A stretch of 47,263 nt of DNA from Phycisphaerae bacterium. GTDB lineage: Bacteria > Planctomycetota > Phycisphaerae > UBA1845. The notes under the pieces are model-generated. The model had not been told where the DNA came from. It searched no databases and saw only the letters and a list, made by a program, of their open reading frames with translations. Each line of letters starts with the position of its first letter. Within the stretch, counting starts at the first letter, position 1. The position numbers were made by a program, and so were the translations under genes. The stretch is from the NCBI GenBank assembly GCA_029260055.1, contig JAJDDX010000066.1:1-47263 (forward strand). Reading direction: 5' to 3'. This document shows positions 1 through 47,263 of this stretch, piece after piece.

Positions 1-84
1 CCCCCAGCATCCATCATCCCTCCGCCCGACCGCTCCCCGCGCCCGAAGCGGCAAGAAAAGACCCAACTTCCGAAAAAAGGCCGC

Positions 85-130
85 TTGACTCGCCATGGAC
101 TCGCGCTTACTATTGTAAGCATTGATAGTA
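85..130 (+). promoter_or_regulatory. Promoter and probable auto-operator of the padR gene
   Basis: A -35 box TTGACT (85-90) lies 17 bp from a -10 box TACTAT (108-113). The -10 box is also the left arm of an inverted repeat whose right arm ATAGTA lies at 125-130. A repressor binding the two arms would cover the -10 and the start site. PadR regulators commonly repress their own promoters, so this is a likely auto-operator. The boxes and arms are read directly; the repression is inference. Confidence 0.6.
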
Positions 131-142
131 CGAGGGCGGATC

Positions 143-460
143 ATGGCGAAATCGAAATCAGCAAACACACGTGAGGCGGTGCTGCTCGCCCTGCTGGTCA
201 ACGGGGAGAAGTACGGCCGCGAGTTGCGTGATGCGTACGAGAAGCAGGCTGGCAAACGGATGCCGCTCGGCTCGCTGTACGTGACGCTGGACCGCATGGA
301 GGACAAGGGCTTCCTCAAGTCGCGCATGGGCGACAGCGTCGCGGACCGCGGCGGCAACCGCCGGAAGTACTACCGCATCCTCGCCAACGGCCACGCCGCG
401 CTGACCGGCTATCAGACGGTCGCATCGTCGGTCTTCTTCGGGGGGGGAGCGCATGCCTGA
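143..460 (+). CDS. PadR-family transcriptional regulator
   Basis: This 105-residue winged-helix repressor fits the short PadR class. An N-terminal stretch TREAVLLALLVNGEKYGREL is followed by the recognition region GSLYVTLDRMEDKGFLKSR and the wing GGNRRKYYRI, all typical of PadR. ATG 143 is preferred because GAGGGCGGA lies just upstream; a TTG at 122 would put the start inside the operator-like repeat. The stop overlaps the next gene by 8 nt, so the two are translationally coupled. PadR genes of this layout usually control the gene they are coupled to. The effector is unknown. Confidence 0.9.
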   Translation: MAKSKSANTREAVLLALLVNGEKYGRELRDAYEKQAGKRMPLGSLYVTLDRMEDKGFLKSRMGDSVADRGGNRRKYYRILANGHAALTGYQTVASSVFFGGGAHA

Positions 461-968
461 CCCAGCCCGTAAGAAGCAGAACGAAACGAGGGGCGCGCTG
501 TATGAGCGTTACCGGACGGCCGAGGGATCCCTGTATTGGAGCACGGAGGCTCCGCAACACGGCAGTGTCCTGAAGGACTTCGTCACTCGATCACGGTACC
601 GGAAGCACCGGTACCGGTTACGTCCCGACTACGTAACCACGCGTCCTTGGGTCACTCTCCAACCATCCAAGTGGGACCGACTCCGAGCTATAGTACGGCA
701 TGTCGCCCGGTGGTCGCGCGAAGGAATCCCCGCCTCCGCCAAGCCAGAGCAACTGCTGCAATCGCTGAAGTTCTTCATTCCACGCAAGCACCGAGAGGCT
801 CTACTCGGCGACCTCGTTGAGGATGCGGTCGAGCAGCGTACCGCAGGACACAGTGAGCTGCGAATTCGGCTCACTCTCTGCTGGCAGCTCTTCCTTGCGG
901 CACGCGGGCACATCTTCGCGGTCGGCGCGTGGGCGCTTTCAGCCCTCCAGAAGATTATCGCCGGCTGA
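453..968 (+). CDS. Small membrane-anchored protein coupled to PadR
   Basis: This 171-residue protein starts inside the end of padR. The first two thirds are basic and poorly conserved in appearance, with a local duplication RYRKH/RYRLR near residues 48-57. Residues about 110-150 contain FIPRKHREALLGDLVEDAVE and then a Trp-containing hydrophobic stretch. This resembles the LLGDLxEE prefix module found beside PadR regulators or fused to the N-terminus of ABC permeases. A hydrophobic C-terminal segment (about 145-168) could cross the membrane once. No permease follows, so it may be a freestanding version of that module or a trimmed remnant. No function can be assigned. Confidence 0.65.
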   Translation: MPDPARKKQNETRGALYERYRTAEGSLYWSTEAPQHGSVLKDFVTRSRYRKHRYRLRPDYVTTRPWVTLQPSKWDRLRAIVRHVARWSREGIPASAKPEQLLQSLKFFIPRKHREALLGDLVEDAVEQRTAGHSELRIRLTLCWQLFLAARGHIFAVGAWALSALQKIIAG

Positions 969-1329
969 TTCGCCTCCGTTTCTTCTTGGCCTTCCGTTTG
1001 GCCTTGCCCCTGGCCGACCCCTTCAGGGTCGTGGTGTTCGGCAGCACCGTGAACCGCCCTACGAAACCTCGGCTCGCCACCCAGCTGCCTACGCCCTGCC
1101 ATCTGCCAATTCAGTTCTGCCAAACTGACAGAATCGGCCGTGCCGACAGAGCCGGACAACTCGTAACCCACTGCAAAATAACACGTTACGAATCGCCACC
1201 CGCCAACCAAGACCTGGCACGGGCGTTGTACCTCTGCCTATCGAGCGGGCGACGCGGCTCCCGTGGAGGAAACGGCGACGGCCCGAGAGGAACTAAGAAA
1301 CGAGAACCACGAAGATAAGGAGGCATCTG
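969..1329. other. Gap with no supported gene, upstream of the hsp20 cluster
   Basis: No convincing gene lies here. Two things are visible. A 7-bp inverted repeat TCGTAAC (1161-1167) / GTTACGA (1185-1191) could be a regulatory site for the heat-shock genes. On the minus strand a 41-codon frame (GTG at 1080 to TAA at 955) ends in a Lys/Arg-rich tail. I saw no CIRCE element and no convincing heat-shock sigma promoter. Confidence 0.5.
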
Positions 1330-1761
1330 ATGTTTGTACGAACTTTCAATCGGGTCCAGCCCGGCATGCTGTTTCGCGGCGGGATCGATCGACTCGTGTC
1401 TGATCTGCTCGACGGGGCGAACGGCTCGTGCGGGCAGTGCACGTTTCCACCGGTCAACGTGTGGGAGGACGAGCAGCGTATCTTCATCGAGGCGGAAGTG
1501 CCGGGGATGAAGCTGGATGATCTCGACCTCACCGTCAACGGTGACGAGGTCACCATCAAAGGCGAGCGGAAGCAAGACGAGACGGACGGCGTCTCGTATC
1601 ACCGGCAGGAACGCGGCGTCGGTACGTTCAGCCGTGTCGTCCATCTGCCCACCGCCGTCGATGTCGAGAAGGTGGCGGCCAACCTGAACGCGGGCGTACT
1701 GACGATCACGCTGCCGAAGGCTCAGGAAGTGCTGCCGCGGAAGATCAAGGTCAACGAGTAG
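1330..1761 (+). CDS. Small heat shock protein, Hsp20/alpha-crystallin family (copy 1)
   Basis: This 143-residue ATP-independent holdase chaperone binds unfolding proteins. A short N-terminal arm precedes an alpha-crystallin domain (about residues 42-140). The domain opens with PPVNVWEDEQRIFIEAEVPG, has the strand pair LTVNGDEVTIKGERK, and ends with the conserved GVLTITLPKA followed by a short tail. AAGGAGG about 6 nt before the ATG is a near-perfect ribosome binding site and fixes the start. It is the first of three tandem hsp20 genes, probably co-transcribed. Its Cys-containing N-arm (SCGQC near residue 35) is not seen in the other two copies. Confidence 0.95.
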   Translation: MFVRTFNRVQPGMLFRGGIDRLVSDLLDGANGSCGQCTFPPVNVWEDEQRIFIEAEVPGMKLDDLDLTVNGDEVTIKGERKQDETDGVSYHRQERGVGTFSRVVHLPTAVDVEKVAANLNAGVLTITLPKAQEVLPRKIKVNE

Positions 1762-1899
1762 GACGCAAGGCACCTCGCGAAGAAGGACACTGGCTGCAAG
1801 CTGCCAGTGGCACCCACCGGATGCCTCGTGACGGCAGACGACGCGAAGAGACAACGATCACCCGAGCCGATCAGGCTCGATAGACAAGGAGCAAACACA

Positions 1900-2295
1900 A
1901 TGGCAACCGACATCATCGATAAGCCGGCTGCGACCGACGTGGCCACTACGGAACACACGCGCACCGGTCCAATGTACCGGCCCGACGTAGACATCATCGA
2001 GCGGCCCGACGAACTGACGGTACTTGCGGATATGCCGGGCGTCAGCGCCGACGAGATCGACATCAACTTCGAGAACGGCGTGCTGACGATTCACGGCAAG
2101 GTCGAGGCTCGTCAGAGCGACGGTAGCTTCCTTCGCCAGGAGTACGGCGTGGGCGACTTCCACCGGACCTTCAACGTCAGCAAGGCGATTGACGGCACAG
2201 CCATCAGCGCGGAGTATGCGGACGGCGTGCTCACGCTCCACCTGCCGAAGGTGGAGGCGGTCAAGCCGCACAAAATCGCCGTGAAGGCTTCTTAG
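1900..2295 (+). CDS. Small heat shock protein, Hsp20/alpha-crystallin family (copy 2)
   Basis: This 131-residue Hsp20 chaperone has its alpha-crystallin domain from about residue 28 (YRPDVDIIERPDELTVLADM) to the C-terminal GVLTLHLPKVEAVKPHKIAV. ATG 1900 is chosen because AAGGAG lies 8 nt upstream; an in-frame extension back to 1807 has no ribosome site and encodes unconvincing sequence. The ACD strand motif VLTIHGKVEA and the GVGDFHRTF segment are typical. It lies about 140 nt after copy 1. The N-terminal arm differs from that of copy 1, which suggests different oligomers or clients rather than a fresh duplication. Confidence 0.94.
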   Translation: MATDIIDKPAATDVATTEHTRTGPMYRPDVDIIERPDELTVLADMPGVSADEIDINFENGVLTIHGKVEARQSDGSFLRQEYGVGDFHRTFNVSKAIDGTAISAEYADGVLTLHLPKVEAVKPHKIAVKAS

Positions 2296-2356
2296 TCGGG
2301 CTTGCCGGCTCGACGAGGGCCTTGCCCGTTAGCTCGGGAGAAAAGGAGGCATTGCG

Positions 2357-2854
2357 ATGAGCCTTTTGCCTTGGAAAGGAAAGCGAAACGCGGACACGTG
2401 GGACGACGACTGGCCGGGGTCGCAGATGACCCGCTTTCGGACGGAGATGGATCAGTTGTTCGAGAACTTCTTCGGCCGAGCCTTCGGCGCGGTCGAGGCC
2501 GGCTACGGAGCTCTGACCGCCTGGGCGCCGACGCTCGATGTAACCGAAACGGAATCGGGCGTGACGGTCCGTGCCGAGGTACCCGGCATCGATCCGGGTG
2601 ACCTCGAGATCACGGTCGTCGGCAGGACCCTGACATTGGCCGGCGAGAAGAAAGAGACGGCCGAAACGAAGGACGAGAACCACTTCCACTCGGAGCGACG
2701 GTTCGGTTCGTTCCGCCGCAGCGTGGAACTGCCGGTTCCGGTCAACACCGAGAAGGTAACGGCCGAGCACAAGAACGGCGTCGTGCTGATTCAGATTCCG
2801 AAGGACCCTACTTCGATTCCGAAGCGGATTCCCGTCAAGTCGGCCGACAAGTAG
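2357..2854 (+). CDS. Small heat shock protein, Hsp20/alpha-crystallin family (copy 3)
   Basis: This 165-residue Hsp20 has a longer N-terminal arm (about 55 residues) with the amphipathic segment TEMDQLFENFFGRAFGAVEA, a usual oligomerisation and client-binding element. The alpha-crystallin domain runs from about TLDVTETESGVTVRAEVPGI to NGVVLIQIPKDP. It ends with a short tail carrying SIPKRIPVK, where IPV is close to the I-x-I/V anchoring motif of the family. AAAAGGAGG sits 7 nt before the ATG. It is the last gene of the cassette and is followed 40 nt later by a strong intrinsic terminator, which supports a three-gene operon. Confidence 0.95.
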   Translation: MSLLPWKGKRNADTWDDDWPGSQMTRFRTEMDQLFENFFGRAFGAVEAGYGALTAWAPTLDVTETESGVTVRAEVPGIDPGDLEITVVGRTLTLAGEKKETAETKDENHFHSERRFGSFRRSVELPVPVNTEKVTAEHKNGVVLIQIPKDPTSIPKRIPVKSADK

Positions 2855-2894
2855 ACGCGGTGTCGAATGGTTGACACCAACGATCAATGCAGCC

Positions 2895-2930
2895 AAGCCC
2901 GCGGCATGTGCGTCGCGGGCTTTTCTATTT
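2895..2930 (+). terminator. Rho-independent terminator of the hsp20 cassette
   Basis: A perfect 9-bp stem, AAGCCCGCG (2895-2903) and CGCGGGCTT (2914-2922), closes a 10-nt loop and runs into TTTTCTATTT. It begins 40 nt after the third hsp20 stop codon. The convergent molybdopterin gene ends 22 nt further on, but the minus-strand side has no T-run, so it works best for the plus strand. Confidence 0.9.
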
Positions 2931-2951
2931 GTAGGAAGCGACGGTGCGGTC

Positions 2952-3455
2952 CTACTGATCGAGTAGCCACGCCATGTGGCCCAGTTCCGGGAGGATGAGC
3001 TTGTCCATGGCGAGTTGCACCGCCGGGGTCGAGCCGGGCATGAGGAAGACGGCGGTCCGTCGAGATATGCCCGCGACCGCTCGTGACAACATGGCGGCTG
3101 GGCCGATCTGTTCATAGCTAAGCATACGGAACAACTCGCCGAAGCCGTCGATTCGCTTCTCCAGCAGGCCCGCTACGGCTTCGTAGCTGGTATCCCGAGT
3201 CGTCAGACCTGTCCCACCCGTGACCAGCACGACGCGGCAATCGTCCTGATCGCAGAGCAGCGAGACTCGTTCGCGCAGGCGCTGAGGGTCGTCGGGGATG
3301 ATCTCGTAGCTCGACACGCGATGTCCCGTGTCCGCCAGACGCTGCTTGATCAACGCACCGCTGCCATCCGTGTCGACGGTGCGCGTATCGCTGACGGTGA
3401 TCGCGGCACAGGCCACGCTGCCTGTCGATTTGTCGCTATGAGGATGAGTACCCAC
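2952..3455 (-). CDS. moaB: Molybdenum cofactor biosynthesis protein, MoaB/MogA family
   Basis: This cytoplasmic protein binds molybdopterin and probably adenylylates it before molybdenum insertion. The N-terminus AAITVSDTRT, the central VTGGTGLTTRD (TGGTG at residues 79-83) and the C-terminal GSTPAVQLAMDKLILPELGH are the family signature. GTG 3455 (167 aa) is preferred because GAGAGG lies about 8 nt upstream; GTG 3500 would add 15 basic residues. No other cofactor gene is in the window, so its partners lie elsewhere. MoaB and MogA cannot be separated confidently by eye. The repeat cluster lies directly upstream. Confidence 0.9.
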   Translation of the reverse strand: MGTHPHSDKSTGSVACAAITVSDTRTVDTDGSGALIKQRLADTGHRVSSYEIIPDDPQRLRERVSLLCDQDDCRVVLVTGGTGLTTRDTSYEAVAGLLEKRIDGFGELFRMLSYEQIGPAAMLSRAVAGISRRTAVFLMPGSTPAVQLAMDKLILPELGHMAWLLDQ

Positions 3456-3514
3456 TACGCGCCCTCTCGAGTTTCTCTCTCTTGTTCGCCCGACACGCAC
3501 GATGCCGGGTGCCG

Positions 3515-3600
3515 CTTATTGCGCCCTTTCAGGGCTCAGTGACCTTTCAGACTCTTCCCAGGGCGTTGCCTGGGCTATGGCTATTTCGCCCCTTTGGGGC
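3515..3600. repeat. Three-hairpin intergenic repeat element
   Basis: Three short palindromes follow one another: GCCCT-ttc-AGGGC (3523-3535), CCCAGG-gcgttg-CCTGGG (3557-3574) and GCCCC-ttt-GGGGC (3588-3600). The order, spacing and the cores GCGCCCTTTCAGGGCTC and CGCCCCTTTGGGGCT look like a REP/BIME-type element that recurs in planctomycete intergenic DNA. That recurrence is from memory and is not checked here. It occurs once in this window, between moaB and the release-factor-like gene. Confidence 0.6.
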
Positions 3601-3632
3601 TGGCACAGACGCGCCGCCTGCCGGAAGGTCGC

Positions 3633-3915
3633 CACGGGCAAATCCCGGCGCGCCGGGATCCATGCCACCCGCCAGTCGGAGCGTTCTCACGGGCAAGTCC
3701 CGGCGTGCCGGGGCCCATGCCACCTGCTGCAGGCTATCGGGTGCCACGGACAAGCAGCAGCTTGTCCGTGCGATCGCTCGTATGTCGTCGGCTCCCCCAT
3801 GTCCAAAGGACATGGGCCACCCGCCACGGGCAAACGAGTTTGCCCATGCCACCCACCGCCAGGCGGAACGTCCGGCCGGGCAAATCGCGGCGCGCCGGGA
3901 CTCATGCCACCCGCC
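3633..3915. repeat. Cluster of six related palindromic repeats
   Basis: Six diverged units share a hairpin core, and most carry a CACGGGCAA-type left flank and a CATGCCACCC-type right flank. They lie at 3633-3673, 3688-3727, 3745-3770, 3796-3816, 3825-3854 and 3876-3915. Each core is a perfect or near-perfect palindrome with its own sequence: CACGGACAAG/CTTGTCCGTG with a 6-nt loop, CCCATGTCC/GGACATGGG with a 3-nt loop, and GGGCAAAC/GTTTGCCC with a 2-nt loop. Compensating core changes with kept flanks suggest folded RNA or DNA mobilised as REP elements. Spacing is irregular and no transposase is adjacent. Confidence 0.7.
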
Positions 3916-3950
3916 GCGCCAAGCCTCTGCCGGCCAACCGATCCCGGCGG

Positions 3951-4490
3951 TTACGCGTTGCGCAGCGGCTTTTGCCCCGCGGCCTTTCGCATCTGGTTCA
4001 CGCGCTCCCACAGCTTCGGATCAGAGCCGATGAACTTGACGAGGTGAGCCGTCGAGATATCGATCAGCTCGGCAGCCTCACTGACGCGCATTTGGCACGC
4101 CGCCAGCACGTCGAGCACTTCACCCACCAGGGGATAGTACCGCTCGTTGCGGCGGTTGACGCTGATACGCCCGCTTTTGTCGATGCACTCGCTCAGGGCA
4201 GAGCCGGCCCGGTAGGCCTCGGTGTCGATGTCGGCCCGGACGTGCAGTGCGATCGCCTCACGTAATCGCCTCACCGCCCGGACCCGGTTGACGTGCTGCG
4301 AACGATCATCGACCGCCGTTACGCTCAATCCGGTCGGACTGTGTCGCAAACGCACACCCGAGCTGGTCTTGTTGCGTTTCTGGCCGCCGGGCCCGCTCGC
4401 CCGATAATGATCCACCTCACACTGCGCCACGAGCGCGTCATCGCTGAGCGCCAGAAAAACGAGCGACGAATTGGCATCAGAGTCAGGCAC
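3951..4490 (-). CDS. Release factor-like protein with GGQ motif
   Basis: This 179-residue protein carries the class I release-factor catalytic loop, YRASGPGGQKRNKTSSGVRL, with GGQ at residues 35-37. That glutamine-bearing motif catalyses peptidyl-tRNA hydrolysis on the ribosome. The stop-codon recognition domains of RF1/RF2 are missing, as in ArfB/YaeJ-type rescue factors, but ArfB's basic tail is not seen. Instead the C-terminal half (about 115-175) has a helix-turn-helix-like pattern, RVSEAAELIDISTAHLVKF, then RVNQMRKAAGQKPLR. GTG 4490 is favoured because GAGG lies 7 nt upstream; GTG 4496 adds two residues. A ribosome-rescue role is inferred. Confidence 0.85.
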   Translation of the reverse strand: MPDSDANSSLVFLALSDDALVAQCEVDHYRASGPGGQKRNKTSSGVRLRHSPTGLSVTAVDDRSQHVNRVRAVRRLREAIALHVRADIDTEAYRAGSALSECIDKSGRISVNRRNERYYPLVGEVLDVLAACQMRVSEAAELIDISTAHLVKFIGSDPKLWERVNQMRKAAGQKPLRNA

Positions 4491-4757
4491 CGCCACACCT
4501 CAAACCGCCCCACCGACGGTCGGTTTCAGACCTCCGTAAACGGGGTATTCGGCCATCCTACGACGCAACGGCCCGGCGGGCCAACCGAGCCGCCGCACCG
4601 AGTCGGACAAGCCGGAATCTATCGGACCCCGCGGCGCCCGGGAGTGGGCCGTAGCCACGTCGCAAGTCGCGCGCCGCGTGCGCCGATAACCCATCTGAAA
4701 AGCGCTATAGCCCCTTTTGCGCCGGTCCGGCTTCACCGGGCGGCTCGGGAGATGATC
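4491..4757. other. Divergent gap between the RF-like gene and the lipoprotein gene
   Basis: This gap must hold both divergent promoters. I see no strong -35/-10 pair. CTATAG near 4705 is the best plus-strand -10 candidate. A reading frame runs through the gap into the lipoprotein gene from 4293, but it overlaps the RF-like gene and its product looks random, so I do not treat it as coding. Confidence 0.4.
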
Positions 4758-6695
4758 ATGAAACGACAGTTGATTAAATGGATCGCGGTCGCGGTCGTCG
4801 TAGTAGCCGTCACGCTCGGCTGCAATTCCGTCTACGAGCACCTGAGCGACGAGGCTTCGCAGGGCACGCTCGACACGACCACCGGCGCAGCCGGCTTTAC
4901 GATCGTCGACAGTGCGTTCACCGACGCACCGATTTCGCCAGGCGGAACCGGCGGTGTCGGGCCGATCGTCACCGGCTCGGAGGACGTGGTCGCCGACGGC
5001 GAGGAGACGCGCAGCTTCTTCACCGCGTTCCAGGTCGATCCGACGGCTGAAGACAGTGCCGGTCCCAAGTTCGCGCTGTCCGCCGACATCGATCAAGACG
5101 GGATGCTCGACATCGTCACGGCGTGGAACCAATCTCAACCGGTCCAGCTTCACTTGCAGCGTCGCGACGCCAACGACGCCATCACGTTCCGTTCGATCAC
5201 GCTCGGCGGAACCGACCCGATTGCTATCGTGGCCGGCGTCGAGGTGGGCCAGATCAACGATGACGGCTGGCTCGACGTAGTGATTCTGTCGAAGGCCACC
5301 GGCGCCGTCGGCCTGTGTCCGCCTCAGGTGCCCGGCGAGCCGCCGGCTGTCATCTCCAGCCTCGACGGCCAGATCATCGTGCTCTTTAGCCCCGGCAGCG
5401 CAGCGTTGATTCCGGATGGCGACCAGTGGACACAGATGATGCTCGTCAATCCCTTCATTCGCTGTCGACGAGGCAGCTCGGGCGAGCAGTGGCACCACAA
5501 CCAGTATCCGGGCAACGAGTCCGACGACCTGAACATCATCAAGGAACAGCCGGAAATCGGCGGGTTCACGGCCCTGGCAGTCGGTAACGTCGACGGCATA
5601 CCCGGCGACGATATCGTGGTTGCGCTGAACCCCGCACAGTGTGAGACGCTCGCCCAGTTGCCGCCGACCAACACGGTCGATCTCTGGACGAACCCCGGTC
5701 CGGGCCTCGCCGGGGACCCGACACTCTGGGGCGCGCCCTTCTTCGCGGCTGATCCCGCCGTCGACGCCACCTGCCCCGGAAGCCACGCGTGTCAAACGTG
5801 CGCGGGCGGTGCGGCACAGCCCTACGCTGACTTCCTGCGCGTGCCGGTCGCACTTATGGCCGACATGCCCATGGTCAAGGACATACTTCTGATGGATGTC
5901 GACATCGACGGCGATCTCGACGTCATTGCCGCTTTCAGCAACGCGCTGTCGCGTAACGTTCGCTGGGCTCGGAATCCGCTCGTGGCTCACGCTCCGGGTG
6001 GGCCCGACGGCTTGGCCGCCGTGATCAACGGCGCCTCGGACGGTTGGCGGTACTACGCCAGCGATTGGCAGTCGCGGCCCGTCGGGCAAGTCGACACCGG
6101 CGCCGATATGATCACGATCGGCGATGTCGATGCCGACGGTTCTGACGACGTGCTGGTGCGCTCGACGCTCGGGCAGGTGGTCCAGTGGTTCCGCCACCCG
6201 AATGCCATCACGATCCAACCGGAGTTCCCGCCAAACGACCCGGTACCCGAGCGGTTCAATTTCCCGTGGCAGGTCTTTACGCTGACCGAGTTCGACTCGC
6301 AAGCGCCGGGAGCCATGGCCATCGGCGACTTCACGGGTGACGGACAGCCCGAAGCGGTCGTCGGCGCCGCAGGAGCCGTCTTCTGGTACGACAGCTCGGC
6401 CAGCGAGACGGTCTACGATCCGTGGGCACCGAATACGATCGTGCAGGACAGCCCCGCGACGGATGCCAACGCGGCCAGCGGTGGCGGTACCACGACCGCC
6501 CCGGGTAGCGGTGTGGGTGTCAGTGCGGTGGACGAAACCACGAGCATCAACACGCTTCTGGTCGTCGACCTCGACGGCGATGGACGCAATGACATTGTGG
6601 GCACGCTGGACAGGAAGGCGGGTTCCGGCCTCAGCGACGACCGGATCGTATGGTATCGAAACGTACGGACGGACGAAGACGCGGTAGCCGAGTAA
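4758..6695 (+). CDS. FG-GAP/VCBS-repeat lipoprotein
   Basis: This 645-residue exported protein begins with a basic N-terminus, a hydrophobic core rich in Val, and the sequence VTLGC with Cys22 as the likely lipidation site. At least six Ca-binding-like repeats follow: DIDQDGMLDIV (~109), INDDGWLDVV (~167), DVDIDGDLDVI (~380), DVDADGSDDVL (~457), DFTGDGQPEAVV (~525) and DLDGDGRNDIV (~604). They fit an integrin-like FG-GAP beta-propeller on the cell surface or in the periplasm. ATG 4758 has GGGAG 6 nt upstream. The ligand is unknown, and no neighbour suggests one. The start and the family are fairly secure. Confidence 0.85.
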   Translation: MKRQLIKWIAVAVVVVAVTLGCNSVYEHLSDEASQGTLDTTTGAAGFTIVDSAFTDAPISPGGTGGVGPIVTGSEDVVADGEETRSFFTAFQVDPTAEDSAGPKFALSADIDQDGMLDIVTAWNQSQPVQLHLQRRDANDAITFRSITLGGTDPIAIVAGVEVGQINDDGWLDVVILSKATGAVGLCPPQVPGEPPAVISSLDGQIIVLFSPGSAALIPDGDQWTQMMLVNPFIRCRRGSSGEQWHHNQYPGNESDDLNIIKEQPEIGGFTALAVGNVDGIPGDDIVVALNPAQCETLAQLPPTNTVDLWTNPGPGLAGDPTLWGAPFFAADPAVDATCPGSHACQTCAGGAAQPYADFLRVPVALMADMPMVKDILLMDVDIDGDLDVIAAFSNALSRNVRWARNPLVAHAPGGPDGLAAVINGASDGWRYYASDWQSRPVGQVDTGADMITIGDVDADGSDDVLVRSTLGQVVQWFRHPNAITIQPEFPPNDPVPERFNFPWQVFTLTEFDSQAPGAMAIGDFTGDGQPEAVVGAAGAVFWYDSSASETVYDPWAPNTIVQDSPATDANAASGGGTTTAPGSGVGVSAVDETTSINTLLVVDLDGDGRNDIVGTLDRKAGSGLSDDRIVWYRNVRTDEDAVAE

Positions 6696-6760
6696 CGACG
6701 GCTACGCTTCGCTTGGATACCGGAGAAGGGCGTGCGCCAGACAGCGGACGGCGCTGCGCC

Positions 6761-7312
6761 TCAGGCGGGCTCGGGGACAGGCCGCGAGCGCGGGCCGAAT
6801 AGCGCCATCGCCAGGACGATCAGCCCGATCGACATCGCCATCACCACGGGCCGGACTTCTCCGTCGCAGAAGATCCGATCGTAATCGAATCCGGGCAACA
6901 TGTTGGATAGCCGCGCCAAGGCCTGCGGCGGCTGCGCCAGCGGCGGGACGAACGGCACCTCGGGCCCACGGGCCGCGATGGGAGCCGCCACGGTGATCGC
7001 CGCCACGTCGGGTCGCTCATAGCCCAATTCGCGCTGCGCAAGGCGTGCCACGACCGCCGGGTCACTACAGATGGCCGTCAGGAGGCGGCGTTGATCGTCG
7101 AGTTCGGCCTGAAGCACTGCGGTGCGGTGCTCTTCAATCCGCGCGGCAGATTCGAGCGTCTGGTACTTTCGCCACTCCGGCAGCAAGATGCACGGGGCGA
7201 AGGTGCCGAGCCCCATGACGACGAGCAGCAGGCAGACGAGCGTGCCCCCTTCCCGCGGAATGGGGGCGGGCCTTGCGTTCGATCGGTATGAAGCGGATCG
7301 CGGCGGCGGCAT
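6761..7312 (-). CDS. FtsB/DivIC-like septum formation initiator protein
   Basis: This 183-residue protein follows enolase after 3 nt on the same strand, the same eno-ftsB order known from Proteobacteria. A transmembrane helix (about 22-45) is followed by a coiled-coil-like stretch, TLESAARIEEHRTAVLQAEL, and then DPAVVARLAQRELGYERP, which matches the FtsB/DivIC end-of-coil motif. Such proteins link the FtsQ and FtsL division proteins at the septum. Unlike ordinary FtsB (about 100 residues) it has a Pro-rich linker and a second membrane helix near the C-terminus (about 155-173). This suggests a hairpin with both ends in the cytoplasm. Identity is likely but not certain. Confidence 0.7.
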   Translation of the reverse strand: MPPPRSASYRSNARPAPIPREGGTLVCLLLVVMGLGTFAPCILLPEWRKYQTLESAARIEEHRTAVLQAELDDQRRLLTAICSDPAVVARLAQRELGYERPDVAAITVAAPIAARGPEVPFVPPLAQPPQALARLSNMLPGFDYDRIFCDGEVRPVVMAMSIGLIVLAMALFGPRSRPVPEPA

Positions 7313-7315
7313 CGG

Positions 7316-9746
<2,431 letters not shown>

Positions 9747-9747
<1 letters not shown>

Positions 9748-11345
9748 TGGGCGAGCGATTCCAGCTTCCGATCCCCATGTGGTGCGCGCAGTACCAGCTT
9801 CTGGGCGGACATCGGAAGATCGTGACCGTGAGCGTCGTGTACGCCGCGGCGCTGGTCGCCGGGTTCTTCGGTTTCAAGCAACTGGCCCCGGGCGTCGCGA
9901 TGGGGCCGTACATGTCGTACGCCCTCAACCTGCTTACCTGCATCCAGATGCTCGTGGCTCTTCTGGCGGGATGCAACGCCGTCCACCGCGCCATGCTGCG
10001 CGACTTCCAGACGGGTATGATCGAGTCTCATCGCCTGACGCCGATGTCAAACGTGACCGTCGTGGCGGGCTATCTCTTCGGATCGACGGCGCAGCTCGTC
10101 GCCGTCTTCCTGATCACCGCCGCCTTCGGTGCGGTGCTCGTGGTGGCTTCAGGTTTCCCGATCTCCGACTGGATCCTCGGCCACCTACTGCTGTTTAGCA
10201 CGGCGGTGATGCTCTGGTCCGTCGCCGCGTTCCTCGGGATGAACCCCCGCAAGCCGCTGACGCCAACGCCGTTCCTGGTCGTTGCGGCCCTGATGTGTGT
10301 GCCGGCGTCCTTCGTACCGGCCGCCGGAATGATGGCAGGCGTCTACGCGGGGTTCCTGAGCATTTCGATGTTGATGGGCAACGCGATGGCCGTCGCACCG
10401 GCAGCTCTGGCCCTGATGACGGTCAACTTCGTTCAGGCCGCATTCTGGATTTCGGCGGCTGCGGCGAAGTACCGTCGCCCCGATCTGCCCGCCCTGAACG
10501 CCACGCGGGGCCTTGTTCTGTTGGCACTTGCCTTGGCCTACGGCGTGGGCGGCTTGGTCCTCCTGGAGGCACTCGATTATCGACGGTTGATGCCATGGAG
10601 CGATTCCCCGGGTACGACCGCGATAGAGTGGGCCGTGACGCTTACCGCCTCACTGCTGATCGCCGTGGTTCCCGTTGTCGGCGCGGGAGAATGTCGACGG
10701 CTCATCGCACGCGGAGCCATGCCCCGGCATCGTAGCGACCGAATCCCGGACTTGATCGTCATCCTACTTGCCACCGCGCTGATTTGCGGCGTCTCGGCGG
10801 GTGTCGGATTGACGATCTGGACGGGCCTGATCCGCCCGCCTCTGGCTCCGGACCTGGTCGATCGCTCGGTCGGGGGATTGAGCGCCTGGATGCCCCACGG
10901 GGTCGGGGTCTGGCCGCTGACAGCCACGGTCTGCGTCACCGCGCTGCTTGCGGCACGTGCGGTGTTCGCCCTGACGGCGAGGTGGCTCAAGTCCGGCCCG
11001 GTCGCCGGAGTCGTTTTATTGCTGATCTACTGGGCGGTCCCGCTCATCGGCGACGCCATCCGCGCGGAGTTGGCGGCCGACTACCGCAGCGGCACCACGC
11101 ATAGCTGGCTGTTGACCCTGTCGCCGCCGGGGATGCTCGCCGCCATTTGGATGGACCTGAAGGTATCGCTCTGGCCGGGCCTCCTGTTTCAGATCGGCCT
11201 GGCGGCACTTCTGAGCCTGCTTCCCACTGTACGGCGCGGAGGGCGAGGGACGCCCACCGCCTCGCTCGCGCGAGAAGCTGGGCGGACGAGCGCGCTGGCT
11301 TACCAGGCTCTGCGAGACGCGGGTTCACGCGGCGAGGGGAGTTGA
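9747..11345 (+). CDS. ABC transporter permease
   Basis: This 532-residue polytopic membrane protein has roughly twelve hydrophobic segments spread over its whole length and short loops. It starts in the TGATG overlap with the ATPase gene, and the two surely form one exporter. I recognise no substrate-specific motif. Its size, about twice that of a simple ABC-2 permease, suggests a single chain carrying two six-helix halves that pair with an ATPase homodimer. Most of its length reads as membrane helix, and no large extracellular domain of the MacB type is present. The cargo is unknown. Confidence 0.88.
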
Positions 11346-11427
11346 ATAATCGGTGCAGCTCGGGCGCGACTTGGGACGTGCGTTTTTGGGCCGAGCGGGT
11401 ATGATTATGGTGGTCATCCCGTCGGAA

Positions 11428-11441
11428 GCGTGCCGGCACGC
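11428..11441. repeat. Perfect 14-bp palindrome upstream of psd
   Basis: GCGTGCCGGCACGC reads the same on both strands. It lies 73 nt before the preferred psd start and overlaps an alternative GTG start at 11430. It could be an operator half-site pair or simply a GC-rich palindrome. A TATGAT box at 11400-11405 lies just upstream but has no good -35. Confidence 0.35.
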
Positions 11442-11513
11442 GGCCCGGACGACACCGTTGGAAGGCCGTCTGACCGACGGAACAAGGTTCTTGCAGCGCG
11501 ACGTGTACCGCCC

Positions 11514-12221
11514 ATGCTGATAGCAAAGGAAGGCTTGCGTGAGATCGGGCTCGCGACGCTGATTCTCGGCGCGCTGGGCGTGGGTGCTTGGTGGCTGTTC
11601 TGGCCGCTGATCATCCTGCCGGCGGTCGTCTGGATGTGGGTATTGGCCTTCTTCCGCGACCCGCCACGTCACCGAGCTTTCGCCCCCGGAGAGCTGTGCA
11701 GCCCGGCCGACGGAACCATCACCGAGATTTCCGAACTTGACCATTACGACACAATCGAAGGCCCCGTCATCCGGATCGGCATGTTCCTCAGCCTGTTCAA
11801 CGTCCACATCAACCGGGCGCCGTGTAGTGGACAACTCAGGTCTCTCTCGTACCGGGCCGGTGAGTTTCTCGATGCGCGACACCCGGAGTCGGGAAGCAGG
11901 AATGAATCCAACACGCTCCTGATCGACCCCGATCCTCCCGTGCCGGGCCCGGTGGAAGTGAGACAAATCGCGGGGCTGGTCGCTCGAAGGATCATCTGCC
12001 ACGCCAAGGCGAAACAGCCGCTCACCATCGGCGGACGCTTCGGCCTCATCAAGTTCGGCTCGCGAACGGAGCTGATTATCCCGAACCGCGGCAACACCAA
12101 GGTCGTCGTCAAGATCGGCGATAAGGTTCGAGCGGGGTTGACCGTGCTGGCGGTTCAGCCGGTTGACATCCCTGACGCCAAGGAGCAGGTGCTGGAGACC
12201 GCACCCCAGGCCGCTGTTTAG
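11514..12221 (+). CDS. psd: Phosphatidylserine decarboxylase proenzyme (short form)
   Basis: This 235-residue enzyme makes phosphatidylethanolamine from phosphatidylserine at the inner membrane. An N-terminal hydrophobic hairpin (about 12-45) is followed by FFRDPPRH, SPADGTI, the block FLSLFNVHINRAP and the C-terminal RFGLIKFGSRTELIIP. The Gly-Ser of FGSR is the self-cleavage site that yields the pyruvoyl group. The length fits the short archaeal/actinobacterial-type proenzyme. ATG 11514 is preferred by alignment logic although no clear ribosome site precedes it; GTG 11430 would add 28 residues. It precedes pssA by 51 nt, so both steps of PE synthesis are adjacent. Confidence 0.93.
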   Translation: MLIAKEGLREIGLATLILGALGVGAWWLFWPLIILPAVVWMWVLAFFRDPPRHRAFAPGELCSPADGTITEISELDHYDTIEGPVIRIGMFLSLFNVHINRAPCSGQLRSLSYRAGEFLDARHPESGSRNESNTLLIDPDPPVPGPVEVRQIAGLVARRIICHAKAKQPLTIGGRFGLIKFGSRTELIIPNRGNTKVVVKIGDKVRAGLTVLAVQPVDIPDAKEQVLETAPQAAV

Positions 12222-12272
12222 CGGATCGCCCCGGTGCGAATCGGGGCCTGGGAACTCGGAGACACGTCCCCC

Positions 12273-13217
12273 ATGGCCATCGTCGCGAAGTTCCCCGAGC
12301 CGCCACGGCGCAGACGGCGCCTGAAATCGCTCGTCTTCCTCCCGACCCTCATGACGCTCGGCAACCTGGTGTGTGGGTTCGCCGCGATCCATTTCGCCCT
12401 TCGCGCGATGTTCGAACTCGGCGGCGGCGCGCCTCCGGCCGGCTCAACGACCCTGTCCCGCGCCATCATCGAGTTGATGCTGCCTTCGTTCCTTTCCGTC
12501 GGGGCGGGGCTGGTCTTCCTCGGCATGGTGCTGGACGCCTTCGACGGCCTACTGGCACGAATGACCCGCAGCACGACGGACTTCGGGGGACAGCTCGACA
12601 GCCTGGCGGACGTGGTCACATTCGGCGTCGCGCCAGGCACCCTCATGGTCGCCTTCATGTCGACGCAACTCGCGGGCGAAGCCATTTTGCCCTCGCCCAT
12701 CAGCGCCCACTTTCTCGGACGTTTTGCCTGGGTATCCGCTGCCGTTTACGTCGCGTTTACGGCGATCCGTCTGGCGCGGTTCAACGTCGAGCATGCCAAG
12801 GCGGACTTCGACCACCGAACGTTCCGCGGGCTGCCGAGCCCGGGTGCGGCTGCGGTCATCGCATCACTGATCATCTTCCAGGACCAGGAGGTGGGACAAG
12901 CATTCAAGCCGGCTTTGGTCTACGCGATGCCGCTGATCGCCCTTGCGACGGCGTTCCTGATGACCAGCCGACTTCGCTACCGGCGGTTCCACCGGACGTT
13001 CCTCGTTGGGCGTCGGCCATTCAGCCAGATCGTCGGCTGCGTCTTCATCCTGGCGGTCTTCTGGCTCTACAAAGCGCCCACGCTCCTGATCGTCGTGCTG
13101 TGGTACTGGGCGAGCGGCCCGGCGATACAGATCGCCCACACGCTCCGGCGCAGCCAGACTCCGGCGACGTCCTCGGACGAGGATGAGGCTTCGGATTCCG
13201 ACGCACAGGCGGGCTAG
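12273..13217 (+). CDS. pssA: CDP-diacylglycerol-serine O-phosphatidyltransferase
   Basis: This 314-residue integral membrane enzyme joins serine to CDP-diacylglycerol, giving phosphatidylserine for the adjacent decarboxylase. The CDP-alcohol phosphotransferase motif is complete: DAFDGLLARM, then the Gly in DFGGQ, then DSLAD. It is preceded by LPTLMTLGNLVCGFAAI, typical of PssA. Further helices follow to about residue 280, and an acidic tail ends the protein. ATG 12273 is chosen, with GGAG 11 nt upstream; GTG 12234 is an alternative that adds 13 residues. The Glu/Ser/Asp-rich tail (about 295-314) is outside the membrane region. Confidence 0.95.
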   Translation: MAIVAKFPEPPRRRRRLKSLVFLPTLMTLGNLVCGFAAIHFALRAMFELGGGAPPAGSTTLSRAIIELMLPSFLSVGAGLVFLGMVLDAFDGLLARMTRSTTDFGGQLDSLADVVTFGVAPGTLMVAFMSTQLAGEAILPSPISAHFLGRFAWVSAAVYVAFTAIRLARFNVEHAKADFDHRTFRGLPSPGAAAVIASLIIFQDQEVGQAFKPALVYAMPLIALATAFLMTSRLRYRRFHRTFLVGRRPFSQIVGCVFILAVFWLYKAPTLLIVVLWYWASGPAIQIAHTLRRSQTPATSSDEDEASDSDAQAG

Positions 13218-13267
13218 CGCGTTCTCAATCCAAGCGTAGCGGATGGCACTCGGCTTTCGGAAGGCCG

Positions 13268-13285
13268 CGCGGGTTGAAACCCGCG
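13268..13285. terminator. Hairpin between convergent genes
   Basis: CGCGGGTT (13268-13275) and AACCCGCG (13278-13285) form a tight GC-rich stem between the convergent pssA and sugar-isomerase-like genes. Neither side has a T-run, so it is at best a weak or factor-assisted bidirectional terminator. It may also be a copy of an interspersed repeat. Nothing else stands out between 13218 and 13389. Confidence 0.4.
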
Positions 13286-13389
13286 GCTCAGGGCGTTCTG
13301 CGAATCGGCAACGTCGTCCAAGCCGCTACGGCTCGACTGAGGTTGCTCTAATCCGGCGAGGCCCGCCCGATCCACGGCCAGTTTGGCGG

Positions 13390-14190
13390 TTAGGCCGGCG
13401 GCAGAAGCCGCTGCAAGCTTTCGCGTGCTTGCGTCAGATCGGCGGCAGGCGTGTGCGACTCGGTCCGCCGGAGGATGTAGGGTTCGCGATAGTCAGCGGC
13501 GTCGAGCATCGCGAGTACGCCGAGTAGATCGACCTCGCCTTCCCCCAGCAAGGCCTCGCTCCCGGGGTGGTCCGCCCGGCCGACCGTGGCGTCCCTTGCG
13601 TGGAACAGGGCCACCCGTTCAGCCAGCTCGTTTACGCACGCCAGCGGATCACAACCGGTCATGACCATGGCAGCCGGGTCGAGACAGACTCTGACCGACG
13701 GGCAGTCGACGGCCTTAAGCGCCGAGACCAGGCGCTGTCCCGCGTCGAATGACGGCCGCAGAGCGAAGACGCGTCCGCGAGATTCGGCGTGCTCCCCAAT
13801 CCGGCACAGCGCCTCGACAACGATGGGAATCGGCTCGGCCGACTCGACATCGGTCATCATGCCCGCGGCGGAGGATACGATGGGCACGTCCATGTCGCGC
13901 GCCATGTCGAGGATCTTCATGGTCCGAGCGACGCGCTCGTCAACCGTAGCGGCATCGTTCAGCTTCAGAGTTGGTAGATCGGCGGACAGAGCCGACAGAC
14001 GCAGCCCCAGGCCGTCCGCATATCGGGAGAGATGCCGGCGCCCGCTGGCCGACAAGTTCCACGCCGCGACATCGCCGTGCACGGCTCCCATTTCGACACT
14101 GCGAAACTCGAGCTGCGATGCCTTGCTCAGCGCATCTTTGGGGCTCAGCCGGAAATCGTCGACATCGACGCCTATCTCGTGTTCGCTCAT
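13390..14190 (-). CDS. Sugar phosphate isomerase/epimerase-like TIM-barrel protein
   Basis: This 266-residue protein has the order of strands and helices of the xylose-isomerase-like/AP-endonuclease-2 barrel. The recognisable parts are VEMGAVHGDVAAWNLSASGR near residue 33, LSALSADLPTL, PIVSSAAGMM, VFALRPSFDAGQRLV, VRVCLDPAAM and VALFHARDATVGR. In this family a divalent metal is held by Glu/Asp/His residues at strand ends; E33, D169 and H192 are possible ligands. ATG 14190 starts MSEHEIGVDV. The substrate is unknown. It lies 42 nt after the SRPBCC gene on the same strand, so the two may be co-transcribed. Confidence 0.8.
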   Translation of the reverse strand: MSEHEIGVDVDDFRLSPKDALSKASQLEFRSVEMGAVHGDVAAWNLSASGRRHLSRYADGLGLRLSALSADLPTLKLNDAATVDERVARTMKILDMARDMDVPIVSSAAGMMTDVESAEPIPIVVEALCRIGEHAESRGRVFALRPSFDAGQRLVSALKAVDCPSVRVCLDPAAMVMTGCDPLACVNELAERVALFHARDATVGRADHPGSEALLGEGEVDLLGVLAMLDAADYREPYILRRTESHTPAADLTQARESLQRLLPPA

Positions 14191-14232
14191 CGTGTCCTCA
14201 AACTGGTGTTCAGTCGCTCACGCTGCGCTGGG

Positions 14233-15333
14233 TTACTTCCCGGACTTGTCTTGCACCGACTCGAGCTTTGTCCGCAGCCCGTTCAGATAGGTCGCGTTGG
14301 CCTTTAGGAAATAGTCGAAGGCCTCGTTCCATTCCGAGCCGCTCTGCTCGTGCCAACCCACACTGGTGAGTCGCAGACGCGTCTTGTTCCCTCCGGCTTC
14401 GGACAGGCGGTAGACGCCCCAGGTTCCGCCCTTCTGCACGGTCGGGAACTTCGGCGGCGCGCTTCCCGTAACCGACAGCATCTCCTTCGGCAGATAGCTC
14501 AGCACCTTGTTGCTGGAGCCGGGCCAGATCGAATAAGCCCCCCACGGCTTCAGTACGACAACGGACTTGGGGTATCCGAACTTGCGAACGCCATCAGTGG
14601 TCGCCAGGGCGTCCCAGACCGTCTCCACGCGCGCGTCGATGACCACCTCGAAATCCTGCCGTTTGATCGGGGCGATCGTCGCCGTCACGGTCACGGCTTC
14701 ATCAGTCCACGTCCTCGCTTCGGCGGCCGAGCGCTTCGCTGGATCGGGCTTCGGATCCGCGCCCTCCAATTCCTTCTTCAGGCTGGCCATGACGTTCGAC
14801 CAAGCCCTGTCGAAGTAGGCGTAGCACTCGTCCCAATCCTCGCCCGTGCCCCACCCGAGGTGCGTCAGCTTGAGCCGCGTGCCGGCCGAGCCGGCATCGG
14901 TGAGCTCGAGCACGACGTGCGTCTTGGCGTTGATATCTCGTAAACTGGGGATGCTCGGCGGGCAGTTCCACTCGAACGTAAACAGCTCCTGGGGCACATA
15001 GCTCAGGATCACGCAGCCCTCGCTGCCGCGTTTTCCCTCCGGCATGTCCATCTTCATGAACAACTCGTACTTGCCGCCAACGCGAAGCTCGACCGTCGAA
15101 TTCGGTGTGAAGAACCTGGCAAGCCCCTGGGACGTGGTCCACGCATTCCAAACCACCTGTGGCGGCACAGCCACGCTCGTCTTCTTGACCAGCACTCTTG
15201 CCTCTTCCCCGGCGCCGGCGGTCGTGGCGCCCATCAGAATCACTCCTGCCCCCAGTAGCCCGAGCAGCGGTCGGGACCGCGGCCGCACGACCGCCCTCAG
15301 TCTCGCCGAACGCCAATCACTTTGCCTCATCAT
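14233..15333 (-). CDS. Exported protein with two SRPBCC/AHSA1-like domains
   Basis: This 366-residue protein has a long basic N-terminus and a hydrophobic stretch ending in ATTAGAG, consistent with a signal peptide cut near residue 42. Two START-like ligand-binding domains follow. Domain 1 (about 45-195) has VPPQVVWNAWTTSQGLARFF and LTHLGWGTGEDWDECYAYFD. Domain 2 (about 225-360) has ARVETVWDALATTDGVRKFG and LTSVGWHEQSGSEWNEAFDYF. The shared GW...W...(A/Y)(Y/F)D ending shows an internal duplication. AHSA1-type domains are usually cytoplasmic, so export is unusual. GGAG lies 7-8 nt before the ATG-ATG start. The ligand is unknown. Confidence 0.8.
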   Translation of the reverse strand: MMRQSDWRSARLRAVVRPRSRPLLGLLGAGVILMGATTAGAGEEARVLVKKTSVAVPPQVVWNAWTTSQGLARFFTPNSTVELRVGGKYELFMKMDMPEGKRGSEGCVILSYVPQELFTFEWNCPPSIPSLRDINAKTHVVLELTDAGSAGTRLKLTHLGWGTGEDWDECYAYFDRAWSNVMASLKKELEGADPKPDPAKRSAAEARTWTDEAVTVTATIAPIKRQDFEVVIDARVETVWDALATTDGVRKFGYPKSVVVLKPWGAYSIWPGSSNKVLSYLPKEMLSVTGSAPPKFPTVQKGGTWGVYRLSEAGGNKTRLRLTSVGWHEQSGSEWNEAFDYFLKANATYLNGLRTKLESVQDKSGK

Positions 15334-15379
15334 CCATCAACTCCTCGTTGGATTCGTTCCAATCAACCGTTTCCCGAGC

Positions 15380-15880
15380 CTACCCCGCTACGGGAGCGAT
15401 GCCCAGACTCCGGCGCACCAGGGTAAGCTGCCCGGCATGAAGCGACTCGTGGCACGCGATCGCTCCTATCAAGGCGGCGAACGTCGGTCCACACTCCTTC
15501 CAGTCATCCGGGAGCGGCGCCGCCAACTCAGTCGGAGACATGCCCTCGAACCACCCGATGACCTCCCCACGGAGGCCGGCGAGCCGTTCGATGACCTCTG
15601 CCATGCCAGGGTATACCGACGCTTCACCGCTCGGCACGGACCCCTGGCCGAAGAGATCGGTGTGCCATTGGGCCGGCAACTTGTGCGGCCGCACGTCGAA
15701 TGCTCCAAGGAAGTAGTCATCCGCGTATGCAAGATGGCCGACGACCCAGAGTGCGTGATTCGCGCCGTCCACCGGCTGGTGCAGATACTGCTCCTCCGGG
15801 ATATCCTCGAGGAGCCGGAGCGTCGTACCGCGGGCGTACGCCATCGCGGCCAAGCCGGCTTCACATGCGAGATTCGCCAT
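15380..15880 (-). CDS. DinB-family metal-binding four-helix protein
   Basis: This 166-residue protein fits the DinB/YfiT fold, a four-helix bundle carrying a metal on three histidines. The candidate ligands are in NHALWVVGHLAYADDY and in the C-terminal HESLHAGQLTLVRR, which give the family's H...HxxxH arrangement. ATG 15880 is preferred because GGGAG lies upstream; an in-frame start at 15937 would overlap nothing useful and adds 19 residues. It lies 67 nt downstream of cstA on the same strand. Members are linked to thiol transfer or stress, but no specific reaction can be claimed here. Confidence 0.82.
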   Translation of the reverse strand: MANLACEAGLAAMAYARGTTLRLLEDIPEEQYLHQPVDGANHALWVVGHLAYADDYFLGAFDVRPHKLPAQWHTDLFGQGSVPSGEASVYPGMAEVIERLAGLRGEVIGWFEGMSPTELAAPLPDDWKECGPTFAALIGAIACHESLHAGQLTLVRRSLGIAPVAG

Positions 15881-15947
15881 CGTTATGATTCTCCCTTCCG
15901 GAGGTCCGACCTGCCGTCGTCCAGCCGGGTTTGCCACTTCGGCGTTG

Positions 15948-17816
15948 CTACGTCGCGGCGACGCTGCCCTTTCCGAGCGGCGGAAGCGGTGCGGGCGCTA
16001 CCCCCTTCGCCCGACGATACATCAAGGCGCCCTCGACGACCATCCATATCTGCAAACCGAACGTCGCGCCGCCCAGGCCGGCCAGCAAGTACTTTCCGCT
16101 GTTTAGCCACCCGGCTTCGCCGAAGATCTGCACCGTAAGCACCCATGCGGGCAGGATCAACATCAGGATCATGGGCCCGACCAGGAACCAGATCGGCTTG
16201 TCGTGGCGGATCAGATAGAAGCATATCACAAGGAACGACAGACCGGCCAGAAGCTGGTTCGTGGCCCCGAAAATGGGCCAGAGCACGAGGCCTCCGCTGC
16301 CCGGGCCGGTCGGCCCGGCGACCATCGCGATCGCCCCGCCGCCGATCACGGCCACGGCGGTAGCGACATAGCGGTTTGTCAGCGGCGCGATCCTCAGCGA
16401 TGAGCCGAGCCCGGTCACGACGTACCGCTGAAGTCGCGTGGCGGTGTCCAGCGTGGTCGCGGCGAACGAGGCGACGAGCACCGCCATGATGCCGATCCCC
16501 ATCGTCACCGGGATCCCGATAGATGCCATCATATTGGCACCTCCCTCGATGAAGCCGCCGATCTTCTGCGGCAGCTTCATGCTCGCCCAGGTGCCCGAGC
16601 CGTAGTACTTCGCCCAGGCCGCCTCGCCGATCACCGCGGCGCCGCTTGCGTCCACGTCCGGCACGTACCGGTGCGCCTCTGCCGCGTAGGTGTATACGCC
16701 CCGCCCGAGCCCGGCGGTGCACGCCAGAATCACGACGACCGCGAGCCCGCCTTCCAGCAACATCGCTCCATAGCCGATGCTGCGCGCATCCGTCTCGCAC
16801 TTGATCTGCTTGGCTGTCGTGCCGCTCGACACCAGGCAGTGGAAACCGCTGACAGCCCCACACGCGATGGTGATGAACAGAAAGGGCATGATCGGCGGTG
16901 CATCGGCCGGCGGATTCGTGTTGACGGCTGGAGCTACAAAGGTAAGCCCCTCGCCCACGAGCGGCGAGACCAGCAGGCCCGCGAACAGCAGCCCGAGCGC
17001 CAGGATCAGTTCATGGGAGTTGATGAAGTCCCGCGGCTGAAGCAGCGTCCACACAGGCAGGACCGACGCGATGAAACAGTAGACGAGCAGCACCAGCGTC
17101 CAAACCACGACGGCATTGGCGTAAGGACTCGCCCCGCCGGCCACGGCTGCGGCTCCGTTCGGCGCCAAGCCCCAGTGAGTCAAGTCGATCGGAAGGTGGT
17201 ACGCGCCGATGTAGATCGTCAGGTACATCAGCGCGAGTGCGATCAGTGACGGGATCAGTAGCTTGCCTTTTCGCTTGTAGACCCAGTAGCCCACCGCCAG
17301 TGCGAGCGGTATCTCCGCCCAGACCGGGAAGACGCTGACCGGGTACTTCGCGAAGATGACGGCGATCACGAGTCCGAAGATGCCGATCACGACCGTCAGC
17401 GCCATAAACAGCACGGCTAGGAACAGCAACCTCGCCCGCGGATTGATCATCCGCCCCGCGACTTCGCCGATGGTCTGACCGCGGCTCCGCATGCTGACCA
17501 CCAGCGAGCCGAAGTCATGAACCGCCCCGATGAAGATCGACCCCACAAGCACCCAAAGCAACGCCGGCAGCCAGCCCCAGAATACGGCGATCGCCGGGCC
17601 GACGATCGGCCCCGTCCCCGCGATGGATGTGAAATGATGGCCGAAGACGACCTCGCGATCGGTCGGCACATAGTCGTGCCCGTCGTCGACTTCGACACTG
17701 GGGGTTATGGCCGCGGGGTCGAGCCGGAAGATCTTGTGCGCGAGCCACTTGCCGTACGTATGATACGCGACGAGGTAGGCGATGAAGGTCCCTACAGCGA
17801 TCAGCAGCGTACCCAT
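15948..17816 (-). CDS. cstA: Carbon starvation protein CstA family transporter
   Basis: This 622-residue inner-membrane protein has about 15 hydrophobic segments. It has the CstA signature regions: the N-terminal YHTYGKWLAHKIF, then DYVPTDREVVFGHHFTSIAG, then GPAIAVFWGWLPALLWVLVG and GAVHDFGSLVVSMRSRGQTIG. The family (CstA, BtsT) takes up pyruvate or small peptides, often under carbon limitation. The length is between BtsT (about 716) and shorter homologues, and no cytoplasmic C-terminal domain is added. ATG 17816 is preceded by GGGAG. It leads the minus-strand pair with the DinB-like gene. No two-component sensor of the BtsSR kind is nearby. Confidence 0.95.
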   Translation of the reverse strand: MGTLLIAVGTFIAYLVAYHTYGKWLAHKIFRLDPAAITPSVEVDDGHDYVPTDREVVFGHHFTSIAGTGPIVGPAIAVFWGWLPALLWVLVGSIFIGAVHDFGSLVVSMRSRGQTIGEVAGRMINPRARLLFLAVLFMALTVVIGIFGLVIAVIFAKYPVSVFPVWAEIPLALAVGYWVYKRKGKLLIPSLIALALMYLTIYIGAYHLPIDLTHWGLAPNGAAAVAGGASPYANAVVVWTLVLLVYCFIASVLPVWTLLQPRDFINSHELILALGLLFAGLLVSPLVGEGLTFVAPAVNTNPPADAPPIMPFLFITIACGAVSGFHCLVSSGTTAKQIKCETDARSIGYGAMLLEGGLAVVVILACTAGLGRGVYTYAAEAHRYVPDVDASGAAVIGEAAWAKYYGSGTWASMKLPQKIGGFIEGGANMMASIGIPVTMGIGIMAVLVASFAATTLDTATRLQRYVVTGLGSSLRIAPLTNRYVATAVAVIGGGAIAMVAGPTGPGSGGLVLWPIFGATNQLLAGLSFLVICFYLIRHDKPIWFLVGPMILMLILPAWVLTVQIFGEAGWLNSGKYLLAGLGGATFGLQIWMVVEGALMYRRAKGVAPAPLPPLGKGSVAAT

Positions 17817-17977
17817 AGCCGGAAAGCTCCCACCCGTCCCACGCCGAATCCCGCACGTCCGGGCTCACGGCATGATACCTCCGCGACGCGGCGCATTCCA
17901 TCGTGGCAAGCCGGGGCCGAAACCCTCCAAAACGCGATCGGTCGCGTCCTATGGTCACGGCAGGCAGGTTCTGACGC

Positions 17978-18006
17978 TTGACCTGAGCGGTCGCAGGTGA
18001 TACACG
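17978..18006 (+). promoter_or_regulatory. Possible promoter of the small protein/ACT/TatD group
   Basis: TTGACC (17978-17983) lies 17 bp from TACACG (18001-18006). The -10 overlaps a small inverted repeat TGATA-cacgt-TATCA (17998-18012) that could bind a regulator. It sits about 40 nt before the first start codon of the plus-strand group. The -35 is good and the -10 weak. Confidence 0.35.
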
Positions 18007-18048
18007 TTATCAGTGGCAGAAACCTGTTCCGGGTGATGGGTCAACGTG

Positions 18049-18300
18049 ATGGCACAAGCACGCACCGCCAAAGACACGCTCGATCACGACTTCCTCGACA
18101 CGCGCTCTCGCATTCTCGACGTGGCTGCAGCCCTCGATCGGTTGGATCGTGGCGACGGTGCGCAGGCGGCCGGGGATGACGAGCGGCTCGCCAAGCTCCT
18201 TAAGGCGATCGAGATTCTCACTGATGGAAAGCCCGACCGGGCGCGGCGCGTGCAGTTGGCCTTCTCGCTTGCCTTCGACGACGGTTGGCGATCTGGCTGA
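18049..18300 (+). CDS. Small conserved hypothetical protein
   Basis: This 83-residue acidic helical protein shows a clear internal pattern: LDHDFLDTRSRILDVAAALDRLDRG, a loop, then LAKLLKAIEILTDGKPDRARRVQLAF. I believe similar short proteins occur in other Planctomycetota, but that is from memory and no function is known. ATG 18049 is used; GTG 18046 immediately before it is equally possible. It has no signal peptide or membrane helix. It lies 77 nt before a double-ACT protein and 30 nt or more from any promoter-like boxes, suggesting a small co-transcribed group with the next two genes. Confidence 0.65.
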   Translation: MAQARTAKDTLDHDFLDTRSRILDVAAALDRLDRGDGAQAAGDDERLAKLLKAIEILTDGKPDRARRVQLAFSLAFDDGWRSG

Positions 18301-18377
18301 CCGCGCGATAGCGACGGGACAAGGTGGAAGTAGACGGGTCTGGGCACGAAGCGACTGCACCAAACGGGAGGTGAGTC

Positions 18378-18776
18378 ATGGCCTTGGTGACGCAGTTCTG
18401 TGTCGGTCTGGACAACAAGCCGGGCGAGTTGACGAGGTTTTGTGCCGCTTTGCGCACCAAGAACGTCAACATCGAGGCCCTGTTTGTCTCCAGTGACGAC
18501 GAGGAGGACTGTGCCTGGCTGAACTTCGTAGCCACGCCGCCCGAGCCGGCTGAGCAGGCGCTGATCGACGGTGGCTACAAGTACTTCACCGAGCCGGTGC
18601 TGGCCGTCCCGGCGGACAACCGTCCGGGTGAGATCGAGCAGATTGCCGGCAAGCTAGCGGAGGCCGGCGTGAACATCAGTTACGTCTACGGATCGAGCCG
18701 GTCGGGCACGAAGTCGACGCTCGTCCTCAGCGCCGACGACATGGCGGCCGCCGCAAAAGCGCTCGGGCAAGCGTAG
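18378..18776 (+). CDS. Tandem ACT-domain protein
   Basis: This 132-residue protein is composed of two ACT domains and nothing else. The first begins TQFCVGLDNKPGELTRFCAA and the second PVLAVPADNRPGEIEQIAGK, each with the (D/N)xPGE turn that usually shapes an amino-acid or nucleotide pocket. Similar stand-alone double-ACT proteins are thought to be regulatory sensors of amino acids, but no partner enzyme is encoded nearby. A strong ribosome site, GGGAGGTG, lies 6 nt before ATG 18378. The ligand and target are unknown. It is probably co-transcribed with the genes on either side. Confidence 0.88.
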   Translation: MALVTQFCVGLDNKPGELTRFCAALRTKNVNIEALFVSSDDEEDCAWLNFVATPPEPAEQALIDGGYKYFTEPVLAVPADNRPGEIEQIAGKLAEAGVNISYVYGSSRSGTKSTLVLSADDMAAAAKALGQA

Positions 18777-18815
18777 CGAGCGGGACCGACACTACACACG
18801 CCTCGAAAAGAACCG

Positions 18816-19643
18816 ATGTATTACATAGACCCACACATTCACATGGTGTCGCGGATTACCGATGACTATGTCCGCATGGCGAGGGCAGGCTGCGTGGCCC
18901 TTTCCGAGCCCGCCTTCTGGGCGGGATTCGACCGCGGCTCGGCGGCCGCCTTCCACGACTACTTCCGCCAACTGACCGAGTTCGAGCCGCAGCGCGCCGC
19001 TCAGTTCGGTATCCACCACATGTCCTGGATGTGCATCAACGCCAAGGAGGCGGAAAACGTCTCTTTGTCGCGCGAGGTCATCGCCATCATTCCGGAGTTT
19101 CTCGATAAGCCCGGGGTGCTCGGTATCGGCGAGATCGGGCTGAACAAGAACACGAAGAACGAAGTGACGATCTTCGAGGAGCACGTCGAGCTGGCGATGA
19201 AGACGGACGAACTGATCCTCGTCCACACGCCCCACCTCGAGGACAAGTACAAGGGCACGCGCATGATCCTCGACATCCTCACGAGTGAGTCGCGCGTCAA
19301 GCCCGAGCGGGTGTTGATCGATCACGTCGAGGAACACACAGCCAAGCTAGCCCTCGACGCGGGCTTTTGGGTCGGGATGACGCTCTACCCGATCACGAAA
19401 TGTACGCCGCAACGAGCCGTCGACATCATCGAGTGTTTCGGGACCGAACGGATCATGGCCAACAGCGCCGGCGACTGGGGACCGAGTAACCCGATGAACA
19501 TGCCGGACTTTATCCGCACGCTGCGCAGTCGCGGCCACGACGCGATGACCATCCACAAACTCGTCTACGAGAACCCGCTGCGTTTCATGTCGCAAGCGAG
19601 GCGGTTCAACTTCGAGCCGCCGATACCGCTCCGCGTGCAGTAG
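18816..19643 (+). CDS. TatD-family metal-dependent hydrolase (EboB-like)
   Basis: This 275-residue TIM-barrel hydrolase has the N-terminal D-x-H-x-H metal site in DPHIHM (D5, H7, H9), a GEIGL segment, LVHTPH, LIDHVEEHT and ANSAGDWG, which supply the remaining metal ligands. The N-terminal region VALSEPAFWAGFDRG followed by AAQFGIHHMSW looks closer to the TatD-like EboB of ebo clusters than to DNase-type TatD. None of the other ebo genes is visible in the window. It follows the ACT protein by 39 nt. A 7-bp hairpin (19631-19650) straddles its stop codon. Substrate unknown; ebo similarity is by eye only. Confidence 0.82.
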   Translation: MYYIDPHIHMVSRITDDYVRMARAGCVALSEPAFWAGFDRGSAAAFHDYFRQLTEFEPQRAAQFGIHHMSWMCINAKEAENVSLSREVIAIIPEFLDKPGVLGIGEIGLNKNTKNEVTIFEEHVELAMKTDELILVHTPHLEDKYKGTRMILDILTSESRVKPERVLIDHVEEHTAKLALDAGFWVGMTLYPITKCTPQRAVDIIECFGTERIMANSAGDWGPSNPMNMPDFIRTLRSRGHDAMTIHKLVYENPLRFMSQARRFNFEPPIPLRVQ

Positions 19644-19650
19644 CACGCGG
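19631..19650 (+). terminator. Hairpin across the TatD-family stop codon
   Basis: CCGCGTG (19631-19637) and CACGCGG (19644-19650) form a perfect 7-bp stem around a 6-nt loop that contains the TAG stop. No U-tract follows, so it is not a standard terminator. It may slow or end transcription between two convergent genes. Confidence 0.35.
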
Positions 19651-19651
19651 G

Positions 19652-19679
19652 GAATTACGAATTACGAATTACTGATTAC
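19652..19679. repeat. Short tandem repeat of GAATTAC
   Basis: Three exact 7-bp units GAATTAC (19652-19672) are followed by the variant TGATTAC (19673-19679). This AT-rich island sits between the convergent TatD-family and lipoprotein genes. It may be a slippage product or the edge of an old insertion. Confidence 0.7.
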
Positions 19680-19694
19680 GGCGGGAGTTGCCTA

Positions 19695-20336
19695 CTAGTC
19701 GCGGGGTAGCGGGCCGAACAGGCGATTCATGTCGTTCTTCAGGTGGATGAGCCTTCGGCGGTCTCGAACCGCGCGAAACTCACCCTTGACCCTCGCGCGA
19801 TTGAAGATCTCCTGCCCTGCGGCGAGCCGGCGCGTCGGCCTCAGGATCGCGAGATCGAGCGTCCCCTCGAGCCGATCCTCCTTCCGGTTCTCGTCGAAGA
19901 ACACCGATCCGGCACCCTCGAAGGTAGCCCCGATCGGCCCGCCGACGATCAGATAGCTGACCGTGGCGTTGATCTGCGTGCTGTCAGCCACCGTCTGGCC
20001 CGGAATGGACCGCCATACGCTACGAATGTGGATCACCTGCGTGATCGACACGTCCGGTTCGAGTTCACTCGGCTGGCTGCGGCGGAGGATCAGGTCGAGG
20101 TTGCCGTCCGGCCCGATGTCGTAATACGCCTCTTTGAACAGCTCGCTGTACAGCTTGGGCTTGCCGGACTCGCGGAAGTCCTCGATCTCGAAAGTCGAGT
20201 ACTTCAGGCTGCAGCCCGCAATACCGAAGACGAGCCAGACGCCACACGAGACGCTCGCCAGGAGCCGTTTCGCGCGTGAAGGCAGGCCGGGGAAGCCGGA
20301 CAAAACGAATTGCTTTGTGGGTATTGCTTGCCGCAC
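19695..20336 (-). CDS. Putative lipoprotein of unknown function
   Basis: This 213-residue protein starts with a basic region and a hydrophobic stretch that ends in the textbook lipobox IAGC, with Cys42 as the lipidated residue. The mature part is rich in beta-type sequence with charged turns (GPDGNLDLILRR, INATVSYLIVGGP, GTLDLAILRPTRR) and ends LKNDMNRLFGPLPRD. I recognise no family. The start is GTG 20336; a shorter signal peptide would need an internal start, and none is obvious. It stands alone, convergent with the TatD-family gene and divergent from mqnA. Envelope location is inferred from the lipobox. Confidence 0.7.
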   Translation of the reverse strand: MRQAIPTKQFVLSGFPGLPSRAKRLLASVSCGVWLVFGIAGCSLKYSTFEIEDFRESGKPKLYSELFKEAYYDIGPDGNLDLILRRSQPSELEPDVSITQVIHIRSVWRSIPGQTVADSTQINATVSYLIVGGPIGATFEGAGSVFFDENRKEDRLEGTLDLAILRPTRRLAAGQEIFNRARVKGEFRAVRDRRRLIHLKNDMNRLFGPLPRD

Positions 20337-20447
20337 GGTGCGGGCACCTTAGCCACGACGCCGAAACGCGTCAACGGACCGGCGTGACCACGCCACCGGG
20401 CTCGGTTTCAATAATGGTGAAAGACTGACCGCTCGGCTTCCATTCGG

Positions 20448-20476
20448 TTGGTCGCCTCGGCCACGCCGTCTATAAT
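20448..20476 (+). promoter_or_regulatory. Promoter of mqnA-mqnC
   Basis: TTGGTC (20448-20453) and a perfect TATAAT (20471-20476) are spaced by exactly 17 bp. This is the best sigma-70 -10 box in the window. It leaves a leader of about 55 nt before the preferred mqnA start at 20536. No operator is obvious. Confidence 0.6.
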
Positions 20477-20535
20477 CGTCCCGGCGTTCGACTGACAGTG
20501 CGTCCCGGAGTGTGAGGACGACAGCGGAGGATCGT

Positions 20536-21339
20536 GTGCAGGAATCAACCAGCCCAAAACCCGAACGGTGGCGGCTCGGCGTCGTATCCTACCTTAACTC
20601 GCGGCCCCTGATAGCCGGGCTGGATCGCGATGAGACGCTCGAACTGACCTTCGCCGTGCCTTCGCGTCTGCCCGACATGCTGGACGACGGCACGGTCGAC
20701 GTAGCGCTCGTTCCGATCGTGGACCTGCTTCGGCCGGGCCGCGACTGGCAGATCGTCTCGGATGCCTGCATCGGCTGTGACGGCGAGACGCTGACCGTCC
20801 GTGTCTTCTCCCGAACGGCTCCGGAGTCGATCCGCACACTGCACGTCGACGGCGATTCGCACACCTCGGTCGTGCTGGCCACGATCATCTGGAAGGAGCT
20901 GTACGGCGTCGAGATCAACGTGGTGCCCTATTCAGGCACGCCGACCGACGACTGCGAGGCCGTCCTTCTGATCGGTGACAAAGTCGTCACGAACCGCCTG
21001 CTCGACTTCGAGATCGAGACCGATCTCGGCTCGGCCTGGAAGACACTGACGTCTCTGCCATTTGTCTTTGCGGTCTGGGCGGCGCCGCGCCGAATCGACA
21101 CGGCTGAGATCGCGGAACGTCTGTCGGCCGCACGTGATGCCGGCGTGAAGACAGCCTCGCTCATCGCCGCCGACTTCGGACCGGGACTCGGGTTCCCCGT
21201 GGCCCTGGCCACACGCTACCTCACGTCGCGGCTCAAGTTCACACTCGGGCAGCGCCAACGCGAGGGCATGAAGCTTTTTCTCGAACTCGCCGAGCGGCAT
21301 GGAATGGTCGCTGAGGGGCAGGAGTTGGTCTTCTCATGA
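20536..21339 (+). CDS. mqnA: Chorismate dehydratase MqnA (futalosine pathway)
   Basis: This 267-residue enzyme removes water from chorismate to give 3-enolpyruvyl-benzoate, the first step of the futalosine route to menaquinone. The start LGVVSYLNSRPLIAGL, the block PSRLPDMLDDGTVDVALVPI and the later LLIGDKVV and PFVFAVWAAP follow the family, which has a periplasmic-binding-protein-like fold but acts in the cytoplasm. GTG 20536 is favoured since GGAGG lies 4 nt upstream; GTG 20512 would add eight residues. It overlaps mqnC by 4 nt (ATGA). The other pathway genes (mqnB, mqnD, mqnE) are not in the window. Confidence 0.94.
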   Translation: MQESTSPKPERWRLGVVSYLNSRPLIAGLDRDETLELTFAVPSRLPDMLDDGTVDVALVPIVDLLRPGRDWQIVSDACIGCDGETLTVRVFSRTAPESIRTLHVDGDSHTSVVLATIIWKELYGVEINVVPYSGTPTDDCEAVLLIGDKVVTNRLLDFEIETDLGSAWKTLTSLPFVFAVWAAPRRIDTAEIAERLSAARDAGVKTASLIAADFGPGLGFPVALATRYLTSRLKFTLGQRQREGMKLFLELAERHGMVAEGQELVFS

Positions 21340-22481
21340 CGCCCGCATCCGCCGTGCCGGCTACGTCAGCGGCCCGTATCACCGACGACGAGGCGTTGTC
21401 GATGCTGAGGGATTGCAGCATCCATGAACTCGGCCGGCGCGCCCACGAGATCACGATGCGACTCCATCCGGAGCCCTACCGAACCTACGTTGTCGACCGC
21501 AACATCAACTACGCGAATTACTGCACCGCCAAGTGCATCTTCTGCGACTTCAAAGCGGATGTGCCGGGCGTCGACACGGGACGAAAGAACCTGCCGGACG
21601 GATACATCCTGTCGCACGAGGAGATCGCCGCGAAGATCAAGGAGCTGCTCGACATCGGCGGCACACAGATCCTGCTTCAGGGAGGCCTGGTCCCCGCTGA
21701 GTTGCTGCCGTTCGAGTGGTACGTCGACCTCATGCGTTTCATGAAGCGCGAGTTCCCGCGGATCCACGTGCATGCATTCAGTCCGCCCGAAATCCATGCG
21801 TTCCACCTTATGTTCGACATGAGCGTCCGGGACGTGCTACTGAGGCTCCAGGACGCCGGCCTCGACAGCATCCCCGGCGGCGGTGCGGAAATACTCGTCG
21901 ACCGGGTCCGCCGGAAGATTGCGCAAGGGAAAACCACTACCGACCAATACCTAGGGGTGATGCGCGAGGCCCATCGCATCGGCATGAGGACGAGCATCAC
22001 GATGATGTTCGGGCACATCGAGACGCTGGCTGAACGGATTGAGCATCTACGGCGAATTCGGGACCTTCAGGACGAAACCGGTGGGTTCACGGCCTTCATC
22101 GGCTGGACCTTTCAGCCCGGCGACACACCGCTAGGCCGGGTGAAGCAGCACGACGCCGACTCGGACGGAAGCCCGGACGGCAAGCACCTCGTCCTGGCGG
22201 ATTCCCACGCCTATCTGAAGATGGCGTCCCTGGCGCGCATCTACCTGGACAACGTGCCGAACATTCAGTCGAGTTGGGTCACGCAGGGTGCGAAGATAGG
22301 TCAACTCGCACTTTTTCACGGCGCCAACGACATGGGTTCGGTCATGATGGAAGAGAACGTCGTGTCAGCCGCAGGCACTACGTACCGGCTCACGGAGCAG
22401 GAATTGCGAGCCACAATCACGGATGCCGGCTGGGTCCCGCGCAAACGCAACTTCTACTACGAACTCATCGACAGCGACTAA
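21336..22481 (+). CDS. mqnC: Cyclic dehypoxanthine futalosine synthase MqnC (radical SAM)
   Basis: This 381-residue radical SAM enzyme cyclises dehypoxanthine futalosine in menaquinone synthesis. The 4Fe-4S cysteines are C63, C67 and C70 in NYCTAKCIFCDF. MqnC is preferred over MqnE because of LDSIPGGGAEILVDRVRR, the segment QDETGGFTAFIGWTFQPGDT and the C-terminal ANDMGSVMMEENVVSAAG. The length is normal. It overlaps mqnA by ATGA, so two non-consecutive steps of the pathway are translationally coupled. With the complex I operon 4 kb away, menaquinone is the likely quinone of this organism. Confidence 0.95.
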   Translation: MTPASAVPATSAARITDDEALSMLRDCSIHELGRRAHEITMRLHPEPYRTYVVDRNINYANYCTAKCIFCDFKADVPGVDTGRKNLPDGYILSHEEIAAKIKELLDIGGTQILLQGGLVPAELLPFEWYVDLMRFMKREFPRIHVHAFSPPEIHAFHLMFDMSVRDVLLRLQDAGLDSIPGGGAEILVDRVRRKIAQGKTTTDQYLGVMREAHRIGMRTSITMMFGHIETLAERIEHLRRIRDLQDETGGFTAFIGWTFQPGDTPLGRVKQHDADSDGSPDGKHLVLADSHAYLKMASLARIYLDNVPNIQSSWVTQGAKIGQLALFHGANDMGSVMMEENVVSAAGTTYRLTEQELRATITDAGWVPRKRNFYYELIDSD

Positions 22482-22835
22482 AACGAGCCACGCGGCTTGG
22501 CGCCCAGGCCGTCCGTGGGCGGCTCCAGCGACCGGTTTCTGTTTTTAGCTGGCATTCCGGTCGCCTTCGCTGTTAGAATGGAGTCTGTGTCTTTCACGGC
22601 AGGCACGGCGCGGAGCCGGCAGCGACAAGTCACAGCCTCCACGACTCGATGGCGAGCGCCCTTCGGCGCGGCGCCATCGGCTAAGTTCGCGGCGGGCCCA
22701 AGCTTCGCGCGACTGCGAGAAGGACAACCCCGAGCAGCTCCGGTCAGCCTTCACGGCACCGTGGCCCGCTGGTAGTCAAGGGGAAGGTAGGCAACCCACC
22801 CGCCGCAACCCGGCAGGTGGCAACGGACGTAGTCC
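22482..22835 (+). other. Hairpin-rich gap between mqnC and the HD gene, possible structured RNA
   Basis: No gene is supported in these 354 nt. A TAGAAT box (22574-22579) may start a transcript. Downstream lie two strong hairpins. In the first, CGATGGCG (22647-22654) pairs with CGCCATCG (22672-22679) and encloses GCGCC-cttc-GGCGC (22656-22669). In the second, CCACC and GCCG (22796-22805) pair with CGGC and GGTGG (22811-22820) around CAACC. The HD start codon 16 nt later has no clear ribosome site. I could not match it to tmRNA, RNase P, SRP, 6S or a known riboswitch by eye. Structure is seen; function is inference. Confidence 0.4.
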
Positions 22836-23507
22836 ATGACGCAACTGGATGCGATCTGGAAGCGCGCCGAGTCTGATCTCGCCATTTGCACGGATAATGG
22901 CGATTCGGACCCGTTTCTGTGGGAGCATTCTGCACGCGTCGGACGAAACGCGCTGCGTATAGCGGAACTTCCGGGTGTCGCGAACCTGTCACCTGATCCT
23001 GTCGTCGTCGTCGCTGCCGCGCTCTACCATGACGCCGCGTGGGCGTTGCGCGTCAAGAGCAAGGAAGTGAGCCGATTCGAAGTGCTGGTGCGCTCCCCGT
23101 CCGATGATCACCGTGAGCACAGCGCTAGCTACATGCGCGAATGCCTGCGCGACCTCGTTCCAGCCGAACTGCTCGACCGCGCCGCGGACGCAGTCATGGG
23201 CCTCGACCAGCGTGACCTTGGGATCATCGAAGGGCAGATCGTCTCCGACGCCGACAACCTGGACGACTTCAGCGCCACTTCACTTTGGTCGACAATCCGC
23301 CGCGGCGCTCTGGACGGCAATGCGATCCAGGCGGTCATCGACCGGTGGCACCGGCGGACCGAGTACCACTTCTGGAGCGCTCGCTTGAGCGATTCGTTTC
23401 GGTTTCAGGTTGTCCGCACGCTGGCCAAGAAACGGCTCGCCGGCCTCGAACGCCTCATGCACGAGCTGGAAGAACAGCAAGCCGCAAACGACTTCCCTCC
23501 GAGCTGA
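22836..23507 (+). CDS. HD-domain protein (putative phosphohydrolase)
   Basis: This 223-residue cytoplasmic protein has the metal ligands of the HD superfamily in order: H31 in LWEHSARVG, H65-D66 in LYHDAAW, and an Asp in VSDADNLDDFSATSLW. Such enzymes hydrolyse phosphate esters of nucleotides. The spacing is of the small predicted HD-hydrolase kind rather than HD-GYP or RelA/SpoT, which have longer conserved signatures. The C-terminal third is helical and charged. ATG 22836 lacks a good ribosome site and follows a hairpin-rich leader, so translation may be controlled by RNA structure. The substrate is unknown. Confidence 0.82.
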   Translation: MTQLDAIWKRAESDLAICTDNGDSDPFLWEHSARVGRNALRIAELPGVANLSPDPVVVVAAALYHDAAWALRVKSKEVSRFEVLVRSPSDDHREHSASYMRECLRDLVPAELLDRAADAVMGLDQRDLGIIEGQIVSDADNLDDFSATSLWSTIRRGALDGNAIQAVIDRWHRRTEYHFWSARLSDSFRFQVVRTLAKKRLAGLERLMHELEEQQAANDFPPS

Positions 23508-23609
23508 CGCCACCGGTCGGTACAATACACGCCATGCCCCGCACCCTCTTCCGCGTCCGCCGTAATCTGATACACTCGACGCGAAATTACCCTCTTAAAG
23601 TGCGGATTT

Positions 23610-24986
23610 GTGAACCAAAGTAGTGAAACACGCGTCGCATTCGTCTCGCTCGGCTGCGTCAAGAACCTCGTCGACTCCGAGAAAATGCTCGGGCAGTTGG
23701 CGGAAGCCGGTTGTGTCCTGACCGCCGACGAGGACGACGCGCACGTCGTCGTCATCAACACCTGCGGCTTCCTCGAGGCTGCGCGGACCGAGGCCGACGA
23801 GGTCATCCGCGAGGTCGTCGACCGCAAGGCCAATGGGACGCTACGGCGAGTCGTGGTCGCGGGCTGTCTCGTCCAACGCGACAAGCAGGCCATCCTTCAG
23901 AGACTCGACGGCGTCGATGCGCTGGTCGGCGTCAATAACCGGGACGACATCGTCGATGCCGTGCTGGGAGGAGAGGCGGACGCGCCCGAGCGTGCCGTCG
24001 ACGTGTACTTGAATGACTACCACCCGTTCACCCAGCTCGACACGGCGCGGCTGCGACTGACTCCGGCGCATTACGCCTATCTGCGAATCAGCGAGGGTTG
24101 CGATCAGAAGTGTACGTTCTGCACGATCCCCGCTATCCGCGGAGCGATGCACTGTAAACCGCCGCAGGCCGTCATGACCGAAGCGCGCGAGTTGGTTGCC
24201 GACGGCGCGCGGGAGATCCTGCTCATCGGACAGGACACGACGAGCTACGGGCTCGGCGACGACTCGCCCGGCTCCGGCCTGGGTGGACTTCTGCGGCAGC
24301 TCGACACGATCGCAGGGCTCGATTGGCTTCGCTTGATGTACGTCTACCCGAGCGTCATGACGGATGACATCATCGACGCGATCGCGGGTAGCGAACGTGT
24401 TTGCAACTACATCGACATCCCGTTACAACACATCAGCGATCGCGTTCTGAAGGCGATGCACCGGCAAATAGATCGCGCGGCGACCGAACGGCTCCTGTTG
24501 AAGCTCCGCGACCGTATCCCCGGCGTGGTCATCCGTACCACCATGATCACCGGTTTCCCCGGCGAAACGGAGGGGGAATTCGAGGAACTTCGAGACTTCA
24601 TCGAGCAGTTCAGATTCGACGCCCTCGGCGTGTTTCCCTACTCCCTCGAGCCGGACACGCCGGCCGGTCGCATGAAGGACCAGATTCACGACGACGTCAA
24701 ACAGGAACGACTCGACGCCTTGATGACGACACAGCAGGAAATCGCGTTCGACCTGGCCGACGAACGGATCGGCACCGAATTCGAGGTGCTTGTCGACGGC
24801 GTCGATGAGCAGGGCCGGCCAGTGGGCAGGCATCGCGGGCAGGCGCCGGCGGTCGACAGTGTCACGTTCGTGACCGACTGCCAGGCGGAACCGGGCGAGA
24901 TGGTCACCGTACGCGGCACGGATCGTGACGGTTACGACCTCGTCGCCAGACCGACGAGTATCTCCTTACCGACGCTGGGCGGATGA
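23610..24986 (+). CDS. rimO: Ribosomal protein S12 methylthiotransferase RimO
   Basis: This 458-residue radical SAM methylthiotransferase adds a methylthio group to the conserved aspartate of ribosomal protein S12. The N-terminal domain starts VAFVSLGCVKNLVDSE, with further cluster cysteines in VINTCGF and VVAGCLVQ. The radical SAM triad is in SEGCDQKCTFCTIP, and a TRAM domain closes the protein (about 385-450). The RimO rather than MiaB assignment rests on GCVKNLVDSE and the IRGAMHCKPP segment. Start GTG 23610 comes 100 nt after the HD gene. It overlaps pgsA by 4 nt and leads the chain rimO-pgsA-uppP. Confidence 0.95.
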   Translation: MNQSSETRVAFVSLGCVKNLVDSEKMLGQLAEAGCVLTADEDDAHVVVINTCGFLEAARTEADEVIREVVDRKANGTLRRVVVAGCLVQRDKQAILQRLDGVDALVGVNNRDDIVDAVLGGEADAPERAVDVYLNDYHPFTQLDTARLRLTPAHYAYLRISEGCDQKCTFCTIPAIRGAMHCKPPQAVMTEARELVADGAREILLIGQDTTSYGLGDDSPGSGLGGLLRQLDTIAGLDWLRLMYVYPSVMTDDIIDAIAGSERVCNYIDIPLQHISDRVLKAMHRQIDRAATERLLLKLRDRIPGVVIRTTMITGFPGETEGEFEELRDFIEQFRFDALGVFPYSLEPDTPAGRMKDQIHDDVKQERLDALMTTQQEIAFDLADERIGTEFEVLVDGVDEQGRPVGRHRGQAPAVDSVTFVTDCQAEPGEMVTVRGTDRDGYDLVARPTSISLPTLGG

Positions 24987-25606
24987 AACTCTCGATCAAC
25001 CTTCCCAATCAGATCACACTCGCCCGGCTGGTGCTGGCGATCATCTTCTTCGTACTCCTCTCGCAGTATGCCCAGAGCGACGCCATCCCCGCGACATGGC
25101 TACTCGATGTGTCCGCAGCGCTGTTCGTGATAGCCGCCGGCACCGATTTTTTGGACGGCTACCTCGCGCGAAAGTACGGCCAGGTGACGGCACTCGGGCG
25201 AATCCTCGACCCACTCGTCGACAAGGTGCTGATTTGCGGCACGTTCATCCTGTTCGTCGGCCCGGGCTTCGTCGATCCTGACGGGCATAACGTGACGAAC
25301 CTGCGTGCGTGGATGGTCGTCGTGATCGTGGGGCGCGAGTTGCTGGTTACCGGGCTGCGCGGCTTCAACGAGTCGACCGGGCGTGAGTTCGGCGCAAGCT
25401 GGTACGGCAAGGCCAAGATGTGGATGCAGAGCATTGCGGCCCCGGTCATCCTGTTTCTGATCGCCCGCGACAACGCGTGGCCCAGCCCCGACACGGCGGA
25501 ATTGACCAAGACCATCCTGGTGTGGGCGACGGTCATCATCACGGCGCTGTCCACGATTCAGTACCTCGTTCGCTCTCGCTACATTCTTGAAGAAAGTGCG
25601 TCGTGA
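24983..25606 (+). CDS. pgsA: CDP-diacylglycerol-glycerol-3-phosphate 3-phosphatidyltransferase
   Basis: This 207-residue inner-membrane enzyme makes phosphatidylglycerol phosphate, the committed step to phosphatidylglycerol and cardiolipin. The CDP-alcohol phosphotransferase motif is complete at residues 55-80, DFLDGYLARKYG then GRILDPLVD, and the N-terminal NLPNQITLARL is typical of PgsA. Around five or six membrane helices are visible. ATG 24983 overlaps rimO, and the stop overlaps uppP, each by 4 nt. With pssA and psd earlier in the window, the organism's main acidic and zwitterionic phospholipid routes are both represented. Confidence 0.95.
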   Translation: MKLSINLPNQITLARLVLAIIFFVLLSQYAQSDAIPATWLLDVSAALFVIAAGTDFLDGYLARKYGQVTALGRILDPLVDKVLICGTFILFVGPGFVDPDGHNVTNLRAWMVVVIVGRELLVTGLRGFNESTGREFGASWYGKAKMWMQSIAAPVILFLIARDNAWPSPDTAELTKTILVWATVIITALSTIQYLVRSRYILEESAS

Positions 25607-26436
25607 CCGGACTTTCCTACGCCGATTCGATCATCCTCGGCGTGCTGCAGGGCATCACCGAATTCCTCCCGATCAGCAGCAGCGGTCATCTCGCGGTGAC
25701 GCAGCGGTTGCTGGAACTCGACCCGAGCGGATCGGACATGCTGCTGTTCGACGTGCTCGCCCACTTGGGCACGCTGCTCGCGGTGGTCATCGTCTTCGCC
25801 GGCTCGGCACGACACTTTGTGCGACGCCTTCTAGCCGAGCCGCGTGCGAGCTGGTCATCTAAGCAGTATGCGTGGCGCATCGCCGCCCTGGCGATCCTCG
25901 GCACGATTCCGACTGGGATCATCGGCGTCGCCTTCCAGGACACCTTCGAGGCCGCCTTCGGCAAGCCGGTTTGGATCGGCTTATTCCTCATCGTCACCGG
26001 CACGGTCCTGGCAGGCACCGCCCTGATCCCGGCGGGAAGAAAGGGATGGAAGGACTTCCGCTGGTACCACGCCGTGCTCATCGGCATCGCACAAGCCTGC
26101 GCCATCTTCCCGGGTATCTCGCGAAGCGGTTCGACGATCTGCGTGGCCGCCTACCTCGGCATCCGGCGTCGCTGGACGGCTGAGTTCAGTTTCCTGCTCG
26201 CTTTTCCGGCGATTGCCGGTGCGTCGGTGTTCAAGCTGAAGGACACGATCACGCTGCCGGCGGGTGAACTCGGCGACATCGCGCTGGGCCCGGTCATCGT
26301 GGGCAGCGCCGTCTCGTTTGTGGTGGGAATCGCTGCGTTGAAGATCCTGCTCGGCGCGGTGCGGCGCGGACGCCTTCACTACTTCGCCCTCTACTGCTGG
26401 GTGCTGGGCGCACTGGTCGCTACCGGTGTCGTCTGA
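25603..26436 (+). CDS. uppP: Undecaprenyl-diphosphatase UppP (BacA)
   Basis: This 277-residue integral membrane phosphatase recycles undecaprenyl diphosphate to the monophosphate lipid carrier needed for peptidoglycan and surface polysaccharides. Both catalytic signatures are present: QGITEFLPISSSGHL near the N-terminus and PGISRSGSTICVA at about residue 170. Roughly eight hydrophobic segments fit the family, and the length is standard. GTG 25603 overlaps the pgsA stop. It is the last gene of the rimO chain and ends 40 nt before the convergent gene at 26477. Overproduction of such enzymes is known to raise bacitracin tolerance. Confidence 0.96.
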   Translation: MTGLSYADSIILGVLQGITEFLPISSSGHLAVTQRLLELDPSGSDMLLFDVLAHLGTLLAVVIVFAGSARHFVRRLLAEPRASWSSKQYAWRIAALAILGTIPTGIIGVAFQDTFEAAFGKPVWIGLFLIVTGTVLAGTALIPAGRKGWKDFRWYHAVLIGIAQACAIFPGISRSGSTICVAAYLGIRRRWTAEFSFLLAFPAIAGASVFKLKDTITLPAGELGDIALGPVIVGSAVSFVVGIAALKILLGAVRRGRLHYFALYCWVLGALVATGVV

Positions 26437-26476
26437 GCGATGCCAATCGAGAGGCAGGCGCTGCCGGCGTGTCGGT

Positions 26477-26917
26477 TCAGGCAGCGGGGTGAGCGGCGAC
26501 GCCCTGGGCGTCACGTAGCGAATCGAAGTCGGCCTGGTATTTGGCGAGGATGCCACCGACCACTTCGGCGGCCTGCGGTTCACACACGACGCGCTCGGCT
26601 GCGCGGCGATAGGTCGCCACGAGTTTCTCGTGGTCCGCAACGAGATGCGGCCAGAGATGGTCAAGCTGCTGATAGTGAAGGTGGGCTGTGTCCAGATCGC
26701 CGGTGCGCGGTCCGGGCACGCCGCCGAGTTGCAGCATGACGTCGACCAATCGGCCGCAATGCTGCCCGCTCTGGTCCACCATGCGCACGAGGAGGCGGCT
26801 TTCCGCGATGGCATCTTCCGATACGAACAAGGTCGACTCGACCAGGCGTATGGCAAGCCGCCGCTGCTCGACGGTCAGTAGCTCGTTCAGTACGTCCAAA
26901 ACCTCGGCTTGACTCAT
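26477..26917 (-). CDS. Small ferritin-like or four-helix protein at the end of the nuo operon
   Basis: This 146-residue protein is made almost wholly of four predicted helices: EQRRLAIRLVEST, VRMVDQSGQHCGRLVDVMLQ, LHYQQLDHLWPHLVADHEKL and AAEVVGGILAKYQADFDSL. The order resembles a ferritin-like bundle, with H52, E17, D95 and H96 among possible metal residues. The classical ExxH pairs are not intact, so metal binding is uncertain. It starts 2 nt after the nuoN stop, which puts it in the complex I transcript. I do not recognise a named family. A role in assembly or iron handling for the complex would be speculation based on position only. Confidence 0.6.
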   Translation of the reverse strand: MSQAEVLDVLNELLTVEQRRLAIRLVESTLFVSEDAIAESRLLVRMVDQSGQHCGRLVDVMLQLGGVPGPRTGDLDTAHLHYQQLDHLWPHLVADHEKLVATYRRAAERVVCEPQAAEVVGGILAKYQADFDSLRDAQGVAAHPAA

Positions 26918-26919
26918 AG

Positions 26920-28539
26920 CTAGGACCCACTGTCGGCCACGCGTGCCGAAGAGCTGTCAGAAGTATTCGATGCGACGGCCTGATACATGCCGCGGGAAAG
27001 TTGCTCGGCACTGGTCTTGAGCGGCTGAGCGAACACGAACAGAAGCAGGAGCGCCAGCGCACACAGATTCACGAGCGCGATTCCGCCGACAGGCGCCCGC
27101 ACAGCCGCCCGCTGGTCTTCCGCGAACACCATGCGGACGACGATCCGCAGGTAGAAGTAGAGGCTGATCAGCGTGTTGGCGACCGCGGCGATCACGAGGA
27201 ACCACCCCAGCGTCGAATCCAACCCGCCCAGCGCGACGAGGATCCACCACTTCCCGATGAAACCGGCAAACGGCGGAAGACCCACGAGCGACATCAGACA
27301 GATGATCATCGGAATAGCGAGCCACGGCGCCCGGCGCATGAGCCCGTTGAAGGCATCGAGCTTGTCACTGCCGCCGTCCCACACGACCAGTGCCGTGATC
27401 CCGAACGCGCCGAGGTTCATGAACATGTAGATGATGATGTATACCAGTAATGCCGTCAGGCCGGCGGTGTAGCCCGGGCTTCCGGCATACACGAACACCG
27501 CGGCTGCCATCATCATGTACCCTGCGTGAGCGATCGACGAATAGGCAAGCAGCCTCTTGACGCTCTCCTGCTTGTACGCCGAGAAGTTGCCGATCGTACA
27601 CGTTACAGCGGCCACGATGCCGATCACCCAGGCGACCGGTTCGAGGAACTGCATGTTCAACGGCGCCTCGACCGCGGCACAGAACGTCAGCGCGACTCGG
27701 GCGAGCAGAATCAGACCGGCTGCCTTGCTCGCCACGGAAAGCCAGGTGGTCACTTCCACTTTCGCGCCCTCGAACGCATCGGGGCACCAGAAGTGGAACG
27801 GTACGGCTGAAACCTTGAAGGCGATGCCGGCAAAGAACGCCAGAAGCCCCACGCTCAGCAGCACGGAACTCTCGCCCGTGTGGAACCCCATGGTCGCTAC
27901 GTACTGAGCAAGGTCCGCCACGTTCAGGCTGCCCACCAGGCCATACAGGAGGCTGATGCCATACAGCATGACCGCGGCGGAGACGGACCCGAACACCATA
28001 TACTTCAGCGCGGCTTCGGCGCCGGCCTTATCGCGTTTGTCGAACCCGACGATGGCGTAGCTCGGCAAGGAGGCTGTTTCGATCGCCACGACGATCAGCA
28101 GCAGGTTCAGCGTGCTGACCATCAGCGCCATGCCCAGCGCACTGCCCAGCAGCAGGATGAAGAACTCGGGCGCGTTTCGTTCGGTAGCGGCTGACCCCAT
28201 CCACCAGAGCCAGAAGATGCCTGCCAGGAACACCATGAGGATGATCTGGAAACCGGCGGACAGCGGATCGGCAATCAACATGCCACCGGCACCGCCCGGT
28301 GAGAGGCCGCTGATCGCGCCCGTCGAGACCACGCCCGCCACGCGCATCGCCAGGTAGAAGGTCACAATCACACCGACCGCCACGACGATGGCAATCGGAC
28401 GAGGGCCGCGACCGAACAGCAGCGGACAGGTTACGACCGCAAGCATCGTGCATATCAGCGCGATCATCGGCGAGAAGGCGAAGAGTTGCTCACCCACGTC
28501 GATGCCGGCCCAAGGATCTGTCTGTGCCAGGAAACTCAC
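26920..28539 (-). CDS. nuoN: NADH-quinone oxidoreductase subunit N
   Basis: This 539-residue antiporter-like membrane subunit of complex I has about 14 helices and forms part of the proton-pumping arm. Typical landmarks are the lysine-bearing KVSAVPFHFWCPDAFEGAK near the middle, YSSIAHAGYMMMA, and SLVGLPPFAGFIGKW in the C-terminal third. GTG 28539 starts MSFLAQTDPWAG. It comes after nuoM and is followed 2 nt later by the small helical gene, so it is not the end of the transcript. Length is somewhat above the 480-500 typical of the family, owing to the N-terminal segment and a Ser-rich tail. Confidence 0.96.
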   Translation of the reverse strand: MSFLAQTDPWAGIDVGEQLFAFSPMIALICTMLAVVTCPLLFGRGPRPIAIVVAVGVIVTFYLAMRVAGVVSTGAISGLSPGGAGGMLIADPLSAGFQIILMVFLAGIFWLWWMGSAATERNAPEFFILLLGSALGMALMVSTLNLLLIVVAIETASLPSYAIVGFDKRDKAGAEAALKYMVFGSVSAAVMLYGISLLYGLVGSLNVADLAQYVATMGFHTGESSVLLSVGLLAFFAGIAFKVSAVPFHFWCPDAFEGAKVEVTTWLSVASKAAGLILLARVALTFCAAVEAPLNMQFLEPVAWVIGIVAAVTCTIGNFSAYKQESVKRLLAYSSIAHAGYMMMAAAVFVYAGSPGYTAGLTALLVYIIIYMFMNLGAFGITALVVWDGGSDKLDAFNGLMRRAPWLAIPMIICLMSLVGLPPFAGFIGKWWILVALGGLDSTLGWFLVIAAVANTLISLYFYLRIVVRMVFAEDQRAAVRAPVGGIALVNLCALALLLLFVFAQPLKTSAEQLSRGMYQAVASNTSDSSSARVADSGS

Positions 28540-28596
28540 TTAGATCGCCTTACCGTGCGATGAACACCAAGACGCAGCCGCTATCGGCTGCGCGGG

Positions 28597-30255
28597 TCAG
28601 ATCATCGCGTTGATCGTATCCGTCACGCCCGCCAGCAGCAGGTCGAGCGTGCCGTTCGTAAAGTTGAACACGGTCTGCATCGGGAGCACACCCAGCGCGA
28701 TGCAGAGAATAGCCATGGGCACGAGAATGAATATCTCACGCCCCGACGCGTCGGGAAAACCGCGGTACTCCTCACGCTCGTTACCGAGGTAGACACGGCG
28801 AATCAGCCAGAGGATGTAGCCGGCTGTCAGGATCACGCCGGCGGCCGCCAGGATCGCCATCGGGTAGGCCCAGGTGTACTTCGAGCCCGCGTCGAACGTG
28901 CCCAGCAGCACCCACACCTCGCCAATGAACCCGCACAAACCGGGCAAGCCCAACGACGCAAAGAAGCCGATCGTCGCCATCGTGCCGTATTTCGGCATGG
29001 TCAGCCACAATCCACCGAACCGGTTGATCTCACGATGGTGGGCACGATCGTAAATCACACCAACCAGGAAGAAGCACATGGGTGATGAGATTCCGTGAGC
29101 GATCATCTGGAACATCGCCCCCTGGAAGCCGGCCGGCGTCATGACCGCGATGCCGAGCAACACGTAACCCATGTGAGACACGGAGCTATATGCGACGAGC
29201 TTCTTGAAGTCGGTTTGCGCCATCGCGCACAGCGCACCATACAAGATGCTCACCACGCCGACCGTAGCCAGCAAGAATGCCCAATACTCTCCGCCGAGCG
29301 GGAAGATCGGATAGCAGAGCCGCAGGAAGCCGTAGCCGCCCATCTTCAGCAGCACGCCGGCCAGGATCATACTGATCGGCGTCGGCGCCTCGACGTGTGC
29401 ATCGGGCAACCACGTGTGGAACGGCACCGAGGGCAGTTTGATCGCGAAACCGATGAACAGGAACATGAACATGATCGGGGCGAAGCGCATCCCGAGGAAG
29501 AGCGTCGCCTTCGCTGAGAAGTACTTCTGGATTACATCGTTCGTGGCCAGTTCGATCAGGTCGAACGTGCCGTGCGTAATCGCCACCGGAGCGCCGCTAT
29601 CCGTGACGCGATAGCCGCTGGGGACTGAGCCGCCCGCTGCCTCGATCGCCGCCCCGCCGTAGAAGTACATCGCCACCAGTGCGACGAGCATCAGCACCGA
29701 GCCAGCCAGCGTAAAGAGGAAGAACTTGATGGCGGCGTATTCCTTCCGCGGTCCGCCCCAGACGCCGATCAGGAAGTACATGGGAAGCAGCATGACTTCC
29801 CAGAAGATGTAGAAGAGGAAGAAGTCGAGCGACACGAACACGCCCAGCATGCCGGTTTCGAGCAGTAGGAACAGGAAGAAGTAGCCGCGAATCCCCTTGT
29901 TGATCTTCCAGGTGTCGAAGTTCCAGCTCGCCAGGCACGAGAGGAACGACACGAGCGTCGTCAGGATGATCAGCGGGAAGCCGAGCCCGTCGATACCCAG
30001 GAAGTACTCGATCTCGAAGCCCTCTCCCGTGATCCACGGGAGCCGAATGACGTGCTGCAACTTGCCGTAACTCGTACCGAAGATCGACTCGGCCGCCTCT
30101 GCGCCGCCGAGGAAGGTCGGGAACAGCAGGAGCGAGACCAGCAGCGTCGCCAGACTGGCAAGCACCGCCACCACCCGCACCTGAGCTCTCGGTACGAATA
30201 GGCAGAGCAGGCCTCCCAGTGCCGGCAAGAACACAATTAGCGTCAGCAGGTCCAT
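28597..30255 (-). CDS. nuoM: NADH-quinone oxidoreductase subunit M
   Basis: This 552-residue antiporter-like subunit of the complex I membrane arm has the conserved FFLFYIFWEVMLLPMYFLIG with the functional glutamate, KLPSVPFHTWLPDAHVEAPT with its lysine neighbourhood, and AYSSVSHMGYVLLG. The length is a little over the E. coli size of about 509, mostly from the N-terminal region. ATG 30255 starts MDLLTLIVFLPALGG. It sits 24 nt after nuoL and 57 nt before nuoN in the usual L-M-N order. It probably carries one of the three antiporter-like proton channels. Confidence 0.97.
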   Translation of the reverse strand: MDLLTLIVFLPALGGLLCLFVPRAQVRVVAVLASLATLLVSLLLFPTFLGGAEAAESIFGTSYGKLQHVIRLPWITGEGFEIEYFLGIDGLGFPLIILTTLVSFLSCLASWNFDTWKINKGIRGYFFLFLLLETGMLGVFVSLDFFLFYIFWEVMLLPMYFLIGVWGGPRKEYAAIKFFLFTLAGSVLMLVALVAMYFYGGAAIEAAGGSVPSGYRVTDSGAPVAITHGTFDLIELATNDVIQKYFSAKATLFLGMRFAPIMFMFLFIGFAIKLPSVPFHTWLPDAHVEAPTPISMILAGVLLKMGGYGFLRLCYPIFPLGGEYWAFLLATVGVVSILYGALCAMAQTDFKKLVAYSSVSHMGYVLLGIAVMTPAGFQGAMFQMIAHGISSPMCFFLVGVIYDRAHHREINRFGGLWLTMPKYGTMATIGFFASLGLPGLCGFIGEVWVLLGTFDAGSKYTWAYPMAILAAAGVILTAGYILWLIRRVYLGNEREEYRGFPDASGREIFILVPMAILCIALGVLPMQTVFNFTNGTLDLLLAGVTDTINAMI

Positions 30256-30279
30256 GGCAACGTCGTCTTTATCAAGAAC

Positions 30280-32661
30280 CTAAGGGGCTACGGAACTTGC
30301 CACCGTAGCGGCACCGGAGCCCGAATCCATCCCGAAAGCCAACACACAAACCACCACCACCGTCGCGACGGCCGTGGCAAACAACACGTAGTTTCGTATC
30401 CGTCCGGTCTGCGGCGCACGCGCGACCCCGCCGATATCGATGGACGTTTTCGCGATGCCGTTGACGATCCCGTCGATGCCATGGTTGTCGATGACCAGGC
30501 CGGAGAATGCCGCGATCCGTTCCGTGACAGCCGCCGAAAGGTTGACGAGCAGATCGATGAAGTAGGTGTCGAAGAAGCGGGCGATGTGCGCCACGAGCAC
30601 GCAACCCTTGACCCACACTACGTCATACACTTCGTCGAAGTAATACTTGTTCCAAAGGATCGTATGGATCGGCAGGAAGACCTTCTTGAGTTGCTCAGCC
30701 AGGCCGAGACCATTGCGATAGATCGCGATGGCCACGATGAACCCAACGAGGAACGCCCCACCGACATACCAGCGAAGCCAGCCATGGGCTGCGTGTATCG
30801 CCTCGGTTCCAAGCTCTCCGTCGGTCGCCAGGACCATGGCCGCGCTCGTGGCCGAATGGCTCGCGTCCTCGATCAGCGGCCTGAAGAGGAAGTAGCTCGA
30901 GACGAAGGTCCCGATCGCCAGTACGACGAGCGGCACGTACATCAGCGGTGTTTCGTGGGCGTGGTCGTACACGTGCTGGTCACGCGGCTTGCCCATGAAG
31001 GTCATCCACCAACAGCGCATCATGTAGAACGGCGTGACGTAGGCCGTGAAGATCGCGAGATAGAACATCCAGCTAGGCAGCTTCTTCATGTCCTTGAAGA
31101 TCGCCGCGCGATCCGCGCCGCCGTGGCTGTCGTGGGTTGATTGCGCGCCGTGTGCCGCTGCAGCCGGCTGATGTTCGTCGTGATGCTCGGCCTGGGTGCG
31201 ATCGGCGACCAGCATGGCGCGTGAACCTTCCGGTTCCGGTGCGGCGGTGTGACCGGCGCCGTGGGCTTCGCCGTGTTCCTCATGCTTGCTGATGTCGTCC
31301 CACTCGAAGGCACGGACGTAGGCGACGGCCAGAATCTCGTCCTTGCTGAAGAAGCCGCCGAGGCCGATCTTCCTGCCCGCGATCTCCGCGCCGGGAATGG
31401 GAATGCCCGTGCCAGCGATCGCCAGCACGCCGACCAGGAACGTGATACCCGTGACAGGCATCTTCTTCATCAGCCCGCCCATCTTCCGCATGTCCTGCTC
31501 GTGGTGGCACCCCTCGATCACCTGGCCCGAGCACAGGAAGAGCATGGCTTTGAAGAAGGCGTGCGTGATCAGGTGGAATAGAGCGGCAATCCACGCACCG
31601 CAACCCATGGCGAAGATCATGTAGCCGAGTTGCGAAAGCGTCGAATAGGCGAGGCACTTCTTAATGTCGACCTGGACGATCGCGATCAGCGCCATCAATG
31701 TCAGCGTCAGGCAACCGATCAGCGCGACGAACGCCAGCGCCTCGGGGGTCATCAGTCTGTACACCCGTGCGACCAGGTAGACGCCGGCTGCGACCATGGT
31801 GGCGGCGTGGATCAACGCACTAACCGGCGTAGGGCCGGCCATCGCATCGGGCAGCCAAACGTGCAGCGGGAACTGGGCGCTCTTGCCCATCGCGCCGCAG
31901 AACAGGCCGACGCCCATGATCGTCGCCAGCGACCAGCCGAATAGCGTAAAGTGACTCGCGAAGATGCCCGTGCCGGCTGCGTATTGCTGAGCGAAGACCG
32001 TGGCGGCCTCATCCAGATCGAGCGTGCCGAGGTGCATGAAGACCAGCATCAGGCCGATCAGGAAACCGAAGTCGCCGACGCGGTTCGTGATGAATGCCTT
32101 CATCGCCGCAGCCGACGCGAAGCCCTTGTCGAAGTAGTAGCCGATCAGCAGGTAGCTACAGAGCCCGACCAGTTCCCAGAAGATGAACAGGAAGAGCAGG
32201 CTGGAACTGAGCACGAGGCCGAGCATGCTGAAGCCGAACAGTGACAGATAGGCGAAGAAGCGGTGGTACTTGCTCTTACCGGCGACCTCGTCGCTGTGGC
32301 CTTTCATGTAGCCGATGCTGAAGACGAAAATCAGAAACGCGATGAGCGTCACCATGAAGAACATGGCGACGGTAAGTGAGTCGAGCTTGACGCCGACCGT
32401 GACGGGGATCGTTCCGATATACGCCCACGTACCTCGGTATGCGCCGGCCGTCAGTGCCGCTCTCCCGCCTTCGGTCTCACCGAGCCAGCCGATCAGCACA
32501 ATGGTCGCCAGCACCAGCGGTACACCCATGCCGAGAACGACCGCCACCCAACCGGCCGCCGGCTTGCCAAGCTTGGGCCCGGCGAAGACGAGCAGCCAAA
32601 AGCTCACCAGCGGCGAGAGCACGCCGCAAGCAAGCAGGATTTCGTACGTATACTGTCCCAT
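30280..32661 (-). CDS. nuoL: NADH-quinone oxidoreductase subunit L with His-rich insert
   Basis: This 793-residue distal antiporter-like subunit of complex I is long compared with about 610-650 in most bacteria. The core is normal: FFAYLSLFGFSMLGLVLSSS, FIFWELVGLCSYLLIGYYFD, GKSAQFPLHVWLPDAMAGPT and STLSQLGYMIFAMG. Residues about 460-520 (DNA 31105-31290) are an added loop with ten histidines and many Ala/Glu, flanked by HEEHGEAHGAGH and DSHGGADRA. The C-terminal lateral helix and an extra terminal helix are present. ATG 32661 is used; two TTG codons precede it. The insert is the notable oddity. Confidence 0.95.
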   Translation of the reverse strand: MGQYTYEILLACGVLSPLVSFWLLVFAGPKLGKPAAGWVAVVLGMGVPLVLATIVLIGWLGETEGGRAALTAGAYRGTWAYIGTIPVTVGVKLDSLTVAMFFMVTLIAFLIFVFSIGYMKGHSDEVAGKSKYHRFFAYLSLFGFSMLGLVLSSSLLFLFIFWELVGLCSYLLIGYYFDKGFASAAAMKAFITNRVGDFGFLIGLMLVFMHLGTLDLDEAATVFAQQYAAGTGIFASHFTLFGWSLATIMGVGLFCGAMGKSAQFPLHVWLPDAMAGPTPVSALIHAATMVAAGVYLVARVYRLMTPEALAFVALIGCLTLTLMALIAIVQVDIKKCLAYSTLSQLGYMIFAMGCGAWIAALFHLITHAFFKAMLFLCSGQVIEGCHHEQDMRKMGGLMKKMPVTGITFLVGVLAIAGTGIPIPGAEIAGRKIGLGGFFSKDEILAVAYVRAFEWDDISKHEEHGEAHGAGHTAAPEPEGSRAMLVADRTQAEHHDEHQPAAAAHGAQSTHDSHGGADRAAIFKDMKKLPSWMFYLAIFTAYVTPFYMMRCWWMTFMGKPRDQHVYDHAHETPLMYVPLVVLAIGTFVSSYFLFRPLIEDASHSATSAAMVLATDGELGTEAIHAAHGWLRWYVGGAFLVGFIVAIAIYRNGLGLAEQLKKVFLPIHTILWNKYYFDEVYDVVWVKGCVLVAHIARFFDTYFIDLLVNLSAAVTERIAAFSGLVIDNHGIDGIVNGIAKTSIDIGGVARAPQTGRIRNYVLFATAVATVVVVCVLAFGMDSGSGAATVASSVAP

Positions 32662-32710
32662 CAACAACCGTTACCCGACCGCCGTAGCGGGCTGGCCATC
32701 CTAGTTACGA

Positions 32711-33025
32711 TCAACCCTGCAACTGTCGAGCCGAATCGACATCCACCGTCGCGAGGTTCTTGTACACGTTGATGCAGATACCCACCGCGATGGCCGCTTC
32801 CGCCGCAGCCAGCACGATGATAAACAGCGCCATGATCTGCCCGTCAAAGAGGCCGCCCTCTCTGAAGCGATCAAACGCCACTAAGTTCACGTTCGCGGCG
32901 TTGAGCAACAACTCGACGCCGATCAGAATCCCGATCGCGTTACGCTTGGTCATGATGGTGAACAGGCCCGTACACAACAGGACAGCCGCCACGACGAGGT
33001 AATGCGTTAAACCGATCGAAAGCAC
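32711..33025 (-). CDS. nuoK: NADH-quinone oxidoreductase subunit K
   Basis: This 104-residue three-helix membrane subunit of complex I has the conserved TKRNAIGILIGVELLLNAANVNLVAF with the glutamate important for proton transfer in helix 2, and a second conserved region GQIMALFIIVLAAAEAAIAVG with its own glutamate in helix 3. The length is standard. GTG 33025 lies 4 nt after the nuoJ stop. Sequence and position in the J-K-L order leave little doubt about identity. Confidence 0.97.
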   Translation of the reverse strand: MLSIGLTHYLVVAAVLLCTGLFTIMTKRNAIGILIGVELLLNAANVNLVAFDRFREGGLFDGQIMALFIIVLAAAEAAIAVGICINVYKNLATVDVDSARQLQG

Positions 33026-33029
33026 GTAA

Positions 33030-33626
33030 CTACTTCTCCTGCCGCGCCATATGCGCGGCTCCGACCATGACGATCATCAGCACGACGCCGGCCATCTCGA
33101 ACGGCACCAGATACTCGGTGATCAGTGCGCGACCGATCGTCGCGATCGACGTACCTGCCGTGGCTTCGTCCACGCTCTCCCACGCCGCTCGCCCGAGCAA
33201 GGTGCAAAGCGAAAGGAACAGGCCGACACACACAACTGTCGCTGCTACCAATTCCAGCTTCGGCGCCTCGAACCGGATCCACGGCGACTTGCTCGTCAGC
33301 ATCACACCGAAAACGAGCAGAATCAGCGTACCGCCGGCGTAGACGATCAACTGAATCGCACCGATGAAGTTAGCCGCCAGCAGGAAGTACATCACCGCCA
33401 CCGACGCCAGCGCCGTGAAAAGCCAAACCGCCATGCGAACGATGTTCTGCGCGATGCACACACCGAGTGCCGAGACGACCACGCCGCCGGCGACGATGTA
33501 GAACAGCACCGCCTCGAGCACCGAGCCGGGAGCGGCTGCCCCGGTGGCGTCGGACGGCGCACCGAAAGCGCTCGATGCCGTCAGCAGCACGAGCAAGCTC
33601 ATGAGTATGAATCGAGCTTCTTTCAT
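33030..33626 (-). CDS. nuoJ: NADH-quinone oxidoreductase subunit J
   Basis: This 198-residue five-helix membrane subunit of complex I has the conserved helix-3 region FIGAIQLIVYAGGTLILLVFGVML, which in other complexes switches between alpha and pi-bulge forms. Its N-terminus is unusual: MKEARFILMSLLVLLTASSAFGAP looks like a cleavable signal peptide ending at SSAFGA. ATG 33626 is chosen; an upstream TTG at 33644 adds six residues. It follows nuoH by 36 nt and precedes nuoK by 4 nt. NuoI, which normally separates H and J, is absent from this position. Confidence 0.93.
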   Translation of the reverse strand: MKEARFILMSLLVLLTASSAFGAPSDATGAAAPGSVLEAVLFYIVAGGVVVSALGVCIAQNIVRMAVWLFTALASVAVMYFLLAANFIGAIQLIVYAGGTLILLVFGVMLTSKSPWIRFEAPKLELVAATVVCVGLFLSLCTLLGRAAWESVDEATAGTSIATIGRALITEYLVPFEMAGVVLMIVMVGAAHMARQEK

Positions 33627-33662
33627 AACCGTAAGCCGAACCAAACCGCTATCGCGGCTCTA

Positions 33663-35240
33663 TTACGAGCCCGGAAGCGGATCAATCACCAAGTTTCCGA
33701 CCAACCGCCGCCGGTGATAGAACCCATACCCGGCGATGGCCACGAAGCCGAATCCGAACGCGAGCCCGACGATCCCCAGCACTTTGCTGACGATCGAGGC
33801 GATGACGTCCCACGTCGCGTTACCCGATTCGGACGCCCAAACCCACAAGGTCGTTCCAAAGAGCAGGACCATCGTCAGCGGCAACAGCACCTGCACGCAG
33901 GCGTAAAGCACCTGGTCGAGCCGAATCCGCGGGAGCGTCCAGCGGACCCAGAGCTGCAGGAACAGGAAGAAGACGCACTTGAGAATGAACCAGATCGGTC
34001 CGCTGAACAGGATGCCCTTGAGGCCCTTAGCCCAGATCGATTCGCCCAATCCAGCACCCCAGTCCGACGGTATCGGCGAGTTCCATCCGCCGAGGAACAT
34101 GATCGTTGCAAGACCGCCGACGACGAACATGGCTGCGTACTCGGCGAAGAAGAACAGCGCCCACCTGAAGCCGGAGTATTCCGTCAGGAAGCCCGCCACC
34201 AGCTCGCTTTCCGCCTCGGGCAGATCGAACGGGGCACGCTTGCAACTCGCCAGCGACGCGATGAAGTAGGTCACGAACGCCACGAACGCGAACGGGTTCC
34301 TGAAGGCCAGCCAACTGAACCATCCGTCGGCCTGCACCTCGCCGATATACTTGAGGCTCAGCGACCCGACACAGACGACCGGCACGAGCAGCGCCATACC
34401 CATCGGGATTTCGTAGGCCACCATCTGGCACGCCTCACGCATCCCGCCGTAAACGCTCCACTTGTTGTTCGAGGCCCACCCGCCCAGGATGACGGACATC
34501 ACCTCGATGCCGAGCATGGCAAGGATGAACACGAGCGCTACATCGACCTCGCGGAAGATGTAGGTCACGCCGAACGGCAACGCCACGAAGGCAAGGGCCG
34601 AAGGGATAATGGCGAAGTAAGGTGCCGCTCTGAAGAGGATCGAGTCCGCGGCGTCCGGAATGAAGTCCTCTTTCAGCACCAGCTTGATGCCGTCAGCCGG
34701 CGATTGCGCCCAGCCGTGCCAACCGCCAACGCGCATCGGGCCAAGCCGGGACTGAATGCGGCCGGCTACCTTGCGTTCCCACCAGATGACATAGACCGGG
34801 ACGATATTGAACCAGGCGAAGATCGCACCGAACGCGATCATGTCGCGCGTGAAGCCGAACTGCACCGGCCACAGCAGATACGAAAGTAGTCCGGGCGACT
34901 GCCCCTCCACGGCTGCGTCACCGGCGAGCAGCGTTCCGATCACCGACGGAGGCAAGCCCCAAGTCGACGGCGAGAAGTAGCCGAACGCGTTCGGATTCGC
35001 CGCCCCGACCTCGGCCGCCCGTTCGAGCACGGCGGTATCCACGTAGGAGAACAGTAGAGCATGAGCCCAGACGAGGAAGCAGCTCGCGACCACCGCACTG
35101 AGGAGAATCGAACCCGGGAAGCGCGTCACGATGGGCGTGGCGATGGCATAGATACCCTTCGCCAGTGCCACGATGAAGCTCGAAACGAACCCATGGCTAG
35201 GCTCTGGTTTCTCTCGCCATGGAACCGCGAACTGACTCAC
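33663..35240 (-). CDS. nuoH: NADH-quinone oxidoreductase subunit H, extended
   Basis: This 525-residue subunit forms the quinone-chamber part of the membrane arm. The conserved core begins near residue 155 with WWERKVAGRIQSRLGPMRVG and includes DGIKLVLKEDFIP, NKWSVYGGMREACQMVAYEIP and KRAPFDLPEAESELVAGFLTEYSG, all typical. It is about 200 residues longer than the usual 325-360. The N-terminal extension of roughly 130 residues carries at least two extra hydrophobic segments, and the C-terminus has an additional helix before HRRRLVGNLV. GTG 35240 is the start. No frame break is visible, so the extension is genuinely in frame. Confidence 0.94.
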   Translation of the reverse strand: MSQFAVPWREKPEPSHGFVSSFIVALAKGIYAIATPIVTRFPGSILLSAVVASCFLVWAHALLFSYVDTAVLERAAEVGAANPNAFGYFSPSTWGLPPSVIGTLLAGDAAVEGQSPGLLSYLLWPVQFGFTRDMIAFGAIFAWFNIVPVYVIWWERKVAGRIQSRLGPMRVGGWHGWAQSPADGIKLVLKEDFIPDAADSILFRAAPYFAIIPSALAFVALPFGVTYIFREVDVALVFILAMLGIEVMSVILGGWASNNKWSVYGGMREACQMVAYEIPMGMALLVPVVCVGSLSLKYIGEVQADGWFSWLAFRNPFAFVAFVTYFIASLASCKRAPFDLPEAESELVAGFLTEYSGFRWALFFFAEYAAMFVVGGLATIMFLGGWNSPIPSDWGAGLGESIWAKGLKGILFSGPIWFILKCVFFLFLQLWVRWTLPRIRLDQVLYACVQVLLPLTMVLLFGTTLWVWASESGNATWDVIASIVSKVLGIVGLAFGFGFVAIAGYGFYHRRRLVGNLVIDPLPGS

Positions 35241-35289
35241 GTCGACGCTCCCGTTGGCTCGCTCAATGGCGAGCCCGATTCAATAAGAC

Positions 35290-36489
35290 CTATCGATCCA
35301 CCTCACCCAGCACGACATCGAGGCTGCCGATGATGGCCGGTACGTCCGCCAGCAGGATGTCCCTGCACGTATGCGACGTAATCGCGAGGTTGCAGAAGCT
35401 CGGGCCGCGCGCCTTGACGCGTGCCGGAATGGCCGAGCCGTCGCCCTGCACATAGAAACCCAATTGCCCGCGCGGGTTCTCGATCTCGACGTAGACCTCG
35501 TCCGCGGGCAGCTTGATACCTTTGACCTTCTTCGCCTCGATGGGCCCCTCTTCGAGCCGCTTCAGCGCCTGCCGCATGATGCGCACCGACTGGGTCATTT
35601 CGAGGATACGCACGTAGTAACGGCTCCAGCAGTCACCGGTCACGACGCCGCGGGGCACGCCGTCGATCCCACCGTCCTGCCCGATCGGAATGTCGAAGTC
35701 GTAGTCCTCGTATCCGTCGTAGGGCGTCACCTTCCGCAGGTCCCACCGCACGCCGGTCGCCCTCAGTGCCGCGCCGGTCAGACCGAACGCGAGCGCGTCC
35801 TCGGCTGTAATGACGCCCACGGTGGCGGTGCGTTTTACGAAAATGTGGTTGAAGCTGAGCAGGTTGTTGTAGTCGACGATCTTCGGCTCGAAGAAGTCGA
35901 GGAACTCCTCACACCGCTCGACCCAACCGTCGGGCAGGTCGTCATGGACGCCGCCGACGGTGATATAGCTGTAGGTCAGCCGCGCCCCGCAGGCCGCCTC
36001 GAACAGGTCGAGGATCATTTCCCGCTCGCGGAAGCACCAGGTAAACGGCGTGAACGCGCCCATGTCCAGGCCGTAGGTGCCCAGCGCGACGAGATGCGAG
36101 GCAATCCGGTTCAATTCGGCCATGATGACGCGGATGCGCTTCGCTCGCTCGGGCACCTCGACACCGCAAAGTCGCTCGATCGCGATGGCAAAGGCCTGGT
36201 TGTTGTTCATCCCCGCGATGTAGTCCATACGGTCGGTGTAGGGGATGTACTGGTACGGCTGCACGCTCTCACCGATCTTCTCGGCGCATCGGTGTAAGTA
36301 GCCTATGTGCGGCTCCGCTTCGAGCACCATCTCACCATCGGTGCGCAGGACGATCCTCAACACACCGTGCGTCGACGGGTGCTGCGGGCCCATGTTGACC
36401 AGCAGTTCTTCCGTCTGCAGGTCGCCCTGCTCGACTCGATCGTGATCGAGAAGCAGGTCGGGCGTGGATTCGAAGGTCGTTTCTGCCAT
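35290..36489 (-). CDS. nuoD: NADH-quinone oxidoreductase subunit D
   Basis: This 399-residue peripheral subunit sits next to the quinone site of complex I and descends from the large subunit of NiFe hydrogenases. It has NMGPQHPSTHGVLRIVLRTDGE, the strongly conserved HxxxHG turn, YLHRCAEKIGE, RNMD-equivalent TDRMDYIAGMNNNQAFAIAIE and C-terminal GDGSAIPARVKARGPSFCNL. The metal-binding cysteines of hydrogenases are gone, as expected. ATG 36489 is preferred to the TTG at 36504. It follows nuoC by 22 nt. Length and motifs are normal and separate, so this is not a fused NuoCD. Confidence 0.97.
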   Translation of the reverse strand: MAETTFESTPDLLLDHDRVEQGDLQTEELLVNMGPQHPSTHGVLRIVLRTDGEMVLEAEPHIGYLHRCAEKIGESVQPYQYIPYTDRMDYIAGMNNNQAFAIAIERLCGVEVPERAKRIRVIMAELNRIASHLVALGTYGLDMGAFTPFTWCFREREMILDLFEAACGARLTYSYITVGGVHDDLPDGWVERCEEFLDFFEPKIVDYNNLLSFNHIFVKRTATVGVITAEDALAFGLTGAALRATGVRWDLRKVTPYDGYEDYDFDIPIGQDGGIDGVPRGVVTGDCWSRYYVRILEMTQSVRIMRQALKRLEEGPIEAKKVKGIKLPADEVYVEIENPRGQLGFYVQGDGSAIPARVKARGPSFCNLAITSHTCRDILLADVPAIIGSLDVVLGEVDR

Positions 36490-36511
36490 GTCCGTTGTCG
36501 GCAACTCCCGT

Positions 36512-37045
36512 CTAGTGCCGCGGGTTCGTCAGCCCGTACTCCGTTGTAGCCGGTATCCCGTGGTACTCGAGCGGGAACTCGTAATCCTTGCGAAGCGGAT
36601 GCCCGACCCAGTCGTCAGGGCAGAGGATCCGCCGAAGATCGGGGTGATCGCTGAAGCGAATCCCCATCAGATCGAACGCCTCGCGTTCGTGCCAGTCAGC
36701 CGCCCGCCACACGCCCGCGAGCGACGGAATCACCGGATCGTCACGGTCGGTCACAACCCGTAGCGCGAAGCTCCGCGTGGTGGTCAGTAGATCGCCCCGG
36801 TTCTCGGTGGGCACGTGCATCATGTCATACGCGCAGGCCAGCTTGTTGTCGGCCAGCAAGTCGATCGAACTGATCGACCGCAGCAGGTTGAACCGCAGGC
36901 TCGGATCGTCCCGCAGGAACGTAGCCACCTCGACCAACGACTCCGCCTTGATCTGGACGTAAGGCCGCGCGGCGTCCAGCACCGTCGCCTCGATCGCGTC
37001 GGGGAAGCGGGCTTTAATCAGGTTACAGATGTCCTCGGGTATCAC
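36512..37045 (-). CDS. nuoC: NADH-quinone oxidoreductase subunit C
   Basis: This 177-residue peripheral subunit supports NuoB and NuoD. The C-terminal signature [20 protein letters not shown] then [20 protein letters not shown] is intact. GTG 37045 is chosen because it lies 17 nt after the nuoB stop and starts [16 protein letters not shown], the usual beginning of the domain; an in-frame ATG-like extension to 37180 would overlap nuoB by 118 nt and looks non-coding. It is separate from nuoD, as in most bacteria outside the Enterobacteria. Confidence 0.95.
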
Positions 37046-37062
37046 GCCTGCGAATCCTCGCC

Positions 37063-37581
37063 CTAGGCCAGGGCCGTCTTTTTCAGTTTCGTCATTGGGC
37101 TCTTGGCTCGCGTCTGCCGACGAATCTTGTCCTGCAGCCGCATGAGCCCTTCCAGCAACGCTTCGGGACGCGGTGGGCAACCCGGTACGTATATATCAAC
37201 GGGCACGATCAAATCGACGCCCTTGACCACGTGGTATCCATGTTTGAAGTAAGGCCCGCCGCCGATCGTGCATGCGCCCATCGCCATGACGTATTTCGGT
37301 TCGGGCATCTGGTTGTAGAGACGCTTGACGCGGCTGGCCATCTTGTACGTCACCGTACCGGCGACGATCATGAGGTCCGACTGCCGCGGCGTGGCACGGA
37401 ACGCACCCGCGCCGAACCGGTCCATATCGAACCGCGAGGCACCAGCCGCCATCATCTCGATGGCACAGCACGCCAGGCCGAAGGTCATCGGCCAGATGCT
37501 GTTGCTGCGGCCCCAATTGATCGCCCAGTCAAGCGACGTGACGATCAGGCCTTCCTCAAACCGGTTTTCGATCCAACTCAT
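37063..37581 (-). CDS. nuoB: NADH-quinone oxidoreductase subunit B
   Basis: This 172-residue subunit carries the terminal iron-sulphur cluster N2 that reduces quinone. The tandem cysteines are in [11 protein letters not shown], with further ligands in [10 protein letters not shown] and [15 protein letters not shown], so all four N2 ligands are present. ATG 37581 has GGAGA about 8 nt upstream. The C-terminus ends in a short basic tail ([13 protein letters not shown]). It lies 64 nt after nuoA and 17 nt before nuoC. Confidence 0.97.
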
Positions 37582-37645
37582 CGAATCTCTCCGGGCCCGT
37601 CGATCGAGCACCGAATGCCAAACGTACACCTTCCGCGACGGCTAT

Positions 37646-38143
37646 CTAAGCCGCCGACTCCGCCGAGTCCAGCACGGACCGCTTCTCCTGCGCCGAGGCG
37701 TCGCGGACCCAGTTCAGATAGCCCGACTTCCACTCGTAAAGGAACGGGATGGCGATCAGGGCGAAGAAGACCGCGAACGGCCAGAAAGCGGACGCCCCCA
37801 TCTCTTTGAACACGACAGCCCAGGGCCAGAGCAACGCCACCTCGACATCGAAGACGATGAAGACCAGCGCTACCGTATAGAACCGCAGGTCATACTGGAC
37901 CCAGCCGTCGCCGATGGCCGGCTCGCCGCACTCGTAGGGCGTACCCTTCTCGGGGTGCGGCATCGACGGGCGAACGATGCGCCCGACGCTGAGGCCCGCG
38001 AACGCCAGAGCGAAGCCGCCGAAGGTGAACAGCAAGACGCCGAACACCAACTCGGTGTTGGTGTTCGCATGGGCGGCCCTCTCCGTCTGCATCAGGGCGG
38101 AACCGACTACTGCGTTAACGCTGTCAACCAATACGGAATACAC
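37646..38143 (-). CDS. nuoA: NADH-quinone oxidoreductase subunit A
   Basis: This 165-residue three-helix membrane subunit has the conserved loop KGTPYECGEPAIGDGWVQYD, including the cysteine of the quinone-cavity loop, and FIVFDVEVALLWPWAVVF. An N-terminal segment of about 30 residues precedes the first helix, longer than usual, so a later start cannot be excluded. GTG 38143 has GAGG 8 nt upstream and follows nuoI by 13 nt. It is normally the first gene of a nuo operon; here it is second. Confidence 0.95.
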   Translation of the reverse strand: MYSVLVDSVNAVVGSALMQTERAAHANTNTELVFGVLLFTFGGFALAFAGLSVGRIVRPSMPHPEKGTPYECGEPAIGDGWVQYDLRFYTVALVFIVFDVEVALLWPWAVVFKEMGASAFWPFAVFFALIAIPFLYEWKSGYLNWVRDASAQEKRSVLDSAESAA

Positions 38144-38156
38144 GTCCGATCCTCAA

Positions 38157-38816
38157 TCACTCTTTGGTAGCGGGCTCTTTCTTCTTCGCCGGCTCCGACG
38201 GCTTCAGCGCGTTGACCATGGCCTCGCGCCGTTGATCCGTCTGATTCGCCAGTTTGTCGTCCGAATGGGTGAACTCCAGCCACTCGTTCTTCGTCGCCGT
38301 CGCCCACTCAGCGGGTTTCTTCTTTTGCATCCAGATCGGCTGCGGCGTTTGCAGTCCGCGCGTCGCCAGTTCCGTAAACTCGACGATCATGTCCTCACGC
38401 GTGTAACCGGACATGTCGTGTACGTTGCCCATGTGGATACAGTCGGTCGGGCACGGGTCACAGCAAAGCCCGCAGAACATGCACTTCGCGTAGTCGATGG
38501 CGTAGCGCGTCATCGCTCCGCCGACGGCAATGCCGCTGGCTTTGTCGACCTTGCGCGGTCCGGATTTATCGATGTAGATGCAGTCGACCGGGCAGGCCTT
38601 CGCACACATATCGCACGCGATGCACTTCTCGATTTCATAGAAGTGGAAACCGCGATAGCGCGGCTGAAGCGCGGGCGCCACGTCGGGGTACTGGAGCGTC
38701 ACCGTCTTGGCGAAACAGTACTTCAGCGACAACCGCATGCCGACGAGAATCGAATAGACCGTCTGCCAGATGTTGTGGAAGTAATCGCGAACGGGATTGG
38801 CGCCGTTACCGTGCAT
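38157..38816 (-). CDS. nuoI: NADH-quinone oxidoreductase subunit I (ferredoxin-type)
   Basis: This 219-residue peripheral subunit carries clusters N6a and N6b. Both 4Fe-4S motifs are complete: CIACDMCAKACPVDC and CMFCGLCCDPCPTDC, each CxxCxxCxxxC. The N-terminus YFHNIWQTVYSILVGMRLSL is the membrane-facing amphipathic helix of the family. ATG 38816 is used, although GTG 38921 or TTG 38873 could extend it with a basic segment and no candidate has a good ribosome site. The C-terminal tail is Lys/Pro-rich. It is the first gene of the operon, ahead of nuoA, instead of lying between nuoH and nuoJ. Confidence 0.93.
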   Translation of the reverse strand: MHGNGANPVRDYFHNIWQTVYSILVGMRLSLKYCFAKTVTLQYPDVAPALQPRYRGFHFYEIEKCIACDMCAKACPVDCIYIDKSGPRKVDKASGIAVGGAMTRYAIDYAKCMFCGLCCDPCPTDCIHMGNVHDMSGYTREDMIVEFTELATRGLQTPQPIWMQKKKPAEWATATKNEWLEFTHSDDKLANQTDQRREAMVNALKPSEPAKKKEPATKE

Positions 38817-38947
38817 TGATTCGCGTAGCCGCCGGTTGTAAGCCAGCCTCCGTGCCTTGTACCGGGCGGTCAACGATCTCCACGTCCCGGCTGTAACGTT
38901 CGTAAGCTCCGCGCTAACCACGGCTTTCGTCGTAGTGCGCGGGCCGG

Positions 38948-38991
38948 ATTCTAGTACCCTGTCCCGCCTTCCGCAACGACCTGTTGCGGAA
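38948..38991 (-). promoter_or_regulatory. Promoter of the nuo operon with an overlapping inverted repeat
   Basis: On the minus strand TTGCGG (38976-38971) and TAGAAT (38953-38948) are spaced by exactly 17 bp, upstream of nuoI. The -35 lies inside a perfect 9-bp inverted repeat: TTCCGCAAC (38969-38977), 5 nt, and GTTGCGGAA (38983-38991). A dimeric regulator bound there would compete with RNA polymerase. No T-run follows the repeat, so it is less likely to be a terminator for the upstream cinA gene. Boxes and repeat are seen; regulation is inference. Confidence 0.5.
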
Positions 38992-39036
38992 ACCTGCCTA
39001 ACCGTTGGCGCCCTGCGCCGTGATCCGAGACGCCGC

Positions 39037-40293
39037 TCATGAAGAGCCCAACTCGAGCAGGCTATGCCTGAGCAGATTCAAGGCAGCCTTACTGCCACGG
39101 TCCCGAATCTGTGAGCGAGTCAGATGCTCACCCGCCAGCAGGCGCTTGACGATCACGCCGTCCGCGCTCGCCAGGCCGAGATAGACCAGCCCCACCGGCT
39201 TGTCCGGCGGCAGCCCACCCGTCGGTCCGGCGATGCCGGTAATCGACAGAGCATAATCCGTGCCAGCCGAGGTACGGCATCCGACTGCCATGGCGGAAGC
39301 CACCGCCTCGCTCACCGCCCCTTCGGCTTCGATCATTTCACAAGGTACGCCGAGCAGCTCGCTCTTGGACTCGTTGGAATAGGTGACGTAGCCGCGATGG
39401 AAGAAGGCGCTGCTCCCCGACACGTCGGTCAGCCGCCTGGCCAGCAGCCCGCCCGTGCAGGACTCAGCCGTCGCCACGGTCTTGCCGTGCTGCAGCAGCA
39501 GGCCAGCCACGGACGCCTGCAGGCTCTGGTCGTCGACGCCGTACACGGCTCGCCCGAGCCGCACTTGAGCCTCGGCCAAATCGGCCGCAAGCAGGCGCTG
39601 AGCCGCGTCCGGCGTCGCCCCCCGGGCCGTCACCCGAACCGAGATGGTGCCCTCCGTGGCCGTCGTGCCCACCTGCGGGTTCCGCGATCGCTGCATCAGG
39701 TCCGAGAGCAGCTCGCCGACTTTGGATTCGCTGATGCCGAAGCAGTTCAGCCTACCCGTTGCGATCGAGTTGCCGCCCGCTTCGTCGGCCAAAACCGTGG
39801 CCACGGCCTGCCGGAACATCGCCTTCATCTCGGCCGGCACGCCGGGCAACACGATCACTACCGTCCCGTCGAACTGCGCCTGTATCCCCGGCGCGGTCCC
39901 GCGCTCGTTGGGAATCACGCCACAACCGCGCGGGATCATCGCCTGGATCCGGTTGGCGTCGTCCATCGGCCGCTGCCACCGGGCGAAAAGCGCCTCGATT
40001 CCCGCCAGCGCCTCGGGGTTGAGCTCCAGCGGCTGACCGATCGCCGTCGCGAGGCTCTCGCGGGTCACGTCGTCCGGCGTCGGGCCGATCCCCCCCGTCA
40101 CGACAACCAACTCCGCCTCAGCCGCGGCCTGGCAGATTGCGGCTGCCACGCGCTCCGTGTCATCGCCGACGGTGATATGCCCCAGCACACCGATCCCGGA
40201 ACGGGCAAACTCGCCCGACAGCCACGCCGCGTTGGTGTCGAGGCACTGCCCCGTCACAAGCTCGGTGCCGATACTGACAATGAAAGCATCCAT
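39037..40293 (-). CDS. cinA: CinA family protein (nicotinamide-nucleotide amidase)
   Basis: This 418-residue two-domain protein has an N-terminal MoaB/MogA-like domain (about 1-170; FIVSIGTELVTGQCLDTNAAW, VVTGGIGPTPDDVT, VLPGVPAEM). The C-terminal CinA/PncC domain (about 255-415; TVATAESCTGGLLARRL, FHRGYVTYSNESK, ALSITGIAGPTGG) deamidates nicotinamide mononucleotide for NAD recycling. The serine and lysine of the amidase site appear present. ATG 40293 starts MDAFIVSIGTEL. Full-length CinA often has both activities. It is upstream of nuo on the same strand with about 220 nt between the two coding regions. Confidence 0.95.
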   Translation of the reverse strand: MDAFIVSIGTELVTGQCLDTNAAWLSGEFARSGIGVLGHITVGDDTERVAAAICQAAAEAELVVVTGGIGPTPDDVTRESLATAIGQPLELNPEALAGIEALFARWQRPMDDANRIQAMIPRGCGVIPNERGTAPGIQAQFDGTVVIVLPGVPAEMKAMFRQAVATVLADEAGGNSIATGRLNCFGISESKVGELLSDLMQRSRNPQVGTTATEGTISVRVTARGATPDAAQRLLAADLAEAQVRLGRAVYGVDDQSLQASVAGLLLQHGKTVATAESCTGGLLARRLTDVSGSSAFFHRGYVTYSNESKSELLGVPCEMIEAEGAVSEAVASAMAVGCRTSAGTDYALSITGIAGPTGGLPPDKPVGLVYLGLASADGVIVKRLLAGEHLTRSQIRDRGSKAALNLLRHSLLELGSS

Positions 40294-40467
40294 GACTTAC
40301 CCACACTACCACGGGCACCCGGTGACACAACTCCGCACCTGGGCCGTTCTACACCGTGGCGAGCCGGCGGCTATCGGATGTGCTGTAGTCCGGCCGCGAC
40401 TTGTGCGATATAGTCGGCATGGACGGCACGGGCTTGGAGGCAGGCCGGCCACGACAACGGAGTAGGA

Positions 40468-41505
40468 ATGAGCACAACCGGCACATCGTCGAAAACCACA
40501 AGGAAAGCCGCGCAACCGCTGCGCGTGCTGTTTACCTGCGTGGGACGCCGTGTCGAGTTGGTGGAGGCCTTCCGGCAAGCCGGTCAGCGGCTCAACGTGG
40601 ACCTGGAGATACACGGTGCGGACGCCAGCCGGCTCTCGCCCGCGATCCATCGCGTCGACAAGGCCCATGTCGTTCCATCCATCTCGTCCGGTCGTTACAT
40701 CAAGGCCCTTCTCGAAGTCGGGAAGCGGCGTCGGATCGACCTGCTGATCCCCTTGATCGACAACGAGCTCTCGCTGATCGCCGCGGCTGCGCCGAAGTTC
40801 GCGGAATTCGGCTGCACGGCTGTGATATCCTCCGAGTCGGTCGTTCGCACCTGCCGCGACAAGCTCGAAACCTTCGCCGCGTTGAGCGAAGCCGGCATCG
40901 ACACGCCTAAGACTTGGCGCTGGACGGAGGTGCTCAAGCGAAAGCGCCACCGGTTCCCGTACTTCCTCAAGCCGCGTTTCGGCAGCGCGGCGATGGGGAA
41001 CTACGTCGTCTCGTGCGCCGACGAACTCCGCACGTTCGGGCGCCGCGTGCAGGAGCCCATCGTCCAGGAGTTCGTCGAAGGCGACGAGCACACCCTGGAC
41101 GTCTACACGGGATTCGACGGAGTCCCTCGCTGCGTAGTGCCGCGAAAGAGGTTGGAGGTCCGCACCGGCGAAGTGTCCAAGGGGCTCGTCGTGAAGGACC
41201 CGGCCATCATGGAGGTCGGCCGGCGCGTGGCTGAAACGCTGGCTGAATGCCGCGGCGTCGTCACGGTCCAGTGTATCGTCACCAAGGACCGGCGGATTCG
41301 GGTCATCGAGATCAACCCGCGCTTCGGCGGCGGCGTGCCGCTGTCCATTCGCGCCGGTGCCAATTCGCCGCGCTGGCTCCTGGCGGAGTTGCTCGGAAAG
41401 AAACCGCGGATCAATCCGACCGGGTTCCGCGATGACGTGGCCATGCTTCGGTACGACGACTCGGTCTTCGTGCCGAACGCGTCGAAACGCGGCCTGACAA
41501 AGTGA
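40468..41505 (+). CDS. ATP-grasp domain protein
   Basis: This 345-residue enzyme joins two substrates through an acyl-phosphate intermediate. A Rossmann-like N-terminal domain (RVLFTCVGRRVELVEAF) precedes the ATP-grasp fold: FPYFLKPRFGSAAMGNYVV (ATP-binding lysine, about 165-180), QEFVEGDEHTLDVY (about 198-212) and VIEINPRFGGGVPLS (metal-binding Glu/Asn, about 278-292). It resembles carbamoyl-phosphate-synthase-like and PylC-like ligases found beside HAD phosphatases in polysaccharide loci. The acceptor is unknown. The next gene, a HAD hydrolase, follows by 56 nt. No glycosyltransferases are in the window. Confidence 0.88.
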   Translation: MSTTGTSSKTTRKAAQPLRVLFTCVGRRVELVEAFRQAGQRLNVDLEIHGADASRLSPAIHRVDKAHVVPSISSGRYIKALLEVGKRRRIDLLIPLIDNELSLIAAAAPKFAEFGCTAVISSESVVRTCRDKLETFAALSEAGIDTPKTWRWTEVLKRKRHRFPYFLKPRFGSAAMGNYVVSCADELRTFGRRVQEPIVQEFVEGDEHTLDVYTGFDGVPRCVVPRKRLEVRTGEVSKGLVVKDPAIMEVGRRVAETLAECRGVVTVQCIVTKDRRIRVIEINPRFGGGVPLSIRAGANSPRWLLAELLGKKPRINPTGFRDDVAMLRYDDSVFVPNASKRGLTK

Positions 41506-41561
41506 TGCCTTTCCGGACTCGGTGTCCCCGTCCGGTAGCGCAGTTTTCGAAAGCCTGAGAA

Positions 41562-42239
41562 GTGGCTTCGACCAACGCCGTCATTTTCGATCTGGACGAC
41601 ACGCTCTACCCGGAACGCGCGTATGCATTCAGCGGCTTCGCGGCCGTCGCTTCAGCTTTTTCCGATGTGCTCAGTGATCCGAGTGAGACGACCGCGCAGC
41701 TCACAGCACTATTTGACACGCCGGATCGTCCACGCGTCTTCGACGCACTCTTGCAGGCACGAGGACTCGGGAGCGATCCGACCTTGAGCGGTAGGATGGT
41801 CGAGGTGTACCGCGAGCACGTGCCCACGATCCAGCTCCACCCCGACGCGGACGCCGTCCTTACGCGGGTCCGGGGTAAGTACAAGCTGGGCATCATCACG
41901 GACGGCCGCGTCTCGACGCAAACGCTCAAGCTCGAGGCACTCGGCTTGCGCCAGCGCGTGGATCGCGCCATCATCACCAGCGAGTCGGGAGCGGACTTCG
42001 CCAAGCCGCACCCACTGGCCTTTGAGCGCATGGCGGAGGCACTTGGCGTCAAAGCGGAAGAGTGCGTCTACGTCGCGGATAACGCCACCAAGGACTTCAT
42101 CGCACCGAACGAACTGGGATGGTTGACCGTCAAGATCGTCCGAGCCGATGGGATCTATCGCAATGCACCAACCGCCGAGGAGGGCCAGCCGCGGCACGTC
42201 ATCGAATCCCTGGACGAATTGGACGCGCTGCTTGGCTGA
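41562..42239 (+). CDS. HAD-superfamily hydrolase
   Basis: This 225-residue phosphatase-like protein has all four HAD motifs: the nucleophile and acid-base aspartates in IFDLDDTLYPE (D10, D12), LGIITDG (motif II), DFAKPHPLAF (motif III lysine) and VYVADNATKDF (motif IV). A helical cap of about 80 residues follows motif I, which fits subfamily IA. GTG 41562 is preceded by GAGAA. It lies 56 nt after the ATP-grasp gene on the same strand, and the pair may act on one substrate, for example dephosphorylation before ligation. The specific substrate cannot be read. It ends 37 nt before the convergent efflux operon. Confidence 0.9.
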   Translation: MASTNAVIFDLDDTLYPERAYAFSGFAAVASAFSDVLSDPSETTAQLTALFDTPDRPRVFDALLQARGLGSDPTLSGRMVEVYREHVPTIQLHPDADAVLTRVRGKYKLGIITDGRVSTQTLKLEALGLRQRVDRAIITSESGADFAKPHPLAFERMAEALGVKAEECVYVADNATKDFIAPNELGWLTVKIVRADGIYRNAPTAEEGQPRHVIESLDELDALLG

Positions 42240-42276
42240 TGTGGCGGCGACGTTGTGCCGACCTGAACCCGGCTGC

Positions 42277-43923
42277 CTACTCGCCCGGCTCCGGGGGATC
42301 CTCGTCAGTCAGAGTCCCGGCCGGCCCTTGATGTGTCGCCACGGCCGCGTGCAGGTCGGTCCAGGCCTGGCGTAACCGGATGCGTGCCAAGGCCAGGTTG
42401 GCATCGGTGGCGATGTAATCCCGCTGAGTCTCGTTCAGCCTCGTGAGGTTCTCTTTACCGGCCACGTACGCCGCTTGAATGATGCGCCGGTTTTCGCCGG
42501 CCATTTCGAGCGTTTCACGCTGCAAGCGAATCTGCTCCTGGGTATCCACGAGGGCGATGACCGCCTGGCGCACCTGAGAGGAAACCGAAAGCCGCAGACG
42601 CTTCATTCGCGCCTCGGCCTCCGCGAGCAGTCCCTGCGCCGCATGGACGCGGGCTCGGCGGGCGCCACCGGTGAAAAGGTCCCACCGGAACTCGAGGGCG
42701 GCCGCAGATGATTGATCTTCTCGCGTGTAGCGCAGGTTCGAACTCCGATCGTAGCCCCACGAACCGCTCATGGTCACGGTCGGCATGTACAGGCCATGGA
42801 CCGCGCGAAGTTCCTCCGTGGCGTTGGACACCAGGAAGGTCATCTCCCGCACATCGGGACGATTCTCCGCGGCGCGTTGGATCCACTCAGTCGGATCGGG
42901 CGGCGCCATCTCCTCCGCGCTCTCCTCGGCGAGTCGTGACAAGTCAGCCGACTGGGGCAATACGGCATCGGACAGGCCCATCAACTCCGCCAACATCACC
43001 CGGGCGGTCTCCAAGAGGCCGTTGGCCGCGGTGACATCCGCCTGCGCCGCAAGTACCCGCACCCGGAAGTTGTCCACGTCGGCCTGCGTCGCGCGACCGG
43101 CTGCCCTGAGTTTCTCCGTCTCCTCCAACTGGTCATGGCTGAAGGATTCGTCCGCCCGGGCAATCCGGATCTGCTCCTGCGCGAGTTGTGCCTGGAAATA
43201 GGCCGTGTCGACCGCCTGGACAATGAGGCGCTGCACGTCGCCGAGCGACGCCTCCGACGCTCGGTACAAGTGCTTGGCGGACATGATCTGAGCCTCGCGA
43301 ACGAAGCCGTCGAACAGGGTCCACGTCGCGGTCAGCGCCGTCGAGTGCTCGCTGAATGAGTTGCGATCCCCTTTCGGCGACTCGTCACCGAAGAACGGGC
43401 GCCGCAGCGCGCTGATGAGCGCCGTGGTCACGAAGTTCGTCGACTCGACATCGGTCGGGACCGCCGGCTGCGGCTGAAGCAGCGTGTTGAGGCGGTTGCG
43501 GTTCGCGGGTGTCTGGAACGTGCGTGTGGACGTGTGGGAGAAGCTCACGACCGGATAGTACCGGGCGCGTGCTTCGGCGATCCGCGCCCGGGCGCTATCG
43601 AGCCGCGCGTACGCGGCGTGGATATCCGGATTCGCCCTGACCGCGATGGTCCGCGCATCCGGGAGAGTCACCTCCCCCGTCGGTAGAAGGTCGTCCGCTC
43701 GTTCCGTGACGACGGGCATGCCGTAGGGCATCAATCGAGCCTGCTCCTCCTCCGGCAACTTCTCGATCGCCCGGGCATGGCGATCCAGCACGACCTGGAC
43801 GCTATCGAACGGCGATCGGCAGCCCGCGTGAAAGGCGAAGGCAAGTAGCGCTAACGCCGCTACGGAGGCTCCCTGTCGACGCCACCGAGGCCGGCTGCTA
43901 CTCGATCGCAAGTAGATCATCAT
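42277..43923 (-). CDS. TolC-family outer membrane efflux lipoprotein
   Basis: This 548-residue protein starts with a basic region and hydrophobic stretch ending FHAGC, so Cys35 may be lipidated, as in NodT/OprM-type channels, though the lipobox is imperfect. Two internally repeated halves carry the long helical hairpins of TolC (ARLDSARARIAEARARYYPV; KENLTRLNETQRDYIATDAN) and strands such as VSFSHTSTRTF and TVTMSGSWGYD. ATG 43923 has GGAGG 6 nt upstream and overlaps the RND stop by 26 nt, so the two are translationally coupled. It would form the outer-membrane exit of the tripartite pump encoded here. Confidence 0.92.
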   Translation of the reverse strand: MMIYLRSSSSRPRWRRQGASVAALALLAFAFHAGCRSPFDSVQVVLDRHARAIEKLPEEEQARLMPYGMPVVTERADDLLPTGEVTLPDARTIAVRANPDIHAAYARLDSARARIAEARARYYPVVSFSHTSTRTFQTPANRNRLNTLLQPQPAVPTDVESTNFVTTALISALRRPFFGDESPKGDRNSFSEHSTALTATWTLFDGFVREAQIMSAKHLYRASEASLGDVQRLIVQAVDTAYFQAQLAQEQIRIARADESFSHDQLEETEKLRAAGRATQADVDNFRVRVLAAQADVTAANGLLETARVMLAELMGLSDAVLPQSADLSRLAEESAEEMAPPDPTEWIQRAAENRPDVREMTFLVSNATEELRAVHGLYMPTVTMSGSWGYDRSSNLRYTREDQSSAAALEFRWDLFTGGARRARVHAAQGLLAEAEARMKRLRLSVSSQVRQAVIALVDTQEQIRLQRETLEMAGENRRIIQAAYVAGKENLTRLNETQRDYIATDANLALARIRLRQAWTDLHAAVATHQGPAGTLTDEDPPEPGE

Positions 43924-46900
43924 GCGTGGCCTCCTCGACCACCTCGGCAACGGGATAGTCCCCCCCGTACCGCAGCCAATACGCAAAACGGCGGACATCG
44001 TTGACCACCCAAAAACAGACCGGTACCACGAACAGTGTCAGGACGGTGGCGAACATGATCCCGAAAGCCAGCGCCACCGCCATCGGCATGACCGCGTTCG
44101 CCTGGCTGCTGCGCTCCAGCAGAAGCGGCAACAAGCCGGCCACCGTCGTAATCGAAGTCAGTATGACGGCACGGAATCGCTGCTCTCCGGCCGCGTATAC
44201 CGCATCGCGAACGCTCTTACCCTCTCGTAGCGACCAGTTGATCGCGTCGACCAATACCAACGAATCGTTCACGACCACGCCCGACAGCGCGACGGCTCCG
44301 AAGAAACTCATCAGTGTAATGTCTATACCGACCACCATATGTCCGACGACCACGCCAACCAGTCCGAACGGGAGTGCCATGACGATTACGAGCGGCTGAA
44401 TGTACGATCGCAGCAGCGACGCCAGCACCGCGTAAATCGCTATGACGGCGAGCACGAACCCATCCGACAGGCTATCGAGCGACTCGTTCATCCGCTCGCG
44501 ATCGCCGCCGAATACGTACGTCACGCCGTTGTAGTCGCCGACCACCTCGGGTAGGGCGCCCGCCTCCAGCGTATCTAGGATCTGATCCGCGTTGGCCTGC
44601 GCTTCGTCGAGGTCTGCGTAGATGCGGACTCGCTTGAGTCCGTTCTGGTGCCAGATGCTGGCATATCCACGAATCCACTCGATATCGGCCACCTCGTGGA
44701 ACGGAATGTCATCGCCTCGCAGCGTCGGAATCCGCTCGTTCTCCAGGTCGACGATCGAGCGCCGCTCGTCGATCGGATAACGAATCCTCACTTTGACCTG
44801 ATCACGCCCTCGCTGCATCCGGACGGCCTCACCGCCGAAGAAGCCGTTTCGCAGATGCGTGGCCATATCGTCGAGCGTCAGGCCCAGCGCCCTTGCCGCC
44901 GGTTTGAGTCGGACGCGAAGCTCTCGTTTCCCCGGGATCAGATCGTCATGGACATCCACTACGCCCGCGAACTTGCTCAGTTCGTCCTGAATCCGCTGCG
45001 ATGCCTCGCCGAGCGTGTCGATGTCCGGACCGAGCAACCGTATCTCGATGGGACGATCGGTCGGCCCCAGCTTGTGACGCTCGATCGTGAACTCCGTCGC
45101 ATCATGAACCGTGCCAACGTGGTGCCGCCACCGCTCGATGATGTGCCCGACGTCCACACAGCGCTCTTCGGCGGGCATCAACTCGAGCCGCACCTCGCAG
45201 AGATTGCTTCCCGTGGTCGAGGCGAACCCGATCCACCCGGTGAACTGGCCTGCCAACGAGAACACCTGCGTCACCAATTCGCCGTCGGCAGCAGGCTCGA
45301 GTTCCGGATCCTCGTTCAACATGCCGGCCGCCCGCGTCAAACGTTCGATCGTTCGCTCCGCCACGGAGACCGGCGTCCCCTCGGCGAGTCGAACCCGAGC
45401 GCTGAGCATGTCGGCGTCGTCCTTCGGCAGCAGGACGACCGGCAACCGTCCGCCAGCGATGAGCCCAACGACGAGCAGGAAGCTGAAAATGGCTATCGAC
45501 ATCGTGATCGCGCGGTTCTTAAGCGCGAGGCGGTACACAGGCCGGTACCACTTCGTGATCACGTGCTCTATCGCGCCGTCCAACGCCCGTCGCAGACGTG
45601 TCGGCCTCAGCAGCCGCGGGCCGGCGCCCGGAGGCTCGCGTCGAGTCAGGTGCGTGGGAAGTATGAAAAAGGCCTCGACCGCCGACGCCACGATGGCGGC
45701 GATCACGACCACCGGCAGCACACGAATGAACCGCCCCATCACGCCGACGACGAACAGCAGTGGAATAAAGGCGATCACGGTCGTGACCGACGCGCCCAGT
45801 ACCGGCAGCGCGACACGGAACGTACCGTTGATCGACGCGAGTTCCGGCTCGTCACCCGCGCGGCGGCGCGCGTGGATGCTTTCGGCGATGACAATCGCAT
45901 CGTCGACGATGATGCCCGAGACCATGATCAGCGCGAAGATCGTGAGCAGGTTCACCGTCTCCCCGTTGACGTGCATGATGATCAGCGCGCCGGCAAAGGC
46001 CACCGGAATCCCGATCGCCACCCACACCGCGTGGCGAAGCTGAAGGAACAGCAACAACACGACGAAGACCAGCACAATACCCATCGCGCCGTTCTTCGTG
46101 AGCATCGAGAGCATCGTGTCGATCGTCCGCGACGTGTCGCCCCACACCGACATGCTCAGCCGATCAGGGAGCCACGCCTGCCTGGCTGCGACATAGTCGC
46201 GTACGACGCTCGCGATGGCCGCGCTGTCCTCGTCCGGTGTCTTGAACACGGACACGACCGCCGCCGGCTTGCCGTTGAAACGCCCGTAGCGAACCTGCTC
46301 CTCGAACCCTTCGCTCACGTGCGAGATGTCGCCGAGACGCACCACGGCGTTCGCGTCCTCGATAACCACGAGGTCCTCGTAGTCGGCCGCCGTGTATCGC
46401 TGGCCCGTTACACGCAGCGTCACTTCTTCCTCCGCCGTGCGGATCACGCCGGCCGGCAGGTCGAGGCTGCTTCGAGCCACCACGGCGACCAACTCATTCA
46501 TGGACAGGTTGTGCGCCAGCAACGCTTCTTCCGACACCTCGATCGTGATCTCGTCGTCACGCGTACCCAGTAGCGATACCTGCGAGATCTGAGGGTACGC
46601 GCGCAGATCACTCTGCACCTCCTGGGCATATCGCTTGAGCGTGCGCTCCTCCGCGTCGCCGTAGATAGCGATGCTGATCACCTCAGCCCGGAGAATGATC
46701 TCCTTGATGACGGGCTTCTCCGCCTGGATCGGGAAGATGGTGATTTGACCGACACGTTCCTTGACCTGATCGAGCACCACGCGGGGGTCGTCGACATCGT
46801 CTTGCAGGGATATCCAGACGGTCCCGAGGTTCTCGTTCGCGACGGACATCACCTCACGTACGCCACTGATACCTGCGACCGCCTCCTCGACCGGCGAGCA

Positions 46901-47101
46901 GATGGCCTGTTCCACGTCCTTGGGGCTGGCGCCGGGATAGAGCACGTCCACCGAGAGATGATCGATGGCGAATTCAGGGAAGGCTTCGCGCACCATCGTG
47001 CGGGTCGACATCAAGCCGCCCGCCAGAATGCAGACCATCAAGAGGTTGACTAAGACGGGATTGCGAACGCCCCCCGCGATGAGACCGCGGAGAAACCGCA
47101 C
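43898..47101 (-). CDS. RND efflux transporter permease
   Basis: This 1067-residue proton-driven inner-membrane pump has the AcrB/MdtB-like layout: helix 1 near residues 12-32, a large periplasmic porter domain, helices 2-6 (about 335-500), a second porter domain and helices 7-12. The proton-relay aspartates are D400 and D401 in GIIVDDAIVIAES. VYPGASPKDVEQ-like (LYPGASPKDVEQ) and SSLDLPAGVI segments are typical. GTG 47101 directly follows the TAA of the adaptor gene, and the stop overlaps the TolC gene. Substrate unknown; whether it is an antibiotic, lipid or metal pump cannot be decided, though it lacks the methionine-rich look of CusA. Confidence 0.95.
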   Translation of the reverse strand: MRFLRGLIAGGVRNPVLVNLLMVCILAGGLMSTRTMVREAFPEFAIDHLSVDVLYPGASPKDVEQAICSPVEEAVAGISGVREVMSVANENLGTVWISLQDDVDDPRVVLDQVKERVGQITIFPIQAEKPVIKEIILRAEVISIAIYGDAEERTLKRYAQEVQSDLRAYPQISQVSLLGTRDDEITIEVSEEALLAHNLSMNELVAVVARSSLDLPAGVIRTAEEEVTLRVTGQRYTAADYEDLVVIEDANAVVRLGDISHVSEGFEEQVRYGRFNGKPAAVVSVFKTPDEDSAAIASVVRDYVAARQAWLPDRLSMSVWGDTSRTIDTMLSMLTKNGAMGIVLVFVVLLLFLQLRHAVWVAIGIPVAFAGALIIMHVNGETVNLLTIFALIMVSGIIVDDAIVIAESIHARRRAGDEPELASINGTFRVALPVLGASVTTVIAFIPLLFVVGVMGRFIRVLPVVVIAAIVASAVEAFFILPTHLTRREPPGAGPRLLRPTRLRRALDGAIEHVITKWYRPVYRLALKNRAITMSIAIFSFLLVVGLIAGGRLPVVLLPKDDADMLSARVRLAEGTPVSVAERTIERLTRAAGMLNEDPELEPAADGELVTQVFSLAGQFTGWIGFASTTGSNLCEVRLELMPAEERCVDVGHIIERWRHHVGTVHDATEFTIERHKLGPTDRPIEIRLLGPDIDTLGEASQRIQDELSKFAGVVDVHDDLIPGKRELRVRLKPAARALGLTLDDMATHLRNGFFGGEAVRMQRGRDQVKVRIRYPIDERRSIVDLENERIPTLRGDDIPFHEVADIEWIRGYASIWHQNGLKRVRIYADLDEAQANADQILDTLEAGALPEVVGDYNGVTYVFGGDRERMNESLDSLSDGFVLAVIAIYAVLASLLRSYIQPLVIVMALPFGLVGVVVGHMVVGIDITLMSFFGAVALSGVVVNDSLVLVDAINWSLREGKSVRDAVYAAGEQRFRAVILTSITTVAGLLPLLLERSSQANAVMPMAVALAFGIMFATVLTLFVVPVCFWVVNDVRRFAYWLRYGGDYPVAEVVEEATHDDLLAIE

Positions 47102-47263
47102 TTACCGGCCCCCAATCAACGGACCGACGTGCGCGACAACAGCGGGACGGACCGCATGACCGTCGGCCGTGGCATCATCCGGCTCGACCTCAGCGCCGGC
47201 GAGTTGTTCGTCGCGCAGCTTCACCTTCATGCCGACGACCGGTTTGATGAGCCGGGACACGAC
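47102..47263 (-). CDS. RND periplasmic adaptor subunit, C-terminal fragment
   Basis: Only the last 53 codons are inside the window. The end LIKPVVGMKVKLRDEQLAGA, followed by a hydrophilic tail ending HVGPLIGGR, fits the C-terminal part of an HlyD/AcrA-type adaptor, though so short a piece is weak evidence on its own. Its TAA (47104-47102) immediately precedes the GTG of the permease gene, so the operon order adaptor-permease-channel supports the call. The gene is cut by the window edge, not broken. Confidence 0.7.
   Translation of the reverse strand, partial: VVSRLIKPVVGMKVKLRDEQLAGAEVEPDDATADGHAVRPAVVAHVGPLIGGR

Follow-up and report, generated by a model that had tools for sequence, protein, structure and literature searches.

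The NuoL subunit encoded by a NuoEFG-less complex I cluster of a Phycisphaerae bacterium carries a histidine-rich, acidic insert in the loop between transmembrane helices TM12 and TM13. Inserts at this site occur throughout one order of the Phycisphaerae and contain a short motif that recurs between families of the order. This recurrent motif is what is new here beyond a vague low-complexity insert. The insert appears to be dispensable on an evolutionary scale, long-standing and conserved in composition, and the best and most parsimonious account takes it as an accessory arm in the periplasm. In the fuller version that is tentatively favored, at a little under an even chance, a disordered arm on the periplasmic TM12–TM13 loop combines a docking motif with histidine-rich and acidic linkers and serves as an accessory of the NuoEFG-less complex I.

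The window analyzed here is the whole 47,263-nucleotide stretch of contig JAJDDX010000066.1. The features on which the argument rests are listed below in window coordinates.

26920–38921, minus strand: nuo cluster in the order I-A-B-C-D-H-J-K-L-M-N, lacking nuoE, nuoF and nuoG (tblastn, Pfam, NCBIfam and sequence).
30280–32667, minus strand: nuoL, 795 aa, NADH-quinone oxidoreductase subunit L of the NuoEFG-less cluster.
31306–31458, minus strand: TM12, a broken helix, aa 404–454 (AF2 helices at aa 404–418 and 437–454), bearing S441-K442-D443.
31075–31305, minus strand: His-rich, acidic, Cys-free insert in the TM12–TM13 loop, aa 455–531 (pLDDT below 50 at aa 469–518).
31219–31284, minus strand: His-rich arm 1, aa 462–483, four histidines (from sequence).
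31198–31218, minus strand: short motif AMLVADR, aa 484–490; the order consensus is approximately [VFI]-x-L-[AV]-S-[DYF].
31123–31197, minus strand: His-rich arm 2, aa 491–515, six histidines (from sequence).
30997–31074, minus strand: TM13, aa 532–557 (AF2).

The protein scores above two NCBIfam cut-offs, PRK06590 (588.3 bits; cut-off 556) and TIGR01974 (571.3 bits; cut-off 407.5), and the best Foldseek matches of its model are NuoL/ND5/NdhF chains (TMt 0.76–0.85 for the first five). Residues E165, K262, K373 and K442 are among the invariant columns of a 38-sequence alignment. K442 is aligned with E. coli K399, and the triplet S441-K442-D443 with E. coli S398-K399-D400; E165 and K262 are presumably the TM5 glutamate and TM7 lysine of NuoL. 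With E165, K262 and K442 invariant in 38 sequences, the NuoL core looks intact. Relative to ordinary NuoLs, aa 455–531 are extra sequence, about 77 residues with 10 histidines and no cysteine. An earlier note on this DNA had described an in-frame span with ten histidines between conserved helices, midway through a membrane protein. The span at 31105–31290 (aa 460–521) indeed holds exactly ten, at aa 462, 465, 469, 473, 495, 496, 499, 506, 512 and 515, with TM12 before it and TM13 after it; it lies mid-protein as to the chain, but the loop itself is outside the membrane. Ten is the maximum over all 62-residue windows of NuoL and, at the 2.6% histidine found outside aa 455–531, the binomial chance of at least ten in 62 residues is about 5e-6.

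Topology and the literature indicate that the insert-bearing loop probably faces the periplasm. The long amphipathic helix that links TM15 to TM16 of NuoL is on the N (cytoplasmic) side (PMC3274701), and counting back from it places the end of TM12 and the start of TM13 on the periplasmic side. In the order, the insert loop has a mean of 5.3 Lys/Arg in 79 aa (median), compared with 4.2 in the TM11–TM12 loop (median 17 aa) and 2.1 in the TM13–TM14 loop (median 16 aa), and a mean of 12.0 Asp+Glu; both the few Lys/Arg for its size and its acidity agree with a periplasmic placement. In a review, NuoL is named as the place where the entire complex lets its protons out, and the TM12 proton is released straight into the periplasm; a single NuoL exit is contested by others, according to the same review (PMC10212512). 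The loop directly follows TM12 with its K399-equivalent, the exit site of that review. The proposal that the insert lies near a channel mouth is therefore supported by topology, and the insert probably adjoins the presumed proton exit of NuoL.

The earlier note had also called for the loop to be modeled and its side decided. The side is given by topology, as above, and the modeled loop is predicted to be disordered in the AF2 monomer. This run used 38 aligned sequences (window and related-locus proteins only) and yielded a mean pLDDT of 80.2 for NuoL, with values below 50 at aa 469–518 and partly low-confidence helices at aa 456–465 and 514–524. The motif has no regular structure in the NuoL monomer model. 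The idea that the motif docks on its own NuoL chain was considered and rejected, as the AF2 monomer contains no such docking. A rhomboid-like protease site at the motif was considered as well.

The insert is an order-wide feature. A search of 114 genomes of the order gave matches in 85 at E ≤ 1e-100 and none at that threshold in 29; one of these 29 (G038), with a weaker match (E 1e-90), was added to the sample. Loop length was counted as the residues between SKDEIL-type and YMMR-type landmarks, and two outsiders passed by the filter (L151, 34 aa; L157, 23 aa) were removed by hand. Removal of identical sequences left 86 distinct loops, of which L212 is truncated where its contig stops, so that 85 are assessable. 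The loop measures at least 55 aa in 82 of these 85, among them three (L033, L045 and L220) that are cut on the C-terminal side yet already long, and the complete long loops range from 59 to 212 aa. Short loops within the order are those of G038 (29 aa), G324 (35 aa) and G310 (39 aa). Among 114 other NuoLs, E. coli included, the loop is 16–40 aa in 107, and the median of all is 29. The seven longer ones include the 83-aa loop, with 5 histidines, of a Phycisphaerae MAG from outside the order (G067; L047/L143). The remaining six have smaller extensions at this site whose sequence looks unrelated: 76 aa with 1 histidine in an uncultured proteobacterium (L061) and 51–52 aa in Pseudoxanthomonas (L053, L055, L060, L069 and L075).

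As the outcome that would refute its idea, the earlier note named a strain-specific low-complexity expansion with no conserved histidines. The 82 of 85 distinct loops rule out strain specificity; the second half of that description holds, since no single histidine position is conserved. Presence throughout the class and phylum is likewise not supported. The searches at those levels, in which loci were the best-scoring matches only, gave a match in 59 of the 120 genomes of the class and in 93 of the 149 of the phylum, and the outside-order loci among these matches have loops of 23–40 aa, except for G067. The insert is also not a feature of every complex I of the organism, because the second NuoL of the genome has an ordinary loop. 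In a FastTree phylogeny of 135 NuoLs, built without gap-rich columns and hence without the insert, the three short-loop members of the order fall at separate places among long-loop ones in the listed parts of the tree and look like losses. A support of 0.999 belongs to a wider node of this tree that also contains other class members. The insert would have been gained in the common ancestor of one Phycisphaerae order.

What has been kept in the insert since then is chiefly its composition. Across 71 non-redundant inserts, a set that takes in the outside-order L047, histidine accounts for 9.7% of residues versus 3.0% in the rest of NuoL, alanine for 17.9%, glycine for 13.1%, Asp+Glu for 14.7% and cysteine for 0.0%; histidine reaches at least 5% in 68 of the 71 (the exceptions are L040, L042 and L141). 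The dipeptide HG is strongly enriched (160 vs 67). A base-composition artifact is ruled out by a frame control: in 83 order inserts with flanks, histidine amounts to 7.4% in the coding frame and 1.4–5.5% in the other five frames, so its richness is no by-product of base composition. No histidine column is conserved among the order inserts. Retention was measured in identity-scored alignments of 19 independent pairs of closely related inserts, counted from both sides. Histidine was kept in 180 of 272 cases (0.66) versus 1208 of 2368 (0.51) for other residues and was ahead in 15 of the 19 pairs. This signal is modest, since alanine (0.62) and glycine (0.59) come close and partner-shuffled controls (histidine 0.34, alanine 0.45, glycine 0.39) reveal a part played by alignment bias. 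A BLOSUM62 version over 31 overlapping pairs gave a histidine retention of 0.79, with a matrix that favors histidine matches. Histidine richness is conserved although histidine positions are not.

The motif was first noticed by eye, as a string recurring in inserts that otherwise resist alignment. A profile of width 7, learned de novo with 30 starts from the 36 non-redundant inserts of a single family (f1), reached a log-likelihood of 272, whereas 40 shuffled sets, given 10 starts each, averaged 78.6 ± 4.1 and never exceeded 88.0; its consensus is V/F/A - R/M/Q - L - A/V - S/A - D/F/G - P/Q/S. In families outside the training set, 16 of 32 inserts pass at p ≤ 0.05 against their own shuffles, where 1.6 are expected (8/14 in f8, 5/11 in f4 and 3/7 in f2/5/6), and the other 16 lack a significant motif. 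Passing inserts include 9 of the 15 held-out inserts fetched after the by-eye sighting; the other 17 had been seen earlier. The mean score over the 32 is 4.53 forward and −1.67 reversed, with forward higher in 26. Furthermore, none of 400 column-permuted profiles attains this mean, and singly, 13 of the 32 inserts beat the permuted profiles. Histidine is scarce in and just before the motif: in 47 motif-bearing inserts, it stands at 0–9% from −7 to −1 and at zero inside the motif, the latter partly by construction, compared with 11–19% at 18 of 25 positions beyond −8 and +6. Among the other subunits of the window's nuo cluster, the profile scores at most 8.9 bits versus 15.4 for NuoL, which belongs to the training set.

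At short distance, the motif has no clear advantage in conservation over its surroundings. Between close relatives, retention is 0.63 in the motif versus 0.57 elsewhere in the insert (31 overlapping pairs), and the mean similarity percentile of the motif is 0.46 (13 pairs). Cross-family local alignments cover the motif in 0.55 of cases, only slightly above the 0.48 of random placement (960 pairs). The favored reading is weakened by these results, by the 16 of 32 held-out inserts in which the motif is not significant, by the tandem repeats in some inserts and by the three short-loop lineages. The earlier suggestion that the insert might dock a partner is aided by a conserved motif, but the partner itself was not found.

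These observations can be joined in one tentative scheme. In the ancestor of the order, an arm would have been grafted next to the site where protons are presumed to leave, with two flexible His/Asp/Glu-rich linkers holding a short, beta-strand-like motif. The motif would most likely dock the arm at the periplasmic face, either on a partner protein or on one of the complex's own periplasmic beta-hairpins. The linkers, whose composition is kept and sequence is not, might provide reach together with a weak, many-site proton- or metal-binding surface. Such an arm would be an accessory of the NuoEFG-less complex I, outside the pumping core. The proton route out of complex I is debated, one leading model sending all pumped protons via NuoL, and the short-loop members of the order, together with an arm-free NuoL in the same genome, offer a comparative system for whether extramembrane elements shape proton release at all. 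The conserved motif makes the docking hypothesis testable.

The likeliest of the alternatives, though itself unlikely, is that a permissive TM12–TM13 site took in a low-complexity insert that has since drifted as a tolerated spacer with no function of its own. The wide range of complete long loops, the three short loops inside the order, the other insertions at this site (L061 and the five from Pseudoxanthomonas) and the motif's unremarkable retention at short distance all suit this explanation. So do tandem repeats, which are present in at least 12 of 83 inserts and include the AATCCAA heptamers of L042. A mere spacer would sit poorly with the excess retention of histidine in 15 of 19 pairs, with at least 5% histidine in 68 of 71 inserts that together lack cysteine, and with the recovery of the motif across families. 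Separately, NPKS/NPQS strings were observed in the inserts of L042, L134, L141 and L216; these are in-frame heptamer-like tandem repeats, or strings like their translation, and are a sign that short repeats are tolerated in the insert.

That the His/Asp/Glu arms act as an antenna or buffer, gathering and releasing protons at the periplasmic exit of NuoL, is improbable. Composition conserved without positions fits a buffer, the loop comes directly after the TM12 that carries the K399-equivalent, and NuoL has been proposed as the only proton exit (PMC10212512). However, most other sampled NuoLs lack the insert and their complexes are taken to pump regardless, the loop is short in three lineages of the order, and a near-surface buffer is not obviously rate-limiting.

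About as improbable is an arm whose histidines hold periplasmic Zn, Cu, Ni or Fe, either as a store or to shield the proton exit from inhibitory metal. Such a role could draw on the roughly 10% histidine plus Asp/Glu of the inserts and on spacings H-x3-H (z 3.5) and H-x5-H (z 4.4), both above shuffles. However, H-x-H is depleted (21 vs 45.5 ± 5.8 in shuffles; z −4.2), HH is without enrichment (34 vs 45.4 ± 6.1 in shuffles), and no histidine position is conserved; the H-x-H depletion does not favor a classical tight chelator. The His-rich loops of ZnuA, PA4063 and ZIP transporters have an H-x-H-rich pattern. These loops are described as flexible and extracytoplasmic or inter-helix, as here, but the depletion of H-x-H sets the NuoL insert apart from them, and the enriched H-x-H or HH of a classical chelating loop is not seen in the insert. 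A precedent is periplasmic PA4063, where disordered His-rich loops contribute to zinc binding (PMC8561739). Least probable is a selected regulatory switch at a single proton exit, in which the conserved strand would dock reversibly on a partner or on the beta-hairpins that NuoL/NuoM expose to the periplasm. The histidines on either side, by taking up protons or metal, would set whether the arm covers or leaves the NuoL exit; if true, it would make pumping sensitive to periplasmic pH or metal.

The accessory arm favored here has a partial parallel in Paracoccus denitrificans. Its ND5 likewise has a flexible periplasmic insertion (PMC11522691; PDB 8qby), with 44 disordered residues of very low AlphaFold confidence and several His and Glu in the aligned part of the region, and is the nearest published analogue found. 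The Paracoccus insertion lies in the TM14–TM15 loop rather than the TM12–TM13 loop, and the section that describes it mentions no motif, unlike the insert here. A His-rich, length-variable loop is also found between TM13 and TM14 of many other NuoLs (e.g. Neisseriales, Burkholderiales and Sulfuritalea; L070, L078 and L110), with at least 6 histidines in 43 of 120 NuoLs outside the long-loop set, counted over all taxa together, and a maximum of 21. By topology, this neighboring loop is cytoplasmic and the TM12–TM13 insert periplasmic; in the order's long-loop set the neighboring loop remains small, with medians of 16 aa and 4 histidines and at most 6 histidines. Among the open-access papers listed in the search and consulted, no description of this TM12–TM13 insert was found.

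The complex that would carry the arm is defined by its cluster. With E. coli subunits as queries, tblastn matches B, CD, H, I, K, L, M and N in the window and finds no match there for NuoE, F or G; nuoJ was called by Pfam and NCBIfam, and nuoA by sequence. The cluster thus holds nuoA–D and nuoH–N, 11 subunits, and nuoE/F/G are absent from it. This A–D plus H–N set is shared with the 11-subunit complex I-like enzyme of Desulfitobacterium and cyanobacterial NDH-1 (PMC11238625); in contrast to that type, the window cluster has nuoI first, an insert in NuoL and a ferritin-like gene after nuoN. The full I-A-B-C-D-H-J-K-L-M-N order recurs in 8 of 16 related nuoL regions (7 of the order plus G067), the other 8 containing only an H–N, J–N, K–M or L–N part, some with several kb in front. 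E. coli NuoE, F and G have no match at E 1e-5 in any of the 16 regions. On C498, the fetched part of the genome's other cluster contains nuoF and nuoG, and the NuoL of that cluster has an ordinary loop without the insert. A class genome survey reports that nuoF/nuoG annotations are missing in most Phycisphaerales, where alternative complex III occurs (PMC11266412).

Directly 3ʹ of nuoN lies a gene for a 146-aa protein (26477–26917, minus strand), which has a homologue in 12 of the 16 fetched related regions and none in L233, L236, L238 and L239 or beside the second cluster (L225). AF2 predicts a four-helix bundle (pLDDT 88.8) that most closely resembles bacterioferritins and a Dps-like protein, with a best E of 7.9e-4; an 8-sequence alignment has no invariant Glu or His. 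The protein is possibly an unrecognized accessory of this complex I. It was not retained as a periplasmic partner, since inspection by eye shows no obvious signal peptide.

Other subunits of the cluster are also extended. NuoH (33663–35240, minus strand) has 525 aa, of which the NADHdh domain covers only aa 139–461. The NuoH match spans about 1.4–1.5 kb in those clusters of the order that hold it, compared with 1.1 and 0.95 kb in L235 and L238, which belong to the class outside the order; judged by these lengths, the NuoH extensions may be order-specific too. NuoJ (33030–33644, minus strand) has a hydrophobic N-terminal extension of about 40–57 residues ahead of the family domain. Elsewhere in the window, the gene at 21336–22481 (plus strand) matches MqnC with 435.6 bits (cut-off 428.1), which places a gene of the futalosine route to menaquinone close to the nuo cluster.
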